This document shows positions 1 through 64,000 of a DNA stretch of 64,000 bases, in pieces. The notes beneath the pieces are model-generated. The model saw only the letters and a program-made list of their open reading frames with translations. It had not been told where the DNA came from and searched no databases. This DNA comes from Cocleimonas flava (GTDB taxonomy: Bacteria; Pseudomonadota; Gammaproteobacteria; Thiotrichales; Thiotrichaceae). The stretch is taken from NCBI RefSeq assembly GCF_004339015.1, contig NZ_SMFQ01000002.1, positions 807,351 through 871,350 on the forward strand, written 5' to 3'. Made by a program: the position numbers and the translations under genes. Position 1 is the stretch's first letter, and every line of letters begins with the position of its first letter.

Positions 1-66
1 ACCCATCGCTAAAGCACCAGCAACCATAGAGCTTAAGAATAGTCTTTTTGTCATTTTATTTTTCAT
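1..66 (-). CDS. N-terminus of an exported protein (partial)
   Basis: The first 22 residues of a minus-strand gene that leaves the window at its left edge. They begin MKNKMTKRLFLSSMVAGALA, a basic start followed by a hydrophobic stretch, as in a Sec signal peptide. A GGAG ribosome binding site lies 7 bases before the ATG at 66. The gene follows the cpxA-like gene in the same direction after a gap of about 280 bp that holds a perfect CpxR-type box. By position it could be a Cpx-regulated periplasmic protein (CpxP/Spy type), but too little is visible to name it. Confidence 0.6.
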   Translation of the reverse strand, partial: MKNKMTKRLFLSSMVAGALAMG

Positions 67-349
67 GATTTTCTCCATTTTAATAACGCTGAGCTTTTTA
101 ATATTCATCTGCTACTTAAGAGAGCACCAGTGAGTAAATTATTTGCCAGCTTGTATTTTTCATTCATTGTTTCGATGAATTAATTATGAGCTTAAACGGT
201 GTAAATAAGGGTTTACTCTATGTAAATTTGTGTAAATTAATTTTATTCTTATTGCTGGTCTTTACTTTTTAATTCACTTTTTTCGTTATTTTATTACTTT
301 AGCGATTAATAGCTGGTGAACCGTTTATTAATCTCTAGATCAAATTCAA
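67..349. other. Intergenic region between cpxA-like gene and partial exported gene
   Basis: AT-rich, no credible gene. It carries the GTAAA cluster at 201-236, annotated separately, and an inverted repeat with 8-bp arms GATTAATA/TATTAATC at 304-333, just after the cpxA-like stop codon. The inverted repeat is not followed by a clear T-tract on the minus strand, so its role as a terminator is doubtful. Confidence 0.5.
201..236. promoter_or_regulatory. CpxR-type binding sites (GTAAA cluster)
   Basis: GTAAA occurs at 222-226 and 232-236, separated by exactly five bases, which is the textbook CpxR box GTAAA-N5-GTAAA. A third GTAAA lies at 201-205 and an inverted copy TTTAC at 212-216, so four half-sites sit close to helical phase. 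The sites lie about 150 bp upstream of the minus-strand exported gene starting at 66. The motif is seen directly; binding by the regulator encoded at 1698-2375 is inferred. Confidence 0.6.
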
Positions 350-1690
350 TTATTCTTCTACAGGTAAAATAATATCAATGCACAATCCGCCTTGATCTCT
401 ATTTCTGGCAACAATTTCACCCTGATGGAAAACGATTGAACGCTGCGCTATCGCCAAACCTAGGCCATAGCCACCGCTATCTCTATCTCTGGCTTCTGAA
501 AGCCTGACAAAAGGTTCGAACAAGCGTTTCAGTTTATCTTCTGGAACACCAGGGCCACGATCGCAAATAGAAATCTGAATATGTGATTTATCCTTAATGG
601 TAATCGCTACTGTAACTTCTGTGCCTTCTTTGGTATATCGAATCGCATTTCGAATAATATTTTCTAAGGCGCGATGTAACAGTTCGACATTGGCGTTTAA
701 TGTCCATGATTGCGAATGCTGTAAAATGACTTTTTTATTTTTGCTGCTCGCTTCAAAATCACAATCTGCAATAATTGCCTCTAACAATTCTGCAATATCG
801 ATAAAATCATCTTTTGGATAAAGCGCACCAGCATCTAATCTTGAAAGCGTTAGTGATAAACCAACGAGCTCATTAAGACGTTCTGTTTCGTACTCGATTC
901 TTTGCATTTCGGTGTCTACTTCAGCACCCGTTTTCTTCCGGGCCAAAGCGATTGCCACATGCATGCGTGCCAAAGGTGAGCGCAACTCGTGAGAAATATC
1001 ACTCAACAATTGTTTTTGATTGGTGATCAGGCCCTGCAGCTGGGTTGCCATTTGATCAAAGTCTCTGCCAAGATCAGCAATTTCATCTCGACGACCACCC
1101 ATTTCTTTTGCGACTCGGGTATCTAACTTGCCTTGCGAGAATTCTTTTGCAGCAGATTGCAGTTTCTTAATCGGTTTCGTTAAGTACCAGGCCAACCAAA
1201 AACATACTAGACTACTTAATAAAATGGCGATGGCAAACCACAGGAAGAACACTCCCTCCGAACCTCGGAAAGGTCGATACATTTGCGAAACAGTGCTTAT
1301 GTTTTTTGCTCTTTTGGGTGCTGCGGTGAATATTCTGTAGGTGACGCCATCTATTGACTCAACAGACTCAAACTCATTTAAATCGGGTGCATCTACTGAA
1401 AATGGGCGGCCTAAAACATCATTGCCAAAACCATCGACAACAAAAAAGTCCAGGCGGCGCGAAGTGAGTTTTTTATTTTCGAGAAATTCTATCGCCGCTT
1501 CTTCACCACCGTAATACAGAATCTGTCTCAACGACTCAACACGGTTATCAATAAAACGGGAACGATATTCCTGTTGCGTATTATCATCAGAATTCTTGAT
1601 GTAAATGGCGGTGCCCCACGAAGCACCTACACCTATCAAAATAAGTGTGATCCAAAACCACAAAAAGATTTTCCAGAATAAACGACCCAT
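350..1690 (-). CDS. cpxA: Sensor histidine kinase, CpxA-like
   Basis: Membrane sensor kinase of 446 residues that would phosphorylate the regulator encoded just upstream. TM1 is at about 8-30, a periplasmic sensor part at 31-148, TM2 at about 149-170, then a HAMP linker to about 224. The HisKA motif DISHELRSPL places the phosphorylated histidine at 234. The ATPase domain has an N-box (ENIIRNAIRYT), DRGPGVP and GYGLGLAIA. The ATG is 7 bp after the regulator's stop, so the two genes form one operon. The HisKA region, the partner's similarity to CpxR and nearby CpxR boxes support the Cpx assignment; another envelope-stress kinase of the same class remains possible. Confidence 0.8.
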   Translation of the reverse strand: MGRLFWKIFLWFWITLILIGVGASWGTAIYIKNSDDNTQQEYRSRFIDNRVESLRQILYYGGEEAAIEFLENKKLTSRRLDFFVVDGFGNDVLGRPFSVDAPDLNEFESVESIDGVTYRIFTAAPKRAKNISTVSQMYRPFRGSEGVFFLWFAIAILLSSLVCFWLAWYLTKPIKKLQSAAKEFSQGKLDTRVAKEMGGRRDEIADLGRDFDQMATQLQGLITNQKQLLSDISHELRSPLARMHVAIALARKKTGAEVDTEMQRIEYETERLNELVGLSLTLSRLDAGALYPKDDFIDIAELLEAIIADCDFEASSKNKKVILQHSQSWTLNANVELLHRALENIIRNAIRYTKEGTEVTVAITIKDKSHIQISICDRGPGVPEDKLKRLFEPFVRLSEARDRDSGGYGLGLAIAQRSIVFHQGEIVARNRDQGGLCIDIILPVEE

Positions 1691-1697
1691 TACTGGC

Positions 1698-2375
1698 TTA
1701 CGATTGAACCGTTAATTGATATCCAATGCCGCGAACGGTTTGAATCAAATCCTGATTTTCATCACCCAATTTCTGGCGTAATTTACTCATGTGCATATCG
1801 ATACTACGATCGTAAGCAGTCAGTTTTTTGCCTAAGGCTTGCTCTGAAAGTGTTTCTTTATCAACTACTTGACCGACTTGACGAGCCAGTGCTTCTAGTA
1901 AGTTATATTCACTGCTGGTTAGCGGTAAAGGCTCTGATTTGTAATACGCTTTGCGCGATTTTGGCTGTACTTCCAAATCACCTGTTTTGATTTCTTCTTG
2001 TACTTCAGGCGCAAATTGCGTTCTTCGTAAAACAGCTTTTAATCGGGCGACAAGTTCTCTTGGGTTACACGGCTTGGGTAAATAATCATCGGCACCCATT
2101 TCAAGACCGACGATTCTATCGATGTCTTCGCCCTTTGCGGTTAACATTATTACCGGTGTTGACTGGCTTTGACGTAATTCACGCAATACTGAAAATCCAT
2201 CCATTTCAGGCATCATCACATCTAACACAATAGCATCATAATTTTTGCTACGCGCTTGATTCAAACCCGCTAAACCATCATTAGCCTGATCGACATTAAA
2301 CGATTCAGAAGTAAGGTATTCACCTAACATACTCGTTAGTTCTGTATCGTCATCTACAAGTAATATATCAGCCAT
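1698..2375 (-). CDS. cpxR: OmpR-family response regulator, CpxR-like
   Basis: Two-domain regulator of 225 residues. The receiver domain (1-120) shows the acidic pocket near D8-D10, the phosphorylation site D52 in LDVMMPEMDG and the conserved lysine K101 in DDYLPKP. A winged-helix OmpR-type DNA-binding domain fills the C-terminal half. The sequence around the phosphorylation site and LGLEMGADDYLPKP strongly resemble CpxR. It is first in an operon with its kinase. Three CpxR-type half-sites at 2439-2463, just upstream, suggest autoregulation. Confidence 0.85.
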   Translation of the reverse strand: MADILLVDDDTELTSMLGEYLTSESFNVDQANDGLAGLNQARSKNYDAIVLDVMMPEMDGFSVLRELRQSQSTPVIMLTAKGEDIDRIVGLEMGADDYLPKPCNPRELVARLKAVLRRTQFAPEVQEEIKTGDLEVQPKSRKAYYKSEPLPLTSSEYNLLEALARQVGQVVDKETLSEQALGKKLTAYDRSIDMHMSKLRQKLGDENQDLIQTVRGIGYQLTVQS

Positions 2376-2438
2376 AATTATTATCTAATTTTAATAAGAA
2401 GTTGTATTTTGCCATAGCTTGCTGCTTTTGCTGTTTCT

Positions 2439-2463
2439 TTTACACAAAATTACAACGAATTAC
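2439..2463 (-). promoter_or_regulatory. Triple CpxR-type half-sites upstream of cpxR
   Basis: On the minus strand the half-sites read GTAAT, GTAAT and GTAAA, each separated by exactly five bases, so all three lie on one face of the helix. They start about 64 bp upstream of the cpxR-like ATG. This matches the family box GTAAA-N5-GTAAA with an extra half-site and suggests positive autoregulation, as known for Cpx systems. Confidence 0.6.
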
Positions 2464-2508
2464 ATATTTAGTCGTTATAGCAGTGAGTAATCCAGATATA
2501 GCAATGTA

Positions 2509-2538
2509 CATCGACGATTTCTGACGAAATCTGCGATG
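2509..2538. repeat. Hairpin associated with C6 repeat, copy A
   Basis: Imperfect inverted repeat with 13-bp arms (11 of 13 paired), left arm CATCGACGATTTC, loop TGAC. A near-identical structure occurs at 51379-51408 on the other strand, also 24-27 bp from a C6 repeat in the same relative orientation. One paired position differs on both arms between the copies (T-A here, C-G there), which keeps the stem. Confidence 0.65.
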
Positions 2539-2562
2539 GGTTTACTTATTCTTGAGTAGACT

Positions 2563-2596
2563 AAAAGTCACCCCCCTACTTTGGGGCACTTTTTTC
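2563..2596 (+). repeat. C6 hairpin repeat, copy 1 of 19
   Basis: Core GTCACCCCCCTACTTT, then GGGGCACTTTTTT. The arms AAAAGT and ACTTTT plus CCCC and GGGG can pair, giving a terminator-like hairpin with a T-tract on the plus strand and four Ts on the minus strand. It begins 3 bp after the stop of the minus-strand methyltransferase gene. Confidence 0.85.
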
Positions 2597-2598
2597 TA

Positions 2599-3837
2599 TT
2601 AATCTAACTCAGGCGATTCTACTGTGCCCCAAATGGCGTATACAGGATCTGAGGTTTTTATCTCGTCAAAATACTGATCATCCGCTGGCCTTGGCATGCC
2701 ACGTTTAGAATAGGTATTTAAGTCGCTAAATAATCCTGAGTCTCTAAAGTATTCCAGTACCAGTTGCATTCTTTCGAATGGGTGAAGTTGTGACCACAGC
2801 GTGATTGCTTTGCTGGGAAAACAGCGCTCGGAAAATGTCACCACAAACTTTCCACCGGGTTTAATTACCCGCGCTACTTCTGTCATGATTTTTAATGGAT
2901 AGGTTAAGTACTCTATTGACGCCGTACAGATTGCCGCATCGAACTGGCCATCGGCATAAGGCAAAATCTGCTGAAGGTTTAGATCCTGAACAGTGAAATC
3001 ATTCAGTCGTTTATTTGCTTTCAACTCTTCCTGATTCATCCCCAAACCCGTGACGTGAGTCAATGATAATTCATCACTAAGGGGAGAGCTCCAACTGCTC
3101 ATTAAATCGAGCACTCTGGAATGCTTGTTGAGTAAAGTATTGTGCAGCTGAGTAATTTCAGCAATGGCTGTAGCATCCAGATGATGATCCATGCGTGGCT
3201 CTTTATAAAACGCTGCATCATCCGTTTCATCTAAGCGTTTAAACGGATATTCATCAAAGTAGGAAGGCTCGCCATACTCAAAAGGTACTTGCATGCCGGG
3301 ACCTCTGTTACAGACCAGTTTGCCGATATGTTTTTTTCTTTTTATTTCCTGATCAGCGGCCGTTACCGATGATGTTTCAGGCTCAAGCCATTCGACGATA
3401 GTAGCGGATAAGGTTAAAAAGTATTTCGCTAAGGGATGATTGTAATCACCCGTCATATTCTCGCCTTCCATAGACATTATACGGAAGGGGTTTAAATCTC
3501 TTGGGTCAGTACCGAGTCCTTTGCAAGCTACCGCACTTGGGAAATAGCGGTATAACTTGGGCACAATATTCTGACCACGAAAGGTCGAGTCAAAATCCTT
3601 AACGTTAAAGGTTTTAACTTTGTCAGGGTCGAATCCAGTGCTTAGCAAGCCATTAGCCGGAAAGGTTTCCGTATTGCTCTCGCCTACTGCTAATGCTTTC
3701 AGTTTATCAGCGAAACCTTCAGGAAAAACATCCTTGGTTAAATCGATATCTTCCGCATGAAAGACATCACAATGCTGGGCTGTGGCGCTGACCCAACTCA
3801 ATGAGAAATCTATTTTTGCCCGGGTATTTTTTATCAT
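2599..3837 (-). CDS. SAM-dependent methyltransferase domain protein
   Basis: A 412-residue soluble protein. The last 180 residues form a class I methyltransferase fold: VLDLMSSWSSPL in place of the usual glycine-rich motif I, then FDAAICTASIEYLTYPL (motif IV region) and EVARVIKPGGKFVVTFS, the typical strand after motif IV. The first 220 residues match no domain I can name and contain several conserved-looking Trp/Pro-rich stretches. The substrate is unknown. It stands alone on the minus strand between a Nudix gene and cpxR and ends against a C6 repeat. Confidence 0.7.
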   Translation of the reverse strand: MIKNTRAKIDFSLSWVSATAQHCDVFHAEDIDLTKDVFPEGFADKLKALAVGESNTETFPANGLLSTGFDPDKVKTFNVKDFDSTFRGQNIVPKLYRYFPSAVACKGLGTDPRDLNPFRIMSMEGENMTGDYNHPLAKYFLTLSATIVEWLEPETSSVTAADQEIKRKKHIGKLVCNRGPGMQVPFEYGEPSYFDEYPFKRLDETDDAAFYKEPRMDHHLDATAIAEITQLHNTLLNKHSRVLDLMSSWSSPLSDELSLTHVTGLGMNQEELKANKRLNDFTVQDLNLQQILPYADGQFDAAICTASIEYLTYPLKIMTEVARVIKPGGKFVVTFSERCFPSKAITLWSQLHPFERMQLVLEYFRDSGLFSDLNTYSKRGMPRPADDQYFDEIKTSDPVYAIWGTVESPELD

Positions 3838-3927
3838 TTGAAATGGTCTTTGAAATTACTGGGAAGTGCTTTTAGCCTGAAATTACTGATGCTGCCAACA
3901 CAATCAATACAATCAATACAACCGATA

Positions 3928-4521
3928 CTAGGTTTTATCGGTATTGAGGTATTTTTTCGGCACCTGGTAAACCAGGTTGTGTACCTGATAATCAGTTAGT
4001 TGACTGCGGTGTTGTTTTTTTCGATCGTCAAAATAGCATTGTAAGGTTTGGGTGATGACGTTAAATGCCATCTCTGACCATGGAATATCTTCTTCATCAA
4101 ACAACTGCGTCTCAAGGCTTTCGATACCGGGTGAAAAGCTATTACCCACGATATCACCCTTGAAAATCATATACACCTGATTGATTTGGGGCATGCTCAT
4201 CACTGAATATAGTTTGAGGTTATCAAGCTCTACGTTTGCTTCTTCCTGCGATTCTCTTAGGGCTGCTGCTTCTACCGTTTCACCGTTTTCCATAAAGCCT
4301 GCAGGTAACGTCCATAAGCCATAACGAGGCTCAATCGCACGCTTGCACAGCAATACTTTTTCTCTGCCATCATCGCCCATGATTAAGGGCAGAGTGCCAG
4401 CAACAATATTGGGATTTTGATAGTGAATTGTCTCGCAGGAAACGCAGACATAGCGCAGGCGATTATCATTTTCAGGAATTGCCTGGTCTACTTTTTCACC
4501 ACATTGATTGCAGTACTTCAT
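3928..4521 (-). CDS. Nudix hydrolase with N-terminal zinc ribbon
   Basis: A 197-residue protein. C4/C7 and C26/C29 form a four-cysteine zinc ribbon like that of NudC-type enzymes. The Nudix box follows as GFMENGETVEAAALRESQEEA, with the catalytic REx2EE glutamates present and alanine where the motif usually has a residue before glycine. It should hydrolyse a nucleoside diphosphate linked to another moiety; the substrate (NADH, ADP-ribose or other) cannot be read from the sequence. It is 90 bp upstream of the methyltransferase gene in the same direction. Confidence 0.85.
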   Translation of the reverse strand: MKYCNQCGEKVDQAIPENDNRLRYVCVSCETIHYQNPNIVAGTLPLIMGDDGREKVLLCKRAIEPRYGLWTLPAGFMENGETVEAAALRESQEEANVELDNLKLYSVMSMPQINQVYMIFKGDIVGNSFSPGIESLETQLFDEEDIPWSEMAFNVITQTLQCYFDDRKKQHRSQLTDYQVHNLVYQVPKKYLNTDKT

Positions 4522-4696
4522 CCGCCAATTAGCCTCAAAGAAATGTTACAACAGGATAACGAGACACAACGTGATATTGCAAATACCCCTGTTAACTCTT
4601 TACTGTTTTTTTGATTGTAGCACAGCGAATTGAGCTTCTTATCTTTGACGTTATTCTTAGTAGTAGAATCACTCGCAAACACTAAAAAATAACGAC

Positions 4697-4730
4697 CAAA
4701 GCCACCCCCCTACTTTGGGGCGTTTTTTTA
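4697..4730 (+). repeat. C6 hairpin repeat, copy 2 of 19
   Basis: Core GCCACCCCCCTACTTT followed by GGGGCGTTTTTTT. Its last three bases are the stop codon of the minus-strand DUF4124 gene, so that gene runs right up to the element. Confidence 0.85.
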
Positions 4731-5342
4731 TTGGTTAGGTGTTGAACTCGCTACGTTATTGTTCGTTGCAGGTTTTACCGCTGAGTTTTTCTTGAATAAC
4801 TTAGAGAAACGAAGAACGGTGAAGGTCACAGACTGACTCTTTAACACTTTGCCCGACTCGTTGATTATGTTGACGTTAATGGTGTGATCACCACGTGCCA
4901 GATTAGTGAAATTATTCGTACGAGAACTACCTTTCGCGACTTCTTTGCCATCGATAGAGAACGTGATCGCATGACCCGGCTTTAGTTTTGGCTTAAGGCT
5001 AATTATCGCAGAGACATCACCATCATTTGCACGAATAGGTTGATTCGCCTTTGGCGCGATAAAGGATAAGGTTGTGTAAGCGCCAGCGGTTGCCTTCGCT
5101 TTTTCTTCTTGTTGATAAGGATCAGATTCTTTCGGAAAATTCACAGGCTTCCACTGCTCACCGTAATTCTCTATCACCGTAAGTTTTGGCATATTCATAC
5201 GTTCCGCTTTTGCATTCGCGGGAGGTTGGTCACCATATTGAGTATTACCGTGTGCATCTTTCCACTTATAAAAACCTTCTGCCATTGCCGCAGTTGCGAA
5301 AGTGCATGAAAGAATAAGTAACCAATGTGTTATGGTTTTCAT
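4728..5342 (-). CDS. DUF4124 domain secreted protein
   Basis: About 204 residues from the ATG at 5342, chosen because an AAGG ribosome binding site precedes it and a signal peptide (MKTITHWLLILSCTFATAAMA) starts there; an upstream ATG seven codons earlier gives a poorer leader. The mature start FYKWKDAHGNTQYGDQPP is the DUF4124 signature, a small domain common in proteobacterial exported proteins. Residues 95-185 look like an Ig-type beta domain (ANDGDVSAIISLKPKLKPG). Role unknown. The stop codon lies inside a C6 repeat. Confidence 0.8.
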   Translation of the reverse strand: MKTITHWLLILSCTFATAAMAEGFYKWKDAHGNTQYGDQPPANAKAERMNMPKLTVIENYGEQWKPVNFPKESDPYQQEEKAKATAGAYTTLSFIAPKANQPIRANDGDVSAIISLKPKLKPGHAITFSIDGKEVAKGSSRTNNFTNLARGDHTINVNIINESGKVLKSQSVTFTVLRFSKLFKKNSAVKPATNNNVASSTPNQ

Positions 5343-5516
5343 CTGATTTACCTTGAAAAACATGAATATGGCATGATTATAACAAAATAGAGCGCCGTGC
5401 TAGATAAATTCCGATAACCGCGACATTATCAATGCATTATAGCCACTTAAACGCCCTATTAGACGTATAGCTTACACACATAGCCTGTTAGAAATAAATA
5501 TACCAAAGGAACAACA

Positions 5517-5879
5517 ATGAGTAATGATTTACTACCGCAAACCCCAGAAGAACGTAAATGGGCTAGCGCTATGCATGCGGCAGCTTTAATCGGATTATTA
5601 TTAGCCCCCGGATTAGTACTCGGCCCTTTAATTGTGTGGTTTCTTAAAAGAGGGGACAGCCCGTATCTTAACGAACAAGGCAAAAAAGCGATTAATTTTC
5701 AGCTGACTATATTACTTATTGTGTTTGTCTTCGCATTATTGTCGGTGATTATTAAACCACTGCTCGCGATCGCTTTTATGACTGGCATTGGTGGCATTAT
5801 TTTTGCGGGAATGGCAGCATTTTCTGTGTATAAAATTGGAGATTTCCAGTATCCATTTTCCCTTTCAATCATAAAATAA
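5517..5879 (+). CDS. DUF4870 membrane protein
   Basis: A 120-residue protein with a short polar N-terminus (TPEERKWASAMHAAALIG) and hydrophobic segments at about 20-42, 62-82 and 85-105. The pattern EERKWA...H...GPLIVWFLKR, then YLNEQGKKAINFQ is typical of DUF4870 (Tic20-like) proteins of unknown function. A run of three small plus-strand genes starts here, with 26 bp to the next. Confidence 0.85.
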   Translation: MSNDLLPQTPEERKWASAMHAAALIGLLLAPGLVLGPLIVWFLKRGDSPYLNEQGKKAINFQLTILLIVFVFALLSVIIKPLLAIAFMTGIGGIIFAGMAAFSVYKIGDFQYPFSLSIIK

Positions 5880-5905
5880 GTCCTACAGATTGAGGAAGCA
5901 CCAAC

Positions 5906-6154
5906 ATGAGTGAGATTACCTTTGCAACCGAAGAAAAAACTGAAATCGTTCACAAGGTGCAAAAATACTTTAGCGATGAGCTCGATCAAGACATCGGCAG
6001 TTTTGATGCTGAATTCTTAATTGATTTTTTCGCCAAAGAAATCGGTGCACACTTTTACAACCGTGGTTTATTAGATGCGCAACAACTGATGACAGAGAGA
6101 ATGGATGAGACTGGGTATTCGATTCAAGAGTTAGAAAAACCAATAAGCCGTTGA
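5906..6154 (+). CDS. DUF2164 family protein
   Basis: An 82-residue soluble protein, preceded by GAGGAAG as ribosome binding site. The central part YFSDELDQDIGSFDAEFLIDFFAKEIGAHFYNRGLLDAQ fits the DUF2164 family, whose function is unknown. It probably shares a transcript with the DUF4870 gene upstream. Confidence 0.85.
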   Translation: MSEITFATEEKTEIVHKVQKYFSDELDQDIGSFDAEFLIDFFAKEIGAHFYNRGLLDAQQLMTERMDETGYSIQELEKPISR

Positions 6155-6234
6155 TAACTGCTATGCTAAACAATAAATAACTCAAACAATGAATAACGCC
6201 ACCAATACGTCCGTTTAAAACCCAAGGAACCACT

Positions 6235-6630
6235 ATGAATCTAAGCTTTAACTTAGAAGATGCCAGTCAGGTTGCGATTGGATCGTTTGCTTTAGCCGTT
6301 CCCATTTCATTCTCGGAAGAAGCGTGGAGAATCGGAGAAAAGCTGCCCTTATCAAATCTGTTTCTGGTCTTCATCTTATCTGTGACTTTTCTTAGCTTTT
6401 TCGCTTATGGTAGCGTGTTCCAGTCAAACATCAAATATAGAGTTCCCGTATTTGTGGTACGCATTATTATTGCCTATTTGATTGCTGCATTTGTTGTCGC
6501 GCTGGTGCTGTCTTCGCTGGATAAATTCCCATTACTGACGGAGCCAGATATCGCATTAAGACGGCTTATTGTGATTACAATGCCTGCTTCCATGGGCGCT
6601 ATTATTGTGGATAGCTTCGATAAAGAGTAA
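6235..6630 (+). CDS. DUF2391-like integral membrane protein
   Basis: A 131-residue protein with about four membrane segments (13-30, 40-60, 72-95, 105-127). The start SFALAVPISFSEEAWRIGEKL and the overall pattern match the small integral-membrane family DUF2391, of unknown function. GGAACC lies just before the ATG. It is followed by a C6 repeat after 26 bp, which may end the transcript. Confidence 0.75.
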   Translation: MNLSFNLEDASQVAIGSFALAVPISFSEEAWRIGEKLPLSNLFLVFILSVTFLSFFAYGSVFQSNIKYRVPVFVVRIIIAYLIAAFVVALVLSSLDKFPLLTEPDIALRRLIVITMPASMGAIIVDSFDKE

Positions 6631-6656
6631 GTTTTCAATAAATTGAAACAATCTTT

Positions 6657-6688
6657 AAAAAAGTGCCCGTAAGTAGGGGGGTGGCTTA
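6657..6688 (-). repeat. C6 hairpin repeat, copy 3 of 19
   Basis: Read on the minus strand: GCCACCCCCCTACTTACGGGCACTTTTTT. It starts 26 bp after the stop of the DUF2391 gene and is followed by about 200 bp without a gene. Confidence 0.85.
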
Positions 6689-6891
6689 ATAAATTTACTA
6701 CTGATGCTTAAAATTCTTCCCCATTAGATTTGTTTTAAAAATGCCAATTGAATGACATAGTTACGCTTGGTCACTCTCTACTGTTACGCACTAGTCTCGA
6801 TTTATTATGGCAATCATCGAAAAATTATTTTGCTGAATTTGCATAAACTTCCTAAAATATACTCGTAGATAATAAAAATACAGTAAATATT

Positions 6892-7380
6892 ATGGCAATA
6901 GAAACAGATGAAATAAAAAATCTCGATAGAATCGATCGCCGCATTCTGCAAGAAATGCAAAACAATGGGCGAATTTCGTATGTTGATTTAGGGAAGTTAG
7001 TAGGCTTAAGTACGTCACCTTGCCTGGAACGCGTTAGACGATTGGAAAAGCAAGGCTATATCAAAAGTTACACCGCAAACCTGAATGCCGATTTACTGGG
7101 CTCTGGTCTATTAGTATTTGTTGAAATCAACCTCACTTATCGTAAAGCTGATGTGTTTTCTGAATTCAAACAAGCGGTAGCCAAATGGCCTCAAATTCAG
7201 GAATGCCATCTGGTTTCTGGCGACTTTGATTATCTATTAAAAATCCGCATTGAGAATATCGCGATATATAGACAATTACTCGGTGATATCTTACATACTT
7301 TGCCAGATGTTAGAGAATCAAAAACCATGGTTGTGATGGAAACAGCGGCGGAAACGAGCAAGATAGATTTGCAGGCATAA
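6892..7380 (+). CDS. Lrp/AsnC family transcriptional regulator
   Basis: A 162-residue regulator. An N-terminal winged helix-turn-helix (IDRRILQEMQNNGRISYVDL, then LGKLVGLSTSPCLERVRRLE) is followed by a RAM/AsnC ligand-binding domain with the family turn HLVSGDFDYLLKI. Length and layout are those of Lrp itself. It would bind an amino acid and form dimers or octamers on DNA. The 200 bp upstream are gene-free and probably hold its promoter. Targets are not evident from its neighbours. Confidence 0.9.
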   Translation: MAIETDEIKNLDRIDRRILQEMQNNGRISYVDLGKLVGLSTSPCLERVRRLEKQGYIKSYTANLNADLLGSGLLVFVEINLTYRKADVFSEFKQAVAKWPQIQECHLVSGDFDYLLKIRIENIAIYRQLLGDILHTLPDVRESKTMVVMETAAETSKIDLQA

Positions 7381-7395
7381 AGCCGAACTCGTCGC

Positions 7396-7794
7396 TTATA
7401 TCACCCTTCCAAAACCCCAGGAAAATGCCAGATTAAGCTGACCCATGCCGCCAACTCTTACGCCATGAAACATCGTTTCCGCCATTTTGGTTGAGCCTCT
7501 TAAGCGAGCGACATCAATCATTAATTCGGCATCAGCAACCAACCTTTCAACATCTTCACCGGGATAGCCTGCCCAATATTTTAAGTCGTGTAAGAAACAT
7601 GCCTGATAGATACTTTTGCCGCCAGTCACATTTGGCCACATGGTACAACCATCACTAACAAACACCAGCGCAGGTGGATCATTTTTTATTTTCAGCCACA
7701 AGTCAGGCAGATTAAAATGTTCGCAAATCTCTTTTATTCTCGGCAAAGGGACTTCTTCATTGATCTCAGGTAGCTTGAAAGGTTTTTCTGACAT
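7396..7794 (-). CDS. Conserved hypothetical with CFLHD motif
   Basis: A 132-residue soluble protein with no signal peptide. The stretch SIYQACFLHDLKYWAGYPGE has the C-x2-HD arrangement seen around the catalytic histidine of phospholipase A2-like folds, and the helix after it (ADAELMIDVARLRG) fits such a fold. It also ends with a Gly-rich MFHGVRVGGMGQLNLAFSWG. I cannot assign a function. It runs divergently from the M50 peptidase gene, with about 60 bp between their starts, and converges on the Lrp-type gene. Confidence 0.7.
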   Translation of the reverse strand: MSEKPFKLPEINEEVPLPRIKEICEHFNLPDLWLKIKNDPPALVFVSDGCTMWPNVTGGKSIYQACFLHDLKYWAGYPGEDVERLVADAELMIDVARLRGSTKMAETMFHGVRVGGMGQLNLAFSWGFGRVI

Positions 7795-7817
7795 GATTTA
7801 ATCCACTTATGATCCAC

Positions 7818-7826
7818 TGGTATAAT
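7818..7826 (+). promoter_or_regulatory. Extended -10 promoter before the M50 peptidase
   Basis: TGGTATAAT is a perfect extended -10 element (TGnTATAAT). No good -35 lies 16-18 bp upstream, which extended -10 promoters tolerate. If used, transcription starts near 7833 and the ATG at 7825 cannot be the start codon, which favours the ATG at 7858. Confidence 0.5.
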
Positions 7827-7857
7827 GAGCCTGATTATAGACTTAAATGTAAACCTT

Positions 7858-8538
7858 ATGCATATTGACGAAAGAGCCAAAGACAAAGAACCCGCATCGA
7901 AGGCAGAAAAGTATTTTGTGATTATTCTGAGCCTCGCTTTTCTATTTATGATGAGCATGGAAATACTCAGTAATTACGAACCTAAAAAATTAGGCGCATT
8001 GTTGTTTGTGGTGTTCTGGATTCCATTATTATTTATTCATGAATTCGGGCACGCCATTATGGCGAAGATGCTTGGTTGGCGTATTGACAGAACCGTTATT
8101 GGCTTTGGTCGCATTCTAGCGCAAACGCGCTTACTTGGTGCTCCCATGGAAATACGCACGATTCCGCTTGAAGGTTTTGTGCAGATTGCACCCAAAACAA
8201 CCCATTTAGCACGTTATAAACATGCACTGATTTACTTCGCTGGCCCTGGCATAGAGCTCCTTCTATTCTTTCTCATTTTTATCTATCTCGGCGGGGCTGA
8301 AGGATTCTTTTCCATTAGCAATGACTATATGCGCATTGCTCTACAAAGCTTTGCTTTTGCCGCACTTGCTGGCGCGGTCATCAATTTAATTCCCATCGGT
8401 ATAATCACTAAAGACGGCAGCACACCAAACGATGGAATGGGAATCCTATTGTGTTTGTTTTCAACGGGAATGGATTACGAGCTGTGGATACGTGAATCTG
8501 AAGAAGAGCGAAAAAAGGACAATAGCGCCCCATTTTAG
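7858..8538 (+). CDS. M50 (site-2 protease-like) membrane metallopeptidase
   Basis: About 226 residues. After a polar N-terminus come TM segments at about 20-38 and 48-65; the latter contains HEFGH, the zinc-binding HExxH of M50 intramembrane proteases, followed by KMLGWRIDRTVIGFGR. Further TMs lie near 125-145 and 165-190, and a second metal-ligand region is plausible near PNDGMG. There is no PDZ domain, so this is a minimal family member. The start is uncertain: ATG 7825 overlaps a strong -10 element, so 7858 is preferred although neither has a good ribosome binding site. Substrate unknown. Confidence 0.75.
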   Translation: MHIDERAKDKEPASKAEKYFVIILSLAFLFMMSMEILSNYEPKKLGALLFVVFWIPLLFIHEFGHAIMAKMLGWRIDRTVIGFGRILAQTRLLGAPMEIRTIPLEGFVQIAPKTTHLARYKHALIYFAGPGIELLLFFLIFIYLGGAEGFFSISNDYMRIALQSFAFAALAGAVINLIPIGIITKDGSTPNDGMGILLCLFSTGMDYELWIRESEEERKKDNSAPF

Positions 8539-8607
8539 TGATTTTAAATGGGTGAGTTGCTTATGAGTGAATGATTTGAGTACTTTTGGAAACTAAAGCA
8601 GGAGGGT

Positions 8608-8640
8608 AAGTCACCCCCCTACTTTGAGGCCTTTTTTTAA
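8608..8640 (+). repeat. C6 hairpin repeat, copy 4 of 19
   Basis: Core GTCACCCCCCTACTTT followed by GAGGCCTTTTTTT. It lies between the convergent M50 peptidase and DUF815 ATPase genes, 30 bp from the latter's stop, where a bidirectional terminator would be useful. Confidence 0.85.
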
Positions 8641-8669
8641 ATCTGTCTGTTAAAGATTCTATAACCCTA

Positions 8670-9434
8670 TTAAGACTTCCATGAGTTAAAGAACTGCTGG
8701 GCGATACGCCCTGAACGACTGCCTCTTTCTCGCGCGAATCTGTCCGCCAGAACATGCATCTGCGCAATATCGTCTACCTCAATCTCGGCGAACAACATAT
8801 CAACAATCGAAAAGTATTCATCTTGAGTCATCGGGTAAAACGAAAGTGCTAAGCCGAAACGATCTACCAATGACATTTTTTCTTGTATGGTATCCGAATG
8901 ATGAATCTCACCCTCTACCAGTGCTGACTGCTCATTGTCTTTCATCTGCTCAGGAATAAGATGACGACGGTTCGATGTAGCGACAATCAATACATTTTTG
9001 GGCGGCTTTTCTATCGAACCTTGCAAGGTACTTTTTAGTTCTTTGTAGGTTGTTTCCCCCTCTTCAAAAGAGAGGTCGTCACAAAACACAATAAAACGAT
9101 AATCCAGATGTCGGATCTCGTCAGTAATATCGACTAAAAAATGCAAATCATCTTTTGATATTTCTATGACTCGTAAGCCTTTCTCATGATAAGAATTTAA
9201 AGCAGCTTTTACTAACGATGATTTTCCCGTGCCGCGCGCACCCCATAATAAAACATGATTATTTGGCTCAGATGCCATAAACCGTTCCAGATTTTCAGTA
9301 AAGGCATTTTTCTGCCTATCGATACACAGTAAGCGGTCCATATCCTGTAAATCGATATCCAACACTGGTTTTAATTGTTCTTTTCTAGATCGCCAGCTTG
9401 CAGCCAGTGTCTTACCCCAATCTATTCCTTCCAT
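8670..9434 (-). CDS. DUF815 family ATP-binding protein
   Basis: About 254 residues from the ATG at 9434, which has GAGGG six bases upstream; the frame stays open to 9494, but that extension would overlap the NtrC box of the next gene. Walker A is GARGTGKSS, Walker B FIVFCDDLSF, and a sensor-like IVATSNRRHL follows, as in AAA+ ATPases. The pattern MDRLLCIDRQK...NHVLLWGARGTGKSSLVKA is characteristic of DUF815. Its role is not established. It is divergent from the glutamine synthetase gene. Confidence 0.85.
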   Translation of the reverse strand: MEGIDWGKTLAASWRSRKEQLKPVLDIDLQDMDRLLCIDRQKNAFTENLERFMASEPNNHVLLWGARGTGKSSLVKAALNSYHEKGLRVIEISKDDLHFLVDITDEIRHLDYRFIVFCDDLSFEEGETTYKELKSTLQGSIEKPPKNVLIVATSNRRHLIPEQMKDNEQSALVEGEIHHSDTIQEKMSLVDRFGLALSFYPMTQDEYFSIVDMLFAEIEVDDIAQMHVLADRFARERGSRSGRIAQQFFNSWKS

Positions 9435-9487
9435 TCCTATCCCTCTTTTGAAAAATGATTCATCTTGGTGCATTTTATGAAATACGC

Positions 9488-9502
9488 GCACCATTATTGT
9501 GC
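9488..9502. promoter_or_regulatory. NtrC binding site
   Basis: GCAC-CATTATT-GTGC matches the NtrC (GlnG) enhancer consensus GCAC-N7-GTGC in all eight fixed positions. It lies about 120 bp upstream of the sigma-54 promoter, a distance typical of NtrC enhancers at glutamine synthetase genes. Confidence 0.65.
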
Positions 9503-9617
9503 TTCTGTTATTTTTCAGAGCTCGCTTTTATGCTTAAGTTTAAGCATTCCTTATAGAATACCCCTATTTTTCCAAGACTTAGAGAAGAATAATTCTAAAC
9601 ACTACTGTATGATGGTT

Positions 9618-9633
9618 TGGCACAATAATTGCT
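9618..9633 (+). promoter_or_regulatory. Sigma-54 promoter of the GSIII gene
   Basis: TGGCAC-AATAA-TTGCT is a full match to the -24/-12 consensus TGGCAC-N5-TTGCW with correct GG-N10-GC spacing. Transcription should start near 9644, giving a leader of about 180 bases before the ATG at 9823. Confidence 0.8.
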
Positions 9634-9822
9634 AACCTTTATAGTGTTTAACTCTAAGTATATTAGCGAAAGAATAGAACATTTTATTCAAGTGCCATAC
9701 CCCTGATTTTCTGGTGCTTTACTTAGCTTTACACAACACAAAATACACAGATTATTGATGAGTTTTAGGTTGTTAGAATTTATCGATAGTTTTTAAGCAT
9801 TTAGATAAATAGGAGTATTGAA

Positions 9823-11997
9823 ATGAGTGGAAATGAGTCCCGCGCCCAAGCGGTTTTTCAAGTTACAAACAGCGAGCCGCTAAAGGTTAAGCCACCAAAG
9901 TCGCTAGATAAAATTTGGGCAACTGATGTTTTTACTTTAGTAAAGATGGAAGAAGCTTTATCTAAAAAAGCATTTAAGTCGATGAAGAAGACTGTCGAAA
10001 CTGGCGGTGCTTTAGATCCAGGAACTGCTGATGTTGTTGCTGCAGCAATGAAAGACTGGGCAATGTCTAAAGGCGCAAAATTCTATTCGCACATTTTCTA
10101 CCCAATGACTGGTGCATCAGCTGAGAAGCACGATGGATTCATTCTTTCTGATGCTAGCGGTAAAGCGATTACTGATTTCACAGGTAGTTTGTTAATCAAA
10201 GGCGAGCCAGACGGATCATCATTCCCGAATGGCAGCATCCGTATGACTAACGCTGCACGTGGTTATACTGCTTGGGATCCAACCAGCCCTGCATACATTA
10301 TGCATACTGATAATGGCGCAACTCTGATGATTCCATGTATCTTCATCTCATGGACAGGTGAAGCACTGGATAAGAAAGTACCTTTACTACGTTCTAACTC
10401 AGCGATGAACGACGCTGCACAGAAAGTACTTAAGTTAATGGGCGAAAAAGAAGTTGCTACATTAAACTCAAGCTGTGGTGCAGAGCAGGAATACTTCCTG
10501 GTTGATTCGAACTTCGCTAACCTACGTCCAGATTTACTACTTGCTGGTCGTACTTTATTCGGTGCTCCATCGGCTAAAGGCCAGGAGTTTGACGATCACT
10601 ACTTTGGTGCTATTCCACAACGTGTACAAAACTTCATGCAAGACACTGAAGATCAATTGTACCGTTTAGGTATCCCAGCAAAAACGCATCATAACGAAGT
10701 GGCACCTGGACAGTTTGAAATTGCTCCTTATTACGAAGCAGCAAACGTTGCGGCGGATCATCAGCAATTATTAATGACAATCTTCAAAAACACGGCGAAA
10801 AAGCACGGTTTTGATTGTTTATTCCACGAGAAGCCTTTCGCGGGTATCAATGGTTCTGGTAAACACGTTAACTGGTCTGTAGGTAACTCTACACAAGGTA
10901 ACTTACTTGACCCAGGCAAAACACCTCATGAGAACCTAAACTTCTTATTATTCTGTGGTGCTGTTATTCGTGGCGTTCACAAATTTGGTCCACTACTACG
11001 TGCTGTTATTGCATCTGCAGGTAATGATCACCGTTTAGGCGCTAATGAAGCACCTCCAGCAATTCTTTCTGTTTACCTTGGTTCTCAAATCGAAGAAATT
11101 TTTGAGCAAATCAGAGAAGGTAATCTAGATGGTACGGACGAAGGTGGCATCATGGATATGGGTCTGTCTCAAATCGTTCCATTTGCTAAAGATGCTGGCG
11201 ATCGTAACCGTACGTCTCCATTCGCATTCACTGGTAACCGCTTTGAATTCCGCGCGGTAGGATCAGAGCAATCAGTTTCTGGCCCATTAATCGCAATGAA
11301 TACCATGCTTGCTGATTCTTTGAACTGGATTGCTGATGAGCTTGAAACAGAACTAAAGTCTGCTTCTAACAATACTGCGGCTGTTATTGCAGTACTGAAG
11401 AAGCTTGTGACTGAGCATGGTGTAGCAATATTTGGTGGTGACGGTTACTCTTCAGAGTGGCATGAAGCTGCAGTTAAAGAACGTGGCCTGAAAAACCTAC
11501 CTACAACTGCTGATGCGCTTCCTTACCTTAAAGACGAAGCAATCAAAGAGCTATTCGCAAGCACAGGCGTATTGTCTGAAACTGAACTAGCAAGTCGCTT
11601 TGAAGTTTATGCAGAGCAGTACATCTTGTCGATTGAAGTTGAAGCTAAGCTAGTAATCAACATGGCTACAACCAGCATCTACCCAGCAGCTACTCGTTAC
11701 TTGTCTGACGTATCACTAGCATCATCATCTGCTTCTGAGTTAGGTATTGATCTGGATAAGACTGTTGCTACAAGCATTGCTGCTAACATTAATGGCATGA
11801 TGGCATCTGTTGATAAGCTTTCTGAAGCACTTGCGAAAGAAGACCATGCATCTGAAGAAGAGCACATGCAATTCTGTGCAAACACTATCAGAGGCCTTAT
11901 GGATGAAGTTCGTGGATATGCTGATGCACTTGAAAGTGAAGTTGCTGATGATCTATGGCCACTTCCAACCTATCAGGAAATGCTATTCATTAAGTAA
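9823..11997 (+). CDS. glnN: Glutamine synthetase type III
   Basis: A 724-residue enzyme, the usual size for GSIII and far longer than the roughly 470 residues of GlnA. It joins glutamate and ammonia using ATP. Visible GS motifs include CGAEQEYFLVD (metal site), HHNEVAPGQFEIAPYYEAAN, the glutamate/ATP region GINGSGKHVNWS and NRTSPFAFTGNRFEFRAVGS. The GSIII N-terminal domain and a long helical C-terminal domain flank the catalytic core. GGAG precedes the ATG by eight bases. A sigma-54 promoter and NtrC box upstream point to control by nitrogen limitation, and a terminator follows. GSIII is best known from Bacteroidota and cyanobacteria, so transfer into this lineage is possible. Confidence 0.95.
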   Translation: MSGNESRAQAVFQVTNSEPLKVKPPKSLDKIWATDVFTLVKMEEALSKKAFKSMKKTVETGGALDPGTADVVAAAMKDWAMSKGAKFYSHIFYPMTGASAEKHDGFILSDASGKAITDFTGSLLIKGEPDGSSFPNGSIRMTNAARGYTAWDPTSPAYIMHTDNGATLMIPCIFISWTGEALDKKVPLLRSNSAMNDAAQKVLKLMGEKEVATLNSSCGAEQEYFLVDSNFANLRPDLLLAGRTLFGAPSAKGQEFDDHYFGAIPQRVQNFMQDTEDQLYRLGIPAKTHHNEVAPGQFEIAPYYEAANVAADHQQLLMTIFKNTAKKHGFDCLFHEKPFAGINGSGKHVNWSVGNSTQGNLLDPGKTPHENLNFLLFCGAVIRGVHKFGPLLRAVIASAGNDHRLGANEAPPAILSVYLGSQIEEIFEQIREGNLDGTDEGGIMDMGLSQIVPFAKDAGDRNRTSPFAFTGNRFEFRAVGSEQSVSGPLIAMNTMLADSLNWIADELETELKSASNNTAAVIAVLKKLVTEHGVAIFGGDGYSSEWHEAAVKERGLKNLPTTADALPYLKDEAIKELFASTGVLSETELASRFEVYAEQYILSIEVEAKLVINMATTSIYPAATRYLSDVSLASSSASELGIDLDKTVATSIAANINGMMASVDKLSEALAKEDHASEEEHMQFCANTIRGLMDEVRGYADALESEVADDLWPLPTYQEMLFIK

Positions 11998-12012
11998 TAG
12001 TTAACTGATATT

Positions 12013-12041
12013 AAAAAAGGTCGCCTAGTGCGGCCTTTTTT
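12013..12041 (+). terminator. Intrinsic terminator of the GSIII gene
   Basis: AAAAAAGG-T-CGC, loop CTAGT, GCG-G-CCTTTTTT: a hairpin with A/T flanks on both sides, 15 bp after the stop. It lacks the C6 core, so the C6 family is distinct from ordinary terminators here. Confidence 0.8.
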
Positions 12042-12114
12042 GTACCTGTTAGTTTTTGCTTTAATAAACACAAGTAGGCACTACTCTAGAAATAATTTAG
12101 TAATAAGCAGGCAT

Positions 12115-12144
12115 AAAAAAAGACCGCAACTGCGGTCCTTTTTA
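12115..12144 (-). terminator. Intrinsic terminator of the CAP lipoprotein gene
   Basis: Perfect stem GACCGC/GCGGTC with loop AACT at 12122-12137, flanked by seven As on the left, which form the T-tract on the minus strand. It lies about 20 bp beyond the minus-strand gene's stop at 12161 and could act in both directions. Confidence 0.8.
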
Positions 12145-12160
12145 TCATTCAAGTTTAGGG

Positions 12161-14302
12161 CTAAGGTCGTCCAAAGTTCTGAGTCCAATAATGGGTATAT
12201 GTTGTTCCCGATTTACTGGATAAAGCCATTCCAACTTGAGTAACGTTTGCATCCATGACGTTTTTACAGTGGCCATCACTGTCCAACCAGGATTGAACAG
12301 CCTCTTCTGGTGTATCTCTTCCTGTTCCAGCTGAAACATTCTCAGATAATCTAGACCAGCTATATCCGTAAGTCGCAACTCTATCAGTCATGGTACTTTG
12401 CTTACTTAATGGATACCCGCTCCAGTCCGATACCGTGCCTGACCCATCATGAGAGAATGTATTGGTCTCCGTTAAATCCTGACTATGCTCATAAGCCGCT
12501 TTATAAAGTTTATCACTCCAGCTTACCGCAGGCGCAGCAGGGAAGCTTCCATACTCGCCACAAGATCTTGCTTGCGCTCTCGCTTCGTTAATTACCGCAA
12601 GATAGTTTTGCTGGGTTGATGCGGATAAAACAGGAATCTGATTATCCGAGCTTTCGATGATTGAAACACTGCGTGTTACCTCAATTGCTGAATTTCCAGC
12701 GGCATCAGAAACATTATAAGTAATCGTAAACGTCGTTCCTGGCGATGCACTGGTATTCACAGTATCACCAGCAATTAGAATTTTTGTCGTGATATTTCCA
12801 TCGCGGTCATCGTTCGCAGTCGCACCAGATTCAACATAGTTAGCACCCTGAATAACTTCAACGGTTGAAGGTCCGCTTAAGGTTATTACCGGATTTGTAG
12901 TATCAACCGCTGAAACCACATTTACCGTGCGAGTCACCTGAGAGGCTGCATTTCCAGTGGCATCCGTAACGTTATAAGTAATCGTAAACGATGTACCAGC
13001 GGCAGAATTGGTATTAACCGTATCACCCGCCACAATAATATTGGCTGTAATAGAACCGTCGGCATTATCAGACGCGGTTGCTCCCGCATCATTATAAGAT
13101 GCCCCCTGATCCACACTGACTGGATTTTCACCCAATAGCGATATCACCGGAGGTGTCGTATCAGACGTTGGTGCTGCGATGACTTGCACGTCCATTTCAT
13201 CAATAGAACTGTCACCATCATTATCAGTCACTTTTAAGGTTAAGGTGTCCGTTCCTGTATCCGTCGGTGTATAGGTGAATGAAGCTGATGTCGCCAAGAT
13301 AGTTGGCCCTTTGCTCCATTCATAGCTACTTATTGTTCCATCACTATCAGCACCACTTCCTGCGATTAATATACCTTTATTTACCTGGGTAACTTTATCT
13401 GCACCGGCATTCGCTGTAGGAGCTTTATTCGGTGTAAACGTGGCTTCGGTTACGACAATTTTGACCGTATCAGTCGCTTCACTTCCATCATTATCCAACA
13501 CTGACAATGTTAAAGTATCCGTACCAATTTCAGATGGCGTATAGAGAAACGTTGAAACGCTAGATAAAACGGTTCCATCGATTGACCATTCATACGCTGA
13601 TATCGAGCCATCACTATCTGTTCCACTTCCTACCATTTGAATCGATTGACCTACTTCTACTGTTTTATTACTACCTGCATTAGCGGTAGGTGCTTTATTC
13701 GGAACAGTCTGAACAGCGGTAACAACTAAAGAGATTGAATCACTGGCTTTAGCTCCATCGTTATCGGTCACAGTCAAGATTAATGAATCAGTACCTACTA
13801 TGGTTGGGGTATAAACAAAAGTTGCGGTCGTTGCCAAAACTTGATCATCTTTTTGCCATGAATATGAAACAATTTTTCCATCACTGTCAGTAGCAGTGCC
13901 GGTAATTTCTATGCTCTTGTTTACTTCTACCGTTTGATTTCCGCCAGCGCTAACTTCAGGAGAAATATTGACACCTAGCTGCGTAGTTAGGGCCTCTAAT
14001 TCACTGGTAGAGTCGACTTCTTCAGGAGATAGCTCTTTTACAACGTTGTTTAGCTCTGAAAGTGTTTCATTTGTTACACCTAAAACACCGGCTGCAACAT
14101 AATCATTTATAGTAGGAGCAGTATTACTTTCACCATTTGAATACGCTTTGATTTTCTCAATAGCAGACTCTTTTTCACTGTAGCCTCCGGATGGATCACT
14201 ATCAGCGCTACTGCTGCTTCCTCCTCCACCGCAAGCGGATAATGCGATTGTTATTAAAATAGATAGACTAGCCTGTAGAACATTCAACTTATTAAAATGC
14301 AC
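12161..14302 (-). CDS. Multidomain lipoprotein: PKD-like, HYR-like and CAP domains
   Basis: A 713-residue surface protein. The signal peptide ends in lipobox LSAC (C24) followed by a Gly/Ser linker. Three PKD-like repeats (about 110-375) each carry motifs such as ADSDGTISSYEW and TDTLTLKVTDNDG. Two HYR/DUF5011-like repeats follow, with PPVISLLG, GATASDNADG and FTITYNVTDATGN. The C-terminus (about 565-713) is a CAP/SCP domain: HSQDLTETNTFSHDGSG, SENVSAGT and VGMALS, with the CAP-type histidine and glutamate present. Such proteins may bind the cell surface or other proteins; the substrate is unknown. The repeats are similar to each other in DNA as well. Confidence 0.85.
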   Translation of the reverse strand: MHFNKLNVLQASLSILITIALSACGGGGSSSSADSDPSGGYSEKESAIEKIKAYSNGESNTAPTINDYVAAGVLGVTNETLSELNNVVKELSPEEVDSTSELEALTTQLGVNISPEVSAGGNQTVEVNKSIEITGTATDSDGKIVSYSWQKDDQVLATTATFVYTPTIVGTDSLILTVTDNDGAKASDSISLVVTAVQTVPNKAPTANAGSNKTVEVGQSIQMVGSGTDSDGSISAYEWSIDGTVLSSVSTFLYTPSEIGTDTLTLSVLDNDGSEATDTVKIVVTEATFTPNKAPTANAGADKVTQVNKGILIAGSGADSDGTISSYEWSKGPTILATSASFTYTPTDTGTDTLTLKVTDNDGDSSIDEMDVQVIAAPTSDTTPPVISLLGENPVSVDQGASYNDAGATASDNADGSITANIIVAGDTVNTNSAAGTSFTITYNVTDATGNAASQVTRTVNVVSAVDTTNPVITLSGPSTVEVIQGANYVESGATANDDRDGNITTKILIAGDTVNTSASPGTTFTITYNVSDAAGNSAIEVTRSVSIIESSDNQIPVLSASTQQNYLAVINEARAQARSCGEYGSFPAAPAVSWSDKLYKAAYEHSQDLTETNTFSHDGSGTVSDWSGYPLSKQSTMTDRVATYGYSWSRLSENVSAGTGRDTPEEAVQSWLDSDGHCKNVMDANVTQVGMALSSKSGTTYTHYWTQNFGRP

Positions 14303-14800
14303 GATGTACCTCGGGGTTTATTTTTATTGCTAAAATAATTTGAAGAGATGTTTTGAAAACCAATAAATATATTTTTATTATGTTGGTTTCCCACACAGAG
14401 AGGGTCTAACGACTCTTTCAGGCTTATTTTTGAGCCTTATCCGATTCATACTAGCAATTAAAAACACCCTCATCAAAACCATCCGACAAACGAAACATTA
14501 GCTGCTAAAGCACGAATAATCTTTTTTCTAAACTCGCTTCAAGTAACATGGTGTTACTCACGATAATCAAATTCGATGTTTAGTTATTATTGTCAAAGCC
14601 ACCCCCCCACCTTTCGGGCGTTTTTTCATCCCTTTTCTAAATGGCAAAACGTGCTGATGCGTGGCGAAATGGCAACTCATTTTTGTTTTTTAAAAATGAT
14701 ATTGCGATTTATGCTCTGTAAGGCACTTTCTATAGATTTAAGCTTGACCTGCTGGTATTTTTATTCAGAATAGCCACCCTGATTTTTAGGACTAAAACGC
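14303..14800. other. Gene-poor region before rapA
   Basis: About 500 bp without a supported gene. It holds hairpin AGGCT/AGCCT at 14420-14437, a perfect 7-bp inverted repeat AGTAACA/TGTTACT at 14542-14558, and C6 repeat copy 5 at 14595-14627. It must contain the promoters of both divergent flanking genes. A 26-codon frame at 14641 lacks a ribosome binding site. A small RNA ending at the C6 repeat is possible but not demonstrated. Confidence 0.5.
14595..14627 (+). repeat. C6 hairpin repeat, copy 5 of 19
   Basis: Variant core GCCACCCCCCCACCTTT (seven Cs and ACC in place of TAC), then CGGGCGTTTTTT. It lies between two divergent genes, about 290 bp upstream of the lipoprotein start and 170 bp upstream of rapA, with no stop codon nearby. 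Confidence 0.8.
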
Positions 14801-17662
14801 ATGATTAAAGAATTTCATCCCGGCCAACGTTGGGTTAGTAATACGGAAGCAGCGCTCGGCATAGGCTTTATCGAAAAGGTTGAAGGTCGCCATCTGACTA
14901 TTATCTTTCCTGCTGTTGATGAAACTCGCGTTTATGCGACTGACAATGCTCCTTTGAATCGCGTTAAATACCCTGTTGGTGAAGTGATCAGTACCGAAGG
15001 TGAAGGCAGTAAAATTAATATCACGGGTCATTCAGAGCATAATCATTGCATTGTCTATAAAGGCATTGATGAAAACGGTGAAGAAGTACAGATTCATGAG
15101 TTGGAACTGGATAGTTTTTCTCAATTCAGTCAGCCACAAGATCGTTTATTTGCCGGCCAAGTAGATAAAACCACGCACTTTGAACTTCGTGTGGCTACAC
15201 AAGAGCATCTGCATCGCCAGCAACAGTCTGATAGCTACGGACTTGCTGGTCCACGTATTCAACCTTTGTCGCATCAGCTTTATATCGCTCACCAAGTGGC
15301 TCGTCGTCATGCTCCACGTGTGTTACTGGCCGATGAGGTTGGATTGGGTAAAACCATCGAAGCGGGTTTGATTCTGCATCAACAAATTCTTACGGAACGC
15401 GTTAAACGCGCACTGATTGTTGTGCCCGAAACACTCACTCATCAATGGCTTGTTGAAATGCTACGCCGCTTTAATCTGCACTTCACCGTGCTGGATGAAG
15501 AGCGATGTTTTGCGATTGAAGACGAAGGTGACGAAGAAACTCACATCAATCCCTTCGAAAGCGCCCAATTAGTCCTGTGCAGTTTATCTTTCCTTACTGA
15601 AAATCCAATGCGTCACCAGCAAGCGGCTGATGCTGGCTGGGACATGATGATTGTCGATGAGGCACATCACTTAAACTGGAGTGAAAAACACACCAGTAAT
15701 GAATACCTGTGCATTGAGTCACTCGCTTCAAAAATTCCTAGCTTATTATTGCTTACAGCAACTCCTGAACAATTAGGTGTTGAGGGTCATTTCGCTCGAT
15801 TACGCCTGTTAGACCCTGATCGTTTTTACGATTTACACAAATACGTCGAAGAAGAGAAAAACTACAAACCAGTCAATGATCTGGTGCAATGGCTGCAAGA
15901 TGAAAACAGCGAACCTAACGATACGAAAATGCTCGCTGAACTAGAAAAATACCTCGGTAAAGAAGCTGTTGCCAGCTACCAAAAAGACTACGAAACCGAT
16001 CACCTCATTCAAGATCTGCTAGATCGACACGGCACTGGCAGAGTACTTTACCGAAACACACGTGATTCAGTAGGTGGATTTCCAGAGCGCGAACTGCATA
16101 GCTATGTCTTGGAAGCACCTGAGATTTACGCCGCTGACTCTAATGACCTTGAGCAACAACTACACCCTGAAAATGGTCATGATGCTGACAACTGGTTAGC
16201 TGAAGACCCTCGTGTCGAGTGGTTAGAAGACTGGCTCATTGAAAATCCAAAAGACAAAGTACTGTTAATTTGTGCTCACGCTGAAACGGCTCTAGCGCTT
16301 GAAGAGCACTTACGTTTAAGAACATCAATCAATGCGACCGCGTTCCATGAAGGCTTGAACATTATCGAGCGTGATAGAGCGGCTGCTTACTTTGCGGCAC
16401 AAGCAAAAGATGGTGAAATCGGCGCGCAGATTCTTTTGTGTTCTGAAATTGGCAGTGAAGGACGTAACTTCCAGTTTGCACATCACCTGATCTTATTCGA
16501 TTTACCGTTAAACCCTGATTTGTTAGAGCAACGCATTGGTCGTCTTGATCGTATTGGACAAACCAGCACGATTAAAATTCACGCACCTTTTTTCAAAGAT
16601 ACAGCGCAAGAAAAATTGCTCAACTGGTATCACCAAGGCTTAAACGCTTTTCAGCATGTTTGCCCAGTGGGCCACAGCATTTTCGAAGTGTTCGAGAATG
16701 AATTACGCCGTGAATTGATTACTACTGACAATGATAACTTCGATGATCTCATTACTCGAAGCAAAGCATTAGCAGATGAAACACTCGAGCAAATGCAGCA
16801 AGGTCGAGATCGTTTATTAGAATTAAATTCGTGCAATAAAGAGCATGCTGAAGAAGTCATCGACGAATTAATCACCACCATGAATACGGCTGAATTAAGT
16901 GGCTATATGGATGCGGTTTTTGATGAGTACGGTGTAGATCAGCAAGGTCATGGTATTGATAGCTTTATCCTTAAGCCAACCGATCACATGATCAATTCCG
17001 ACTTTCCGGGCTTAAGCGATGAGGGCTTAACCGCCACTTATCAACGTGATTTAGCGCTATCACGCGAAGACATGCACTTCATTAGTTGGGAACACCCGAT
17101 GGTGACTGGCGCAATCGATATGATTTTAACCAGTGAATTTGGTAACGCGACGTTCTGCTCAATCGCATTGAAAAAAGCGCAAGTCCCTGCTGGAACACTG
17201 ATTTTAGAGTCAATTTATACGATTAACTGTCCTGCACCAAGCTTCTTACAAGTGCATCGTTATCTGCCTGTATCCAGCGTTAGAGTTGCGGTTGATAACC
17301 ACAATCGTGATTTGAGTAAATTCCTTAAGCATCAACAGATTAATCAATTGGCAGAGCGTGTTAACAAACGCACTACGCAAGACTTAATCCAGCATGCACG
17401 CCCTCAAATTCAAACATTAATCGATACTGCGAATAAATTAGCGAAGCCTCAACAAGCAAAAATCATCGAGGAAGCACAACAAAGATTTGCAGTGACAGCG
17501 AAAGATGATTTAGAAAGACTGCAGGCTTTGGCTAAAGTGAATCCTAATATTCGTGCTGAAGAAATTACGCAACTGGAAGAAAACCAGAAAGCTTTGGCTG
17601 GTTATTTAGCCAATGCGCAATTAAAACTGGATGCGATTCGAGTGGCGCTGGTTACAGAATAA
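14801..17662 (+). CDS. rapA: RNA polymerase-associated ATPase RapA
   Basis: A 953-residue SWI2/SNF2 ATPase that helps recycle RNA polymerase; E. coli RapA is 968 residues. The start HPGQRWVSNTEAALGIG is a RapA hallmark. The two N-terminal Tudor-like domains are followed by Walker A ADEVGLGKTIEAG, the DEAH box (VDEAHHLNW) and TATPEQLG. The second helicase lobe has ICAHAETALALEEHL, SEIGSEGRNFQFAHHLILFD and QRIGRLDRIGQ. AGGA lies eight bases before the ATG. It is monocistronic and ends against a C6 repeat. Confidence 0.97.
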   Translation: MIKEFHPGQRWVSNTEAALGIGFIEKVEGRHLTIIFPAVDETRVYATDNAPLNRVKYPVGEVISTEGEGSKINITGHSEHNHCIVYKGIDENGEEVQIHELELDSFSQFSQPQDRLFAGQVDKTTHFELRVATQEHLHRQQQSDSYGLAGPRIQPLSHQLYIAHQVARRHAPRVLLADEVGLGKTIEAGLILHQQILTERVKRALIVVPETLTHQWLVEMLRRFNLHFTVLDEERCFAIEDEGDEETHINPFESAQLVLCSLSFLTENPMRHQQAADAGWDMMIVDEAHHLNWSEKHTSNEYLCIESLASKIPSLLLLTATPEQLGVEGHFARLRLLDPDRFYDLHKYVEEEKNYKPVNDLVQWLQDENSEPNDTKMLAELEKYLGKEAVASYQKDYETDHLIQDLLDRHGTGRVLYRNTRDSVGGFPERELHSYVLEAPEIYAADSNDLEQQLHPENGHDADNWLAEDPRVEWLEDWLIENPKDKVLLICAHAETALALEEHLRLRTSINATAFHEGLNIIERDRAAAYFAAQAKDGEIGAQILLCSEIGSEGRNFQFAHHLILFDLPLNPDLLEQRIGRLDRIGQTSTIKIHAPFFKDTAQEKLLNWYHQGLNAFQHVCPVGHSIFEVFENELRRELITTDNDNFDDLITRSKALADETLEQMQQGRDRLLELNSCNKEHAEEVIDELITTMNTAELSGYMDAVFDEYGVDQQGHGIDSFILKPTDHMINSDFPGLSDEGLTATYQRDLALSREDMHFISWEHPMVTGAIDMILTSEFGNATFCSIALKKAQVPAGTLILESIYTINCPAPSFLQVHRYLPVSSVRVAVDNHNRDLSKFLKHQQINQLAERVNKRTTQDLIQHARPQIQTLIDTANKLAKPQQAKIIEEAQQRFAVTAKDDLERLQALAKVNPNIRAEEITQLEENQKALAGYLANAQLKLDAIRVALVTE

Positions 17663-17688
17663 CTCTGTATTACTATTACAACTTCTAT

Positions 17689-17720
17689 AAAAACCCCCTT
17701 AAAGTAGGGGGGTGACTTAT
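17689..17720 (-). repeat. C6 hairpin repeat, copy 6 of 19
   Basis: Minus-strand reading GTCACCCCCCTACTTTAAGGGGGTTTTT; CCCCC and GGGGG pair fully. It lies between the convergent rapA and queF genes, 27 bp from the rapA stop and 7 bp from the queF stop. Confidence 0.85.
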
Positions 17721-17726
17721 TCTATT

Positions 17727-18194
17727 TTAACCTCTGCCTCTATAAGGCGGAACGCCCTGCTCTGGCACCCAGACACCTTTCGGGATTTCGCCTTGTGCAA
17801 AAAACACGTCTATCGGTATGCCACCACGTGGATACCAGTAACCGCCAATACGTAACCACTTCGGAGCAATCTCATCGATAATGCGGCGCGCGATACTTAC
17901 CGTACAATCTTCATGAAATGCGCCGTGATTTCTGAATGCACCGAGAAATAGCTTTAGTGATTTACTCTCTACCAATTTCTGATCTGGAATATAATCAATC
18001 ATTAGATGGGCGAAATCGGGTTGAGCCGTCATTGGGCATAATGATGTAAATTCTGGCGCGGTAAAACGCACCACATAATCAACGTCTGACTGTGGATTTT
18101 CTACACTTTCTAAAATCGCAGTCTCTGGAGAATCAGGCAGTTTTGTATCCCCACCTAATTGTTGCAGGTTTTCGTAGATGTTTTTATCGCTCAT
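17727..18194 (-). CDS. queF: NADPH-dependent 7-cyano-7-deazaguanine reductase (short QueF)
   Basis: About 155 residues from the ATG at 18194; a TTG six codons upstream is less likely. The enzyme reduces preQ0 to preQ1 in queuosine synthesis. The active-site cysteine is C53 in [14 protein letters not shown], with D60 as partner. The QueF motif [21 protein letters not shown] binds NADPH and substrate. This is the short, single-domain type rather than the two-domain E. coli type. No other queuosine genes are adjacent. Confidence 0.93.
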
Positions 18195-18303
18195 GCTATA
18201 TCTCAAATTCAATTTAGCGAGATTATATCTAATTCCATCTCTCTATCTATAGCTACTTTTTTAGACTGTAGGTAGTCAGACAAAGGTTTGCTATTATCCT
18301 TTC

Positions 18304-19686
18304 ATGCAAGCACCTGATAAAAAACCACAAAAACAATCAAGAGTTAGACGTGGTTTTTTATCGGCGTGGAAACGATTCGGGCGTTTTGTCATCAACACCT
18401 TCTACAGTCGTTTTGAAGTCAGCGGAGAAGAGACGATTCCGAATGATGCCGGCGTGATCTTGTGCGCTAATCATGTAAATGCATTGATTGACGGTGTTGT
18501 ATTGCAAGCATCAACCAAAAGAAATATTCGACCCTTAGCCCGCAGTGGCTTATTCAAAAACCCCATTCTCAGGCCTATTTTACAAACCATTGGCGCAGTG
18601 CCGATTTATCGACGCAATACCGAAACCAGCGATACCTCTAAAAACGAAGACAGCTTTTCTCAAGTTTATAAACTGTTGGCTGAAAAAGAGACGATTGTTA
18701 TTTTCCCTGAAGGGCAAAGCCACGCCAACCCTTATGTTCAGGAAATCAAAACAGGTGCAGCGCGTATGACGCTTGGGGCAATCAAAGCCAATGGCGTAGC
18801 ACCTGTTGTTATTCCTGTAGGCATGACTTTTACACGAAAGAAGCGTGCTAGAACCGAAGTTTTAGTGCGTTATGGTAAAGCCATTGATCTATCTGTAGAT
18901 GAAGCAATGAGCGAGCAAGATGCCGTTCGCTTGATTACTTTACGCGTTAAACAAGGCATTGAGTCGGTTACCTTAAATACTAAATCCTGGAAAGACATGG
19001 CATTGGTTCATCGACTAGAACGCTTTTTTGCGTTGCGCGGTGGCAAACGACGAAAAACCAGTCTCACCCAACGTTTTACCGCACTTCAACGACTCATAGA
19101 AGCACAGGATTTATTACAACAGCACGAGCCAGACAAAGTACGCAGTCTGATGAGCAAAATGCGCATGTTCGAACGCCTCTGTAATGCCTGCGGCATAGAT
19201 CATTATCACCTCGCGGTTAATTACAAACCGCTATTTTTGATCCTATACACCTTAAGAACTCTGGGTATCGTATTGATCGGTTTCCCAATTGCGCTATGGG
19301 GAATTCTAAACAGCATTATCCCGTTTAAGCTTACAGAATATTTAACCCGAAAATTATCAAAAGACGTAGATCAGTACGACACAGCGCGTGTTCTGATTGG
19401 GATGTCTGCCTTTAGTTTATTCTGGGGAATCCAGAGCTATCTGATATACGATAACTTCAGTTTGCACTGGGCGATTATCTATCTCACCAGTCTTTTTATC
19501 AGCGCGGTGGTCGCGATATCATTACAAGGAGAATACCGCTGCACACTGGTTAATCTGAAAGTGTTTTTCCTGTTTATGCGCAAGCAAGACCTCAAGGCTT
19601 ACTTAGAAACGAAAAGAGATGAATTAGAAGTGGAATTGGCTCAAATGGTTCGTATAGCGAAACGTTTATCTAAAACTGAAAAGTAG
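18304..19686 (+). CDS. PlsC-type acyltransferase, membrane-bound
   Basis: A 460-residue protein. The acyltransferase domain (about 25-225) has block I NHVNALID (an NHx4D site), block II-like GAVPIYRR and block III FPEGQSH. About 190 further residues hold a helical region and two or three membrane segments (about 310-335, 350-372, 385-410). It likely transfers acyl groups to glycerol phosphate or a lysophospholipid. Substrate specificity cannot be read. No clear ribosome binding site is seen at the chosen ATG. It is separated from the tol-pal operon by a C6 repeat. Confidence 0.8.
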   Translation: MQAPDKKPQKQSRVRRGFLSAWKRFGRFVINTFYSRFEVSGEETIPNDAGVILCANHVNALIDGVVLQASTKRNIRPLARSGLFKNPILRPILQTIGAVPIYRRNTETSDTSKNEDSFSQVYKLLAEKETIVIFPEGQSHANPYVQEIKTGAARMTLGAIKANGVAPVVIPVGMTFTRKKRARTEVLVRYGKAIDLSVDEAMSEQDAVRLITLRVKQGIESVTLNTKSWKDMALVHRLERFFALRGGKRRKTSLTQRFTALQRLIEAQDLLQQHEPDKVRSLMSKMRMFERLCNACGIDHYHLAVNYKPLFLILYTLRTLGIVLIGFPIALWGILNSIIPFKLTEYLTRKLSKDVDQYDTARVLIGMSAFSLFWGIQSYLIYDNFSLHWAIIYLTSLFISAVVAISLQGEYRCTLVNLKVFFLFMRKQDLKAYLETKRDELEVELAQMVRIAKRLSKTEK

Positions 19687-19695
19687 ATAATAAAT

Positions 19696-19730
19696 GAAAG
19701 CCACCCCCCTACTTTGGAGACCTTTTTTCA
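19696..19730 (+). repeat. C6 hairpin repeat, copy 7 of 19
   Basis: Core GCCACCCCCCTACTTT followed by GGAGACCTTTTTT. It starts 10 bp after the stop of the acyltransferase gene, with the T-tract downstream as in a normal terminator, and ends about 40 bp before ybgC. Confidence 0.85.
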
Positions 19731-19768
19731 TTTAATCACTTCTAAGAAGTATGTGATAGGATTGCGCC

Positions 19769-20281
19769 ATGACAGATATAAATAGATCAAAAAACAAGCA
19801 AGCAATCGCTAAACCCATTCATTCAGACACATTTACTTTCCCGGTTCGTGTCTACTACGAAGACACCGATGCAGGTGGTGTAGTGTATCATTCGAATTAC
19901 ATCAGTTTCTTCGAAAGAGCCCGTACTGAGTGGCTTAGACACCTAGGTTATGAATTGGATGTGCTCTCTGAAGAGCAGCATGTAATCTTCGTGGTAAAAG
20001 CACTCAATTGTGATTATTTACGTCCTGCGCTATTTAATGACGAACTTTTTGTCTCCGCTGAAATCTTAAAGCTGGGAAACACCAGTATCACCTTTGAACA
20101 AAAGATACTTCGTGAAGTAAAAGATGACACTGAAAGAGAGAATACAGAAGAAAAAACGTCAGAAAAACTTTACGAAACCTTAGCAATTGGAAATGTCACC
20201 GTAGTCAGTGTCGATACCATTAAGTTTAAACCGAAACGCGTACCAAAAAATATTTTAGAGAGAATACAAAATGTCATTTGA
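19769..20281 (+). CDS. ybgC: Acyl-CoA thioesterase YbgC of the Tol-Pal cluster
   Basis: A 170-residue hotdog-fold thioesterase. YYEDTDAGGVVYHSNYISFFERARTEWL is the 4-hydroxybenzoyl-CoA thioesterase-type signature, with the catalytic aspartate in DTDAGG. It is the first gene of the tol-pal operon, as in E. coli, and overlaps tolQ by 11 bp. An acidic insert near residues 118-130 (DTERENTEEKTSEK) makes it longer than the usual ~135 residues, as does an N-terminal extension of about 20. Confidence 0.93.
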   Translation: MTDINRSKNKQAIAKPIHSDTFTFPVRVYYEDTDAGGVVYHSNYISFFERARTEWLRHLGYELDVLSEEQHVIFVVKALNCDYLRPALFNDELFVSAEILKLGNTSITFEQKILREVKDDTERENTEEKTSEKLYETLAIGNVTVVSVDTIKFKPKRVPKNILERIQNVI

Positions 20282-20957
20282 CCAAACTATTTTAAAACTC
20301 ATTATGGACGCCAGCCTTATCGTTAAGGTGGTGATGGCCATTTTAGTTTTAGCTTCACTCGCATCATGGACATTGATGTTGATAAAAAGCAGTCAATTGA
20401 GCAAAGCACAGAAAAAACTCGAAATATTTGAAGACCGCTTCTGGAGTGGAATCTCCCTTAATAAACTCTATAGCGATCTGGCTAATCGTAGCGATAAAGA
20501 TGGCATGGCGGCGATCTTTTTTAATGGATATCACGAATATGCGCGCTTAAACAAAGGTGCAACACCTAGGCACTTACCACCAACTGATACAGCTCACCGT
20601 GCCATGCGAGTTGCAGAAACCCGCGAAATGGATAAGCTTGAACAAAACCTGTCTTTCTTAGCAACCGTCGGTTCTACCAGTCCGTATATTGGTCTGTTCG
20701 GAACGGTATGGGGCATCATGAATTCATTCATTTCTTTAAGTGAAATGAAACAGGCCACTCTGGCAGTTGTCGCGCCAGGTATTGCTGAAGCGTTGATTGC
20801 CACAGCAATTGGTTTATTTGCGGCGATTCCTGCGGTAATTGCCTACAACCGATTCAGCGATAAAGTGGATCGTATAGCCGTTCGTTATGAAAACTTCCGT
20901 GAAGAATTTACCACCTTGTTAGAGCGCCAGGCGCACATCAAGAAGGATGCTCAGTAA
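20271..20957 (+). CDS. tolQ: Tol-Pal system protein TolQ
   Basis: A 228-residue inner-membrane proton-channel subunit that with TolR energises TolA. TM1 is at about 15-37. The conserved region GSTSPYIGLFGTVWGIMNSF leads into TM2, and ATAIGLFAAIPAVIAYNRF forms TM3. Length and motifs are those of the family. It overlaps ybgC by 11 bp and tolR by one base (TAATG), so translation is probably coupled. Confidence 0.97.
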   Translation: MSFDQTILKLIMDASLIVKVVMAILVLASLASWTLMLIKSSQLSKAQKKLEIFEDRFWSGISLNKLYSDLANRSDKDGMAAIFFNGYHEYARLNKGATPRHLPPTDTAHRAMRVAETREMDKLEQNLSFLATVGSTSPYIGLFGTVWGIMNSFISLSEMKQATLAVVAPGIAEALIATAIGLFAAIPAVIAYNRFSDKVDRIAVRYENFREEFTTLLERQAHIKKDAQ

Positions 20958-21379
20958 TGTCTCGTCGTTTTAAAAAACGCCGCGCTATGGCAGAGATGAA
21001 CGTCGTACCTTATATCGACGTCATGCTCGTGCTATTGGTTATCTTTATGGTAACGGCTCCAATGATGCAATCTGGCGTTAATGTGAATATGCCAGACGCC
21101 GATGCAGCGATGTTAGAGAGCGACAGCAAGCAACCGCCGCTGTATATATCAATCAGGGAAAATGGGGAAATAAGCCTTGGGGAGTCAGATGAGGTGATTA
21201 GTACCACTGAACTAACCGAACAAATGAAAGGTCAATTAGGTGAGACAGGAACACGTCCTGTATACATACGCGCAGATGGTAACGCGATACATACTTATGT
21301 AACACGAGCCATGATTGCAGCGCAAAAAGCAGGCGCAAAAAAGATCAGCTGGATGACAGATCCAGAATCTAATAATTAA
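20957..21379 (+). CDS. tolR: Tol-Pal system protein TolR
   Basis: A 140-residue ExbD/TolR protein. The single TM (about 20-40) contains the proton-carrying aspartate in PYIDVMLVLLVIFMV. The periplasmic part ends in a typical TolR fold with VYIRADGNAIHTYVTRAM. It shares one base with tolQ and is 32 bp from tolA. Confidence 0.97.
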   Translation: MSRRFKKRRAMAEMNVVPYIDVMLVLLVIFMVTAPMMQSGVNVNMPDADAAMLESDSKQPPLYISIRENGEISLGESDEVISTTELTEQMKGQLGETGTRPVYIRADGNAIHTYVTRAMIAAQKAGAKKISWMTDPESNN

Positions 21380-21411
21380 TACATTATCTACAAGATAAGC
21401 AATAAAAAGAC

Positions 21412-22857
21412 ATGTTAAAAGTACTATTAAGACACCCGGGGGCAGTACTAGGCGCAATTATTTTGCACCTGTTATTGGGTGGATTATTCTTTTTCAGTTT
21501 TGATTGGTCCGAGAAGCCAGATCTTCATGATGCCGGAATTCCCATTGCGATTATCACTGAAGGTTCTTTAGAAACTCAGGCAAATAATGTTGCCGAGGAA
21601 GAATCAGCAAAACCGTCTGAAAAACAAATTATCAAAGAGAAGCAAGAAGCGGCGGATGCCAAGGAAAAGGCAGAGAAACTAGAACAACAAAAAATCGCTG
21701 AAGCGCAGAAAAAAGCCACTGCGGAAAAAAAGGAGATAGCAAAAAAACAAGCCGAAGCACAAAAGAAAGCTGAGGCTGAAAAACAAAAAGCGGCACTAGC
21801 AGCAGCTCAAGCATTAAAACTGAAAAAAGAATCCGACAACAAAAAACGTCTTCAGTTAGAAGCTAAACAGGAAGAAGAACGTCTGGAACGCGAAGCCGCA
21901 GAACGAGAAGCCCAAAGAAAAGCAGATGAGGCAGAAAAAGCTCAAGCTGAAAAGGCACAGGCTGAAGCGGAAGCTAAGGAACAAGAGAAAAAAGAACAGG
22001 CGGCAAAATTAGAAGCTGAACAAATAGAAAAAGAGAAAGCTCGCGAAAAAGCGGAAAAATTAGCTGCTAAAAAAGCGGCGGAAAAAAAGGCAGAAGAAAA
22101 AGCCGAAAAAGAAGCTGAACGCAAAGCTCAAAAACTTGCTGAAAAGAAAGCTAAAGACAAAGCCGTGAAAGAAGCGGCAAAGAAGGAAGCCGCGAAGAAA
22201 AGAGCAGAAGAAAAGAAACAGGAACGGCTAGCCAAAGAAAAAGCTGAGAAAAAAGCCGCAGCACTCGCAGCCGAGCGCAAAAAAGAGAAAGAGGCTGAAG
22301 AAGCTGCCGAACGCAAACTCGCAGAAAAGAGAAAAGCAGAGGAAGCAGAACGTGCTAAGGCTGCGAAAGAAAAAGCGGAAAAAGAAGCGGTAGCCAAAGC
22401 TGCAGCAGAAAAGGCTGAACGTGAAAAAGCTGAAGCATTAGCGGCAAAGAAAGCGGAATATCATCGTAAATGGCAAGAAGCTCAAGCGAAGAAAAAAGCA
22501 GAAGCCGCCGCCGCAGATGCCAAAAGAAAATCTGATGCAGAAGCAGCAGCTAGAAACAAATCGTTAGAAAAAGCTAAATACGGTGCTTTGGTTTCATGGG
22601 GTGGAAAAATACAGCAACACGTAAAAAGGCGTTGGCATCCACCTCCAGGAACAAAGGGGGAACAAGCAAAAGTTAGAATCACCATTTCTAATAGTGGCTT
22701 TATTTCAAGCGGGATACAGATAAAATCCTGTAGTGGCAATCCTGAGTTTTGCGCATCGGTGAAAGAAGCGTTCGAACGCTCAGAACCGTTACCCAGACCG
22801 CCGAGCAAATATAATTTAAGCAAATCAGATCGAACTATTACGTTTAAAATGGACTAA
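21412..22857 (+). CDS. tolA: Tol-Pal system protein TolA
   Basis: A 481-residue protein that bridges the inner and outer membranes. One N-terminal TM (about 13-32) anchors it. Residues 60-390 are a long Ala/Lys/Glu-rich helical domain with many KAEKEAA-type repeats. The C-terminal domain (about 390-481) has WGGKIQQHVKRRWHPPPGT, the TolA/TonB-like start, and ends PRPPSKYNLSKSDRTITFKM. E. coli TolA is 421 residues; the extra length lies in the helix. The repetitive, purine-rich coding strand makes several false open frames on the opposite strand. Confidence 0.95.
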   Translation: MLKVLLRHPGAVLGAIILHLLLGGLFFFSFDWSEKPDLHDAGIPIAIITEGSLETQANNVAEEESAKPSEKQIIKEKQEAADAKEKAEKLEQQKIAEAQKKATAEKKEIAKKQAEAQKKAEAEKQKAALAAAQALKLKKESDNKKRLQLEAKQEEERLEREAAEREAQRKADEAEKAQAEKAQAEAEAKEQEKKEQAAKLEAEQIEKEKAREKAEKLAAKKAAEKKAEEKAEKEAERKAQKLAEKKAKDKAVKEAAKKEAAKKRAEEKKQERLAKEKAEKKAAALAAERKKEKEAEEAAERKLAEKRKAEEAERAKAAKEKAEKEAVAKAAAEKAEREKAEALAAKKAEYHRKWQEAQAKKKAEAAAADAKRKSDAEAAARNKSLEKAKYGALVSWGGKIQQHVKRRWHPPPGTKGEQAKVRITISNSGFISSGIQIKSCSGNPEFCASVKEAFERSEPLPRPPSKYNLSKSDRTITFKMD

Positions 22858-22863
22858 TCAATT

Positions 22864-24150
22864 ATGATTAAAAAATTTCTATCGCTTTTTCTATCCCCTT
22901 CTCTATCCCGTTTGCTATTGCAACCCGTAGCGCTTGTCGTTTTACTTGCAAGCAGCGTTCCTGCGCTTGCAGAGCTAGAATTAACCATTTCTAAAACCAG
23001 CGACGACGGTATTCCTATATATATCGCGAATATACCCGGTGGCGCGACAGGTGTGATTGAAGGTGATCTAAAACGTAGTGGTCGTTTCACTATCATTGAG
23101 CGTCCAAAAATAACTAACTTAAGCGCTTTTGGTGGAGAATTAAACGGCGGTGAATATAACGATATTACGGATTATATTGTTCGTGGCAAAGAGCATGAAG
23201 GCGGTCTTCAAGTTGAATTAATCAGCACTTCTGATAATGCTAAAACAACCTATACCATCTCTAAAAATACCAATCCTCGACGTGTTTTCCATAAAGCGGC
23301 TGACAAAATTTACGAAAAAATCACTCGTGAAAAAGGGGCATTTGATACGCGTTTGGCTTATGTAACGGTTACCAATAAAACCAGCGACAATCGTCAATTT
23401 AGATTATATGTTTCTGATTCTGATGGGCATAAACCACAGGTTATTTTAACCTCCAAGCAACCCATTATGTCTCCGGCGTGGTCACCCGATGGTAAGAAAC
23501 TAGCTTATGTCTCTTTTGAAGATAATAGTTCTGCTATTTATGTTCAGGATATTTTCACCGGTGAAAAATTTATGCTTTCTTCTCGCGAAGGAAGCAATAG
23601 CGCGCCGGCATGGTCTCCTGATGGCACTAAAGTAGCCATGAGTCTTTCATTTAATGGAAGCCCCGATATTTACATAGTTGATGCCAAAAGTGGCGATTTT
23701 ACCCGCGTAACAACCTCATCGGCGATTGATACCGAACCGAGCTGGAGTGGCACAAATTCGATCGTTTTTACCTCTGACCGAGGTGGCAGCCCGCAGCTGT
23801 ATCAAATTGCGGCAACAGGTGGCAAGGCAAAAAGACTGACTTTTGATGGCAAGTACAACAGTGCTGCAGATATCGCCAACAAGAAACTGGCATTTATCAC
23901 AGGAAATCGTGGTGCGTACAATGTAGCTATTAAATCCCTGAGCGGAGAGGGCAAAGACTTCCTGTCAAATGGAACTTTAGACGAATCGCCCACTCTGTCT
24001 CCTAATGGCGCTATGGTTGCATACACAACCATGAAAAACGGGGAAAACTCGCTAGCGGTTGTCAGTGATAACTCAAAAGCGAGACAATTTCTAACCTCTC
24101 CAGTTGGTGATATTAGAGAGCCTGCATGGTCTCCTTATTTAAATCACTAA
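22864..24150 (+). CDS. tolB: Tol-Pal system beta-propeller protein TolB
   Basis: A 428-residue periplasmic protein that binds Pal. The signal peptide ends near VPALAELELTIS. The N-terminal domain (about 38-165) precedes a six-bladed propeller with repeated motifs SPAWSPDGKKLAYVS, APAWSPDGTKVAMS, EPSWSGTNSIVFTS, and SPTLSPNGAMVAY. Six bases separate it from tolA, and no other start fits the signal peptide. Confidence 0.96.
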   Translation: MIKKFLSLFLSPSLSRLLLQPVALVVLLASSVPALAELELTISKTSDDGIPIYIANIPGGATGVIEGDLKRSGRFTIIERPKITNLSAFGGELNGGEYNDITDYIVRGKEHEGGLQVELISTSDNAKTTYTISKNTNPRRVFHKAADKIYEKITREKGAFDTRLAYVTVTNKTSDNRQFRLYVSDSDGHKPQVILTSKQPIMSPAWSPDGKKLAYVSFEDNSSAIYVQDIFTGEKFMLSSREGSNSAPAWSPDGTKVAMSLSFNGSPDIYIVDAKSGDFTRVTTSSAIDTEPSWSGTNSIVFTSDRGGSPQLYQIAATGGKAKRLTFDGKYNSAADIANKKLAFITGNRGAYNVAIKSLSGEGKDFLSNGTLDESPTLSPNGAMVAYTTMKNGENSLAVVSDNSKARQFLTSPVGDIREPAWSPYLNH

Positions 24151-24242
24151 TTTTACTGAAAAAATTAAAGTCACTAAGCTTAAGTCACCAACCTTATGTG
24201 ATTAATATATAATCAAATTCACACGCAAGAAAGGAATCAAAT

Positions 24243-24875
24243 ATGAGAAGTATCAGAACAAAGTTAGTTGTTTTACCTATTCTACTATCGGCATTAACCA
24301 TTGTTGGTTGTAGTAGTCAGAATGTAGATAAAGATACTACCGCTGATGGTTCTATCACCAGCTCAACTACCACTGAAGATGGCACTAAAACCGGAACAGT
24401 AGGCGCTGGTGGCGCTTCAGGTGTTAATTCTAAAGATAGTCAGGGTGATCGTTCTAACTTTAATTATTTACCCGGTGAAAATAACGGTAATAATACAAAT
24501 GATATTACGTTAGCTGGGTTAAACAACCCTGATAACTTGCTTTCACAACGAATCATTTACTTCGATTATGATAAAGCCGCTATTCGCCCAGAGTACATGG
24601 TGCTAATCAATACGCACGCTAAACTACTGGCAAAATACCCTAGCCTTAAAATGCGTCTGGAAGGCCACGCTGATGAACGTGGATCACGTGCATATAATGT
24701 GGCATTATCCGAATCACGTGCGCAATCGGTAAAGAATATTATGGGCGTTCAAGGGGCACTTAGTTCGCAAATAAAAACAATTGGTTACGGTGAGGAAATC
24801 CCGATAGTACGTGGACAATCTCAAGAGTCTTGGCAGAAAAACCGTCGTGTTGAAATCAAATACGATGACTATTGA
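24243..24875 (+). CDS. pal: Peptidoglycan-associated lipoprotein Pal
   Basis: A 210-residue outer-membrane lipoprotein. The lipobox IVGC puts the lipidated cysteine at 23. A Thr/Gly/Asn-rich linker to about 95 is longer than usual. The OmpA-like domain (about 100-210) has IIYFDYDKAAIRPEY, LEGHADERGSRAYNVALSE and NRRVEIKY, which bind peptidoglycan. AAGGAA precedes the ATG. The 92 bp after tolB contain TATAAT near 24206, so pal may also have its own promoter. Confidence 0.96.
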   Translation: MRSIRTKLVVLPILLSALTIVGCSSQNVDKDTTADGSITSSTTTEDGTKTGTVGAGGASGVNSKDSQGDRSNFNYLPGENNGNNTNDITLAGLNNPDNLLSQRIIYFDYDKAAIRPEYMVLINTHAKLLAKYPSLKMRLEGHADERGSRAYNVALSESRAQSVKNIMGVQGALSSQIKTIGYGEEIPIVRGQSQESWQKNRRVEIKYDDY

Positions 24876-24968
24876 TTATCAATAGAAGACAAGCCATAGA
24901 ACTAAATGGGCTAGATCGAAACAAACAGATCGAAAATAATAGACGAATAAAATAATGAAAGGAATCCT

Positions 24969-25886
24969 ATGAAAAACTTAAGCTTAGGGCTAATCCTGGG
25001 TTTATTTGTATTTTTTACTCCGAGTTTTGCTGAAGTAAACACGGAGTCAATCATCCAAATTTTTCAGCGCTTAGAAACGTTAGAGCAGAAAACCAGAGAG
25101 CTTCACGGTGAAAATGAAGTACTCACCAATCAAATCGAACAATTAAAGAAAACCCAGAAACAGGGTTTTCTTAATGTTGACGAACGTATTGATGAGCTTT
25201 CTAACACCATTAAAGCCAGTAGTAGTCAGGGCGCAGACAGCTCAGAAACAAAACCTGAGCCGACGGTGAAAGTGGTTGATCCCAAACCTGCCGTTGCTAC
25301 TCCTGCAGCAACACCTGAGAAAAAAGAAACTCCTGTAGCAAAACCTGAAGTGGCGAAACCTTCTATACAAACACCTCCTGCGGCCAAAACACCAGCTGCT
25401 GAGAAACCTGCAGCGGCAAAAACAGAGGAAGCTAAACCCGAGCCAACTGCGAGCACCACAGCATCAGGATCTAGTCAGTCAAGCCCTAGAGCACCGACAG
25501 ATTACGAGAAAGAAACCTATCAAGCTGCGTTTAATAAGATGGGTTCTTCACCTACTGCTGCAACCAAAGCATTTCAAGAATACATAAAAATGCAGCCAAA
25601 TAGTCCACTTGCAGCTAATGCGCAGTACTGGATTGGTGAGATCATGTACTCGCACAATAACTACAAAGGTGCGGTGGATGAATTTATCAAGGTTTTACAA
25701 AAGTATAAGAACAGTAACAAAGCCCCTGATGCTGCAATCAAACTCGGCTATAGCTTTTATGCACTAAAAAACTGGCCTTATGCTCGAAGAACCTTTGAAG
25801 ATGTTTTGAAATACTTCCCTAAAAATGAGAATGCAGTGAAACTGGCAACTCAACGCCTAGAGAAGATGAAGGCGGCGGGCCATTAA
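24969..25886 (+). CDS. cpoB: Cell division coordinator CpoB (YbgF)
   Basis: A 305-residue periplasmic protein that coordinates Tol-Pal with cell-wall synthesis at division. The signal peptide ends near PSFAEVNTE. A trimerising coiled coil (about 25-75: LETLEQKTRELHGENEVLTNQ) is followed by a Pro/Ala/Lys-rich linker (about 95-170), then TPR repeats (about 180-300: NAQYWIGEIMYSHNNYKGAVDEF). It is the last gene of the tol-pal cluster. The linker is longer than in E. coli CpoB (about 263 residues). Confidence 0.94.
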   Translation: MKNLSLGLILGLFVFFTPSFAEVNTESIIQIFQRLETLEQKTRELHGENEVLTNQIEQLKKTQKQGFLNVDERIDELSNTIKASSSQGADSSETKPEPTVKVVDPKPAVATPAATPEKKETPVAKPEVAKPSIQTPPAAKTPAAEKPAAAKTEEAKPEPTASTTASGSSQSSPRAPTDYEKETYQAAFNKMGSSPTAATKAFQEYIKMQPNSPLAANAQYWIGEIMYSHNNYKGAVDEFIKVLQKYKNSNKAPDAAIKLGYSFYALKNWPYARRTFEDVLKYFPKNENAVKLATQRLEKMKAAGH

Positions 25887-25910
25887 TAGTTATCAGTTAA
25901 TATTGACCTG

Positions 25911-25941
25911 AAAAATGCCCCCAAAGTAGGGGGGTGGCTTA
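25911..25941 (-). repeat. C6 hairpin repeat, copy 8 of 19
   Basis: Minus-strand reading GCCACCCCCCTACTTTGGGGGCATTTTT. It starts 25 bp after the cpoB stop and ends 22 bp before the OsmC-family start. It is one of the few copies so close upstream of a start codon and may help shape that gene's leader. Confidence 0.85.
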
Positions 25942-25962
25942 TGATATTACGAGGCCTTCAAT

Positions 25963-26424
25963 ATGACTAACGCTTCACACTATAACGCCACTGTCGTCTG
26001 GCAACGTGGCTCTCAAACCTTTTCCGATAATAAATATAGCCGTGCCCATCAATGGGTATTCGATAGCGGCACGAGTATCGCCGCGTCCTCATCGCCACAT
26101 ATTGTTCCCCTGCCCTATTCTGTGGACGAGAATATCGACCCTGAAGAAGCTTTCGTCGCTTCGCTATCCAGTTGCCATATGTTGTTCTTTTTATCCTTCG
26201 CAGCGAAAAATAAATGGATCATTGATCGTTATGAAGATAGCGCAAGTGGTACTTTAGAGAAAAACGAAGAAGGTAAGTTAGCGATGACGAAAGTCGTGCT
26301 AAACCCTGAAATCAAGTATTCAGGGGAAACACCCTCGAAAGAGCAAGAGGCGGAAATCCACCACCTTGCTCACGAAGCATGCTTTATTGCTAATTCTGTA
26401 AAAACAGTCGTTGAAATCAAATAA
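25963..26424 (+). CDS. OsmC family peroxiredoxin-like protein
   Basis: A 153-residue OsmC/Ohr-fold protein likely to reduce organic peroxides. The first cysteine is in ASLSSCHMLFFLSFA and the second in HEACFIANSVKT, the usual pair. The GAGG at 25951-25954 serves as ribosome binding site. A 9-codon frame beginning ATG at 25941, right after the AGTAGGGGGGTGG of the C6 repeat, ends at 25970 and overlaps this start; it could couple translation. Confidence 0.9.
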   Translation: MTNASHYNATVVWQRGSQTFSDNKYSRAHQWVFDSGTSIAASSSPHIVPLPYSVDENIDPEEAFVASLSSCHMLFFLSFAAKNKWIIDRYEDSASGTLEKNEEGKLAMTKVVLNPEIKYSGETPSKEQEAEIHHLAHEACFIANSVKTVVEIK

Positions 26425-26444
26425 TCTCAAGCTGTTTCCATCAC

Positions 26445-26933
26445 TTAGTTTGGCTTGTAAATAACCAGACTTGTTTTAACAAACGGATTCTGCGGATAAC
26501 GACGCACTACTTTATCTTTTACCGCAACTGCTTCTGGTTTATGGCTATAAGGTCCAAGGCGGACTTTATAAATCGTCCGGCCTTTTGACTGACTTGCCAA
26601 AACAAATGCCGAATAACCGTCGCGCGCAAAATCATTCATAACCGTTTCTGCTTGTTCCAGCTGCTTCGTTGCCATTAGCTGTACACCATACCCTTTGAAG
26701 CTATCAGAACCTGAGAACTTATTGGAAATAGTGCTTTTTAATGAGGTAAATTTTTTCGCGTTGATCAAGCCTTTATCATTTGCAATATAAGCCCCATAAC
26801 CAATACCCCCAATGACGATCATTAGCATCAATTTACTTAAAATCGAACCGGTCTGTTTAGTTAAAGGCTTACGCCCACAATAGGCTTTTTTACCTTGTAG
26901 TGCCGAAATATTCGGCGAGGTTTTCTTATTCAT
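26445..26933 (-). CDS. SPOR domain membrane protein
   Basis: About 162 residues from the ATG at 26933, preceded by AGGGG seven bases upstream; an ATG nine codons earlier is in frame but lacks this. A TM segment lies at about 28-50. The SPOR domain (about 80-155: YGVQLMATKQLEQAETVMNDF, then YKVRLGPYSHKPEA) binds denuded peptidoglycan at the septum. It resembles small FtsN-like proteins but has no other FtsN feature I can point to. It is convergent with the OsmC-type gene. Confidence 0.85.
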   Translation of the reverse strand: MNKKTSPNISALQGKKAYCGRKPLTKQTGSILSKLMLMIVIGGIGYGAYIANDKGLINAKKFTSLKSTISNKFSGSDSFKGYGVQLMATKQLEQAETVMNDFARDGYSAFVLASQSKGRTIYKVRLGPYSHKPEAVAVKDKVVRRYPQNPFVKTSLVIYKPN

Positions 26934-27026
26934 TTTTATATCCCCTAATGGATTTACCATTAAGAGTTATATTACTAGAGAGAACATTTATGCAAGATTA
27001 ACGATAGTTAAGACACTCGTATCCGT

Positions 27027-27058
27027 AAAATATGCCCTAAAGTAGGGGGGTGGCTTTT
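27027..27058 (-). repeat. C6 hairpin repeat, copy 9 of 19
   Basis: Minus-strand reading GCCACCCCCCTACTTTAGGGCATATTTT. It lies 5 bp beyond the stop of the minus-strand small lipoprotein gene, with the T-tract downstream in that gene's direction. Confidence 0.85.
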
Positions 27059-27062
27059 GCTC

Positions 27063-27401
27063 TTATTTAGGGCTTTCAAAGAAAACATAAGAAGTAGAGT
27101 AGTCACTAAATTCAAAATAGATTTTTTTCTTTTCATCTGCATCAACAATATCATTCAGGTTTTTATCTAGATACCCGTATCCATATCGATAAGGTCGATG
27201 CTCCTCATTACCAGTTCCACCTGCTGTACTTAGCTTATCTATTTTAATAAAGCGTCTGACTAACTTCTCTCCTGCGTATACTTCAAGGATTCCATTGGTT
27301 CCTGTCCAGTTATTTAAGGCTCTACCGAGCTGGTTTTGGGTTTCCTGAGTACAGCCTGCCAGTGCGACTAAAATTGCGATAATAAAAAGTTTTTGTTTCA
27401 T
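27063..27401 (-). CDS. Small lipoprotein of unknown function
   Basis: A 112-residue protein from the ATG at 27401, preceded by GGAG. The frame stays open for another 363 bases upstream, but that is antisense to the next gene and the signal peptide clearly starts here: MKQKLFIIAILVALAGC, with the lipidated cysteine at 17. The mature part is unrecognised; it has YRYGYGYLDKNLNDIVDADEKK and ends in YFEFSDYSTSYVFFESPK. It is divergent from the DsbA-like gene. Confidence 0.8.
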   Translation of the reverse strand: MKQKLFIIAILVALAGCTQETQNQLGRALNNWTGTNGILEVYAGEKLVRRFIKIDKLSTAGGTGNEEHRPYRYGYGYLDKNLNDIVDADEKKKIYFEFSDYSTSYVFFESPK

Positions 27402-27425
27402 AAAATGTCTCCTATACTTGTCTTC

Positions 27426-28040
27426 ATGATACTTTACTATGTGCATGACCCAATGTGTAGCTGGTGCTGGGGCTTTAGCCCTACCTGGTCTAAAATTCGA
27501 ACGCAACTTCCTGACAATATTGAAGTGAAATACTTGTTGGGTGGACTCGCTCCTGACTCTGACGAGCCGATGCCAGAGCAAATGCAGGAAGCGATTGCGG
27601 GCTACTGGAAACGAATCCAGCAACATATTCCCGGAACTGAATTCAACTTTGATTTTTGGCAAGAATGCGAACCGAGAAGATCGACCTACCCTTCTTGCAG
27701 AGCGGTAATTGCAGCACGAAAGCAAAAACCAGAAATCGAGCGCGAGATGATCGATGCTATTCAAAAAGCCTATTATCTGAACGCAAAAAACCCCTCTAAT
27801 GATGAAACATTAATCGATATTGCAGAATCATTAGGCTTAGACAAAGAAGCTTTCTCAGCCGACCTTAATTCAGCTAAAACCCAGCAACAACTTGAAGAAG
27901 AAATGACCTTTGCCAGACAAATTGGCGCGCAGGGATTTCCGAGCATGATGCTGGAGATAGAGGGTAGATATGAATATCTACCACTGGATTATAATGACTC
28001 GAGTAAGACACTCGAACTGCTAAACCAAATTAATACCTAG
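27426..28040 (+). CDS. DsbA-family (FrnE-like) thioredoxin-fold protein
   Basis: About 204 residues from ATG 27426, where family members usually begin (MILYYVHDPMCSWCWGF). The CSWC pair is the redox site. The helical insert and the late cis-Pro region QGFPSMMLEIEGRYEYLPLDY fit the DsbA fold. There is no signal peptide, so it acts in the cytoplasm. An ATG at 27405 is possible but would leave only 3 bp to the divergent lipoprotein gene. The gap between the two starts is 24 bp, so at least one promoter lies inside a gene. Confidence 0.85.
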   Translation: MILYYVHDPMCSWCWGFSPTWSKIRTQLPDNIEVKYLLGGLAPDSDEPMPEQMQEAIAGYWKRIQQHIPGTEFNFDFWQECEPRRSTYPSCRAVIAARKQKPEIEREMIDAIQKAYYLNAKNPSNDETLIDIAESLGLDKEAFSADLNSAKTQQQLEEEMTFARQIGAQGFPSMMLEIEGRYEYLPLDYNDSSKTLELLNQINT

Positions 28041-28053
28041 AAGAAAAACCTTT

Positions 28054-28146
28054 AGGTCACCCCACTACTTACGAATGCTATTTACGTTTTTGTTCTTTAA
28101 AACGTAAATAGCATTTATGCTCCGCTAGTGGGGGCGTTACATTTTC
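28054..28146 (+). repeat. C6 hairpin repeat, copy 10 of 19, long form
   Basis: Core GTCACCCCACTACTT, then an insert of about 57 bp, then TGGGGGCGTTAC. The insert is a perfect inverted repeat with 17-bp arms and an 8-base loop at 28074-28115. A diverged relative occurs in copy 18. It lies between the convergent DsbA-like and cysQ genes. Confidence 0.85.
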
Positions 28147-28148
28147 TA

Positions 28149-28985
28149 TTACGAATCAATCAAAGACTTGGGAAGGTACTTATTCCAGGCGACTGAGTTA
28201 TTACCTATGGCAAAGAAATATGGGTTTAATAATGAATCTTTAGTGTTATAGAGTAACGGCGACATATCGATATTTACGATTTTTCCACCCGCTTCATTCA
28301 ATATACAGTGAGCTGCAGCCGTGTCCCATTCTGATGTTAGCCATAATCGTGGATACAAATCAGCATTGCCTTCAGCCACCATACACATTTTTAGTGAACT
28401 ACCCATGCTCTGCAGATCATACTGGCCATTATCTGCTTCATAATTTTCCAGAAACTTAACCATATCTTCGCCCGTATGCGAACGACTGCCGACGAAAATA
28501 GCAGTATCCGGCACATCACGAGAATGAATCGCTTCTGGTTCAGTCGAGCTTTCATCGCTAGTCTTAAAACTCCCAAGACCTTTACCGGCAAAATAACTTA
28601 AACCCAAAGCAGGCGCATAAACAACACCCAGAATAGGTTTATGTTGATCAATTAAAGCAATGTTTACGGTAAAGCTATCCCTTCGATTGATAAACTCTTT
28701 AGTTCCATCCAAGGGGTCGACCAGCCAGTAGGTGTCTCTTGAAGCTCTCTCTTCAAAAGGCAGATGAGCTGACTCTTCTGAGAGGATTGGAAATTGCAGG
28801 TCTAATTTTTTTAATTCTTCGTCGATGAATTTATTTGCGGCAAGGTCTGCCGATGTTACAGGGGAATCATCAGATTTAGTTTCTGTGTCGAAACCACTCT
28901 TATAAATCTCCATTATTTTTTCACCCGCACCTACTGCGATACGACGAATTTCTGGCAATAATATTGATAGCTGTTCTTGATTCAT
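28149..28985 (-). CDS. cysQ: 3'(2'),5'-bisphosphate nucleotidase CysQ
   Basis: A 278-residue inositol-phosphatase-superfamily enzyme that removes phosphate from PAP, a product of sulfate assimilation. The metal site WLVDPLDGTKEFINRRDSFTV and the second motif EWDTAAAHCILNEAGG are intact; SEE at about 73 gives the third ligand. It is 18 bp downstream of nudE and probably cotranscribed. It lacks a leader sequence. Confidence 0.95.
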   Translation of the reverse strand: MNQEQLSILLPEIRRIAVGAGEKIMEIYKSGFDTETKSDDSPVTSADLAANKFIDEELKKLDLQFPILSEESAHLPFEERASRDTYWLVDPLDGTKEFINRRDSFTVNIALIDQHKPILGVVYAPALGLSYFAGKGLGSFKTSDESSTEPEAIHSRDVPDTAIFVGSRSHTGEDMVKFLENYEADNGQYDLQSMGSSLKMCMVAEGNADLYPRLWLTSEWDTAAAHCILNEAGGKIVNIDMSPLLYNTKDSLLNPYFFAIGNNSVAWNKYLPKSLIDS

Positions 28986-29003
28986 TTCTTCGGCTCTTAT
29001 CGT

Positions 29004-29582
29004 TTATGGATTTTTAGCTAAGTGTTGTTTTAATAAATACACAGCCGCCACACTTCTACCTTCTGCAAAATCATCTCTTTCTATGAGCTGATCTATTTCA
29101 CTTAACTTCCACGGAACCACTTCAATTTCTTCAGGTTCGTCACCTTCTTCACGACGTTCAGATAAATCTTCAGCCAAAATAATATTAGTTACATGTCCCA
29201 AATAGCCAGGAGCTAAACTCAATGCTTTTAACAAGGTTAGTTTGCCTGATTGATAACCAACTTCTTCCATAATTTCGCGATTAGCTGCATGCAGGGTTTC
29301 TTCGCCAACTTCCACTTTGCCCTTAGGAAAAGCTAATTCATAGCGTTCTGTACCCGCTGCGTATTCACGAATCAATAGCACTGTGTCTTCTTGACCCTCT
29401 TTTCGCAGGATAGGGACAATAAGCACTGCGCCAACGCCACGGCTGACTAATCGTTCATATTCTCGTTTTTCGCCGTTTGAAAACTCGAGATCCAAAGCTT
29501 CTATTTCAAATAAACGGCTACTGGCAACTTTTCTGGTTTGATGTATGGTGGGTAACTTATTTTTCAATTTTTGATCGCTCAT
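29004..29582 (-). CDS. nudE: ADP compounds hydrolase NudE
   Basis: About 192 residues from ATG 29582. The Nudix box GKVEVGEETLHAANREIMEEVG is complete. The N-terminal part (FEIEALDLEFSNGEKREYERL) and the downstream ALSLAPGYLGHVTNIILAEDL are typical of NudE, which splits ADP-ribose, NADH and Ap3A. It is divergent from yrfG with 21 bp between the starts, the same pairing as in E. coli. Confidence 0.9.
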   Translation of the reverse strand: MSDQKLKNKLPTIHQTRKVASSRLFEIEALDLEFSNGEKREYERLVSRGVGAVLIVPILRKEGQEDTVLLIREYAAGTERYELAFPKGKVEVGEETLHAANREIMEEVGYQSGKLTLLKALSLAPGYLGHVTNIILAEDLSERREEGDEPEEIEVVPWKLSEIDQLIERDDFAEGRSVAAVYLLKQHLAKNP

Positions 29583-29603
29583 GGCTGAGGAGTTTACAGG
29601 CAG

Positions 29604-30275
29604 ATGAAAGCAATTCCTATTGATTGGCAAAACATATCTACCGTTTTTCTCGATATGGACGGCACCCTTTTGGATTTACATTATGACAACCACTTCTGGC
29701 TAGAACATATCCCTAAACGTTATGCAGAAAAGCACGGTTTAAGTATTAGCAAAGCGAGTGAGCTTTTAGAGAAAAAGACATCTGCAATTGCTGGCACTCT
29801 AGACTGGTATTGTCTTGATTATTGGCAAGATAATCTGGATATGGATATTGTGAGTCTAAAACATGAAGTGGCAGAGAAAATTGCTATTCGTGAAAATGTA
29901 GTGGAATTTCTTGAACATCTTCAAGCGTTGAATAAAAAAATTGTGTTGCTTACAAATGCGCACAAAAAAACCATTGAGGTAAAGTTTTCATACGTTTCTA
30001 TAGAACAATATTTTGATCGTATTATCACTTCGCACGATATTGGAATCGCCAAGGAAGAAGATGGTTTTTGGGATGAACTCGAGAAGACTGAAGCTTTTTC
30101 GCGAGAACAAAGTTTATTTATTGATGATAATTTAGATGTTTTAAAAGCAGCGCAAAAATCTGGAGTAAAACATTTACTATCAATTTCTAGACCAGATTCT
30201 AATCAAGCCGCTAAAGACACTGAACATTTTATAGCTGTGGATTGCTATTCCCAATTATTAACGAGTAATAATTAA
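29604..30275 (+). CDS. yrfG: HAD hydrolase, GMP/IMP nucleotidase YrfG
   Basis: A 223-residue HAD-IA phosphatase. Motif I is VFLDMDGTLLDL, motif II VLLTNAH, and motif III/IV the lysine region with SLFIDDNLDVLKAA. Its start WQNISTVFLDMDGTLLDLHYDN matches YrfG, which hydrolyses GMP and IMP. GGAG lies 13 bases before the ATG. Pairing with nudE supports the name. Confidence 0.88.
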   Translation: MKAIPIDWQNISTVFLDMDGTLLDLHYDNHFWLEHIPKRYAEKHGLSISKASELLEKKTSAIAGTLDWYCLDYWQDNLDMDIVSLKHEVAEKIAIRENVVEFLEHLQALNKKIVLLTNAHKKTIEVKFSYVSIEQYFDRIITSHDIGIAKEEDGFWDELEKTEAFSREQSLFIDDNLDVLKAAQKSGVKHLLSISRPDSNQAAKDTEHFIAVDCYSQLLTSNN

Positions 30276-30277
30276 TT

Positions 30278-30309
30278 AAAAAAGTGCCCTAAAGGTGGGG
30301 GGTGGCTTT
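30278..30309 (-). repeat. C6 hairpin repeat, copy 11 of 19
   Basis: Minus-strand reading GCCACCCCCCACCTTTAGGGCACTTTTTT, the ACC subtype. It begins 3 bp after the yrfG stop, between the convergent yrfG and ruvB genes. Confidence 0.85.
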
Positions 30310-30339
30310 CTTGATTTAACTTTTAGTTACAAAAGGTCG

Positions 30340-31398
30340 TTATAGTAGATCGCCACTCTCTTGAGAGCTTTTAGGAGCATTTAAACCAAAATGCTGCCAA
30401 GCATGGCGTGTTGCAACACGGCCTCTTGGAGTACGCATTAAAAATCCTTGCTGAATTAAGAATGGCTCAATCACATCTTCTATAGTGCCGCGCTCTTCAC
30501 CAATTGCGGCCGCAATACTTTCAACGCCTACTGGGCCACCATCAAATTTTTCCATAATAGCAAGCAAGACGCGTCGATCCATATGATCGAAACCTAAATT
30601 ATCGACATTGAGCATATTCAGTGCCAGATCTGATATTTCCTTGGTGATTTTCCCATCTGACTTTACCTGAGCGTAATCACGAACACGTCGGAGAAGTCTA
30701 TTCGCTATACGAGGTGTGCCTCGTGATCGGCAGGCAATCTCTGCGGCACCATCGTCGTTAATTTCTACATTAATGATTCCTGCAGCTCTTTTAACAATAT
30801 GCGTTAGGTCTTTAACATTGTAGAACTCAAGTCGCTGCACAATACCAAAGCGGTCTCTTAACGGAGAGGTCAATAACCCTGCTCGTGTCGTAGCACCGAC
30901 CAATGTAAATGGAGGGAGGTCTAATTTTATGGACCTTGCTGCAGGTCCTTCTCCAATCATGATGTCCAGCTGAAAGTCTTCCATAGCTGGATATAAAATC
31001 TCTTCAATCACTGGACTTAAACGATGAATTTCGTCAACAAACAACACATCATTCTCTTCAAGATTGGTTAATAGCGCAGCCAAATCACCCGCTTTTTCTA
31101 AAACGGGTCCAGAGGTTTGTCGCAAGTTTGCGTTCAATTCATTCGCAATAATGTGTGAGAGCGTCGTTTTACCTAAACCCGGAGGCCCAAAAATAAGCAC
31201 ATGATCCAGCGCTTCGCCACGTGCTTTTGCTGCTGGAATAAATATTTCCATCTGCTCACGAACGGTTGGCTGCCCTACATAATCTTTCAGGTATTTTGGG
31301 CGTATCTTTTCTTCAATATCATTGGTCGCATCATCTAGACCGGCAACAGGTGAGATTATACGATCACTACCGAAGTCGTTGAATGGATCGTCACTCAC
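30340..31398 (-). CDS. ruvB: Holliday junction branch migration helicase RuvB
   Basis: A 352-residue AAA+ motor. Walker [12 protein letters not shown], Walker [12 protein letters not shown], sensor 1 [10 protein letters not shown], arginine finger region [10 protein letters not shown]. The C-terminal winged helix ends [12 protein letters not shown]. It overlaps ruvA by 4 bp and is the last gene of the ruvCAB operon. Confidence 0.98.
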
Positions 31399-31988
31399 GA
31401 TAGGCTTGCCTTAAGTGCTTTTCGTACGATTTCTTCTACAGACAATCCTTCACTTGAATATTTTGAGACCATTTGGCTCGCTTGAGTTGGTTTGTAGCCT
31501 AAAGCTAGAAGTGCTGCGGTAGCTTCATCTTCCATGTTTCTTGCAGAAACAGGAATTGAAACGTCGGCTTCTAATTGCGCGGATGGCTCTGGTAAACGAT
31601 CTCGCATTTCTATAATCAATCTTTCTGCGGTCTTTTTACCAACCCCGGGTAATTTGGTTAAACCTGCAACATCATTAGCATGAACACGCTGAGAGAATTC
31701 GTTTGCAGTCATCCCTGAAACAATAGCAAGCGCCATCTTAGGGCCGACACCATTAACTTTTAATAAGGTTCGGAAAAGTGCGCGTTCTTCTACCGAACTA
31801 AAAGCATAGAGCGTGTGCGCATCTTCTCTAACAATCAGGTGGGTATACAAGGTAACTTCATTATCTATCTCTGGAAGATCGATAAACGTTGTCAGTGAAG
31901 CAAGTAGTTCATAACCAACACCACCCACATCTAATAATAATTCTGGTGCTTGCTTTTGCAAGATATTACCGCGTAATAAACCAATCAT
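31395..31988 (-). CDS. ruvA: Holliday junction DNA-binding protein RuvA
   Basis: A 197-residue protein that forms the junction-binding tetramer. [28 protein letters not shown] is the OB-fold start. The two helix-hairpin-helix motifs are seen as [18 protein letters not shown] and [20 protein letters not shown] flexible linker joins the C-terminal RuvB-binding domain (about 150-197). It overlaps both neighbours by 4 bp. Confidence 0.98.
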
Positions 31989-32491
31989 TTCGACGTTGTT
32001 TCCATAGCTTGTTGTAATCGTATTTTAGTTGAGCCGACATGCGCGTGACTCAGAGCTATTGCTAAACCATCTGCTGTATCTGATTGCAGTTTACCTGAAA
32101 GATTTAGCAGTAATTTAACCATGTGTTGTACTTGTGATTTATCTGCGTTTCCTTTCCCCACAACTGCTTGTTTTATTTCGCGGGCACTGTATTCGTAGAC
32201 GGGAATATCCTGCATCACAGTTGCGCAGATTGCTGCTCCTCGAGCCTGCCCCAGTTTTAATGCAGAGGAGGGGTTGTTCGATAAGAACACATCTTCAATT
32301 GCCATTTGTGTTGGCTTGAATTCTCTAATGATTAATTCAATTTCTTTATATATTTTACCCAAACGCAAAGGAAATGCATCATTGCCTAAACGAATACAGG
32401 TACTGTAAACATGCTGACTGTAACGCCCATCACTATCAATAATCCCGATACCTGTAATTCTTGAGCCTGGATCTATTCCGAGAATTCTCAT
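31985..32491 (-). CDS. ruvC: Holliday junction resolvase RuvC
   Basis: A 168-residue endonuclease that cuts the junction. The four catalytic acidic residues are D7 (GIDPGS), E66 (AIEDVF), D138 and D141 (DTADGLAIALSH). It opens the ruvCAB operon. The gene upstream on this strand is rubredoxin, 176 bp away, so the promoter lies in that gap. Confidence 0.98.
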   Translation of the reverse strand: MRILGIDPGSRITGIGIIDSDGRYSQHVYSTCIRLGNDAFPLRLGKIYKEIELIIREFKPTQMAIEDVFLSNNPSSALKLGQARGAAICATVMQDIPVYEYSAREIKQAVVGKGNADKSQVQHMVKLLLNLSGKLQSDTADGLAIALSHAHVGSTKIRLQQAMETTSK

Positions 32492-32667
32492 AATAAAACC
32501 AGTTTAATATTTAGAGGAAGTGATGCAGAAACATGTTAAAGAGATCTTTGTAGTGCAGCTTCTCTCTTTCTTTTTTTTATTAATCATTCTTTCCCCTAAT
32601 TATCATTTTGATTCAAATAATAACATAGAAGGGGAAAAGTGAGATAATTGAGCGCTATCCTTGAAGA

Positions 32668-32832
32668 TTAAATTTCAATCATTTCAAATTCTGACTTACC
32701 GACACCGCAATCAGGGCATTCCCAGTTTTCCGGAACATCTTCCCACTTCGTTCCTGGCGCTATCCCATCCTCTGGCCACCCTTGTTCTTCCTCATAAACT
32801 AGCCCGCAAACAATACACATATATGACTTCAT
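32668..32832 (-). CDS. Rubredoxin
   Basis: A 54-residue iron protein from ATG 32832 ([20 protein letters not shown]); the frame runs 19 codons further upstream, but rubredoxins start at this point. The two CxxC pairs, CIVCG and CPDCG, bind one iron, and [13 protein letters not shown] is the family signature. It probably carries electrons to an unknown partner. No partner oxidoreductase is adjacent. Confidence 0.93.
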
Positions 32833-33079
32833 GGTTTTAATCTCATCAATTTCTTTTGAATAATTCTTAAGCATGGAGGTGGAAACCACAATTTCAAATA
32901 TTCTCTATTTTAACTAGGGTTATCAATGAATTTTCCATAACGACAATTCAATAATTAAAATGAAAACTACCGATTATCTTGAGAATCTTCCAAATCTTCT
33001 TGAGTAACTTTAGAATGCTTAATGTGTCTACCTAAATAAATCTAATAATAAATAATAGAGACAGAGTCCTTAAATAATA

Positions 33080-34789
33080 ATGACAACGGTTCAAAACAAA
33101 AATCTTCCCAGCCTACTAAAGAAATTAGTTGCTGATAAGAAACTAGCCCAAGACGTCGCAGAAAAAGCTGTTGCTGATTCGACTGAAAGGGGTGTTTCTA
33201 TCACGACGCATTTGGCTCAGCGGAAATTAGTCGATGAAAACGATCTTGCTGTTTATAACAGTAAAGAGTTCGGCCTGAGTCTGGTAGATATTGACACCAT
33301 AGAAATAGCTATGGATGTTGAAAATTTACTCCCGAAAGAAATGATGCGGAAAACTCAGCTTTATCCGCTATTCAGAATGGGCAAAGCTATTACTATTGCT
33401 GTAGCTGATCCTTTCTTTCTCTCTCACTTAAGTGATGTCAGATTTGCTACAGAGTTAATGCCAGAGCCTGTCATCGTTGAATACTCTAAATTACAAAAAC
33501 TTCTGAATCCTGACTACAGTGATTCTGCCGTTAGTTCAGGAATGACCATTTCTTCTGATACAGCGGCCCAAGATCTTGTAATTGAGACCAATGAACTAGA
33601 ATCAGAAGAGGAAGAAGATGATTCTGGTGTGGATGTTACTGAGTTCTTAAATGAACTTTTATCACATGCTATTAAAAAGAAGGTTTCGGATATTCATATC
33701 GAACCTTATGAGAAAATTTTACGCGTAAGGTTCCGCTTGGATGGAATGTTACAAGTGGTAAGTATGCCTCCAAAAGCTCTGGCGAGAAAAATGACATCTC
33801 GTATTAAAGTCATGGCTCAGCTAAATACTTCTGAAAGACGTATACCGCAAGATGGTCGTATTCACTTCAGAATGGGTGAAGATAAATATATCGATTTTCG
33901 TGTAAATACATTACCGACTTTATACGGTGAAAAGATCGTAATGCGTATCCTCGATTCTGATACCGCAGCTCTAGGCATCGACGTGCTTGGCTTTGATGAC
34001 AAGCAAAAAGCTGATCTTTTAGAAGCTTTAGGCAAACCAGATGGAATGATTCTGGTAACAGGGCCTACCGGTAGTGGTAAAACAGTAACCTTATATGCAG
34101 GTCTAAATATTCTCAATACTTCAGAGAGAAATATCTCTACTGCTGAAGATCCTGCGGAAATTCAAGTGCCTGGCATTAATCAGGTCAACGTAAATAATAA
34201 AGTCGGCCTTACCTTTGCAAGTGCACTAAGGGCTTTCTTACGTCAAGATCCAGATATTATAATGGTTGGTGAGATTCGAGACCTTGAAACTGCAGAAATT
34301 TCTGTAAAAGCAGCGCAAACAGGTCACTTGCTGTTATCAACCCTGCATACGAATAGTGCCCCAGAAACACTGACTCGTTTAATCAATATGGGTGTTCCGG
34401 CATTTAATATTGCATCCTCAGTTCATTTAATCGTTGCTCAACGCCTTGCTCGAAGATTATGTAAGGAATGTAAGGTTTTAGTTGAAGATGTTCCAAAACA
34501 GGCCCTCATTCAGCTTGGGTTCGATGAACAAGAGATAGAATCTATTGAAATATATGAGCCCAATGGATGTGGTGAGTGTGCAAATGGCTATAAAGGCCGT
34601 GTAGGTATCTATCAAGTGATGCCAATTTCTACAAAGATGGAAACCATGATTATGGATGGCGCTAATTCACTAGAGTTAGCAGCACAAGCGAAATTAGAAG
34701 GGATCAACGATTTAAGACAATCAGCATTAAACAAAGTAAAAGAAGGTGTCACCTCTTTAGCTGAATTAGAACGTGTCACGAAAGATTAA
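33080..34789 (+). CDS. pilB: Type IV pilus assembly ATPase PilB
   Basis: A 569-residue extension motor. An N-terminal MshEN-type domain (1-150) precedes the secretion ATPase core: Walker A GPTGSGKTVTLYA, Asp box region, Walker B IIMVGEIRDLETAE, His box QTGHLLLSTLHTN. A four-cysteine zinc site (CKEC...CGEC) lies near 460-495. It starts a pilBCD operon. No pilA pilin gene precedes it. About 190 bp upstream are gene-free. Confidence 0.97.
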   Translation: MTTVQNKNLPSLLKKLVADKKLAQDVAEKAVADSTERGVSITTHLAQRKLVDENDLAVYNSKEFGLSLVDIDTIEIAMDVENLLPKEMMRKTQLYPLFRMGKAITIAVADPFFLSHLSDVRFATELMPEPVIVEYSKLQKLLNPDYSDSAVSSGMTISSDTAAQDLVIETNELESEEEEDDSGVDVTEFLNELLSHAIKKKVSDIHIEPYEKILRVRFRLDGMLQVVSMPPKALARKMTSRIKVMAQLNTSERRIPQDGRIHFRMGEDKYIDFRVNTLPTLYGEKIVMRILDSDTAALGIDVLGFDDKQKADLLEALGKPDGMILVTGPTGSGKTVTLYAGLNILNTSERNISTAEDPAEIQVPGINQVNVNNKVGLTFASALRAFLRQDPDIIMVGEIRDLETAEISVKAAQTGHLLLSTLHTNSAPETLTRLINMGVPAFNIASSVHLIVAQRLARRLCKECKVLVEDVPKQALIQLGFDEQEIESIEIYEPNGCGECANGYKGRVGIYQVMPISTKMETMIMDGANSLELAAQAKLEGINDLRQSALNKVKEGVTSLAELERVTKD

Positions 34790-34804
34790 TATCAGGAAAT
34801 TATT

Positions 34805-36037
34805 ATGGCCACAGCAGTAGCAAAAAAAACTAATAAATTAGATCAGCCTACTTTTGTATGGGAAGGGATTAATAAAAGTGGTGTAAAGATTCGTGGTGAG
34901 AACCAAGCTACGAATGAAAACTTCCTTAGAGCTGAACTAAGAAGACAGGGCATTAGTCCAAAATCTATCAAAAAGAAAAGTAATAGACTTACAGGTGGTA
35001 AAATTAAGCCTGTTGATATTGCTCAATTTGCACGTCAGTTAACAACGATGATGCGTGCCGGTGTGCCTATGGTTCAATCTTTAGAATTGATCAGTAACGG
35101 TCACGAAAAACCTGCAATGCGAGAATTGATAAAGAAAATCACCAAGGATATTGAAGGCGGTGAAGATTTAGCAGGCGCACTATCACATCATCCACTTTAC
35201 TTCGACAGCCTATTTGTCAATTTAATACGGGCAGGTGAACAGGCAGGTACTTTAGAAGATATGATAGATAAAGTAGCGACCTATAAAGAAAAAACAGAAA
35301 GAATGAAGGCCAAAGTAAAAAAAGCAATGATGTACCCTGTTATTGTTATAATTGCGGCAGTGGTAGTATCTGTGATAATGCTTGTTTGGGTAATACCAAC
35401 CTTTAAAGATATATTTGCAGGTTTCGGCGCTGATTTACCCGCCTTTACACTCTGGGTTATAGGATTATCAGAGTGGCTACAGGCAAATTGGTGGTTACCT
35501 CTTATTATTACAATAGGCAGTATTGCTGGATTTACTCAGGCGAGAAGGAGATCCAAAAAATTTCATCGTTTTATAGACAGACTATCTTTAAAAATCCCAC
35601 TTATGGGTGTAATCATCAACAAGTCTGCGGTAGCAAGATTCTCACGTACGTTGTCGACAATGTTTGCTGCAGGAGTTCCAATGGTTGAAGCTATGGATGC
35701 TGTTGCAGGAGCAACAGGCAATGTGGTTTATGAAGAAGCAACAATGCAGATTAAAGAAGACACATCTAAAGGCGTACAACTTCATGTAGCGATGACAACG
35801 ACACAGGAATTCCCTAGTATGGTTGTTCAAATGACAAAAATAGGTGAAGAATCTGGACGACTTGAAGAGATGCTAGATAAAGTTGCTGACTATTTTGAAG
35901 AACAAGTTGATGATTTAGTAGATACATTATCAAAACAAATGGAACCAATGATCATGGCTGTCTTAGGCGTTCTGGTTGGTGGCCTAGTTGTAGCGATGTA
36001 TTTACCAATCTTTAAATTAGGAGCAGCAATAGGTTAA
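34805..36037 (+). CDS. pilC: Type IV pilus inner-membrane platform protein PilC
   Basis: A 410-residue polytopic protein with two homologous cytoplasmic GspF domains (about 75-195 and 275-400), marked by QFARQLTTMMRAGVPMVQSL and RFSRTLSTMFAAGVPMVEAM. TMs lie at about 175-200, 222-245 and 380-405. It works with PilB to assemble pilin. The gap to pilB is 15 bp. Confidence 0.97.
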   Translation: MATAVAKKTNKLDQPTFVWEGINKSGVKIRGENQATNENFLRAELRRQGISPKSIKKKSNRLTGGKIKPVDIAQFARQLTTMMRAGVPMVQSLELISNGHEKPAMRELIKKITKDIEGGEDLAGALSHHPLYFDSLFVNLIRAGEQAGTLEDMIDKVATYKEKTERMKAKVKKAMMYPVIVIIAAVVVSVIMLVWVIPTFKDIFAGFGADLPAFTLWVIGLSEWLQANWWLPLIITIGSIAGFTQARRRSKKFHRFIDRLSLKIPLMGVIINKSAVARFSRTLSTMFAAGVPMVEAMDAVAGATGNVVYEEATMQIKEDTSKGVQLHVAMTTTQEFPSMVVQMTKIGEESGRLEEMLDKVADYFEEQVDDLVDTLSKQMEPMIMAVLGVLVGGLVVAMYLPIFKLGAAIG

Positions 36038-36069
36038 ACTCATTGATCTAAAGGGCTTAGGGGAAATAA

Positions 36070-36954
36070 ATGGAATTGATTACACTATTAAGGGAGAACA
36101 CATTGTTTTTCCTTACGGTTGTAGGGTTGTTTTCACTACTTGTGGGAAGCTTCTTAAACGCCGCTATATACCGCATTCCAATTATGTTACAGCAAGGATG
36201 GAGGGAAGAATGCGAAGAATTATTTGGCGGGGATCACTCAGACACTAACCATGACTCTTCCAAAAAATTCAATTTATTCATTCCAAGATCACAATGCCCT
36301 CACTGCGGACATATGATTACTGCCATTGAAAATATTCCTGTTATCAGTTATCTCTTTTTAAAAGGTAAATGTTCCTCTTGTAAAACAGGCATTTCCATTC
36401 AATACCCTCTGGTAGAGCTAGCAACAGCTGCAATATCAGTTTTTGTTGCCTGGAAAGTTGGTTTTGGTTGGCAAACTCTCGCCGCTTTAATCTTCACTTG
36501 GACGTTAATTACTTTATCATTAATTGATGCTAAAACCATGCTGCTCCCGGACAATCTCACGATTCCATTAATGTGGTTAGGGATTGTAGTTAATTACCAA
36601 GAAATCTTTATTGACCTAAGAAGCAGTGTTCTAGGGGCAATGATAGGCTATATGTCTTTATGGAGTCTTTTCCATCTATTCAAGTTAATCACTGGCAAAG
36701 AAGGTATGGGTTATGGAGACTTCAAAATATTAGCAGCTATCGGGGCATGGGCTGGCTGGCAAATATTACCTTTTACAATTTTTGCAGCTTCACTGGTTGG
36801 GGCAGTCGCAGGAATTTTGATGATCGTTTTAAAAGGTCAAAAAGAGAGTCAACCAATACCATTTGGTCCATGGCTAGCGCTTGCAGGTTTTGTTGGATTC
36901 ATATGGAGAGAGCCCATCATAAGTTATATGACAAATTATTTTGGTTTAATTTAA
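36070..36954 (+). CDS. pilD: Prepilin peptidase/N-methyltransferase PilD
   Basis: A 294-residue bifunctional enzyme that cleaves and methylates prepilins. Zinc-binding pairs CPHCG and CSSCK lie near 77 and 103. The two catalytic aspartates are in LIDAKTMLLPD and GYGDFKI (GxGD motif). Eight hydrophobic segments are visible. It follows pilC by 32 bp. A perfect 7-bp hairpin (AAGAGGA/TCCTCTT) at 36968-36984 lies after the stop. Confidence 0.97.
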   Translation: MELITLLRENTLFFLTVVGLFSLLVGSFLNAAIYRIPIMLQQGWREECEELFGGDHSDTNHDSSKKFNLFIPRSQCPHCGHMITAIENIPVISYLFLKGKCSSCKTGISIQYPLVELATAAISVFVAWKVGFGWQTLAALIFTWTLITLSLIDAKTMLLPDNLTIPLMWLGIVVNYQEIFIDLRSSVLGAMIGYMSLWSLFHLFKLITGKEGMGYGDFKILAAIGAWAGWQILPFTIFAASLVGAVAGILMIVLKGQKESQPIPFGPWLALAGFVGFIWREPIISYMTNYFGLI

Positions 36955-37034
36955 AAGACAACTTATCAAGAGGAGTTTCCTCTTTAAACCAGTACGCTAA
37001 GACATCTCGTATGAGTAATAACCAGTGAAATTGA

Positions 37035-37065
37035 CATACCAATAGGTATGCTGGAGACTACCTAT
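37035..37065. promoter_or_regulatory. Nested inverted repeats before the efflux operon
   Basis: CATACC-AATA-GGTATG (37035-37050) is a perfect palindrome; its right half also belongs to a second perfect inverted repeat, ATAGGTA (37042-37048) with TACCTAT (37059-37065). The three TACC/GGTA blocks end at the ATG at 37066. They could be an operator for a regulator or alternative mRNA hairpins that hide the GGAG at 37053-37056. Confidence 0.45.
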
Positions 37066-38115
37066 ATGGACGCTAGTACAATCAAGATTATTATATCTAA
37101 ATATGTATTGTTAATACTCTGCATATTAATGCCATATAAAATATATGGCGAAAACAAGTTATTAAACGTAAGCATAGTGCCGCTTTCTTCCGTCCTCATT
37201 TCTACCAAAAATAGCGCACCTGCAAATATTATTAGCACAAATCACTCTACACTGAGTGCGGAAATTACAGGCAGAGTAAATTCTATAAATACTGAAGCTG
37301 GCTCTTTTGTTCGAAAAGGGGAAAAACTCGCTTCATTAGATTGTAGAAGTTACCTTTTAGCCAAGAAACAAGCAGAAGCCGCACTGAAAGTAGCGGAAAC
37401 CCAATTCAACTTAGCGAAAAAACAGCTTGTTCGAAATCAACGATTAATCAAAAACGGCACAATACCTCGAGAACTATTCGAGAGAACAGAAGCCACTCAA
37501 CAGACTTCGCTAGCGGATATAGAACTAAAGAAAGCGTCCATAGAGAACACAGAACTGACTATTGAACGCTGTACAATCAAAGCACCTTTTTCAGGGCAAA
37601 TCACCCAAAAAATCGTACAACAAGGGCAACTTGTTTTACCAGGAACTGCCCTTTTTCAATTAATGGAAGATGCGGCATTAGAAGTTAAAGCGAACATACC
37701 AGTTACATCTATCAATGAGGTTAAAGGCGCAAAACTGATTGAGTTTGTTTCTGGCGAAGAAAGAATCAAAACATCTATTCGAAGTATTATTCAAAACGTT
37801 GACGTGACAAGCAGAACCCAGGAAGTTCGCTTATCCTTACCTGACTCTACTCACCTTGCTGCGGGATTATCCGGAAGAATTGAATGGAGTAACGGCAACT
37901 TGCAAATACCAACCGAATATATTCAAAGAAAAGGCCAAAACCTCGGCATTATGATTGCTGAAGATATCGTGGATGGCACTGGTAAAGCAAAGTTTATCGC
38001 GCTAAAAAATGCCATAGAAGGTCAACCAGCAAATATCGATTTACCCCAACAAACAGCAATCATCAACAAAAATCAATTCAGGGTTAGTGATGGACAACTT
38101 ATTAGTATTCAGTAG
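37066..38115 (+). CDS. RND efflux periplasmic adaptor subunit
   Basis: About 349 residues from ATG 37066, chosen for GGAG nine bases upstream and to keep the signal-anchor (IIISKYVLLILCILMPYKIYG). Membrane fusion protein layout: lipoyl-like halves (ITGRVNSINTEAGSFVRKGEKLASLDC and IERCTIKAPFSGQITQKIVQQGQLV), a coiled-coil hairpin between them (about 105-160), then beta-barrel domain. It pairs with the permease downstream after 25 bp. No outer-membrane channel is encoded here. Confidence 0.9.
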   Translation: MDASTIKIIISKYVLLILCILMPYKIYGENKLLNVSIVPLSSVLISTKNSAPANIISTNHSTLSAEITGRVNSINTEAGSFVRKGEKLASLDCRSYLLAKKQAEAALKVAETQFNLAKKQLVRNQRLIKNGTIPRELFERTEATQQTSLADIELKKASIENTELTIERCTIKAPFSGQITQKIVQQGQLVLPGTALFQLMEDAALEVKANIPVTSINEVKGAKLIEFVSGEERIKTSIRSIIQNVDVTSRTQEVRLSLPDSTHLAAGLSGRIEWSNGNLQIPTEYIQRKGQNLGIMIAEDIVDGTGKAKFIALKNAIEGQPANIDLPQQTAIINKNQFRVSDGQLISIQ

Positions 38116-38140
38116 CTAATAAGAATAATCCCAGACATTT

Positions 38141-41100
38141 ATGTATTCACGCCTCATCCAAAATCATGTACTTGCAAATCTAACATTTGTATTAGTGCTG
38201 ATTATTGGATTCTTATCCTACAAAGAAATGCCTCGTCAGCAAGATCCGACCATAAATTTTAATTGGATAACTATCATCACCGCCTTACCCGGCGCTTCTG
38301 CATCAGATGTAGAAAAAAGAGTAACAGATGTGCTGGAAGATTCTATCAATGGCATCTCAGACATGAACTTCGTCTCCAGTAATAGCCGTGAAAATATTTC
38401 AAGCATTCTGGTTCGTTTCGAAGATATTCCTGAAAGGCGCTATGATAAAAGACTCGCTGATTTACGCCGTGAATTACAAAATGTACAAAACGAATTACCT
38501 GAAGAAGCGTTAGATTCTCAAATATTGGAGATTACCTCGGGTAATGCATTCCCTGCAGCACTAGTTGCCGTAGTTTCAGATGCTGATGATGAGCGTTTAC
38601 GAAAACGCGCCCAGACTGTTAGTGACTCGATAGAACAAATGACAGGCGTTGATCGTGTAGACTCTGTCGCACTTGATGACCCTGAACTGCAAATCAATTT
38701 TATTCCTGAAGCGCTTGAATCGTTACAACTCACTCCCGGAAAACTCGCTGATTCACTCAAACTTTGGTTTCAAGACGTATCTGCCGGAACCACAAGCATC
38801 GGCAAACAAAGTTGGCTAGTAAGAATAGTGGGAAAAAATAGTGACCCATCTGAAGTGGCTCAATTTCCTATTCCTGGTTTAAATGGCGAAGTACCCCTTT
38901 CTCGTGTTGCCGTTGTGCAACGAGCACGTAAAAAAGCCTCTCAAGAAGTCAGTATCGATGGTAAGCCCGCGGTTTTACTATCCGTAATGAAGCAGGATAA
39001 CACCAACGTTATTCAACTCGTTGACCAGTTAAATCAGTGGGTTGACGAACAAAATAACATTACAGAAAACACCGGCATTCAATTACAAATGGTCGATGAC
39101 CAAACCTTACCGACAAAACAAGCGATTAACATCATGCAAAGTAATGCACTGATTGGCTTGTTACTGGTATTGATTGTGGCATGGCTATTTTTAGGTACTC
39201 GAATCGCCCTACTAACCGCCATCGGCATTCCTTTTATCTTGGCAGCCACATTCTGGGTATTGGCAGCGAACGGAGAAACCCTGAATATCACAGTATTGCT
39301 AGGTGTTGTGATTGTATTAGGAATGCTGGTTGATGACGCCGTGGTTGTGGTTGAATCGATTTATTATCGACTTCAAAGAGGCATGAATTCTCTAGATGCC
39401 GCAACGGGCGCTATGAAAGAAGTTGCTCTTCCGGTTACTACAGCGGTTTTAACCACCATTGCCGCTTTTCTACCTTTGATGTTATTGCCCGGGATTTTGG
39501 GTAAATTCATGCGTGTGATACCGATGGTAGTGACCATTGCTTTAATTATTAGCCTGATAGAAGCCTTTTGGATGCTCCCATCTCACGTTCATGGCGCTAG
39601 AATTAACTTTGCTAAACCCTCAAGAATTCAACGATGGCGTGAATCCTTTATTCACTGGATTCAGCTCAAATACTCTAAAGTTCTAATCCGTGCATTGCGT
39701 TGGCCGAAAATGACGCTTCTCACAATTTTCCTAGCGTTTGCCACAGCCATTGGTGCACTTAGCGCAGGTATGATTCGAGTAGATTTTTTCGCATCAGATA
39801 CCTTAAGAATTTTCTATGTAAATGTTGAAATGCCAACATCAACTCCTTTGGATGAAACATTAAGTACCACCTTGAAAGTAGAGGCCGCCATTAAAAAACA
39901 CCTTAAAGGCGCTACAAAAGATATCAAGGAAAATCCAGATACTGTCAGAGATGCCCGATCAGTTGCTAGCTATGCGGGTCTTATGTTTACCGAAACAGAA
40001 CCGATGTACGGCGATCAATACGGACAGATTGTTGTAAGCCTATTGCCGATGGATCAAGGCTCGCGCGATGTAGATACTATTATCAATGAAATGCGAGAGG
40101 ACGTCACAAGTGTCGTTGGGGCAAACAATATCTCATTCTTGAAGCTCCAGGGTGGTCCACCTTCCAGTAAGCCAATCAGTGTGAAAGTTCGAGGCGATGA
40201 CTACCAGACTATCAAACAAGCCAGCGACAAACTTCGTGAAATTTTAGAAGGCATCAAAGGCATAAAAGACATCAATGATGATGCCAGTCGTGGTCGTATG
40301 GAACTCACCTTGAAGATGAATCACGATGCGGTTCGCCGTTCAGGTATAAACCCTATGGATATCACAAGAACCGTTCGTTTGCTCGTTGACGGTGAAGTCG
40401 TAGCAGAGATGCAAGACAAAGGTGAAAAACTACAAATCCGCGTGAAAGCAGACTCAACTAAAAGCAATGATATTGGCGAATTACTAAGATTCAGAATGCC
40501 CACACCTAGTGGTTCGAACATTCCACTAAACCAGTTAATGACTCAGGAACGTGGCGTATCTTTGGGTAATATTCGTCACTACAATTTCAGAAGAGCGATT
40601 ACATTAGAGGCAGATATTGATAAGCCCAAAGGAAAAGAAGACTTTATGGCTTGCCGTTTACGTCCCGCACTTTATGGGGAAGAGCGTGACTACAGTCAAT
40701 GTGAATTAGATACGGTGACCGCCAATAAATTGATGCTGGATGGTTGGGAAAAGTATCGTAAGGATTTCCCCAGTATTGACCTCGATTTTTCAGGACAACT
40801 GGATGATATCAAAGACAGTATAAACTCAATAGCCAAGCTATTCTTGATTGGAATCGGTTTGATGTATCTGATATTAGGCACTCAGTTCAAAAGTTATTTT
40901 CAGCCTTTTATTATTCTTGCAACCGTTCCACTTGCTTTTACCGGTGTTATTTTAGGGTTATTAGTCACGCAAAACCCGCTAAGTTTATATACCTTATATG
41001 GTGTTGTTGCTTTAGCTGGAATTGCAGTAAATGCAGCGATTGTACTGATATCTGCTGCCAATGACCGAATTTATGCCGGTATGTCGGCTGTTCACGCAAC

Positions 41101-41341
41101 CATCTATGCATCACGACGACGTGTCATTCCTATAATGATTACAACATTAACCACTATTGCCGGATTAATGTCATTGGCAGTTGGGTTAGGCGGTCAATCG
41201 CTAATCTGGGGGCCTGTTGCCACTTCGATAGTTTGGGGAGTAGGCTTCTCATCTCTACTCACTCTATTTGCTATTCCTACCCTGTATCTTGCTGGCATGA
41301 GAAGAAAAGAACGAAAACGTAGAAAGCAATTGAAGGACTAG
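38141..41341 (+). CDS. RND family efflux permease
   Basis: A 1066-residue proton-driven transporter with the usual 12 TM layout. The start LANLTFVLVLIIGFLSYKEMPRQQDP is typical of the MdtB/VexF-like and related RND groups. The proton-relay aspartate pair is in LGMLVDDAVVVVESI (TM4). Two large periplasmic loops lie at about 40-330 and 555-870. It forms an operon with the adaptor. Substrates are unknown. Confidence 0.93.
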   Translation: MYSRLIQNHVLANLTFVLVLIIGFLSYKEMPRQQDPTINFNWITIITALPGASASDVEKRVTDVLEDSINGISDMNFVSSNSRENISSILVRFEDIPERRYDKRLADLRRELQNVQNELPEEALDSQILEITSGNAFPAALVAVVSDADDERLRKRAQTVSDSIEQMTGVDRVDSVALDDPELQINFIPEALESLQLTPGKLADSLKLWFQDVSAGTTSIGKQSWLVRIVGKNSDPSEVAQFPIPGLNGEVPLSRVAVVQRARKKASQEVSIDGKPAVLLSVMKQDNTNVIQLVDQLNQWVDEQNNITENTGIQLQMVDDQTLPTKQAINIMQSNALIGLLLVLIVAWLFLGTRIALLTAIGIPFILAATFWVLAANGETLNITVLLGVVIVLGMLVDDAVVVVESIYYRLQRGMNSLDAATGAMKEVALPVTTAVLTTIAAFLPLMLLPGILGKFMRVIPMVVTIALIISLIEAFWMLPSHVHGARINFAKPSRIQRWRESFIHWIQLKYSKVLIRALRWPKMTLLTIFLAFATAIGALSAGMIRVDFFASDTLRIFYVNVEMPTSTPLDETLSTTLKVEAAIKKHLKGATKDIKENPDTVRDARSVASYAGLMFTETEPMYGDQYGQIVVSLLPMDQGSRDVDTIINEMREDVTSVVGANNISFLKLQGGPPSSKPISVKVRGDDYQTIKQASDKLREILEGIKGIKDINDDASRGRMELTLKMNHDAVRRSGINPMDITRTVRLLVDGEVVAEMQDKGEKLQIRVKADSTKSNDIGELLRFRMPTPSGSNIPLNQLMTQERGVSLGNIRHYNFRRAITLEADIDKPKGKEDFMACRLRPALYGEERDYSQCELDTVTANKLMLDGWEKYRKDFPSIDLDFSGQLDDIKDSINSIAKLFLIGIGLMYLILGTQFKSYFQPFIILATVPLAFTGVILGLLVTQNPLSLYTLYGVVALAGIAVNAAIVLISAANDRIYAGMSAVHATIYASRRRVIPIMITTLTTIAGLMSLAVGLGGQSLIWGPVATSIVWGVGFSSLLTLFAIPTLYLAGMRRKERKRRKQLKD

Positions 41342-41496
41342 GCACACCTTAAGAATAAACAAGCCTTAGTAAATTTCTAGATAAATTAATCATCACCACG
41401 ACAACATATTGATATTTAAGTCGTTGATTTATATTAAGCCTAGTCTATGATTCCACCTTCAATATTTAAGCTTTTTAAAAGAGATTCTAATAATAA

Positions 41497-42186
41497 ATGG
41501 CAAATTTCAATACACATTTAGGTGTAGCAGCCGTTGGCTCTGGCATGCTCGCGACGCTCTGTTTACAAGTAGGTTTAGTCGACGCAAAAGACGCAATACT
41601 GCTTGCAAGTATGGGGGTGGTTGGCGGAATTTTACCTGATATCGATTTACACTATTCTTACCCTAGTCGTATTTTGTTTTCGTTATTGGGCATAGTGGCG
41701 GCATTTCTTTGGGTGTTTGCTGCTGAAAATGATCTGCCCATCATCTATCTGTGGGGAGCAGGTTTAGGTGTGTATTTGATCGTTCGTTATCCCATCTGGA
41801 GCGTGTTTCAAAAAATGACCGTTCACCGCGGAGCGATTCATTCTATTGGTGTCGCTATTCTATTCGCCTTTGCAACAGCAGCAATCAGTTATCACTTTTT
41901 TGCCAGACCGGCGTTTATCTCATGGTTGGTTGCGTTTTTTATCTTCTCAGGATTTATTCTGCATCTGTTACTCGATGAGATATATAGCGTAGATTTTATG
42001 GGGCAACGACTCAAAAGGTCTTTCGGTACAGCGCTCAAACTTATAGATTACAAAGATAAAACCAGCAGTGCAGTCATCATCTTAGGTATTGTTGGACTCT
42101 GGTTTGTGACCCCCGATACTCGGATTTTTATCGATACAATCACAAGCCCTGAAACCTATCGTGTTATCTCTGAACGCTTACTTTAG
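41497..42186 (+). CDS. YdjM-like metal-dependent hydrolase, membrane-bound
   Basis: A 229-residue inner-membrane protein. The start NTHLGVAAVGSGMLATLCL, then GGILPDIDLHYSYPSRI and HRGAIHSIGVAILFA, with HLLLDEIYSVDF later, are the His/Asp motifs of the YdjM/DUF457 family. About five TM segments. In E. coli YdjM is LexA-controlled; I did not find a clear LexA box upstream here. A C6 repeat follows the stop by 26 bp. Confidence 0.85.
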   Translation: MANFNTHLGVAAVGSGMLATLCLQVGLVDAKDAILLASMGVVGGILPDIDLHYSYPSRILFSLLGIVAAFLWVFAAENDLPIIYLWGAGLGVYLIVRYPIWSVFQKMTVHRGAIHSIGVAILFAFATAAISYHFFARPAFISWLVAFFIFSGFILHLLLDEIYSVDFMGQRLKRSFGTALKLIDYKDKTSSAVIILGIVGLWFVTPDTRIFIDTITSPETYRVISERLL

Positions 42187-42211
42187 TAAATAGATTTATC
42201 CAGAGATTCAA

Positions 42212-42243
42212 ATGACACCCCCCTACTTACAGGGGGTTTTTCA
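42212..42243 (+). repeat. C6 hairpin repeat, copy 12 of 19
   Basis: GACACCCCCCTACTTACAGGGGGTTTTT: here CCCCC and GGGGG pair fully, giving the most convincing terminator in the family. It lies between the convergent YdjM-like and DUF4202 genes. Confidence 0.88.
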
Positions 42244-42256
42244 TTAAACTGAAGTT

Positions 42257-42877
42257 TTAAGCAGCTGCTTTCGCTAGCGCTTTTTGAATCACCGGCACTA
42301 AACCTTCAGGTAATTTCACACTGCCAGAAAGCGCAAAATCGTGCGCAGCTGGTGACATTTTTTTCCAGGTACGAATAATGATATCGATCCATTTATCTTC
42401 ATCATACTCGGTAAATTTTTCATACATCGCGGTCATATAATGTTCGATAAACGTTAGTGCTGCGATATCTTCAACGACTTGTGTATCGGTATTTGTTTTT
42501 AAGTTTTTCTTACCGATGGCTAATTTAACTCGCTCTATCGTTTCTTCATCATATCCAACCTTTTCTAATAACGCAGCGGCAGTATCCGCGTGAAATTTAT
42601 ACAGATTGGTTCGCCAAAGATGATAGCCCTTGCGATTCATTGGATAGTCGCTACGAGGAGATTTCCAGCGTTCAATATGCTGTGCCGCAACGGAAAGTTT
42701 AGCAACATCCTCAGCATCGGGAATAAAACGTGACAGCATATCTAGCATACGCTTCGAATAAAGTAGTTCCTTTGGAACCTCTTTCCCTTCATCCATTTCG
42801 ATATTAGGATCTTTGCTATTCGCTGCATCATAAAGCGCTAGTGCGTCTTCTAGCATCTGTGGGTTTGATGAACTCAT
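42257..42877 (-). CDS. DUF4202 family protein
   Basis: A 206-residue protein of unknown function. VAAQHIERWKSPRSDYPMNRKGYHLWRTNL has an HD-domain-like first histidine, and FHADTAAALLEKVGYDEETIERV follows, as in DUF4202. The helical pattern fits an HD-fold hydrolase, but no activity is known to me. It is monocistronic on the minus strand, with convergent YdjM-like gene downstream. Confidence 0.83.
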   Translation of the reverse strand: MSSSNPQMLEDALALYDAANSKDPNIEMDEGKEVPKELLYSKRMLDMLSRFIPDAEDVAKLSVAAQHIERWKSPRSDYPMNRKGYHLWRTNLYKFHADTAAALLEKVGYDEETIERVKLAIGKKNLKTNTDTQVVEDIAALTFIEHYMTAMYEKFTEYDEDKWIDIIIRTWKKMSPAAHDFALSGSVKLPEGLVPVIQKALAKAAA

Positions 42878-43029
42878 AGTAACTCCATTAGTGTTTGCTT
42901 ATTTAGATTAGCTATTCTAACGGAAAAAAGATCTTTTAAAAATGAGAATTATATTTACGCGGTTATTCTAAGACCTTTGATTACACAGTCATTGAGTAAT
43001 TAGCCATGAAATAACTATCGATGTATTAA

Positions 43030-43485
43030 CTAATTCAACCAGCCATTATCAAAATCTTGATCCTGCATTGCATCGACTTTCTTCTCGATGGTATTCAGTG
43101 CCCGAATCATAGTGACTGTTTTCTTCTCCAAGTCTTTAAGCTTTTTCATACGGAATGGTGTTTCATCGACTGGCACTTCAACCTCATCTGCTGTAATCAA
43201 GGTAGAGCGAGCTTTCTTACGTCGATCGAATGTAATGTAATACAAAGACGTATAGGCCTTATGAATTTCTTCATGCAGTGTATCAATTTCTTTTAACTGA
43301 GGGATATTAACCAGCTTAAACCCTTCTTCTTGATACCACTTACCAAAAGCACAGGCTTTACAATCTACTGGTTTTTTTACCTGATCTTCAGGCACACCTT
43401 TAACCAGTTTGTAACCTTGTTTGATCCATTCGATATGGTCTGGTTTAGCCTGCTGTAGGCTTTTAATAATATGCTCTTTATTCAT
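43030..43485 (-). CDS. Free-standing CZB (chemoreceptor zinc-binding) domain protein
   Basis: A 151-residue soluble protein. The zinc ligands of the CZB domain are all present: H17 (PDHIEW), C45 (CAFGKWY), H71 and H75 (LHEEIH). In most proteins this domain sits at the end of a chemoreceptor or in a diguanylate cyclase; here it is alone with a helical C-terminal tail (about 100-151). It may sense zinc or redox state and pass the signal to a partner encoded elsewhere. An extra C42 is nearby. Confidence 0.8.
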   Translation of the reverse strand: MNKEHIIKSLQQAKPDHIEWIKQGYKLVKGVPEDQVKKPVDCKACAFGKWYQEEGFKLVNIPQLKEIDTLHEEIHKAYTSLYYITFDRRKKARSTLITADEVEVPVDETPFRMKKLKDLEKKTVTMIRALNTIEKKVDAMQDQDFDNGWLN

Positions 43486-43602
43486 GATGGTTTGATTATT
43501 TTTAATATTTTAAGCACTGGTAGTAACTGTTTGATTTAGTTGAATCAATTACCCTATCTAACAATCATAAACGGCTCGGCAACAATTTCAATAATATTCA
43601 GA

Positions 43603-44292
43603 TTAACTGCAATACTGTTTCTTTTCGTGTTCAATCATATCTTCCAGAGTTTTACCCTTTTCGTGGGGATAACTGTCAGCAAGAACCATCAATACCTGAA
43701 TTCTATCCAAACGAAAAACTCGAAACTCCTGACGTAATTCACACCATGCACCAATGGTCCAAATCGATCCCCAGAAAAACAGCCCTAATGGCCAGATTGT
43801 TCTTTCCGATGCTGTGCCGTCAGCACGTGTATATTGCATACTCAATTTAAAACGGTTATCAGCTGCCTTGCGCACTTCCGTCATCATAGATGCTACCTTG
43901 GGATGAATCCGCATATAGGGTGAGAACATTTTGGTTTCATCAAGGCTGGATTTTAAATCAGCGGGTAATACCGTTTCGATTTTACTCAGTACTGATTGAG
44001 CGGCGGTCGCTAGTTCAGGGTCTGCCCAACTATCTACTAATCGTGCCCCTAATGTTAGAGCACTAATTTCCTCTTTTGTGAACATCAGTGGCGGTAGATC
44101 AAATCCGCGCCTAACGACATATCCTATGCCCGCTTCACCTTCAATATTCACACCCGAAAGCATTAAATCTTTGATGTCTCGATAAATTGTGCGCTCAGAT
44201 ACCTCTAGTCTTTCAGCTAACCATGCTGCTGTCGTTACACGTCGAGTACGAAGAAATTGTACTATTTGAAAGAGTCTGTCAGCACGCCTCAT
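43603..44292 (-). CDS. YafY/WYL family transcriptional regulator
   Basis: A 229-residue regulator. An HTH_11-type winged helix (1-60: RTRRVTTAAWLAERLEVSERTIYRDI) precedes a WYL domain (about 135-215) with FRVFRLDRIQVL. WYL domains sense ligands, often nucleic acids or nucleotides. It is downstream of a DUF6500-type and a VOC gene on the same strand, an arrangement often seen, so these may be its targets. Confidence 0.88.
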   Translation of the reverse strand: MRRADRLFQIVQFLRTRRVTTAAWLAERLEVSERTIYRDIKDLMLSGVNIEGEAGIGYVVRRGFDLPPLMFTKEEISALTLGARLVDSWADPELATAAQSVLSKIETVLPADLKSSLDETKMFSPYMRIHPKVASMMTEVRKAADNRFKLSMQYTRADGTASERTIWPLGLFFWGSIWTIGAWCELRQEFRVFRLDRIQVLMVLADSYPHEKGKTLEDMIEHEKKQYCS

Positions 44293-44317
44293 AGATCCAT
44301 TTATCCTTAATTATTGG

Positions 44318-44347
44318 TAGTCACCCCCATACTTACAGGCCCTTTTC
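44318..44347 (+). repeat. C6 hairpin repeat, copy 13 of 19
   Basis: Diverged core GTCACCCCCATACTTACAGGCCCTTTT. It overlaps the stop codon of the minus-strand gene at 44333, so the last four codons are made of repeat sequence. Confidence 0.8.
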
Positions 44348-44560
44348 TATCATATCCCTAATCTTAAGAGCCTTCTCAAAATGATCTAATTGATGCGTTT
44401 GAATCCACCAGGTCGCAACTTCCATCAAACCCTCAGGGTCAGTGTTTTTATTCGCAAAAAATGCGTAGAAAGACACCCCCACCGATTGCCCTTTTTCCGA
44501 TATTTTCTTATCGCATATCTGAATCATTTGAGTTTTTAACTCTGCTCTCAGTTCTGTCAT
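44333..44560 (-). CDS. DUF6500-like small protein
   Basis: A 75-residue soluble protein. KTQMIQICDKKISEKGQSVGVSFYAFFANKNTDPEGLMEVATWWIQTHQLDHFEKALKIRDMI fits a small conserved family that I recall as DUF6500; the number is from memory. No function known. Its 3' end lies inside a C6 repeat. It is between the VOC and WYL genes in the same direction, with a C6 repeat on each side. Confidence 0.75.
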   Translation of the reverse strand: MTELRAELKTQMIQICDKKISEKGQSVGVSFYAFFANKNTDPEGLMEVATWWIQTHQLDHFEKALKIRDMIEKGL

Positions 44561-44574
44561 AAGTGATCCGCTTT

Positions 44575-44606
44575 AAAAAAGTGCCTATAAGTAGGGGGGT
44601 GACTTA
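44575..44606 (-). repeat. C6 hairpin repeat, copy 14 of 19
   Basis: Minus-strand reading GTCACCCCCCTACTTATAGGCACTTTTTT, with AAGT and ACTT arms pairing. It lies 16 bp beyond the VOC gene stop, T-tract downstream, so it could separate the VOC and DUF6500-like transcripts. Confidence 0.87.
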
Positions 44607-44621
44607 ATAAATCGATTCGAA

Positions 44622-45008
44622 TTATTCCTGATCGAAATAGCTGATAATAGTTAGAGCAGCACCTTGAGGGTCACTAATGACACACATGCGCCCTACCGTA
44701 GGTATATCTCTAGGTTCTAATAATATCTTACCACCCAGTGCTTCGGCCTGTTTCGCGCTGGCTTCGACGTCATCCACTGTAACATAAGCGCCCCAGTATG
44801 GAGGCATCTCACCACATTCTGGAGTTAATGGCATTAAGCCTGCTTTCATTTCATCGTCAATCTTTGCCAGTGTATATGGCTGATCCATTTCCATGTCTTC
44901 CATCTGCCAGTTGAACATTTTTCCGTAGAAGGCTTTTGCGCCTGCCACATCTGTTGTCATTAATTCATTCCAGCTAAATGCACCGTGTTGTTTCATTGGG
45001 TTACTCAT
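44622..45008 (-). CDS. VOC family (glyoxalase-like) protein
   Basis: A 128-residue protein with the paired beta-alpha-beta repeats of the VOC superfamily: FSWNELMTTDVAGAKAFYGKMFNW and AYVTVDDVEASAKQAEALGG, ending RMCVISDPQGAALTII. It would bind a metal and a small substrate; the reaction is not predictable. It is first of a three-gene run with DUF6500-like and WYL regulator genes. Confidence 0.88.
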   Translation of the reverse strand: MSNPMKQHGAFSWNELMTTDVAGAKAFYGKMFNWQMEDMEMDQPYTLAKIDDEMKAGLMPLTPECGEMPPYWGAYVTVDDVEASAKQAEALGGKILLEPRDIPTVGRMCVISDPQGAALTIISYFDQE

Positions 45009-45216
45009 TTCTATCTCCTTTCTTTTGTGTCTATTACGTGATTTAAAAGCTTGTTAACTTCTACTGGTATTTGCTCTGTGTTTGCCTACTCACAAACAAA
45101 CTATACGACAGCCCTGCTGACAGCATTGTGTCAGTAGTCTTAAAATAATCGTATTTAAATGAAATTTTTACAAAGCTCCGTATAATCTGCGTTTTTCAAA
45201 TTCAAGAGATACGTCT

Positions 45217-45930
45217 ATGAGACCTAGTGGTCGCGCCAACGATGAAATGCGCCAAGTTAAATTTACCCGTAATTACACCATGCATGCTGAAGGCTCAGTT
45301 TTAGTTGAATTTGGAAACACCAAAGTGTTATGTACGGCGACGATTGATGAACGCACACCACCCTGGTTACGCGGTAAAGGCCAAGGCTGGGTAACGGCTG
45401 AATATGGCATGCTGCCACGTTCGACAAATTCACGTATGGGTCGTGAAGCGGCACGCGGCAAGCAAGGTGGTCGCACCATGGAAATTCAGCGATTAATTGG
45501 GCGTTCTTTACGTGCGATTGTTAATCTTGAAGCATTGGGCGAACGCCAAATCATCGTCGATTGTGATGTTATTCAGGCAGATGGCGGCACCCGAACAGCT
45601 TCTATCAGTGGTGCTTACGTTGCTTTGTGCGATGCGGTTCAAACTCTACTAGACTCTAAGAAAATCAAGAGAGATCCACTCATGGGTCAACTTGCTTCTG
45701 TTTCAGTCGGTATTTATAAGGGAAACCCAGTACTCGATCTTGATTATGCGGAAGACTCTAACGCAGAAACAGATATGAATGTCGTGATGAACAACGCAGG
45801 ACATTTCATAGAAGTGCAAGGTACTGCAGAAGGCCATGCTTACAGCCGCGATGAAATGAATGCTATGCTTGATTTAGCGGAGAAAGGCATCAACGAAATC
45901 ATTGAAATACAGGATGAAACACTAAAATAG
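45217..45930 (+). CDS. rph: Ribonuclease PH
   Basis: A 237-residue phosphorolytic exoribonuclease that trims tRNA 3' ends. [20 protein letters not shown], then [34 protein letters not shown] and [15 protein letters not shown] are the family signatures. AGAGA precedes the ATG. Its stop overlaps the GTG start of rdgB. Confidence 0.97.
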
Positions 45931-46619
45931 TGAATACAGACGCTACAACACCAAAACAGAAAGTCGTACTTGCCAGCGGTAATGCAGGCAAGTTGCGCGA
46001 ATTCTTTGAAATTCTCGGTAACGCGGGTTTCGAAGTTGTGGCGCAGTCTGATTACGATGTAACAGACGTGCCTGAAACAGGTCTTACATTTGTTGAAAAC
46101 GCAATTATCAAAGCACGAAATGCAGCACAACAAACAGGTTTACCTGCCCTAGCGGATGACTCAGGAATAGAGGTTGACGCACTGAACGGTCAGCCCGGTA
46201 TTTACTCCGCGCGTTATTCCGGCGAAGGTAATGCGGCAAACAATCAAAAACTGCTAGAAGAAATGAAAGATGTACCAGATGAGAAGCGCACGGCGCGTTT
46301 TCGCTGTTGCATCGTCTTCATGCGCCATGCAGAAGACCCATCACCATTGATCGCCGATGCGAGTTGGGAAGGCACAATTCTTAAAGAATTATCCGGTAAG
46401 AATGGTTTCGGATATGATCCTCTTTTCTATGTCCCTCTTTTTGGTAAAAGTGCTGCAGAACTCAATGCTGACGAAAAAAACAGCGTTAGTCATCGCGGTA
46501 AAGCGCTAGCAATCATGTTGCAGCTGATGAAAGATAACGTTTCATTATCTGTTGAAGACTCTTTGTCCGTTAAAGACTCTCTAACCGCTGAAGACTCTCT
46601 AAACGTTGAAGACTCATAA
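45930..46619 (+). CDS. rdgB: dITP/XTP pyrophosphatase RdgB with a repeat tail
   Basis: A 229-residue HAM1-type enzyme that removes non-canonical purine triphosphates. Motifs: [49 protein letters not shown] and SHRGKA. It uses a GTG start overlapping the rph stop. The usual protein ends about residue 200; here it continues with four near-identical hexapeptides (SLxxxD) encoded by an 18-base tandem repeat. The last repeat overlaps the start of the next gene. Confidence 0.95.
46542..46613 (+). repeat. 18-bp tandem repeat at the rdgB 3' end
   Basis: Four in-frame units of 18 bases with shared TTGAAGAC/TTAAAGAC ends, coding [18 protein letters not shown] and SLNVED. They extend the enzyme with an acidic tail and reach into the start of the plsC-type gene. 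Such tracts change copy number easily. Confidence 0.85.
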
Positions 46620-47358
46620 TCCATTGAATACGCCTCTACTTTACATTCGCGCTACTTTATATTGGATTGGATTACTCACCAGCACCGTATTCTACGGTTT
46701 ATTTTCACCCCTTTTGTTGATGCTAGGGCCAAAGCTGAGTTATCGAACAGTATTGCCATGGACACACTTTAATATCTGGTGGTTAAAAGTAACCTGTGGG
46801 GTCAATTACAACATTATCGGCAAAGAGAATATCGACCTGAATAATCGTGGCATTATTCTCGCCAATCATCAGTCAACGTGGGAAACCATGTTAATACCGA
46901 CGCTGTTACCGACAACATCGTGGGTGTTGAAAAAAGAACTCACCTGGATTCCTTTTTTTGGTTGGGCGCTCATAACCACCAAACCTATTGCAATAGACAG
47001 AAAGTCTGGTGCTTCTGCGGTTGAGCAAGTAAAAAAACGTGGCAAGGAACGTCTCGATGAAGGCAACTGGATTTGCATGTTTCCAGAGGGAACCCGTGTT
47101 CTACCAGGACAAAAGAAAGCCTATCGAATGGGTGCTGCATTACTTGCTGAATACAGTGGCTACCCTGTTTACCCACTTGCACACAATGCCGGCGAATGTT
47201 GGCCAAGGCATAGTTACATCAAATTGCCCGGTACAATCACCGTGAGTATCGGAAAACCGTTTAGCGTAGAAGGTTTAACAGCAGAACAGATCAATGATAT
47301 GGTAAGAAACTGGATCGAGGCAGAGATTGAAAAAATGCCGCCAGCAGTAAAAAAGTAA
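46606..47358 (+). CDS. 1-acyl-sn-glycerol-3-phosphate acyltransferase (PlsC-type)
   Basis: About 250 residues. The NHx4D motif is in NHQSTWETM and the FPEGT motif in [20 protein letters not shown] and [14 protein letters not shown] follow. It has an N-terminal TM at about 15-40. The start is unclear: TTG 46606, inside the last rdgB repeat, or TTG 46624 just after the rdgB stop; there is no suitable ATG and no good ribosome binding site. Translation is probably coupled to rdgB. Confidence 0.88.
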
Positions 47359-47413
47359 ATTTAATAACGAACTTAAGCCGCACCCCGAACTCTTTAAGAA
47401 ATAACAATAATTA

Positions 47414-47444
47414 GAGTCATCCCCCTACTTTTAGCGGGTTTTTC
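47414..47444 (+). repeat. C6 hairpin repeat, copy 15 of 19
   Basis: GTCATCCCCCTACTTTTAGCGGGTTTTT, slightly diverged. It lies about 55 bp after the acyltransferase stop with its T-tract downstream, and about 35 bp before the CAP lipoprotein start. Confidence 0.82.
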
Positions 47445-47478
47445 AGGGCCATTAGAGAAAATATCTATACACTGACTT

Positions 47479-48174
47479 ATGCATACACGTATCAAACCCA
47501 TTCAAAGAAGCATGCTCTTCTTTATAAGTAGCTTATTACTAATCTCCTGTTCTGTTGAACAAAAAGAATCTCCCCCGCTTGAAATTATCGAACCTACAGA
47601 AGAATTAGTAGAGGGATTTACACATGACCCTAAAAATATTGAATTGCCTCCTGAAGATCCTATCGAGCAGCAAATCATTGAAGTGCGTCCACCCGCTAAA
47701 CCACCTTTATCAAAATCTCAGCTTTTTTCAGGAGTGCTAAAATCTCATAATAGGGTAAGAGCCAAACATCGTCTTAAGCCACTAAAGTGGTCAAATAAAC
47801 TGGCAAGATATTCAAAAGAATGGGCTAATCATTTAGGTTCAGGATCAAGCTGTACAATGCGTCATAGAAGCGGGCAACCTCCTTATGGTGAGAATCTATA
47901 CTGGTCAAGCGCAGTAGTGTGGAGTGATGGATTTCGCGAAACCAATCGAGTGACTATTAAAGATGTAGTGAAAGCGTGGACGGATGAAGAGCGCTGGTAT
48001 GATTACCAAAGCAATAGCTGTAAACCTGGACAAAAATGCGGTCACTATACGCAAGTCGTTTGGAAGAATACAACCGAAGTTGGTTGTGCAGTAAAAGTCT
48101 GCAACGACAAATCACAAACATGGGTTTGTAGTTATAATCCTCCCGGTAATTATACTGGCATGCGACCTTACTAA
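47479..48174 (+). CDS. PR-1-like CAP domain lipoprotein
   Basis: A 231-residue protein with lipobox LISC (C24), a Pro/Glu-rich linker to about 80, and a CAP domain. The CAP signatures are those of the eukaryotic PR-1 type: CGHYTQVVWKNTTEVGCA and WVCSYNPPGNYTG, with HNRVRAKHRLKPLKWSNKL at the start and GENLYW in the middle. Disulfide cysteines are conserved. It would be exposed in the periplasm or on the surface. A different CAP protein is encoded at 12161-14302. Confidence 0.9.
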   Translation: MHTRIKPIQRSMLFFISSLLLISCSVEQKESPPLEIIEPTEELVEGFTHDPKNIELPPEDPIEQQIIEVRPPAKPPLSKSQLFSGVLKSHNRVRAKHRLKPLKWSNKLARYSKEWANHLGSGSSCTMRHRSGQPPYGENLYWSSAVVWSDGFRETNRVTIKDVVKAWTDEERWYDYQSNSCKPGQKCGHYTQVVWKNTTEVGCAVKVCNDKSQTWVCSYNPPGNYTGMRPY

Positions 48175-48233
48175 GCGTCTTCTTAGCTCGTTTACCAAGA
48201 ACATAAAAAAGCTGTGCTATATTTATTAGCACG

Positions 48234-48869
48234 ATGCTTAAAAAATCACACATTCAATATGCCCTTCAAATTGACCTTAAAGGGCAACCTTTAACGCCGC
48301 TGGATATTGAAACTTCTCAAAAGCAATTACGCTCTACCTATCGCAGCCACCTAAGTTTTGTCATCGCTATTTTTGCTCTCGGTCTCGGTGTAAGTTATCG
48401 CGCGTTGACTTTAAATTACGATACCGAATTCGAATTATTCAATCTAAGTCTTTATGTTGGCATGTGGTTTGGCTTATTCGCTGGAGTTATGATTGATGGT
48501 AATACTCAACGAAAATTACAGTTAATTGTCGTTGGCATTATCCTTTGTAGTTCCGCCAGTTTATTCGCATCTATGTTAATGACTCTATTTATTGGTCATA
48601 TAACCGTGTGGATCAGCAGCATCAATATACTCGCCAGCGCATTATCCAGTATGTGGTTAATGACCTATTATGACGAGATTTTAAAAGGTATAGAGTCGGT
48701 AAAAACAGTTGATGAAAAAGGGCTCTGTTACATCAAAAAAGCATCGTCACATTTTGAAGAACTGAATCAGTTTAGTGAACAAATTCGTGAACAAGGCCGA
48801 ATGCCTTTAGTTGCCGAATACTGGGCCTATCGAGAATGGATAAAGGTGAAAGTCAAATCAAATGGCTAG
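48234..48869 (+). CDS. Membrane protein of unknown function
   Basis: A 211-residue protein with four hydrophobic segments (about 40-60, 68-88, 97-118, 123-145) between a polar N-terminus and a soluble C-terminal tail of 65 residues. I do not recognise the family. No ribosome binding site is clear at the chosen ATG, which is 60 bp after the CAP lipoprotein gene. The two may be cotranscribed. Confidence 0.65.
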   Translation: MLKKSHIQYALQIDLKGQPLTPLDIETSQKQLRSTYRSHLSFVIAIFALGLGVSYRALTLNYDTEFELFNLSLYVGMWFGLFAGVMIDGNTQRKLQLIVVGIILCSSASLFASMLMTLFIGHITVWISSINILASALSSMWLMTYYDEILKGIESVKTVDEKGLCYIKKASSHFEELNQFSEQIREQGRMPLVAEYWAYREWIKVKVKSNG

Positions 48870-48910
48870 ACTAGATTCATAAGTTAGGTTCATGAATTAA
48901 ACACCTAGAA

Positions 48911-51307
48911 TCACTGACTCAATACCTGAAAACTCTGTTCAACACGATTCCCTTTCTCGTCCACCAAAGTAAGTCGATGTTTGCCAGCAGCGAGCCATAT
49001 TGCTTGCTCATGATAAGTTTGTGTTGTTCCCAAAAAATCATCATTCAGATGCCAGAATAGTTGTGCTTCTGGATTTCCGTGAATTGCCTGAAAAACCGTT
49101 TTACCTTTCTCTCCCGTTAATTCTTTAGGGATATAAATCTGCGTGTTTCGTCTGGGATAAATCAATGAAATCGGACTGTCTTTTGACGCGACAGTTTCCA
49201 CTTTTTGGCAATCTTCTCGCCACTCAGGCATGACTTTGTAATTAGCATGAAACTGTTGATAGTAATAAGCTTCATCAGGCGGCAATACAAACCAGTCTTT
49301 ATGCTCCATTGCAGCCACTGATTCACAACCGCTATGCACGCGAAGCTGGGTTAACTTATCCAGATGAATACGCTGATGATTGGGTGAAACACGATCGAAA
49401 TGGCTACTTGCAGGAATATAATAATCTTTCGCTTCACAATTTTGATTAGCCAAAAAACCATCGTCTTTGCATATCGATACCAATTTCATTTGCTCGATAG
49501 GCTTTCTAAACCATTTTGAATCCAGTGAAAGCCGGTTAAATACATCGAACAAAATGGGGGCAGCGACTTTCACTCCGGTCATGCCTTGACGTCCTTCTCC
49601 GGCGGCATTTCCGACCCAGACTCCTACGGTATATTTTGGTGTGGTGCCCAATGCCCACGCATCACGGTGACCAAAGCTGGTACCTGTTTTCCAGGCTATT
49701 TTGTGCGTACTGTTAAATCGTTTCCAATACGCTTCACTTCCCGGTCGGCCAACTTCTAGCAACGCTTGTAAGGTCATCCATGCGCTTGCAGGGCTGAGTT
49801 GATTTTGTTTGGATGTTTGCGCTTTTTGTTCCTGTAAAATAATCGGCTTTAGCATTTGTCCTTGCTGAGCATCCGAATCATGATCAGAATCTAAACCTTG
49901 CTGAGCCCGATTAGCTAAATTGGCGTACATCCCGGTTAAATCCCAGAGCGTCCCTTCTGCGCCACCAAGTATCAGCGGCAAACCGTATTCACGAGAACGT
50001 CTATGCAGCGTACTCATGCCCATATTCTTTAGCGTTGCTAAAAAGCGTTCGACACCGTGATAACTCAGCATATTCACCGCTGGAATATTTAATGAGCTGG
50101 CTAATGCCTGTTTTGCCCGCACAGCACCCCGGTACTTACGATCGAAGTTTTTAGGGCGATATCCTGTATAACGAATCGGTGCATCAGCCACTAGCATTTC
50201 AGGCAACAATTCACCCTGTTCAATCATGCTTGCAAACAGAAACGGCTTGAGTGTACTTCCGGTACTTCTAGGACGTTGGATCAAATCAATCGCCTGACCA
50301 TGCTCAGTTTTTTCTTTTAGTGGTGGCGCATTGCCCACATACGCCTTTACTTCAAAGCTGTCATTGTCGATCACGACAATTGCGAGATTATGGATATCCT
50401 TTAACGCGTTTAATTGACCGTAGTGTTTGGCGATTTGATTGACTTGAGACTGCAAAACAAAATCAATGGTGGTATTAAAACGCTTTTGATTTTCGGTAGA
50501 ATTTGCCTTCGCTTTAGCAATTAATGTATCTAATAAATGCGGTGCCATTCTTGGCAATAAATTGGGTTTCTCAGGCAATGGTTCGGCAATCGCTAATTGA
50601 TAATCAAGCTTGCTGAGTTTCTCTTGCTGGAATAATTTGAGTAATAAACGATCGCGCTTAGCTTTTAAGGTATCGCGCTTTCTACCGGGATGAATCAGTG
50701 CAGGGCTGTTGGGTAAAACGGCTAACATCGCACTTTCAGCCCAGGATAATTGTTGCGGATTACGCCCAAAATAACGCCACGATGCCGCTTCCAGACCAAC
50801 CACATTTCCACCAAACGGCGCGTGGCTGGCATAATAATTCATGATTTGATCTTTGCTGTAACGAGTTTCCAAACGTAGTGCTCGAAACGCTTCGATGGCT
50901 TTCTCAGTCAATGAGCGTTCCGGATTTTGTGAGGCAAGTCGAATCACTTGCATCGAAATGGTACTTCCACCACTAACAATGCGCCCCGCCTTCAGGTTTA
51001 AATTAAGCGCACGCGCAATGGCTAAAGGGTCCACGCCAAAATGCTTATAGAAACGTTTGTCTTCAAAAGCGACGAGGCTGGTTTTGAATTTATCGGGGAT
51101 CTGTTGTAGCGGGGGAAAACGCCACTGCCCATCTTTTGAAATATGTGCACCTAGCAACTTACCTTCTTTACTCAGCAAGATACTTGATACGGGTGACTTA
51201 AATAGCGGCTCAGGCAGGCAAAAGTAGAAGGCGGTGATTCCCATCAAGACAAAGATAAACAGTAATGATCTGCCTTTGCTTTTTGTTAGTGACTTGAATG
51301 GTTTCAC
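48911..51307 (-). CDS. pbpC: Penicillin-binding protein 1C
   Basis: A 798-residue bifunctional peptidoglycan synthase. TM at about 12-30. The transglycosylase domain (about 55-225) has AFEDKRFYKHFGVDP and ASGGSTISMQ-type motifs (SGGSTISMQVIR). The transpeptidase domain has the SxxK serine in RPRSTGSTLKPFLFASM and the KTGT motif in AWKTGTSFGHRD. The C-terminal BiPBP_C domain (about 715-798) is typical of PBP1C. Its partner alpha-2-macroglobulin is encoded immediately upstream. Confidence 0.96.
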   Translation of the reverse strand: MKPFKSLTKSKGRSLLFIFVLMGITAFYFCLPEPLFKSPVSSILLSKEGKLLGAHISKDGQWRFPPLQQIPDKFKTSLVAFEDKRFYKHFGVDPLAIARALNLNLKAGRIVSGGSTISMQVIRLASQNPERSLTEKAIEAFRALRLETRYSKDQIMNYYASHAPFGGNVVGLEAASWRYFGRNPQQLSWAESAMLAVLPNSPALIHPGRKRDTLKAKRDRLLLKLFQQEKLSKLDYQLAIAEPLPEKPNLLPRMAPHLLDTLIAKAKANSTENQKRFNTTIDFVLQSQVNQIAKHYGQLNALKDIHNLAIVVIDNDSFEVKAYVGNAPPLKEKTEHGQAIDLIQRPRSTGSTLKPFLFASMIEQGELLPEMLVADAPIRYTGYRPKNFDRKYRGAVRAKQALASSLNIPAVNMLSYHGVERFLATLKNMGMSTLHRRSREYGLPLILGGAEGTLWDLTGMYANLANRAQQGLDSDHDSDAQQGQMLKPIILQEQKAQTSKQNQLSPASAWMTLQALLEVGRPGSEAYWKRFNSTHKIAWKTGTSFGHRDAWALGTTPKYTVGVWVGNAAGEGRQGMTGVKVAAPILFDVFNRLSLDSKWFRKPIEQMKLVSICKDDGFLANQNCEAKDYYIPASSHFDRVSPNHQRIHLDKLTQLRVHSGCESVAAMEHKDWFVLPPDEAYYYQQFHANYKVMPEWREDCQKVETVASKDSPISLIYPRRNTQIYIPKELTGEKGKTVFQAIHGNPEAQLFWHLNDDFLGTTQTYHEQAIWLAAGKHRLTLVDEKGNRVEQSFQVLSQ

Positions 51308-51318
51308 GGTTCTTATAT

Positions 51319-51351
51319 AAAAAAGTGGCTAAAAGGTGGGGGGTGACCTTT
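51319..51351 (-). repeat. C6 hairpin repeat, copy 16 of 19
   Basis: Minus-strand reading GTCACCCCCCACCTTTTAGCCACTTTTTT, ACC subtype. It lies 12 bp upstream of the pbpC start. With copy 17 on the opposite strand it frames a 93-bp segment that holds the hairpin at 51379-51408. Confidence 0.85.
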
Positions 51352-51378
51352 CTAGGCTCTCCAAGAGCCAGAAATGTT

Positions 51379-51408
51379 CATCGTAGATTCCATAAGGAAT
51401 CGTCGATG
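51379..51408. repeat. Hairpin associated with C6 repeat, copy B
   Basis: Inverted repeat with 13-bp arms (11 paired). On the minus strand the left arm is CATCGACGATTCC, nearly identical to copy A at 2509-2538. The single arm difference (T to C) is matched by A to G on the opposite arm, preserving the stem. Confidence 0.65.
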
Positions 51409-51444
51409 TACAATGTTTATGCTGGGTTAGCTGTAGTTAAATAA

Positions 51445-51480
51445 CAAAAGCCACCCCCCACCTTTGAGGCGTTTTTTTAA
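51445..51480 (+). repeat. C6 hairpin repeat, copy 17 of 19
   Basis: GCCACCCCCCACCTTTGAGGCGTTTTTTT, ACC subtype. It starts 11 bp beyond the stop of the minus-strand alpha-2-macroglobulin gene, in inverted orientation to copy 16. Confidence 0.86.
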
Positions 51481-51490
51481 CTCCTCATTT

Positions 51491-54400
51491 CTACTTGATA
51501 ATATTAATAAAGCGACCTTTCTCAATGGCCTTTAAATTACCATCGTACATTGCTTCAACAGTTATCGCAGGTTGGTAATAACGCCCTTGATAGGAAGCAT
51601 TCGCCAATAATTCAAAGTTTTTGACTTCACCTTTCTTTAATGAGAAATAGTAATAAATGCGATCATCACGCAAATCTCGATAATCATATTTACTCTTGGT
51701 CGCGGCTTGTTCTGATGCTGACAGTATTTCCATACCTGCTGCTACTGGAATCGTAAGTGCTATATTTTCAGCGTCATAATTACCGTTATTTTGAATGCTC
51801 ACAGATAACTTCGCATCAGTGCCCTGAGCAACTTTCCAGTCGCTATAATCCGCAAGATCATTCCACAGCTTTTTGTTTTCAGCATCGCGCACGCTAAACT
51901 CAGTATCAATGGTTAAGCCTTTTGATTGACTGATTTCATCACCTGCTACAGGTACACCCTTAGTCACTAGGTTCGCGAATAATCTCACTCCAGATGTATT
52001 TTCTACACTGATGTTAGAGCCTGCTTTTACCAGCATGGTGCTGGATATAGGTTTGCTGCTATTGATGGTTTTTGGCGTGCCATCTTGCGACAGATTTGCG
52101 CTGAAGCTGCTGGTATCTCCGCCCAAATAACGGGAAACACCCATTAATGCCCAGGATATACCTTGAGTACTCTGGAATCCATCTCCACTCATTTGCTCTG
52201 CAATTTTTTCTAATAACTTATTCGCATCCTGCTTTTTGTTCAAGGCAACCAGATTATCTAACTGCAATCCAAGATCTCCCAACGTCGAGCTGAAGGTTTT
52301 ATCAGGCGTAGTAACGTTATTCACTGCAGTAGCATCGGAATCCATACCCTGAATCAATGCTGTTGCCGCTTCAGGTTGTGATGCCGTTTGGTATGACGCA
52401 GCGAGTAACCAGCGACCTTTATTGTTCAATCGACTGTTGTTTCCACCTGTTTCAGTACTCGCCGTATTAGCCGCCTCACGAAGACGATTCATCGCGCCTA
52501 ATTGCGGTTGACCTGCTAACGCTAAAACATAAAGGCGATAAGCTTGAGTATGTGAATATTTATTGCTCGCTACAATATAGCCTTGCGCTGCTCCGACCTG
52601 ATAATTCAGCCAGTTATTGAGTAGGTTCGCTGGCAATTTATAGCCCAGTTTCTTTGCCTCTAATAAAAAGTGACCGGCATAAACACTTGCCCAATCGTTT
52701 TGATAATTACCGCCCGGCCAATAACTAAAATCACCGGTTCCGGTTTGGAAGCGTCTTAACTTATCAATCGCTTTTTGAACGTGTAGCTGAGTATCCTGCT
52801 TTTGCTTATCGGTTAAATCCATCACCTTCGACAAGAATAATTGTGGGAAAGCCGATGACGAGGTTTGTTCTAAACAACCATGTGGATACCGAATTAAGAA
52901 ATTTAGTCTTTTCTCAATATTCAACGGTGGCACAGCTGATAATTCTAGTACCGATTGGTTAGTGCCTTCCAGACCAAAGGCCACTGCTTTGTTATCCCAG
53001 CTTTTGCCCGGCTCGATAACCTGAGTAATAGTGCGTGTGGTTTCCTGATTGGCTCGGCGAATATCCAGATAAACTACTTTTTCAGATTTAAATTCACCAT
53101 TACGTCCATCCTTATCAGAAGACGTTGAAGTGCTGTTGGCAGAAGCAGTCGCCGTAAAGCGTAAACGCGTCTTGCCGATTTTATTGGCCGTTTTAACTTT
53201 GATAAAGGCAATTTTCTCACCCATCTTGTTAAAGCTAATGTGTTGAGTGGGTTCTCCAATAACGTTGACTAAATCATCTGTTTCGACCCATACGGTCACA
53301 TCTTTAATTCTGTCGTCCATCGAGAATAAAGTCACAGGAATAGACACTTCTTCCTGAGGTCCAAGCACACGAGGCAAACTGCTTTGCAGCATTAATGGTT
53401 GACGCACAAAAATGGATTGCTGGGATTTACCGTAAGCCCCTTTTTCGCCCGCAACCAACATCACACGAACTGCGCCTAAGTAAGGAGGCAATTCTATTTC
53501 ATGCTTTCTGGTTTCGCCTTGAGCTAAAGTAAAGGGACCGAGGTATTTAACCACAGGTGGGAAGCGACGCTTCTTGCTATCGTCATCATCCGTTTCTTCA
53601 TCATCGCCACCACCGAGTGCAAGCATGCGTTCTAACTTGCCACCATATGCACCGACAACATGATCAAACAAATCCCAGGTTTGAATGCCGAGTGCTTCTT
53701 TGCTGTAGAAATGACGATGTAAATTTGGCGTCTTAAATGAGGTTAAACCCAACAAGCCTTCATCAACAACTGCCAAGGTATAATTCATGCTTCTACCATT
53801 GCCTTCGCTAACCATTACGGTCTGCTTAGATTCTGGTTTCCATTCTTTTTCAGCCTGAATTTTAGGTAGTAGATAGCTTTCAGCATCTTTTACATCTAAT
53901 GGAATAATGCCATACAGGCGAATCGGCCTATCGTTTGATTTACCTTCATGAGGCTGCAATAGAGTAATATGCACATAAGCATTCGGCGCCATTTCTGCGG
54001 TAATAGGCACTTCAAACTGCAATCGCTTCTCGGAGCTATTGACGCCTGCAGCAGCTGCCGTTGATGCTTCTGTAAATTTAACCCAGCGCTGCTCCAGAAT
54101 TCGGCTACCGGTTTCAATGCTCAGTAATGCTCTGCCCTGAGAGGTTGCAGGTAATTGAATCGTTGCTACATCGCCCACGCTATACGCTGTTTTATCAGAG
54201 AACAGATTTAGACGGCTAGCAGCACCACTGCCTTCTTCTTGTGCGCGTCCAGCCCATCCCGGCCAATCGATATAAACTGTTTTACCCGTACAGTGTGTGC
54301 CTTCTAAATCACACACCCGAATTAGATAACGACCCCAGCTAGGGTATTTAACTTCAAAGTTCCATTCGCCCACGCCATCTGTTGTGCTGACGATATCCTT

Positions 54401-57400
54401 TTGTAAAAGTCGTTGATAACGGCTATCTGCATACTCCGCGAGAGATTCGCTGGATTTATCCCACCACCACTTCCACTTGATTTTATACAAGCTGACTTGG
54501 ACTTTATTTAATGATACTTCTTCGCCCTTAGCACTCAAACTGGCAATGCTTACCTTATGTTTAACATCGGTGAGCAACATACCACGAGTGGCATCTCCTT
54601 TAGGTAACTTGATACCAACATAATTAGTGTATGGATGGTAATCGATATTGCTACGGCTAATACTGAATGCTCCACCTTCTTCAAACACTCTCGAAGTAAA
54701 TTTAGCTTTGAGCATGCCAGCTGGCTTACCTTTCACTTTGAAGTCTTTGCTAAATTTTAAGTAGCCTTCATCATCTAAACGACCTTCCAAAAGCATTGTG
54801 TCCTGACTTCTTAATGAGCGCGCTGGATCATCAAACACATAGTCAGTGAATTTGCCGAATTGTGTTTTCTTTTGGGTGAATTTAACGGAAACATCTGCTT
54901 TTAATTTACTTGCTGTGGCGCCGTGTAACCATTGCGAGAATAACGTCCCTTCTGGTGTTCCTTCACTGCTGTAAATAACCTCAGCAGGTTTATTGCTGGC
55001 ATTTTCACCTTGCGCTTTAAAATTGAGTTCTAGTTTTAGGCGATTTGGACGGACGGTTTCAATCATCAAAGACTTGCTAAAAGAACTTCCACCAACAAAG
55101 GCTTTTACCATCCAGTTACCTGACTGCGCCTTTTCTTCCGTTTTAAATTTAAACGCGTAAAAGCCACCAACCGAATTAACGCTGGTTTTCGTATCAACCA
55201 CTCTGCCTCTCGGATCGATGAGCTTCATTGTTACTGGATGGCTGTCTGGAATCTTCTTGGCATCTTTTTCATTTAATGCCTGATTTTGCAGTACAAAAGT
55301 CAAAAAGATATCATCACCGGGGCGCCAGACACCGCGCTCACCATAAATGAATCCTTTAATTCCTTTTTTGATTTTCTTACCGCCAACATCAAAATGACTG
55401 ACTGCCAAGGCTGTTTTGGTATTGAGTTTTAAATAAGCCGTATCTTCAAACTTTTTAGCAACCAATAAAAAAGGCGTTTCTGACAATTGTACTTTTGCAA
55501 AACCCTCTCCATCAGACGTTGCCTTTGAAAGTAACTGACCCTGATAATTCCTGATCTCAAATTCCGTACCCGTTAACGGTTTAGCCGTTCTGATATCGGT
55601 TGAAATAATACTTAAATCACCATTTGCTTCGCGTTTCGTAATTAAGCCGATATTACTCGCAATGAAGTTTTGACTAGCACTTGTCTTGTCGCTGTTATAT
55701 CGATAGTACGAATCGGTACAAGGATCGTTTCTGCTATCCCAGCCAGAATTGTCATTGTTATAACCTTCTACATAATCGCTGATTCCATCCCAGCCACTAT
55801 TCTCTAACACACCGTAATCTTCCATATCTTTAAGCGGTGCGTCTTTGCTATCAGCAACTGGAGTATCTGCAGCACATCGGTACGTTGAGTGACGGCGTTT
55901 TATCGATAACGTAAGGCGAATCATTCCGCCAGAATATTTCTTCATTAACTCCGTTGCGTTAAAGGTATAGCGATTCCATTTATTTGGATCAGCAGATTTC
56001 AGTGGAATCACTTTACGCCAGAGATGACGCCCGCTGCGGCCCAACTCATTTGAACCCGATAAGTTCCCAACCTGCAAAAACTGCTTCATATTGTCTGAAT
56101 AAATACGAAATGCAGTGACTTCTACCGCATTGACACCGACCGCTTCAAACGGAATTTCCAAGGTAGAATTTTCTGGCAGAATGGAGCCTTTGCTGACAAA
56201 TTTAACTTTTGGCTTGGCATCATCAAAGGCTACTTTTTGTTCTATTTTCTTAGATAAAACCTTATTACCTTCTTTGGATTTAATCCCACCGTAAAGTCTT
56301 ACCAAAAAGCTTCCTGCGAGATTTCGGTTTGGGTAGATATTGATTCGATTTCCATCGATACTGACTTTGTATTTATTTTTTGCAAGCTCCACCAGCCCTT
56401 TCAGGTTTTGATTCGGGTCCAGGTCATCTGAAAAACGCACTTCGACAAAAGGAGAGCTATCTGCTTTGTGGATCACGGCGATTTTAGTGACTTCAAATTT
56501 ATCAGATCCCGGAACCGTTATACTTTTTCTGCCTTTGGTTTTGATATCGATGGCTGAACCATCCCATGACAAATGCAAATCAGCATCAAAGGTTTCTTTG
56601 ACGATGTCTCTCACAACGAATTTATGACTCTTACCATTGGTGTTGTGTGTCCACTCTATGGGTAATGTTTTGTCCTGAAATTTCGCAGAGACTACTTTTT
56701 CGACAAGTTTCGAGGGCACACGATCAGACACCAGCAATTGCCCTTCCAGCATCATTCCATTACTGACCGCTGGATCGGTTGTTAAACCAACAGTTTTGAT
56801 TTCATAGTCGAGAGGAATGACTTGAAACGTGTATTGAAAAGGCGCCGCTTTATTAGGAATATCAAAAAGCCCAACGGGTTTAATGCTGACCTTGTAAACG
56901 GTGCTCGGTTTTAAATGCTCGAGAGGTTTCCACACTATGCTGGACTTACTGGCAAATACCGGCTTGCCTTTAACTTCGGGTGAAATGAACATGATCTTAC
57001 TGGCGTCTTTGCCCACCATCGATTCATCAACAACATCACGATTAAAATCAATATGGATAGGAGTGTCACGCGAAACAATCCCCTGCGTGTGCCAGCCACC
57101 GAGTTGCTCCCAGCTAAATGCAGATAAATCATCCTTTTTTTCTAACGGGGGTTCTGCTTCGGTAGTATCTTGAATAATTGCAGTTGCTTGATCAACGCTA
57201 CTCGAAGGGCTTGCTGCCTGACTATTATTGTCAGTAGCATTGCCTGCAGGCGCAGATTCCGAGGCAGTCTTGATGGCCTCTGTCTTGCTTGAATTGTCAG
57301 TACTGTTCGTATTACCTTTATCACCGCCACATGCATTTAGCATAAGCGCAAGAATAATTGTTAGGGGTAGTGAGCGTTTTAGATCGCCAGCAAAACCTTT

Positions 57401-57424
57401 AAATAGCACTGATTTATCCCTCAT
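51491..57424 (-). CDS. yfhM: Bacterial alpha-2-macroglobulin (YfhM-like) lipoprotein
   Basis: A 1977-residue lipoprotein thought to trap attacking proteases in the periplasm. The lipobox ends at C32 (MLNAC). Macroglobulin domains fill the N-terminal two thirds; the region near 530-590 with SGWD and DPC motifs is usual for the family. The thioester motif CLEQ is intact at about residue 1516 (YPHGCLEQTSSS), inside an alpha-toroid domain. E. coli YfhM is about 1650 residues, so this is a long version. It is followed by pbpC in the same direction, the standard pairing, but with two C6 repeats in the gap. Confidence 0.95.
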   Translation of the reverse strand: MRDKSVLFKGFAGDLKRSLPLTIILALMLNACGGDKGNTNSTDNSSKTEAIKTASESAPAGNATDNNSQAASPSSSVDQATAIIQDTTEAEPPLEKKDDLSAFSWEQLGGWHTQGIVSRDTPIHIDFNRDVVDESMVGKDASKIMFISPEVKGKPVFASKSSIVWKPLEHLKPSTVYKVSIKPVGLFDIPNKAAPFQYTFQVIPLDYEIKTVGLTTDPAVSNGMMLEGQLLVSDRVPSKLVEKVVSAKFQDKTLPIEWTHNTNGKSHKFVVRDIVKETFDADLHLSWDGSAIDIKTKGRKSITVPGSDKFEVTKIAVIHKADSSPFVEVRFSDDLDPNQNLKGLVELAKNKYKVSIDGNRINIYPNRNLAGSFLVRLYGGIKSKEGNKVLSKKIEQKVAFDDAKPKVKFVSKGSILPENSTLEIPFEAVGVNAVEVTAFRIYSDNMKQFLQVGNLSGSNELGRSGRHLWRKVIPLKSADPNKWNRYTFNATELMKKYSGGMIRLTLSIKRRHSTYRCAADTPVADSKDAPLKDMEDYGVLENSGWDGISDYVEGYNNDNSGWDSRNDPCTDSYYRYNSDKTSASQNFIASNIGLITKREANGDLSIISTDIRTAKPLTGTEFEIRNYQGQLLSKATSDGEGFAKVQLSETPFLLVAKKFEDTAYLKLNTKTALAVSHFDVGGKKIKKGIKGFIYGERGVWRPGDDIFLTFVLQNQALNEKDAKKIPDSHPVTMKLIDPRGRVVDTKTSVNSVGGFYAFKFKTEEKAQSGNWMVKAFVGGSSFSKSLMIETVRPNRLKLELNFKAQGENASNKPAEVIYSSEGTPEGTLFSQWLHGATASKLKADVSVKFTQKKTQFGKFTDYVFDDPARSLRSQDTMLLEGRLDDEGYLKFSKDFKVKGKPAGMLKAKFTSRVFEEGGAFSISRSNIDYHPYTNYVGIKLPKGDATRGMLLTDVKHKVSIASLSAKGEEVSLNKVQVSLYKIKWKWWWDKSSESLAEYADSRYQRLLQKDIVSTTDGVGEWNFEVKYPSWGRYLIRVCDLEGTHCTGKTVYIDWPGWAGRAQEEGSGAASRLNLFSDKTAYSVGDVATIQLPATSQGRALLSIETGSRILEQRWVKFTEASTAAAAGVNSSEKRLQFEVPITAEMAPNAYVHITLLQPHEGKSNDRPIRLYGIIPLDVKDAESYLLPKIQAEKEWKPESKQTVMVSEGNGRSMNYTLAVVDEGLLGLTSFKTPNLHRHFYSKEALGIQTWDLFDHVVGAYGGKLERMLALGGGDDEETDDDDSKKRRFPPVVKYLGPFTLAQGETRKHEIELPPYLGAVRVMLVAGEKGAYGKSQQSIFVRQPLMLQSSLPRVLGPQEEVSIPVTLFSMDDRIKDVTVWVETDDLVNVIGEPTQHISFNKMGEKIAFIKVKTANKIGKTRLRFTATASANSTSTSSDKDGRNGEFKSEKVVYLDIRRANQETTRTITQVIEPGKSWDNKAVAFGLEGTNQSVLELSAVPPLNIEKRLNFLIRYPHGCLEQTSSSAFPQLFLSKVMDLTDKQKQDTQLHVQKAIDKLRRFQTGTGDFSYWPGGNYQNDWASVYAGHFLLEAKKLGYKLPANLLNNWLNYQVGAAQGYIVASNKYSHTQAYRLYVLALAGQPQLGAMNRLREAANTASTETGGNNSRLNNKGRWLLAASYQTASQPEAATALIQGMDSDATAVNNVTTPDKTFSSTLGDLGLQLDNLVALNKKQDANKLLEKIAEQMSGDGFQSTQGISWALMGVSRYLGGDTSSFSANLSQDGTPKTINSSKPISSTMLVKAGSNISVENTSGVRLFANLVTKGVPVAGDEISQSKGLTIDTEFSVRDAENKKLWNDLADYSDWKVAQGTDAKLSVSIQNNGNYDAENIALTIPVAAGMEILSASEQAATKSKYDYRDLRDDRIYYYFSLKKGEVKNFELLANASYQGRYYQPAITVEAMYDGNLKAIEKGRFINIIK

Positions 57425-57544
57425 AGAATGTAAGTTAATTTATCAAACTATAGCAGGTTAGTTCCACTGTTATGCGTAACTTTAGCAAATTTTATATGGA
57501 GATTTTGTGCAGTTCAAATGAGTATCGATGTCTAACCAATCAAT

Positions 57545-57630
57545 AAAAAAGTGCCTAGCTCTGCATAAATTCTATTTACGTTTTAAAAAAACAAAAACGT
57601 AATATCATTCAAAGTAGGGGGGTGGCTTTT
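57545..57630 (-). repeat. C6 hairpin repeat, copy 18 of 19, long form
   Basis: Minus-strand reading GCCACCCCCCTACTTTGAATG, then an insert, then GCTAGGCACTTTTTT. The insert contains an imperfect inverted repeat (57568-57609) clearly related to that in copy 10. It lies between the GNAT gene stop and the alpha-2-macroglobulin start, with its T-tract after the GNAT gene. Confidence 0.83.
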
Positions 57631-57678
57631 CCTTCTAATCAGCTAGTCTTTTTTAATGAATGAATCCCCTGAATTAAA

Positions 57679-58386
57679 TCATGTTCTAAAACTTGCGAGG
57701 CTCGAGCGTTGCTTCCCAGTTTCATCAAAGTTTTCCGGGTCTAACCAACTTTTAAATGTCGCTTCTAGTTTCGGCCATTCTTTATCCAGAATAGAAAACC
57801 AGGCTGTGTCACGATTTCTGGCTTTGTACATGGTCAGTTGACGGAAAATCCCTTCAAACTGAAAACCCAGTCGTAAAGCCGCAGCTCTTGATGGGCCATT
57901 TAGTGAATCGCACTTCCACTCATAACGACGATACCCCAATTCGTTGAATACACGTCGCATCATTAAATACATGGCTTCTGTAGAAATGGGGGTCTGCTGC
58001 ATAAGTGGTGAAAAATGAATATGTCCTACTTCAATAACGCCATCTTTAGGGTTAATACGCAAATAAGTCGCCACTCCAACGGCCTGATTTGTTTTTAAAT
58101 CTATCACCGTATAAAACAGCGGATCATCTCCGAGGCTTGTTGCTTCTAACCACGTGACAAAGTCTGCTTTATTCTCGAAAGGTCCATAGGGTAGGTACGT
58201 CCAGTTGCTCTGATCCTGGTCTTTGCCATAGGCTTGATATAGATCGTCTGCGTGTAATTGTATATCTATCGGTTCAAGCCGACAGTATTGCCCTACCATT
58301 TCAGAACGGGAGGGAAATTCGCAGCCGGTCCAATCTTGCATCGGAAAACCAATTGGCTGCCCCAGGCTGTTTTTATGTTCGCTCAT
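57679..58386 (-). CDS. GNAT family N-acetyltransferase (RimJ/RimL-like)
   Basis: A 235-residue protein. GVATYLRINPKDGVIEVGHIHFSPLMQQTPISTEAMYLMMRRVF, then RYEWKCDSLNGPSRAAALRLGFQFEGIFRQ match GNAT acetyltransferases of the RimJ/RimL type, using acetyl-CoA. The substrate may be an amino acid or a protein terminus. It is divergent from the MocR-type regulator with 143 bp between, so it may be that regulator's target. Confidence 0.88.
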   Translation of the reverse strand: MSEHKNSLGQPIGFPMQDWTGCEFPSRSEMVGQYCRLEPIDIQLHADDLYQAYGKDQDQSNWTYLPYGPFENKADFVTWLEATSLGDDPLFYTVIDLKTNQAVGVATYLRINPKDGVIEVGHIHFSPLMQQTPISTEAMYLMMRRVFNELGYRRYEWKCDSLNGPSRAAALRLGFQFEGIFRQLTMYKARNRDTAWFSILDKEWPKLEATFKSWLDPENFDETGKQRSSLASFRT

Positions 58387-58469
58387 TGATCTTTTCTCCG
58401 TGCTGATTGTTTTCGCTACTGATACTTAAATTTATAAAAACATCTTTAATTTATAGTCTATTATCGAAG

Positions 58470-58508
58470 AATATTGGTTTATTTAAAGCGCCAATTACAC
58501 ACAATATT
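58470..58508. promoter_or_regulatory. Nested inverted repeats between GNAT and MocR genes
   Basis: AATATTG (58470-58476) and CAATATT (58502-58508) form a perfect 7-bp inverted repeat with centres about three helical turns apart. Inside it ATTGG (58473-58477) pairs with CCAAT (58491-58495). Placed between divergent genes, they may be operators of the MocR-type protein. Function is inferred from position only. Confidence 0.35.
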
Positions 58509-58529
58509 TAGGAACCACTTCGACCAATA

Positions 58530-59999
58530 ATGATTAAATTAAGCGGCCAAGGCTCTCTGTATAGACAACTCTACGAAAGCCTTAAAAATACGATTTTAGC
58601 TGGGGAATACAAAGCAGGTGAAAAGCTACCGTCTAGTCGTGAGTTAGCCAAATCATTACATGTTTCTCGCAATACTGTGATTAATTGTTATGAACAACTG
58701 TTAGCAGAAGGCTATATCGAGACACGGTTTGGCTCTGGCAGTTTTGTCACGGATAATGATTTAAGCAAGCAACAACAGTTACCAAAACAACACTATCGAC
58801 CGCCCAAACTCAGCGACTCAGCACAATATTCATTGAAACAATGGCAAGCTTATGACCTGAATCATCTTGATAGGGCGGCGCTTGATGTCAATTTTCAATA
58901 TGGCCCCGTTGATATCAATGAGTATTTATTAAAAGACATCAATCAGATTGCTCGTCGCTTTAGCCAAACCCTGGACTCAAATTACCAAAGACCCGAAGGG
59001 CTTTTAAAATTGCGTGAAAGCATTGCACGCTATGCGCAACAAAACAGGGGATGCCAATGTAATGCCGATAATATTGTAATCACTAATGGGTCACAGCAGG
59101 CTTTAGATTTAATCGCACGCTTGTTGATTCAAAAAGGTGAAAAAGTCATTATCGAAGAACCGGGATATCGTGGCGCGGCACAGGCGTTTTCAAATGCCGG
59201 CGCTAAATTGATCAGATGCGATGTCGATAATGAAGGCATTGATCTTGATAAAATCGATCCAGATAATAAATCAAATTCGACAGGAAATAACAACGTACGC
59301 TTGGTTTACACCACTCCCTCTCATCAATTCCCTACTGGTGCTGTTCTGCCATTATCGAGGCGTATTAAATTACTCGAATGGGCGAATGCAAATAATGCCT
59401 TTATCGTAGAAGACGATTATGACAGTGAATTCCGCTATCAAGGTCCTCCAATCGAAGCCATTCAAGGATTAGATCAATCAGGTCAGACGATTTATATAGG
59501 CACCTTCTCGAAAGTACTTTCCCCTGTTTTACGCATTGGCTATGTCATTTTACCGACGCCTTTAGTTGAGCCCTTTACCGCTTTAAAGTGGTGTAGCGAT
59601 CGACACAGCCCGTTGCTCAATCAGCAAATACTGGCTGAATTCATTAACTCTCCGCTTTATGCTCGACACTTAAAACGCATGCGTAAGATCTATTCCAGAC
59701 GACGTGAAATCTTGATATCCAAGCTTGAAGAATATTTTGGTAATGAGATATCTGTTGAAGGGACCAATGCAGGTATTCATTTATTAGTTTGGTTCAAACA
59801 GCTTGATGCGGCCAAAGAAAAAGACTTTATTCAACTCGCTAAAAATAAATCCGTGGGCATATATTCCGCAAATAAGCTTTATCAGAAACCGCCTAAAAAC
59901 CTCGGTTTATTAATTGGTTATGGTAACTCGAGTTGTGACCAAATAGAGCTTGGAATAGAGCGATTAGCTGAGTGTTATTCATCAAATACTCGTGTTTAA
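58530..59999 (+). CDS. MocR-family transcriptional regulator with aminotransferase domain
   Basis: A 489-residue regulator. The GntR-type winged helix (1-75: LYESLKNTILAGEYKAGEKLPSSRELAKSLHVSRNTV) is fused to a class I aminotransferase-like domain (about 110-480). The PLP lysine is in GTFSKVLSPVLRIGY, and VEDDYDSEFRY is typical of the family. Known MocR proteins sense PLP or an amine. The divergent GNAT gene is a likely target. Confidence 0.92.
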   Translation: MIKLSGQGSLYRQLYESLKNTILAGEYKAGEKLPSSRELAKSLHVSRNTVINCYEQLLAEGYIETRFGSGSFVTDNDLSKQQQLPKQHYRPPKLSDSAQYSLKQWQAYDLNHLDRAALDVNFQYGPVDINEYLLKDINQIARRFSQTLDSNYQRPEGLLKLRESIARYAQQNRGCQCNADNIVITNGSQQALDLIARLLIQKGEKVIIEEPGYRGAAQAFSNAGAKLIRCDVDNEGIDLDKIDPDNKSNSTGNNNVRLVYTTPSHQFPTGAVLPLSRRIKLLEWANANNAFIVEDDYDSEFRYQGPPIEAIQGLDQSGQTIYIGTFSKVLSPVLRIGYVILPTPLVEPFTALKWCSDRHSPLLNQQILAEFINSPLYARHLKRMRKIYSRRREILISKLEEYFGNEISVEGTNAGIHLLVWFKQLDAAKEKDFIQLAKNKSVGIYSANKLYQKPPKNLGLLIGYGNSSCDQIELGIERLAECYSSNTRV

Positions 60000-60016
60000 C
60001 TACTCATAAATATACT

Positions 60017-60048
60017 AAGACACCCCCCTACTTATAGGCACTTTTTTA
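60017..60048 (+). repeat. C6 hairpin repeat, copy 19 of 19
   Basis: GACACCCCCCTACTTATAGGCACTTTTTT. It starts about 17 bp after the MocR-gene stop with the T-tract downstream, and ends about 85 bp before the next start codon. Confidence 0.87.
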
Positions 60049-60134
60049 CAAGGTACTTATCCTGATTTTAATTTCCTGCCTCTAACGACCAATACTAAAC
60101 GTATCGCTTAGAGTATCTTACAAGAGGGTTATCC

Positions 60135-61082
60135 ATGATACTCCGACCAGTTAGAGTCTATGTTTGTTATTTGTTGTTACTGTTAACCATTCTTAGTGGC
60201 AGCTTTAGCAGTGCAAACGCTAATGCCAATTCAGAGTATCATTTGACTATTAAAGGCAGCTCAATAAACCTGAGATTTTCGCCTGAAATGTCAGATAAGC
60301 ACCTTGCACTGGATCAACAAACCATCGTTAACTGGATAGAAAAATCTGCAATCGCCGTTGCCGATTACTTTGAGCAATTTCCCGTGAAAAATCTAAAAAT
60401 TGCAATCACCCCGGGCTCTGGCTCAAGAATTGGCGGCAATGCTTATTACCGGGCTACTCCCTTAATTGTATTAAGAATTCAACCTGACATCACAGAACAA
60501 CAATTACAACAAGATTGGGTATTGGTACATGAAATGGTTCACTTGGCATTTCCCCTGATGGAGGATGATCATGGCTGGGCTCAAGAAGGTCTTGCCACCT
60601 ATGTTGAGCCCTTAGTTAGACTCAAAGCTGGCATAGTTAAAGAGAAAGATGTCTGGCTCTGGTTATTAAAAGGGACACCCAACGGTATCCCTAAAGAGGG
60701 TGAAAGAGGATTAGATAACACCCGCAGCTGGGGAATGAAATACTGGGGTGGTGCCATATATTTCCTACTAGCCGATATTGAAATACGTGAACAGACCAAT
60801 AATAAGTTAGGGCTGGAAGATGCGCTAAGGGCGATCAATCATTCTGGTGCAAGTATGGCTGCTGATGGAACATGGCCAATAAGCGAGGTATTTTCAATCG
60901 GAGATAAAGCTGTTGGCACTCAAACACTTATGAATTTATATAACAAAATGAAAAGCAAGGCTTTTGATCCTGAGCTCGAAAATATATGGAAAAAATTTGG
61001 GATTAGCTTAAAAAATGATCAAATTAAATTCGATCAATCCAAATCTTTAGCACGGCAAAAATTCATTTTTGGTGTGAAATAG
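60135..61082 (+). CDS. Secreted HExxH metallopeptidase-like protein
   Basis: A 315-residue exported protein. The signal peptide ends near residue 30 (SANANANSEYH). A gluzincin-like metal site is visible: HEMVH at 132-136 with a likely third ligand E151 in WAQEGLATYVE. The pattern LVHEMVHLAFPLM...WAQEGLATYVEPL is like the peptidase MA clan. No family name is certain. GAGGG precedes the ATG. Substrate unknown. Confidence 0.8.
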   Translation: MILRPVRVYVCYLLLLLTILSGSFSSANANANSEYHLTIKGSSINLRFSPEMSDKHLALDQQTIVNWIEKSAIAVADYFEQFPVKNLKIAITPGSGSRIGGNAYYRATPLIVLRIQPDITEQQLQQDWVLVHEMVHLAFPLMEDDHGWAQEGLATYVEPLVRLKAGIVKEKDVWLWLLKGTPNGIPKEGERGLDNTRSWGMKYWGGAIYFLLADIEIREQTNNKLGLEDALRAINHSGASMAADGTWPISEVFSIGDKAVGTQTLMNLYNKMKSKAFDPELENIWKKFGISLKNDQIKFDQSKSLARQKFIFGVK

Positions 61083-61486
61083 TTTCAAAAAACAAAAATA
61101 ATCAGACTTATGTGAAATCCTCTAAGCCTTTGATAGCGCTTTCATAATTGATATTTCTCCAGTATTAAATTTAAGTTTTGAAAACCTTAATATTAAATTT
61201 ACTAATATTAAGTTTTGAAATAATTTACATAAATTCTACCAATAGTCTTAGAAAAAACAAAAACATAGCTTATACTCGGCGATCTATTTTGACCAACATC
61301 ACTGATGTACACACATGGTGCAATAGAAAAAAACGACTGTTTAGGTTTAATCTTTATTGATGATAGCCTGTATTTAGAGCTCTCTTAAAGAGCCATTTTC
61401 TAGTAAATGTGCAAATTGCATTATTAGATCGCTAACAATAATAATATTTTTACCCGCAGTCTTGTTAAACCCCAAGGAGAGAAACA
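61083..61486. other. Gene-free control region before the ABC binding protein
   Basis: About 400 AT-rich bases. It contains an NtrC-like box at 61307-61321 and hairpin GCTCT/AGAGC at 61379-61393. No sigma-54 promoter with correct spacing was found. A short open frame at 61178 has no support. Confidence 0.5.
61307..61321. promoter_or_regulatory. NtrC-like site before the ABC binding protein gene
   Basis: GTAC-ACACATG-GTGC differs from the NtrC consensus GCAC-N7-GTGC at one fixed position, and the right half CATGGTGCA matches the E. coli glnA sites. It lies about 165 bp upstream of the start codon. Absence of a sigma-54 promoter between weakens the case. Confidence 0.35.
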
Positions 61487-62839
61487 ATGAAAAAAAATGA
61501 AAATACGCCACATCTAAACAGACGTGGTTTCCTCAAAGTTGCGAGTGCTACAGGCGTAGCCGCTTCTGCACCAATGATTTTTATGAAAGACGCGTACGCG
61601 GCAAAGGACTTTAGAAATGACCCTAAAGATTCTAAAACAGTAACCCTAGGATTCAACGTACCACAGTCTGGTCCTTATGCCGATGAAGGTGCTGACGAAT
61701 TACGCGCTTACAAATTAGCGGTTAAGCACCTTAACGGCGAAGGCGATGGTGGAATGATGAAAACCATGAAGCCTAGCATGTTGAAAGGCAATGGTATTCT
61801 CGGTAAGAAAGTTGTCTTCTCAACAGGTGATACTCAAACCAAATCAGATGCTGCACGTGCATCTGCTAAGCGTATGATCGAAAAAGATGGCGCATTAATG
61901 ATCACAGGTGGCTCTTCATCTGGTGTTGCAATAGCAGTACAGGGTCTATGTCAGGAAATGGGTACCATTTTCATGGCTGGTTTGACTCACTCAAACGATA
62001 CAACAGGTAAAGACAAGCGTCGTTACGGTTTCCGTCATTTCTTCAATACTGAAATGTCTGGAGCTGCACTTGGTCCAGTACTTGAGAAAGAGTATGGTAA
62101 AGATCGTACTGCTTATCACCTAACGGCTGACTATACTTGGGGTTGGTCTCAAGAAGGTTCAATCAAAAAGTACACAGAAGCCATGGGTTGGAAAACCAAA
62201 GCAGCAGTTAAAACTCCTGTTGGCGCAGGTGACTTCTCACAATTTATTACACCGGTACTAAACTCTGGAGCTGACGTACTTGTTCTTAACCATTACGGTA
62301 AAGACATGGTTAATTCACTCACCCAGGCAGTACAGTTTGGTTTACGTGATAAGCAAGTTAATGGTAAAGATTTCCAGATAGTTGTTCCTTTATTCTCTCG
62401 TTTAATGGCACAGGGTGCTGGTGAAAACATCAAAGGTATCTTAGGTTCTACTAACTGGAACTGGGCACTTAAAGACGAAGGTTCAGCAGCTTTTGTTAAG
62501 TCATTTGGTGCTGAGTATGGTAACCCACCATCAATGGCTGCTCATACGTGTTATGTTCAGACTCTTTTATATGCAAATGCATGTGAAATGGCTGGTACTT
62601 TCTATCCACCAGAAGTTATTAAAGCACTTGAAGGCTTTGAGTTTGACGGTATGGGTAACGGTAAAACTGAATATCGTGCTGAAGATCATCAGTGTTTCAA
62701 AGATGTATTGGTTGTACGTGGTAATCAAAACCCAACTAGTCAATTCGATCTGCTTGAAGTTGTACAAGAAGTTCCTCGTGCACAAGTTGAATACAAGCCA
62801 GAACTACTTGGTGGCGAATTAGGTCCATACGAAGTATAA
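61487..62839 (+). CDS. ABC transporter substrate-binding protein (branched-chain amino acid/amide type)
   Basis: A 450-residue periplasmic binding protein of the Leu/Ile/Val-type (Peripla_BP_6) fold. The leader NRRGFLKVASATGVAASAP is a Tat signal with R12-R13, so it is exported folded. VTLGFNVPQSGPYADEGADE begins the fold, and GGSSSGVAIAVQGLCQEMG is the ligand region. AAGGAGAG precedes the ATG. A terminator separates it from the LivH-like permease. Ligand could be an amino acid, amide or urea. Confidence 0.88.
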   Translation: MKKNENTPHLNRRGFLKVASATGVAASAPMIFMKDAYAAKDFRNDPKDSKTVTLGFNVPQSGPYADEGADELRAYKLAVKHLNGEGDGGMMKTMKPSMLKGNGILGKKVVFSTGDTQTKSDAARASAKRMIEKDGALMITGGSSSGVAIAVQGLCQEMGTIFMAGLTHSNDTTGKDKRRYGFRHFFNTEMSGAALGPVLEKEYGKDRTAYHLTADYTWGWSQEGSIKKYTEAMGWKTKAAVKTPVGAGDFSQFITPVLNSGADVLVLNHYGKDMVNSLTQAVQFGLRDKQVNGKDFQIVVPLFSRLMAQGAGENIKGILGSTNWNWALKDEGSAAFVKSFGAEYGNPPSMAAHTCYVQTLLYANACEMAGTFYPPEVIKALEGFEFDGMGNGKTEYRAEDHQCFKDVLVVRGNQNPTSQFDLLEVVQEVPRAQVEYKPELLGGELGPYEV

Positions 62840-62853
62840 GTAGTCGTAAAATT

Positions 62854-62885
62854 AACCCCATCGGAATACTTCTGATGGGGTTTTA
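62854..62885 (+). terminator. Terminator between binding protein and permease genes
   Basis: AACCCCATC/GATGGGGTT stem with loop GGAATACTTCT and TTTTAAATTT after. It sits 15 bp after the binding-protein stop, so transcription into the permease genes is probably reduced; the 200 bp that follow may also hold a second promoter. Confidence 0.8.
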
Positions 62886-63085
62886 AATTTTAAATACTTA
62901 ATCGTTATAAATAATAGTTTCAATATTTATAAACGGTTACCTACACGCTTGAATCAAAAAATTTCATTTTTACTAATAATTTGAAATATACGCAAACAGT
63001 GTTTATTTTTAAATGCTCGCTATCTTTTTATATAAATTCTAAATTGATTCAAATACTTTAGCTCACAAAAAGAGAAGATAAAATC

Positions 63086-64000
63086 ATGGATGCGATTCTG
63101 ATCCAACTACTCAATGGCCTTGATAAAGGTGCAGCTTATGCATTAATTGCATTAGGTCTGACTCTAGCATTTGGCACCTTGGGTATTGTTAACTTTGCAC
63201 ACGGTGCATTATTCATGCTTGGTGCTTTTTGCGCCGTCAGCTTTCAAAAAATTCTTACGATATCTAAAAAAGTAAAAGATGAAAGTATTACTTTTTTCGA
63301 TGCATATAAGGAGCAACCCTATTTAGAAATATGGTGGGGTGACACAGGAACCGCGATCATTGATTATGCCGTCCCACTATCAATAATAATGGCAATTCCA
63401 GTGATGCTATTGATTGGTTTTATAATGGAACGTGGCCTAATCAGACATTTTTACAAACGTTCACATGCAGAACAAATTCTCGTGACCTTTGGTTTGGCAA
63501 TTATTATACAAGAGGTCATTCGTCATTTTTTTGGAGCAAATCCAATTCCAACACCTGCACCAGATGTAGTTTCTGGTAGTGCGGCGGTTGGAGCATTCTT
63601 TGGACTCAACGAAAATTTAGTTTACCCATGGTGGCGATTAATTTACTTAGTCTTCTCTGCAGCAATAATCCTTGCCGTATTTGCCTTCTTGAAATTTACG
63701 ACCTTCGGAATGGTAGTTAGGGCGGGTATGGCAGACCGTGAGACTGTCGGTTTATTGGGTATCAATATTCAAAAGCGCTTCACTATCGTATTCGCTATTG
63801 CTGCATTAGTAGCAGGTCTAGCAGGTGTTATGTATGCACCAATATTACCACCTGACTATCACATGGGCATGGACTTCTTAGTACTGTCCTTTGTTGTAGT
63901 GGTTGTTGGTGGCATGGGCTCTTTACCAGGCGCTGTTGCAGCTGGATTCTTATTGGGGGTTTTACAATCATTCGCTTCGATGACTGAAGTGTCATCGTTA
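63086..64000 (+). CDS. LivH-type ABC transporter permease (partial)
   Basis: The first 305 residues of a branched-chain amino acid/amide permease that runs past the window. MDAILIQLLNGLDKGAAYALIALGLTLAFG then GIVNFAHGALFMLGAF is the LivH start. ERGLIRHFYKRSHAEQILVTFGLAII, VRAGMADRETVGLLGINI and VVGGMGSLPGAVAAGFLLG are the conserved cytoplasmic loop and last-TM motifs. An insert of about 50 residues (near 55-95) between the first TMs is longer than in E. coli LivH. It should partner the binding protein upstream. Confidence 0.93.
   Translation, partial: MDAILIQLLNGLDKGAAYALIALGLTLAFGTLGIVNFAHGALFMLGAFCAVSFQKILTISKKVKDESITFFDAYKEQPYLEIWWGDTGTAIIDYAVPLSIIMAIPVMLLIGFIMERGLIRHFYKRSHAEQILVTFGLAIIIQEVIRHFFGANPIPTPAPDVVSGSAAVGAFFGLNENLVYPWWRLIYLVFSAAIILAVFAFLKFTTFGMVVRAGMADRETVGLLGINIQKRFTIVFAIAALVAGLAGVMYAPILPPDYHMGMDFLVLSFVVVVVGGMGSLPGAVAAGFLLGVLQSFASMTEVSSL

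Follow-up and report, generated by a model that had tools for sequence, protein, structure and literature searches.

A type III glutamine synthetase behind a predicted NtrC/sigma-54 control region, the probable sole glutamine synthetase of Cocleimonas flava

In the gammaproteobacterium Cocleimonas flava, a gene for a type III (GlnN-type) glutamine synthetase (GSIII) is preceded by elements that resemble the control region of enteric glnA. Which place does this enzyme take in the nitrogen circuit of its host, and how did it come by such a promoter? The coordinates of the features (Table 1) refer to the window, the 64,000-nt stretch of C. flava DNA that was analysed.

The GSIII gene and its upstream region

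The gene product had been proposed to be a type III glutamine synthetase, and the domain content bears this out. The Pfam domains GSIII_N (221.5 bits), Gln-synt_C-ter (112 bits) and Gln-synt_C (85.7 bits) all score above their cut-offs, which provides the N-terminal, catalytic and C-terminal domains of the family, and the length of 724 residues is close to the usual ~730. Residues 8-724 align with the solved GSIII structure 3o6x (616 bits). In this alignment, the motifs NEVAPGQFE, NGSGKHVNWS, RLGANEAPPAI and DRNRTSPFAFTGNRFEFR of the solved enzyme are present; they are conserved in GSIII, and we take them to be catalytic in role. According to an excerpt of PMC9397018, 3o6x stems from Bacteroides fragilis; the two enzymes are homologous over residues 8-724, whereas their hosts belong to different phyla. 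As had been supposed, GSIII is uncommon in the class Gammaproteobacteria: it was found in 10 of 276 genomes, including that of C. flava. The related genome G331 contains a GSIII that is 93% identical to the one in the window.

Table 1. Features of the GSIII locus in window coordinates.
Feature	Position	Strand	Sequence	Basis
Divergent AAA ATPase (DUF815)	8670..9434	-		Pfam DUF815, 321 bits
Second, degenerate NtrC site (predicted)	9456..9472	.	TGATTCATCTTGGTGCA	13/17 to consensus, right half perfect
NtrC box (predicted)	9488..9502	.	GCACCATTATTGTGC	8/8 fixed bases; perfect core at the corresponding position of G331
Sigma-54 -24/-12 promoter (predicted)	9618..9633	+	TGGCACAATAATTGCT	Exact consensus; GG-N10-GC element present
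5' leader (predicted), ~180 bases	9644..9822	+		Start site inferred from the -12 element
GSIII (GlnN-type) glutamine synthetase, 724 aa	9823..11997	+		Pfam domains and 3o6x alignment
Terminator-like inverted repeat and T run, 3' of GSIII	12012..12041	+		Spotted by eye; absent from the list of a later site scan

The sigma-54 site matches the consensus TGGCAC-N5-TTGCT without exception, as originally predicted. It is the sole match in 64 kb, where 0.11 are expected, and the exact pattern occurs 14 times in the 4.49 Mb genome versus once for the reversed pattern. G331 possesses an identical site at an equal distance from the start codon. All fixed bases of the NtrC box could likewise be verified. 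Its core GCAC-N7-GTGC is the sole match in the window, yet 0.58 are expected by chance, so that the box is weak evidence when taken alone. Both outer bases (C and T) deviate from the 17-mer TGCAC-N7-GTGCA. With at most one mismatch, this 17-mer is mildly enriched in the genome (59 matches versus 39 for the reversed pattern), and the box at 9488 is not among the matches. The degenerate site lies 31 bases upstream of the main box; in G331 its place is occupied by a perfect GCAC-N7-GTGC core, so that both sites of G331 are perfect.

The combination of the two elements is more telling. The NtrC box and the sigma-54 site are separated by 115 bases (130 start to start), close to the predicted distance of about 120 bp. 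Such a pair at this distance occurs once in the window and in none of 100 window shuffles, and of the 14 genomic sigma-54 matches none but the one at GSIII is preceded by a perfect NtrC core at a distance of 90-165 bases. Since the likely start codon of the DUF815 gene at 9434, which adjoins the noted region starting at 9435, puts the box 54 bases away, the box is considered non-coding. For the longer open reading frame of this gene in the window, the homology to G331 starts at residue 17, beyond the residues that overlap the box. At the level of sequence, a complete GSIII gene behind a sigma-54 site and an NtrC box is thus confirmed as a real observation.

GlnA, GlnE and GSIII in C. flava and its relatives

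The main result came from the search for a GlnA elsewhere in the genome, which is 100% complete. No protein exceeded the cut-off of the GlnA profile TIGR00653; the best scores were 264-267 bits versus 429 bits. Two proteins with a Gln-synt_C domain are encoded, namely GSIII and a protein on contig 4. GlnE is the enzyme that adenylylates GlnA, and the corresponding profile PF03710 had no match in this genome; in each of the GlnA-bearing family members G064 and G269 it matched twice within one protein. The other Ntr proteins were found: GlnD (839 bits), NtrC (686 bits), RpoN (474 bits), two PII proteins, NtrB and Amt. The glnK-amt and ntrBC genes are divergently arranged; between them lie a perfect NtrC core and sigma-54-like sites in both directions.

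It is likely that this organism and its genus have no biosynthetic glutamine synthetase other than GSIII, which would fill the position of GlnA in nitrogen control and would be switched on by NtrC~P together with sigma-54, with no adenylylation involved. Under nitrogen shortage, GlnD would uridylylate PII, and NtrB would phosphorylate NtrC. NtrC~P would bind to the box at 9488 and to the weaker site at 9456, and would loop to the sigma-54 polymerase at 9618, whereupon GSIII would be transcribed. With GlnE gone, transcriptional control of the enzyme amount would replace fast covalent control. Using the enteric model as the source, we infer NtrC binding, a nitrogen-dependent expression and the activity of the enzyme and, by analogy, no post-translational control. 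The assumption that GSIII has been wired into the nitrogen circuit of its host is supported by the Ntr signalling genes of the genome and by the recurrence of the control region in relatives.

The contig 4 protein (L106:2519-3889, minus strand) could make GSIII a mere starvation isozyme if it acted as the housekeeping glutamine synthetase. It contains a full Gln-synt_C domain (335 bits), and the solved structure that it matches best, 5dm3 (702 bits), bears the name L-glutamine synthetase. This distribution of tasks is nevertheless unlikely, as the protein stays far below the GlnA cut-off (267 versus 429 bits); for gamma-glutamylputrescine synthetase, it reaches 199 versus 650 bits. Moreover, its gene is located in an apparent catabolic cluster next to aldehyde dehydrogenase and N-formylglutamate deformylase-like genes, and neither a sigma-54 site (score at least 0.9) nor a perfect NtrC core was found in its 9 kb stretch. 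Finally, no such gene was found in six of the 12 genomes of the genus. The contig 4 protein could still possess some synthetase activity.

Among 24 genomes of the family, GlnA scored above cut-off in 0 of 12 from the genus and in 6 of 12 from other genera, while GSIII was detected in 10 of 12 in both groups. Note that GSIII first showed up in the family as a low-scoring hit within a long frame, and was confirmed by tblastn for the genomes that were fetched. For six genomes of the genus that are 85-100% complete (G325, G326, G328, G329, G330 and G333), GSIII is the sole match to the GlnA profile (E 0.001); on this evidence, these organisms would depend on GSIII. Neither enzyme was found in the genus MAGs G327 and G334. 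Both enzymes occur in the family members G336, G341, G342 and G344, and GlnA only in G064 and G269.

A wider survey combined 49 named loci (of 80) with 22 further genomes. L072 was left out, and removal of G291 as a repeat of G039 reduced the 71 genomes to 70. GSIII carriers are abundant in this set, which also contains two actinobacteria and one cyanobacterium. GlnA and GlnE are both present in 50 genomes and both absent from 15. GlnE is kept without GlnA in the MAGs G283 and G315, where glnA is perhaps just absent from the assembly, and GlnA occurs without GlnE in G009, G289 and the cyanobacterium G324. The Fisher test for this co-occurrence ([[15,2],[3,50]]) gives p 1.4e-10 with relatedness ignored, which overstates independence because a single NtrC clade accounts for 10 of the 15 double losses. 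G280 was scored as GlnA-bearing, its GlnA fragment stopping at a contig end; G277, one of the 15 double losses, has a 20-bit GlnE match below cut-off that overlaps its own GlnD. GlnD exceeds the cut-off in 18 of 19 genomes searched, the exception being the 1.8 Mb MAG G279, and NtrC does so in 63 of 67; all 17 genomes without GlnA are among these 63. Because GlnA and GlnE are absent while GlnD and NtrC are kept, the part of the circuit that is directed at the GlnA protein appears to be gone.

The NtrC tree unites the ten GlnA-less Thiotrichaceae-like genomes in a single group (bootstrap/SH-aLRT 98/91), which adjoins the GlnA-only pair G064-G269 (99/98); the bootstrap of this tree is unsettled, and the four family genomes with both enzymes were left out. 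GSIII-only and both-enzyme genomes share genera (G339 with G344, and G337 with G342, the second of each pair having both). It follows that GlnA was lost repeatedly in the family, or regained. Further GlnA-less lines are L026 with L051, L027, L017 and L005; single GlnA-less MAGs may be merely incomplete.

How does this arrangement relate to known systems? In enteric bacteria, glnA (glnALG) has a sigma-54 promoter with two NtrC sites spaced by about 31 bases. The predicted likeness to this design is evident in C. flava, where the second site is weak, and in G331, where it is perfect, and a similar control region recurs before GSIII in relatives. In contrast to the enteric case, GSIII would be driven instead of GSI, GlnE is missing, and ntrBC is located elsewhere, beside glnK-amt. 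The box-promoter distance of 130 (start to start) is at the far end of the 67-130 observed in pair-bearing glnA upstreams. To our knowledge, cyanobacteria have no GlnE to lose, and PF03710 had no match in the cyanobacterium G324. The regulator of GSIII in the cyanobacterium Pseudanabaena is NtcA, in contrast to the predicted NtrC/sigma-54 control here. According to excerpts of PMC4923085 and PMC6316151, which cite Crespo et al. 1998, Pseudanabaena PCC 6903 lacks GSI, and GSIII is its only type and is encoded by a nitrogen-controlled gene. Synechococcus sp. RS9917 has two GSIII and no GSI (excerpts of the same two papers). Both resemble C. flava in having GSIII as the only synthetase type, but belong to another phylum. 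The proteobacterial NtrC core regulon comprises glutamine synthetase, amtB, glnBK and ntrBC, and the synthetase named in the excerpts of PMC5343134 is glnA; GSIII is not mentioned in them. Bacteria with GSIII as sole synthetase are already known; a search of the open-access literature gave no report of GSIII under NtrC/sigma-54 control, of gammaproteobacteria without GlnA (and GlnE), or of the GlnE-less form described here.

The standard picture of nitrogen control in bacteria is the circuit of GlnA, GlnE, GlnD, PII and NtrBC. In C. flava, the covalent half of this circuit is apparently gone; the half that leads from PII via NtrC to transcription stays and seems to drive another type of enzyme. 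This case makes it testable how far the behaviour of the circuit needs adenylylation.

Recurrence of the control region before GSIII

The relatives compared were the best 80 of 589. The 450 bases upstream of GSIII were scanned for an NtrC box with at least 7/8 fixed bases and a sigma-54 site with a score of at least 0.84, 90-165 bases apart (start to start). L074 (N-terminus missing) and L011, L028, L032 and L068 (fewer than 300 bases) were dropped from the counts, and G333/G276, G325/G285, G339/G304 and G345/G286 were each taken as one genome under two handles. The pair was found in 28 of 65 proteobacterial or unassigned upstreams, compared with a mean of 0.05 and a maximum of 1 of 65 in dinucleotide shuffles, and in 0 of 11 upstreams from Myxococcota, Actinomycetota and Cyanobacteriota. 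As to further controls, 50 earlier shuffles gave none, and random windows of the same loci gave 4 of 1228. With extra family genomes added and 60-165 bases permitted, the pair was present in 39 of 78 distinct upstreams, again proteobacterial or unassigned. The 39 without it at these thresholds include 9 of 26 from GlnA-less genomes; in L006, L015 and G340, boxes are situated 228-230 bases upstream of the promoter, beyond the distance limit. In the genus, the pair is present in all eight readable upstreams: those of the window, G326, G328, G330, G331, G332, G325 (= L014) and G333 (= L003). The upstreams of G329 and G335 were unreadable, as the contig stops before the start codon.

A two-site enhancer as a general rule was rejected, clear second sites being a minority among the 39 upstreams; past the trivial overlap at +/-13, an offset of 31 bases scores highest (z 1.7-1.9). 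Seven neighbours of GSIII in the window (DUF2391, Lrp, a hypothetical protein, M50, DUF815, the CAP domain end of a PKD protein, and RapA) had no tblastn match in the 79 named loci, which extend at most ~5 kb past GSIII; across all available loci, matches were limited to G330, G331, G332 and the window's own loci.

GSIII might be sigma-54-dependent and respond to an enhancer-binding protein other than NtrC, in which case the NtrC box would act on the divergent DUF815 gene or have no function. The genome does contain nine more matches of over 180 bits to the NtrC profile, and several GSIII genes of Halieaceae and Spongiibacteraceae and one of Porticoccaceae have a sigma-54-like site near -105 and mostly no NtrC box. 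However, the box-promoter distance is held at 118-151 (start to start) in the genus while the distance to the start codon varies, and many loci contain the pair but no DUF815 match was found in them. Furthermore, the spacings cluster near 111, 121, 130, 142 and 152, which points to a preference for steps of about 10.5 bases (Rayleigh p 7e-4, with relatedness disregarded). Another activator is unlikely, slightly more so than the division of tasks with the contig 4 protein. Slightly less credible again is a constitutive expression of GSIII from a sigma-70 promoter. A sigma-70-like site (TTGGCA-17-TATAGT, 10/12) overlaps the sigma-54 site, and a TATAAT was seen by eye at a similar place in L003, but the scanned stretch contains 3 such sites versus 5.8 in shuffles, and in ten upstreams inspected by eye the -24/-12 bases are seen again and again, a -10 box only irregularly. 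In enterics, glnAp1 gives a basal level of expression, and the sigma-70-like site might add a basal expression of GSIII to the switch by NtrC~P.

The long leader that had been claimed amounts to ~180 bases in the window, with its start inferred, and is not a general feature. Among 57 leaders (sigma-54 score at least 0.84, length 35-240, shorter and longer ones excluded), lengths of 35-225 bases were retained, the mean fold z is -0.41, and a search of the leader in Rfam gave no match at gathering score; an RNA leader as a general feature was rejected on these grounds. A riboswitch or other RNA control is the least probable alternative and highly improbable, given these values and a z below -2 in only 7 of 57 leaders, although the window and G331 leaders have better predicted folds than shuffled sequences (z -2.95 and -2.17) and share well-conserved parts.

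Origin of GSIII and of its promoter

The hypothesis that GSIII was inherited vertically from one origin within the family was rejected, as the 24 family rows do not form a clade in the GSIII tree (AU p 1.4e-9); ten of these rows are named loci that were assigned to the family, partly from the NtrC tree. An earlier GSIII tree, from which L021, L028, L044, L067, L069 and L070 had been left out, preceded this test, and the GSIII trees are quick searches. Actinobacterial and myxobacterial sequences are found inside the proteobacterial ones. Both observations make horizontal transfer of GSIII likely. The proposed acquisition of the gene is thus upheld with respect to non-vertical descent; no donor was found.

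It is conceivable, at somewhat less than even odds, that GSIII repeatedly displaced the GlnA-GlnE module in gammaproteobacteria by capturing the enhancer of GlnA. GSIII would have been inserted between the native NtrC/sigma-54 promoter and glnA and would have come under nitrogen-controlled expression in place of glnA, and the subsequent loss of glnA and glnE would have left a purely transcriptional Ntr circuit. Such a capture is supported by the gene layouts of relatives and by the presence of the pair mostly on one enzyme. In the GlnA-only genomes G064 and G269, the region before glnA contains a sigma-54 site together with two NtrC boxes at a spacing of 30-31 bases. The order in G064 is cation-efflux gene, Ntr promoter, glnA; in G336 and G341 it is homologous cation-efflux gene, Ntr promoter, GSIII, glnA, with the pair before GSIII and none in the 450 bases before glnA. 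In G342, an efflux homologue precedes GSIII. In G344, it precedes a pair-less glnA, and GSIII is located elsewhere, with the pair. In another lineage, G287 has the order GSIII-efflux gene-glnA-ntrB-ntrC, and G288 has GSIII-efflux homologue-ntrB-ntrC on one contig. The series illustrates how an enzyme may be swapped while the gene switch is retained.

Two observations speak against promoter capture: G269 has no efflux gene before glnA, and in the genus of the window GSIII is sited elsewhere, near DUF815 and RapA. The opposite order, in which the tandem came first and GSIII was then lost in G064, is an alternative. Read as present-day states, the data fit a passing of the promoter between the synthetases before the loss of glnA. 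Among the 23 genomes that encode both enzymes and for which both upstreams are available, the pair is found on GSIII only in 10, on glnA only in 8, on both in 2 and on neither in 3 (Fisher p 0.012, relatedness ignored). It also precedes glnA in 5 of 10 GlnA-only genomes and in 4 of 5 further both-enzyme genomes whose GSIII upstream was not fetched.

Sigma-54-like and NtrC sites

A sigma-54-like site near -105 (about -101 to -107) is kept before the GSIII genes of eight loci (L041, L042, L043, L045, L050, L055, L058 and L066), which come from Halieaceae and Spongiibacteraceae and from two MAGs, one of Porticoccus and the other unassigned. In the upstream regions of seven of them, no NtrC box matching at least seven of the eight fixed bases was found at the usual distance. 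The exception is L043, where an NtrC box is present, but far. Another enhancer-binding protein may drive GSIII at these loci.

One perfect NtrC core (GCAC-N7-GTGC) lies between the divergent glnK-amt and ntrBC genes of L107, and sigma-54-like sites point both ways. With respect to gene layout only, the same divergent arrangement is found at L141, L145, L148, L150 and L153.

Surroundings of GSIII and the GlnA-like gene

Features of the window and of two further loci
Feature	Position	Remark
Long imperfect stem-loop	window 9749-9788	within GSIII leader; predicted
CAP-domain protein that also has PKD and Ig-like domains	window 12161-14302	adjoins GSIII
glnK-amt and ntrBC, divergent	L107:257-4833	
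GlnA-like protein locus	L106 (G000:C4:543500-552500)	

In the leader of the same-genus genome G331, a stem is predicted at the matching place with changed bases; this type of stem-loop is not general among other GSIII leaders. The CAP end of the neighbouring protein likewise lies beside GSIII in G331.

The GlnA-like protein is encoded next to an aldehyde dehydrogenase gene and genes resembling those for N-formylglutamate deformylase and choline dehydrogenase, a set that possibly represents a gamma-glutamyl-amine catabolic route.

Other GSIII carriers

Two MAGs contain two GSIII genes each (L013 and L064; L028 and L029). The two copies of MAG BB4 are divergent; the two proteins of MAG ERR257714_bin.107 are identical. 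The Aquificaceae label of the MAG containing L006 is probably wrong; its GSIII and NtrC both group with Cocleimonas.
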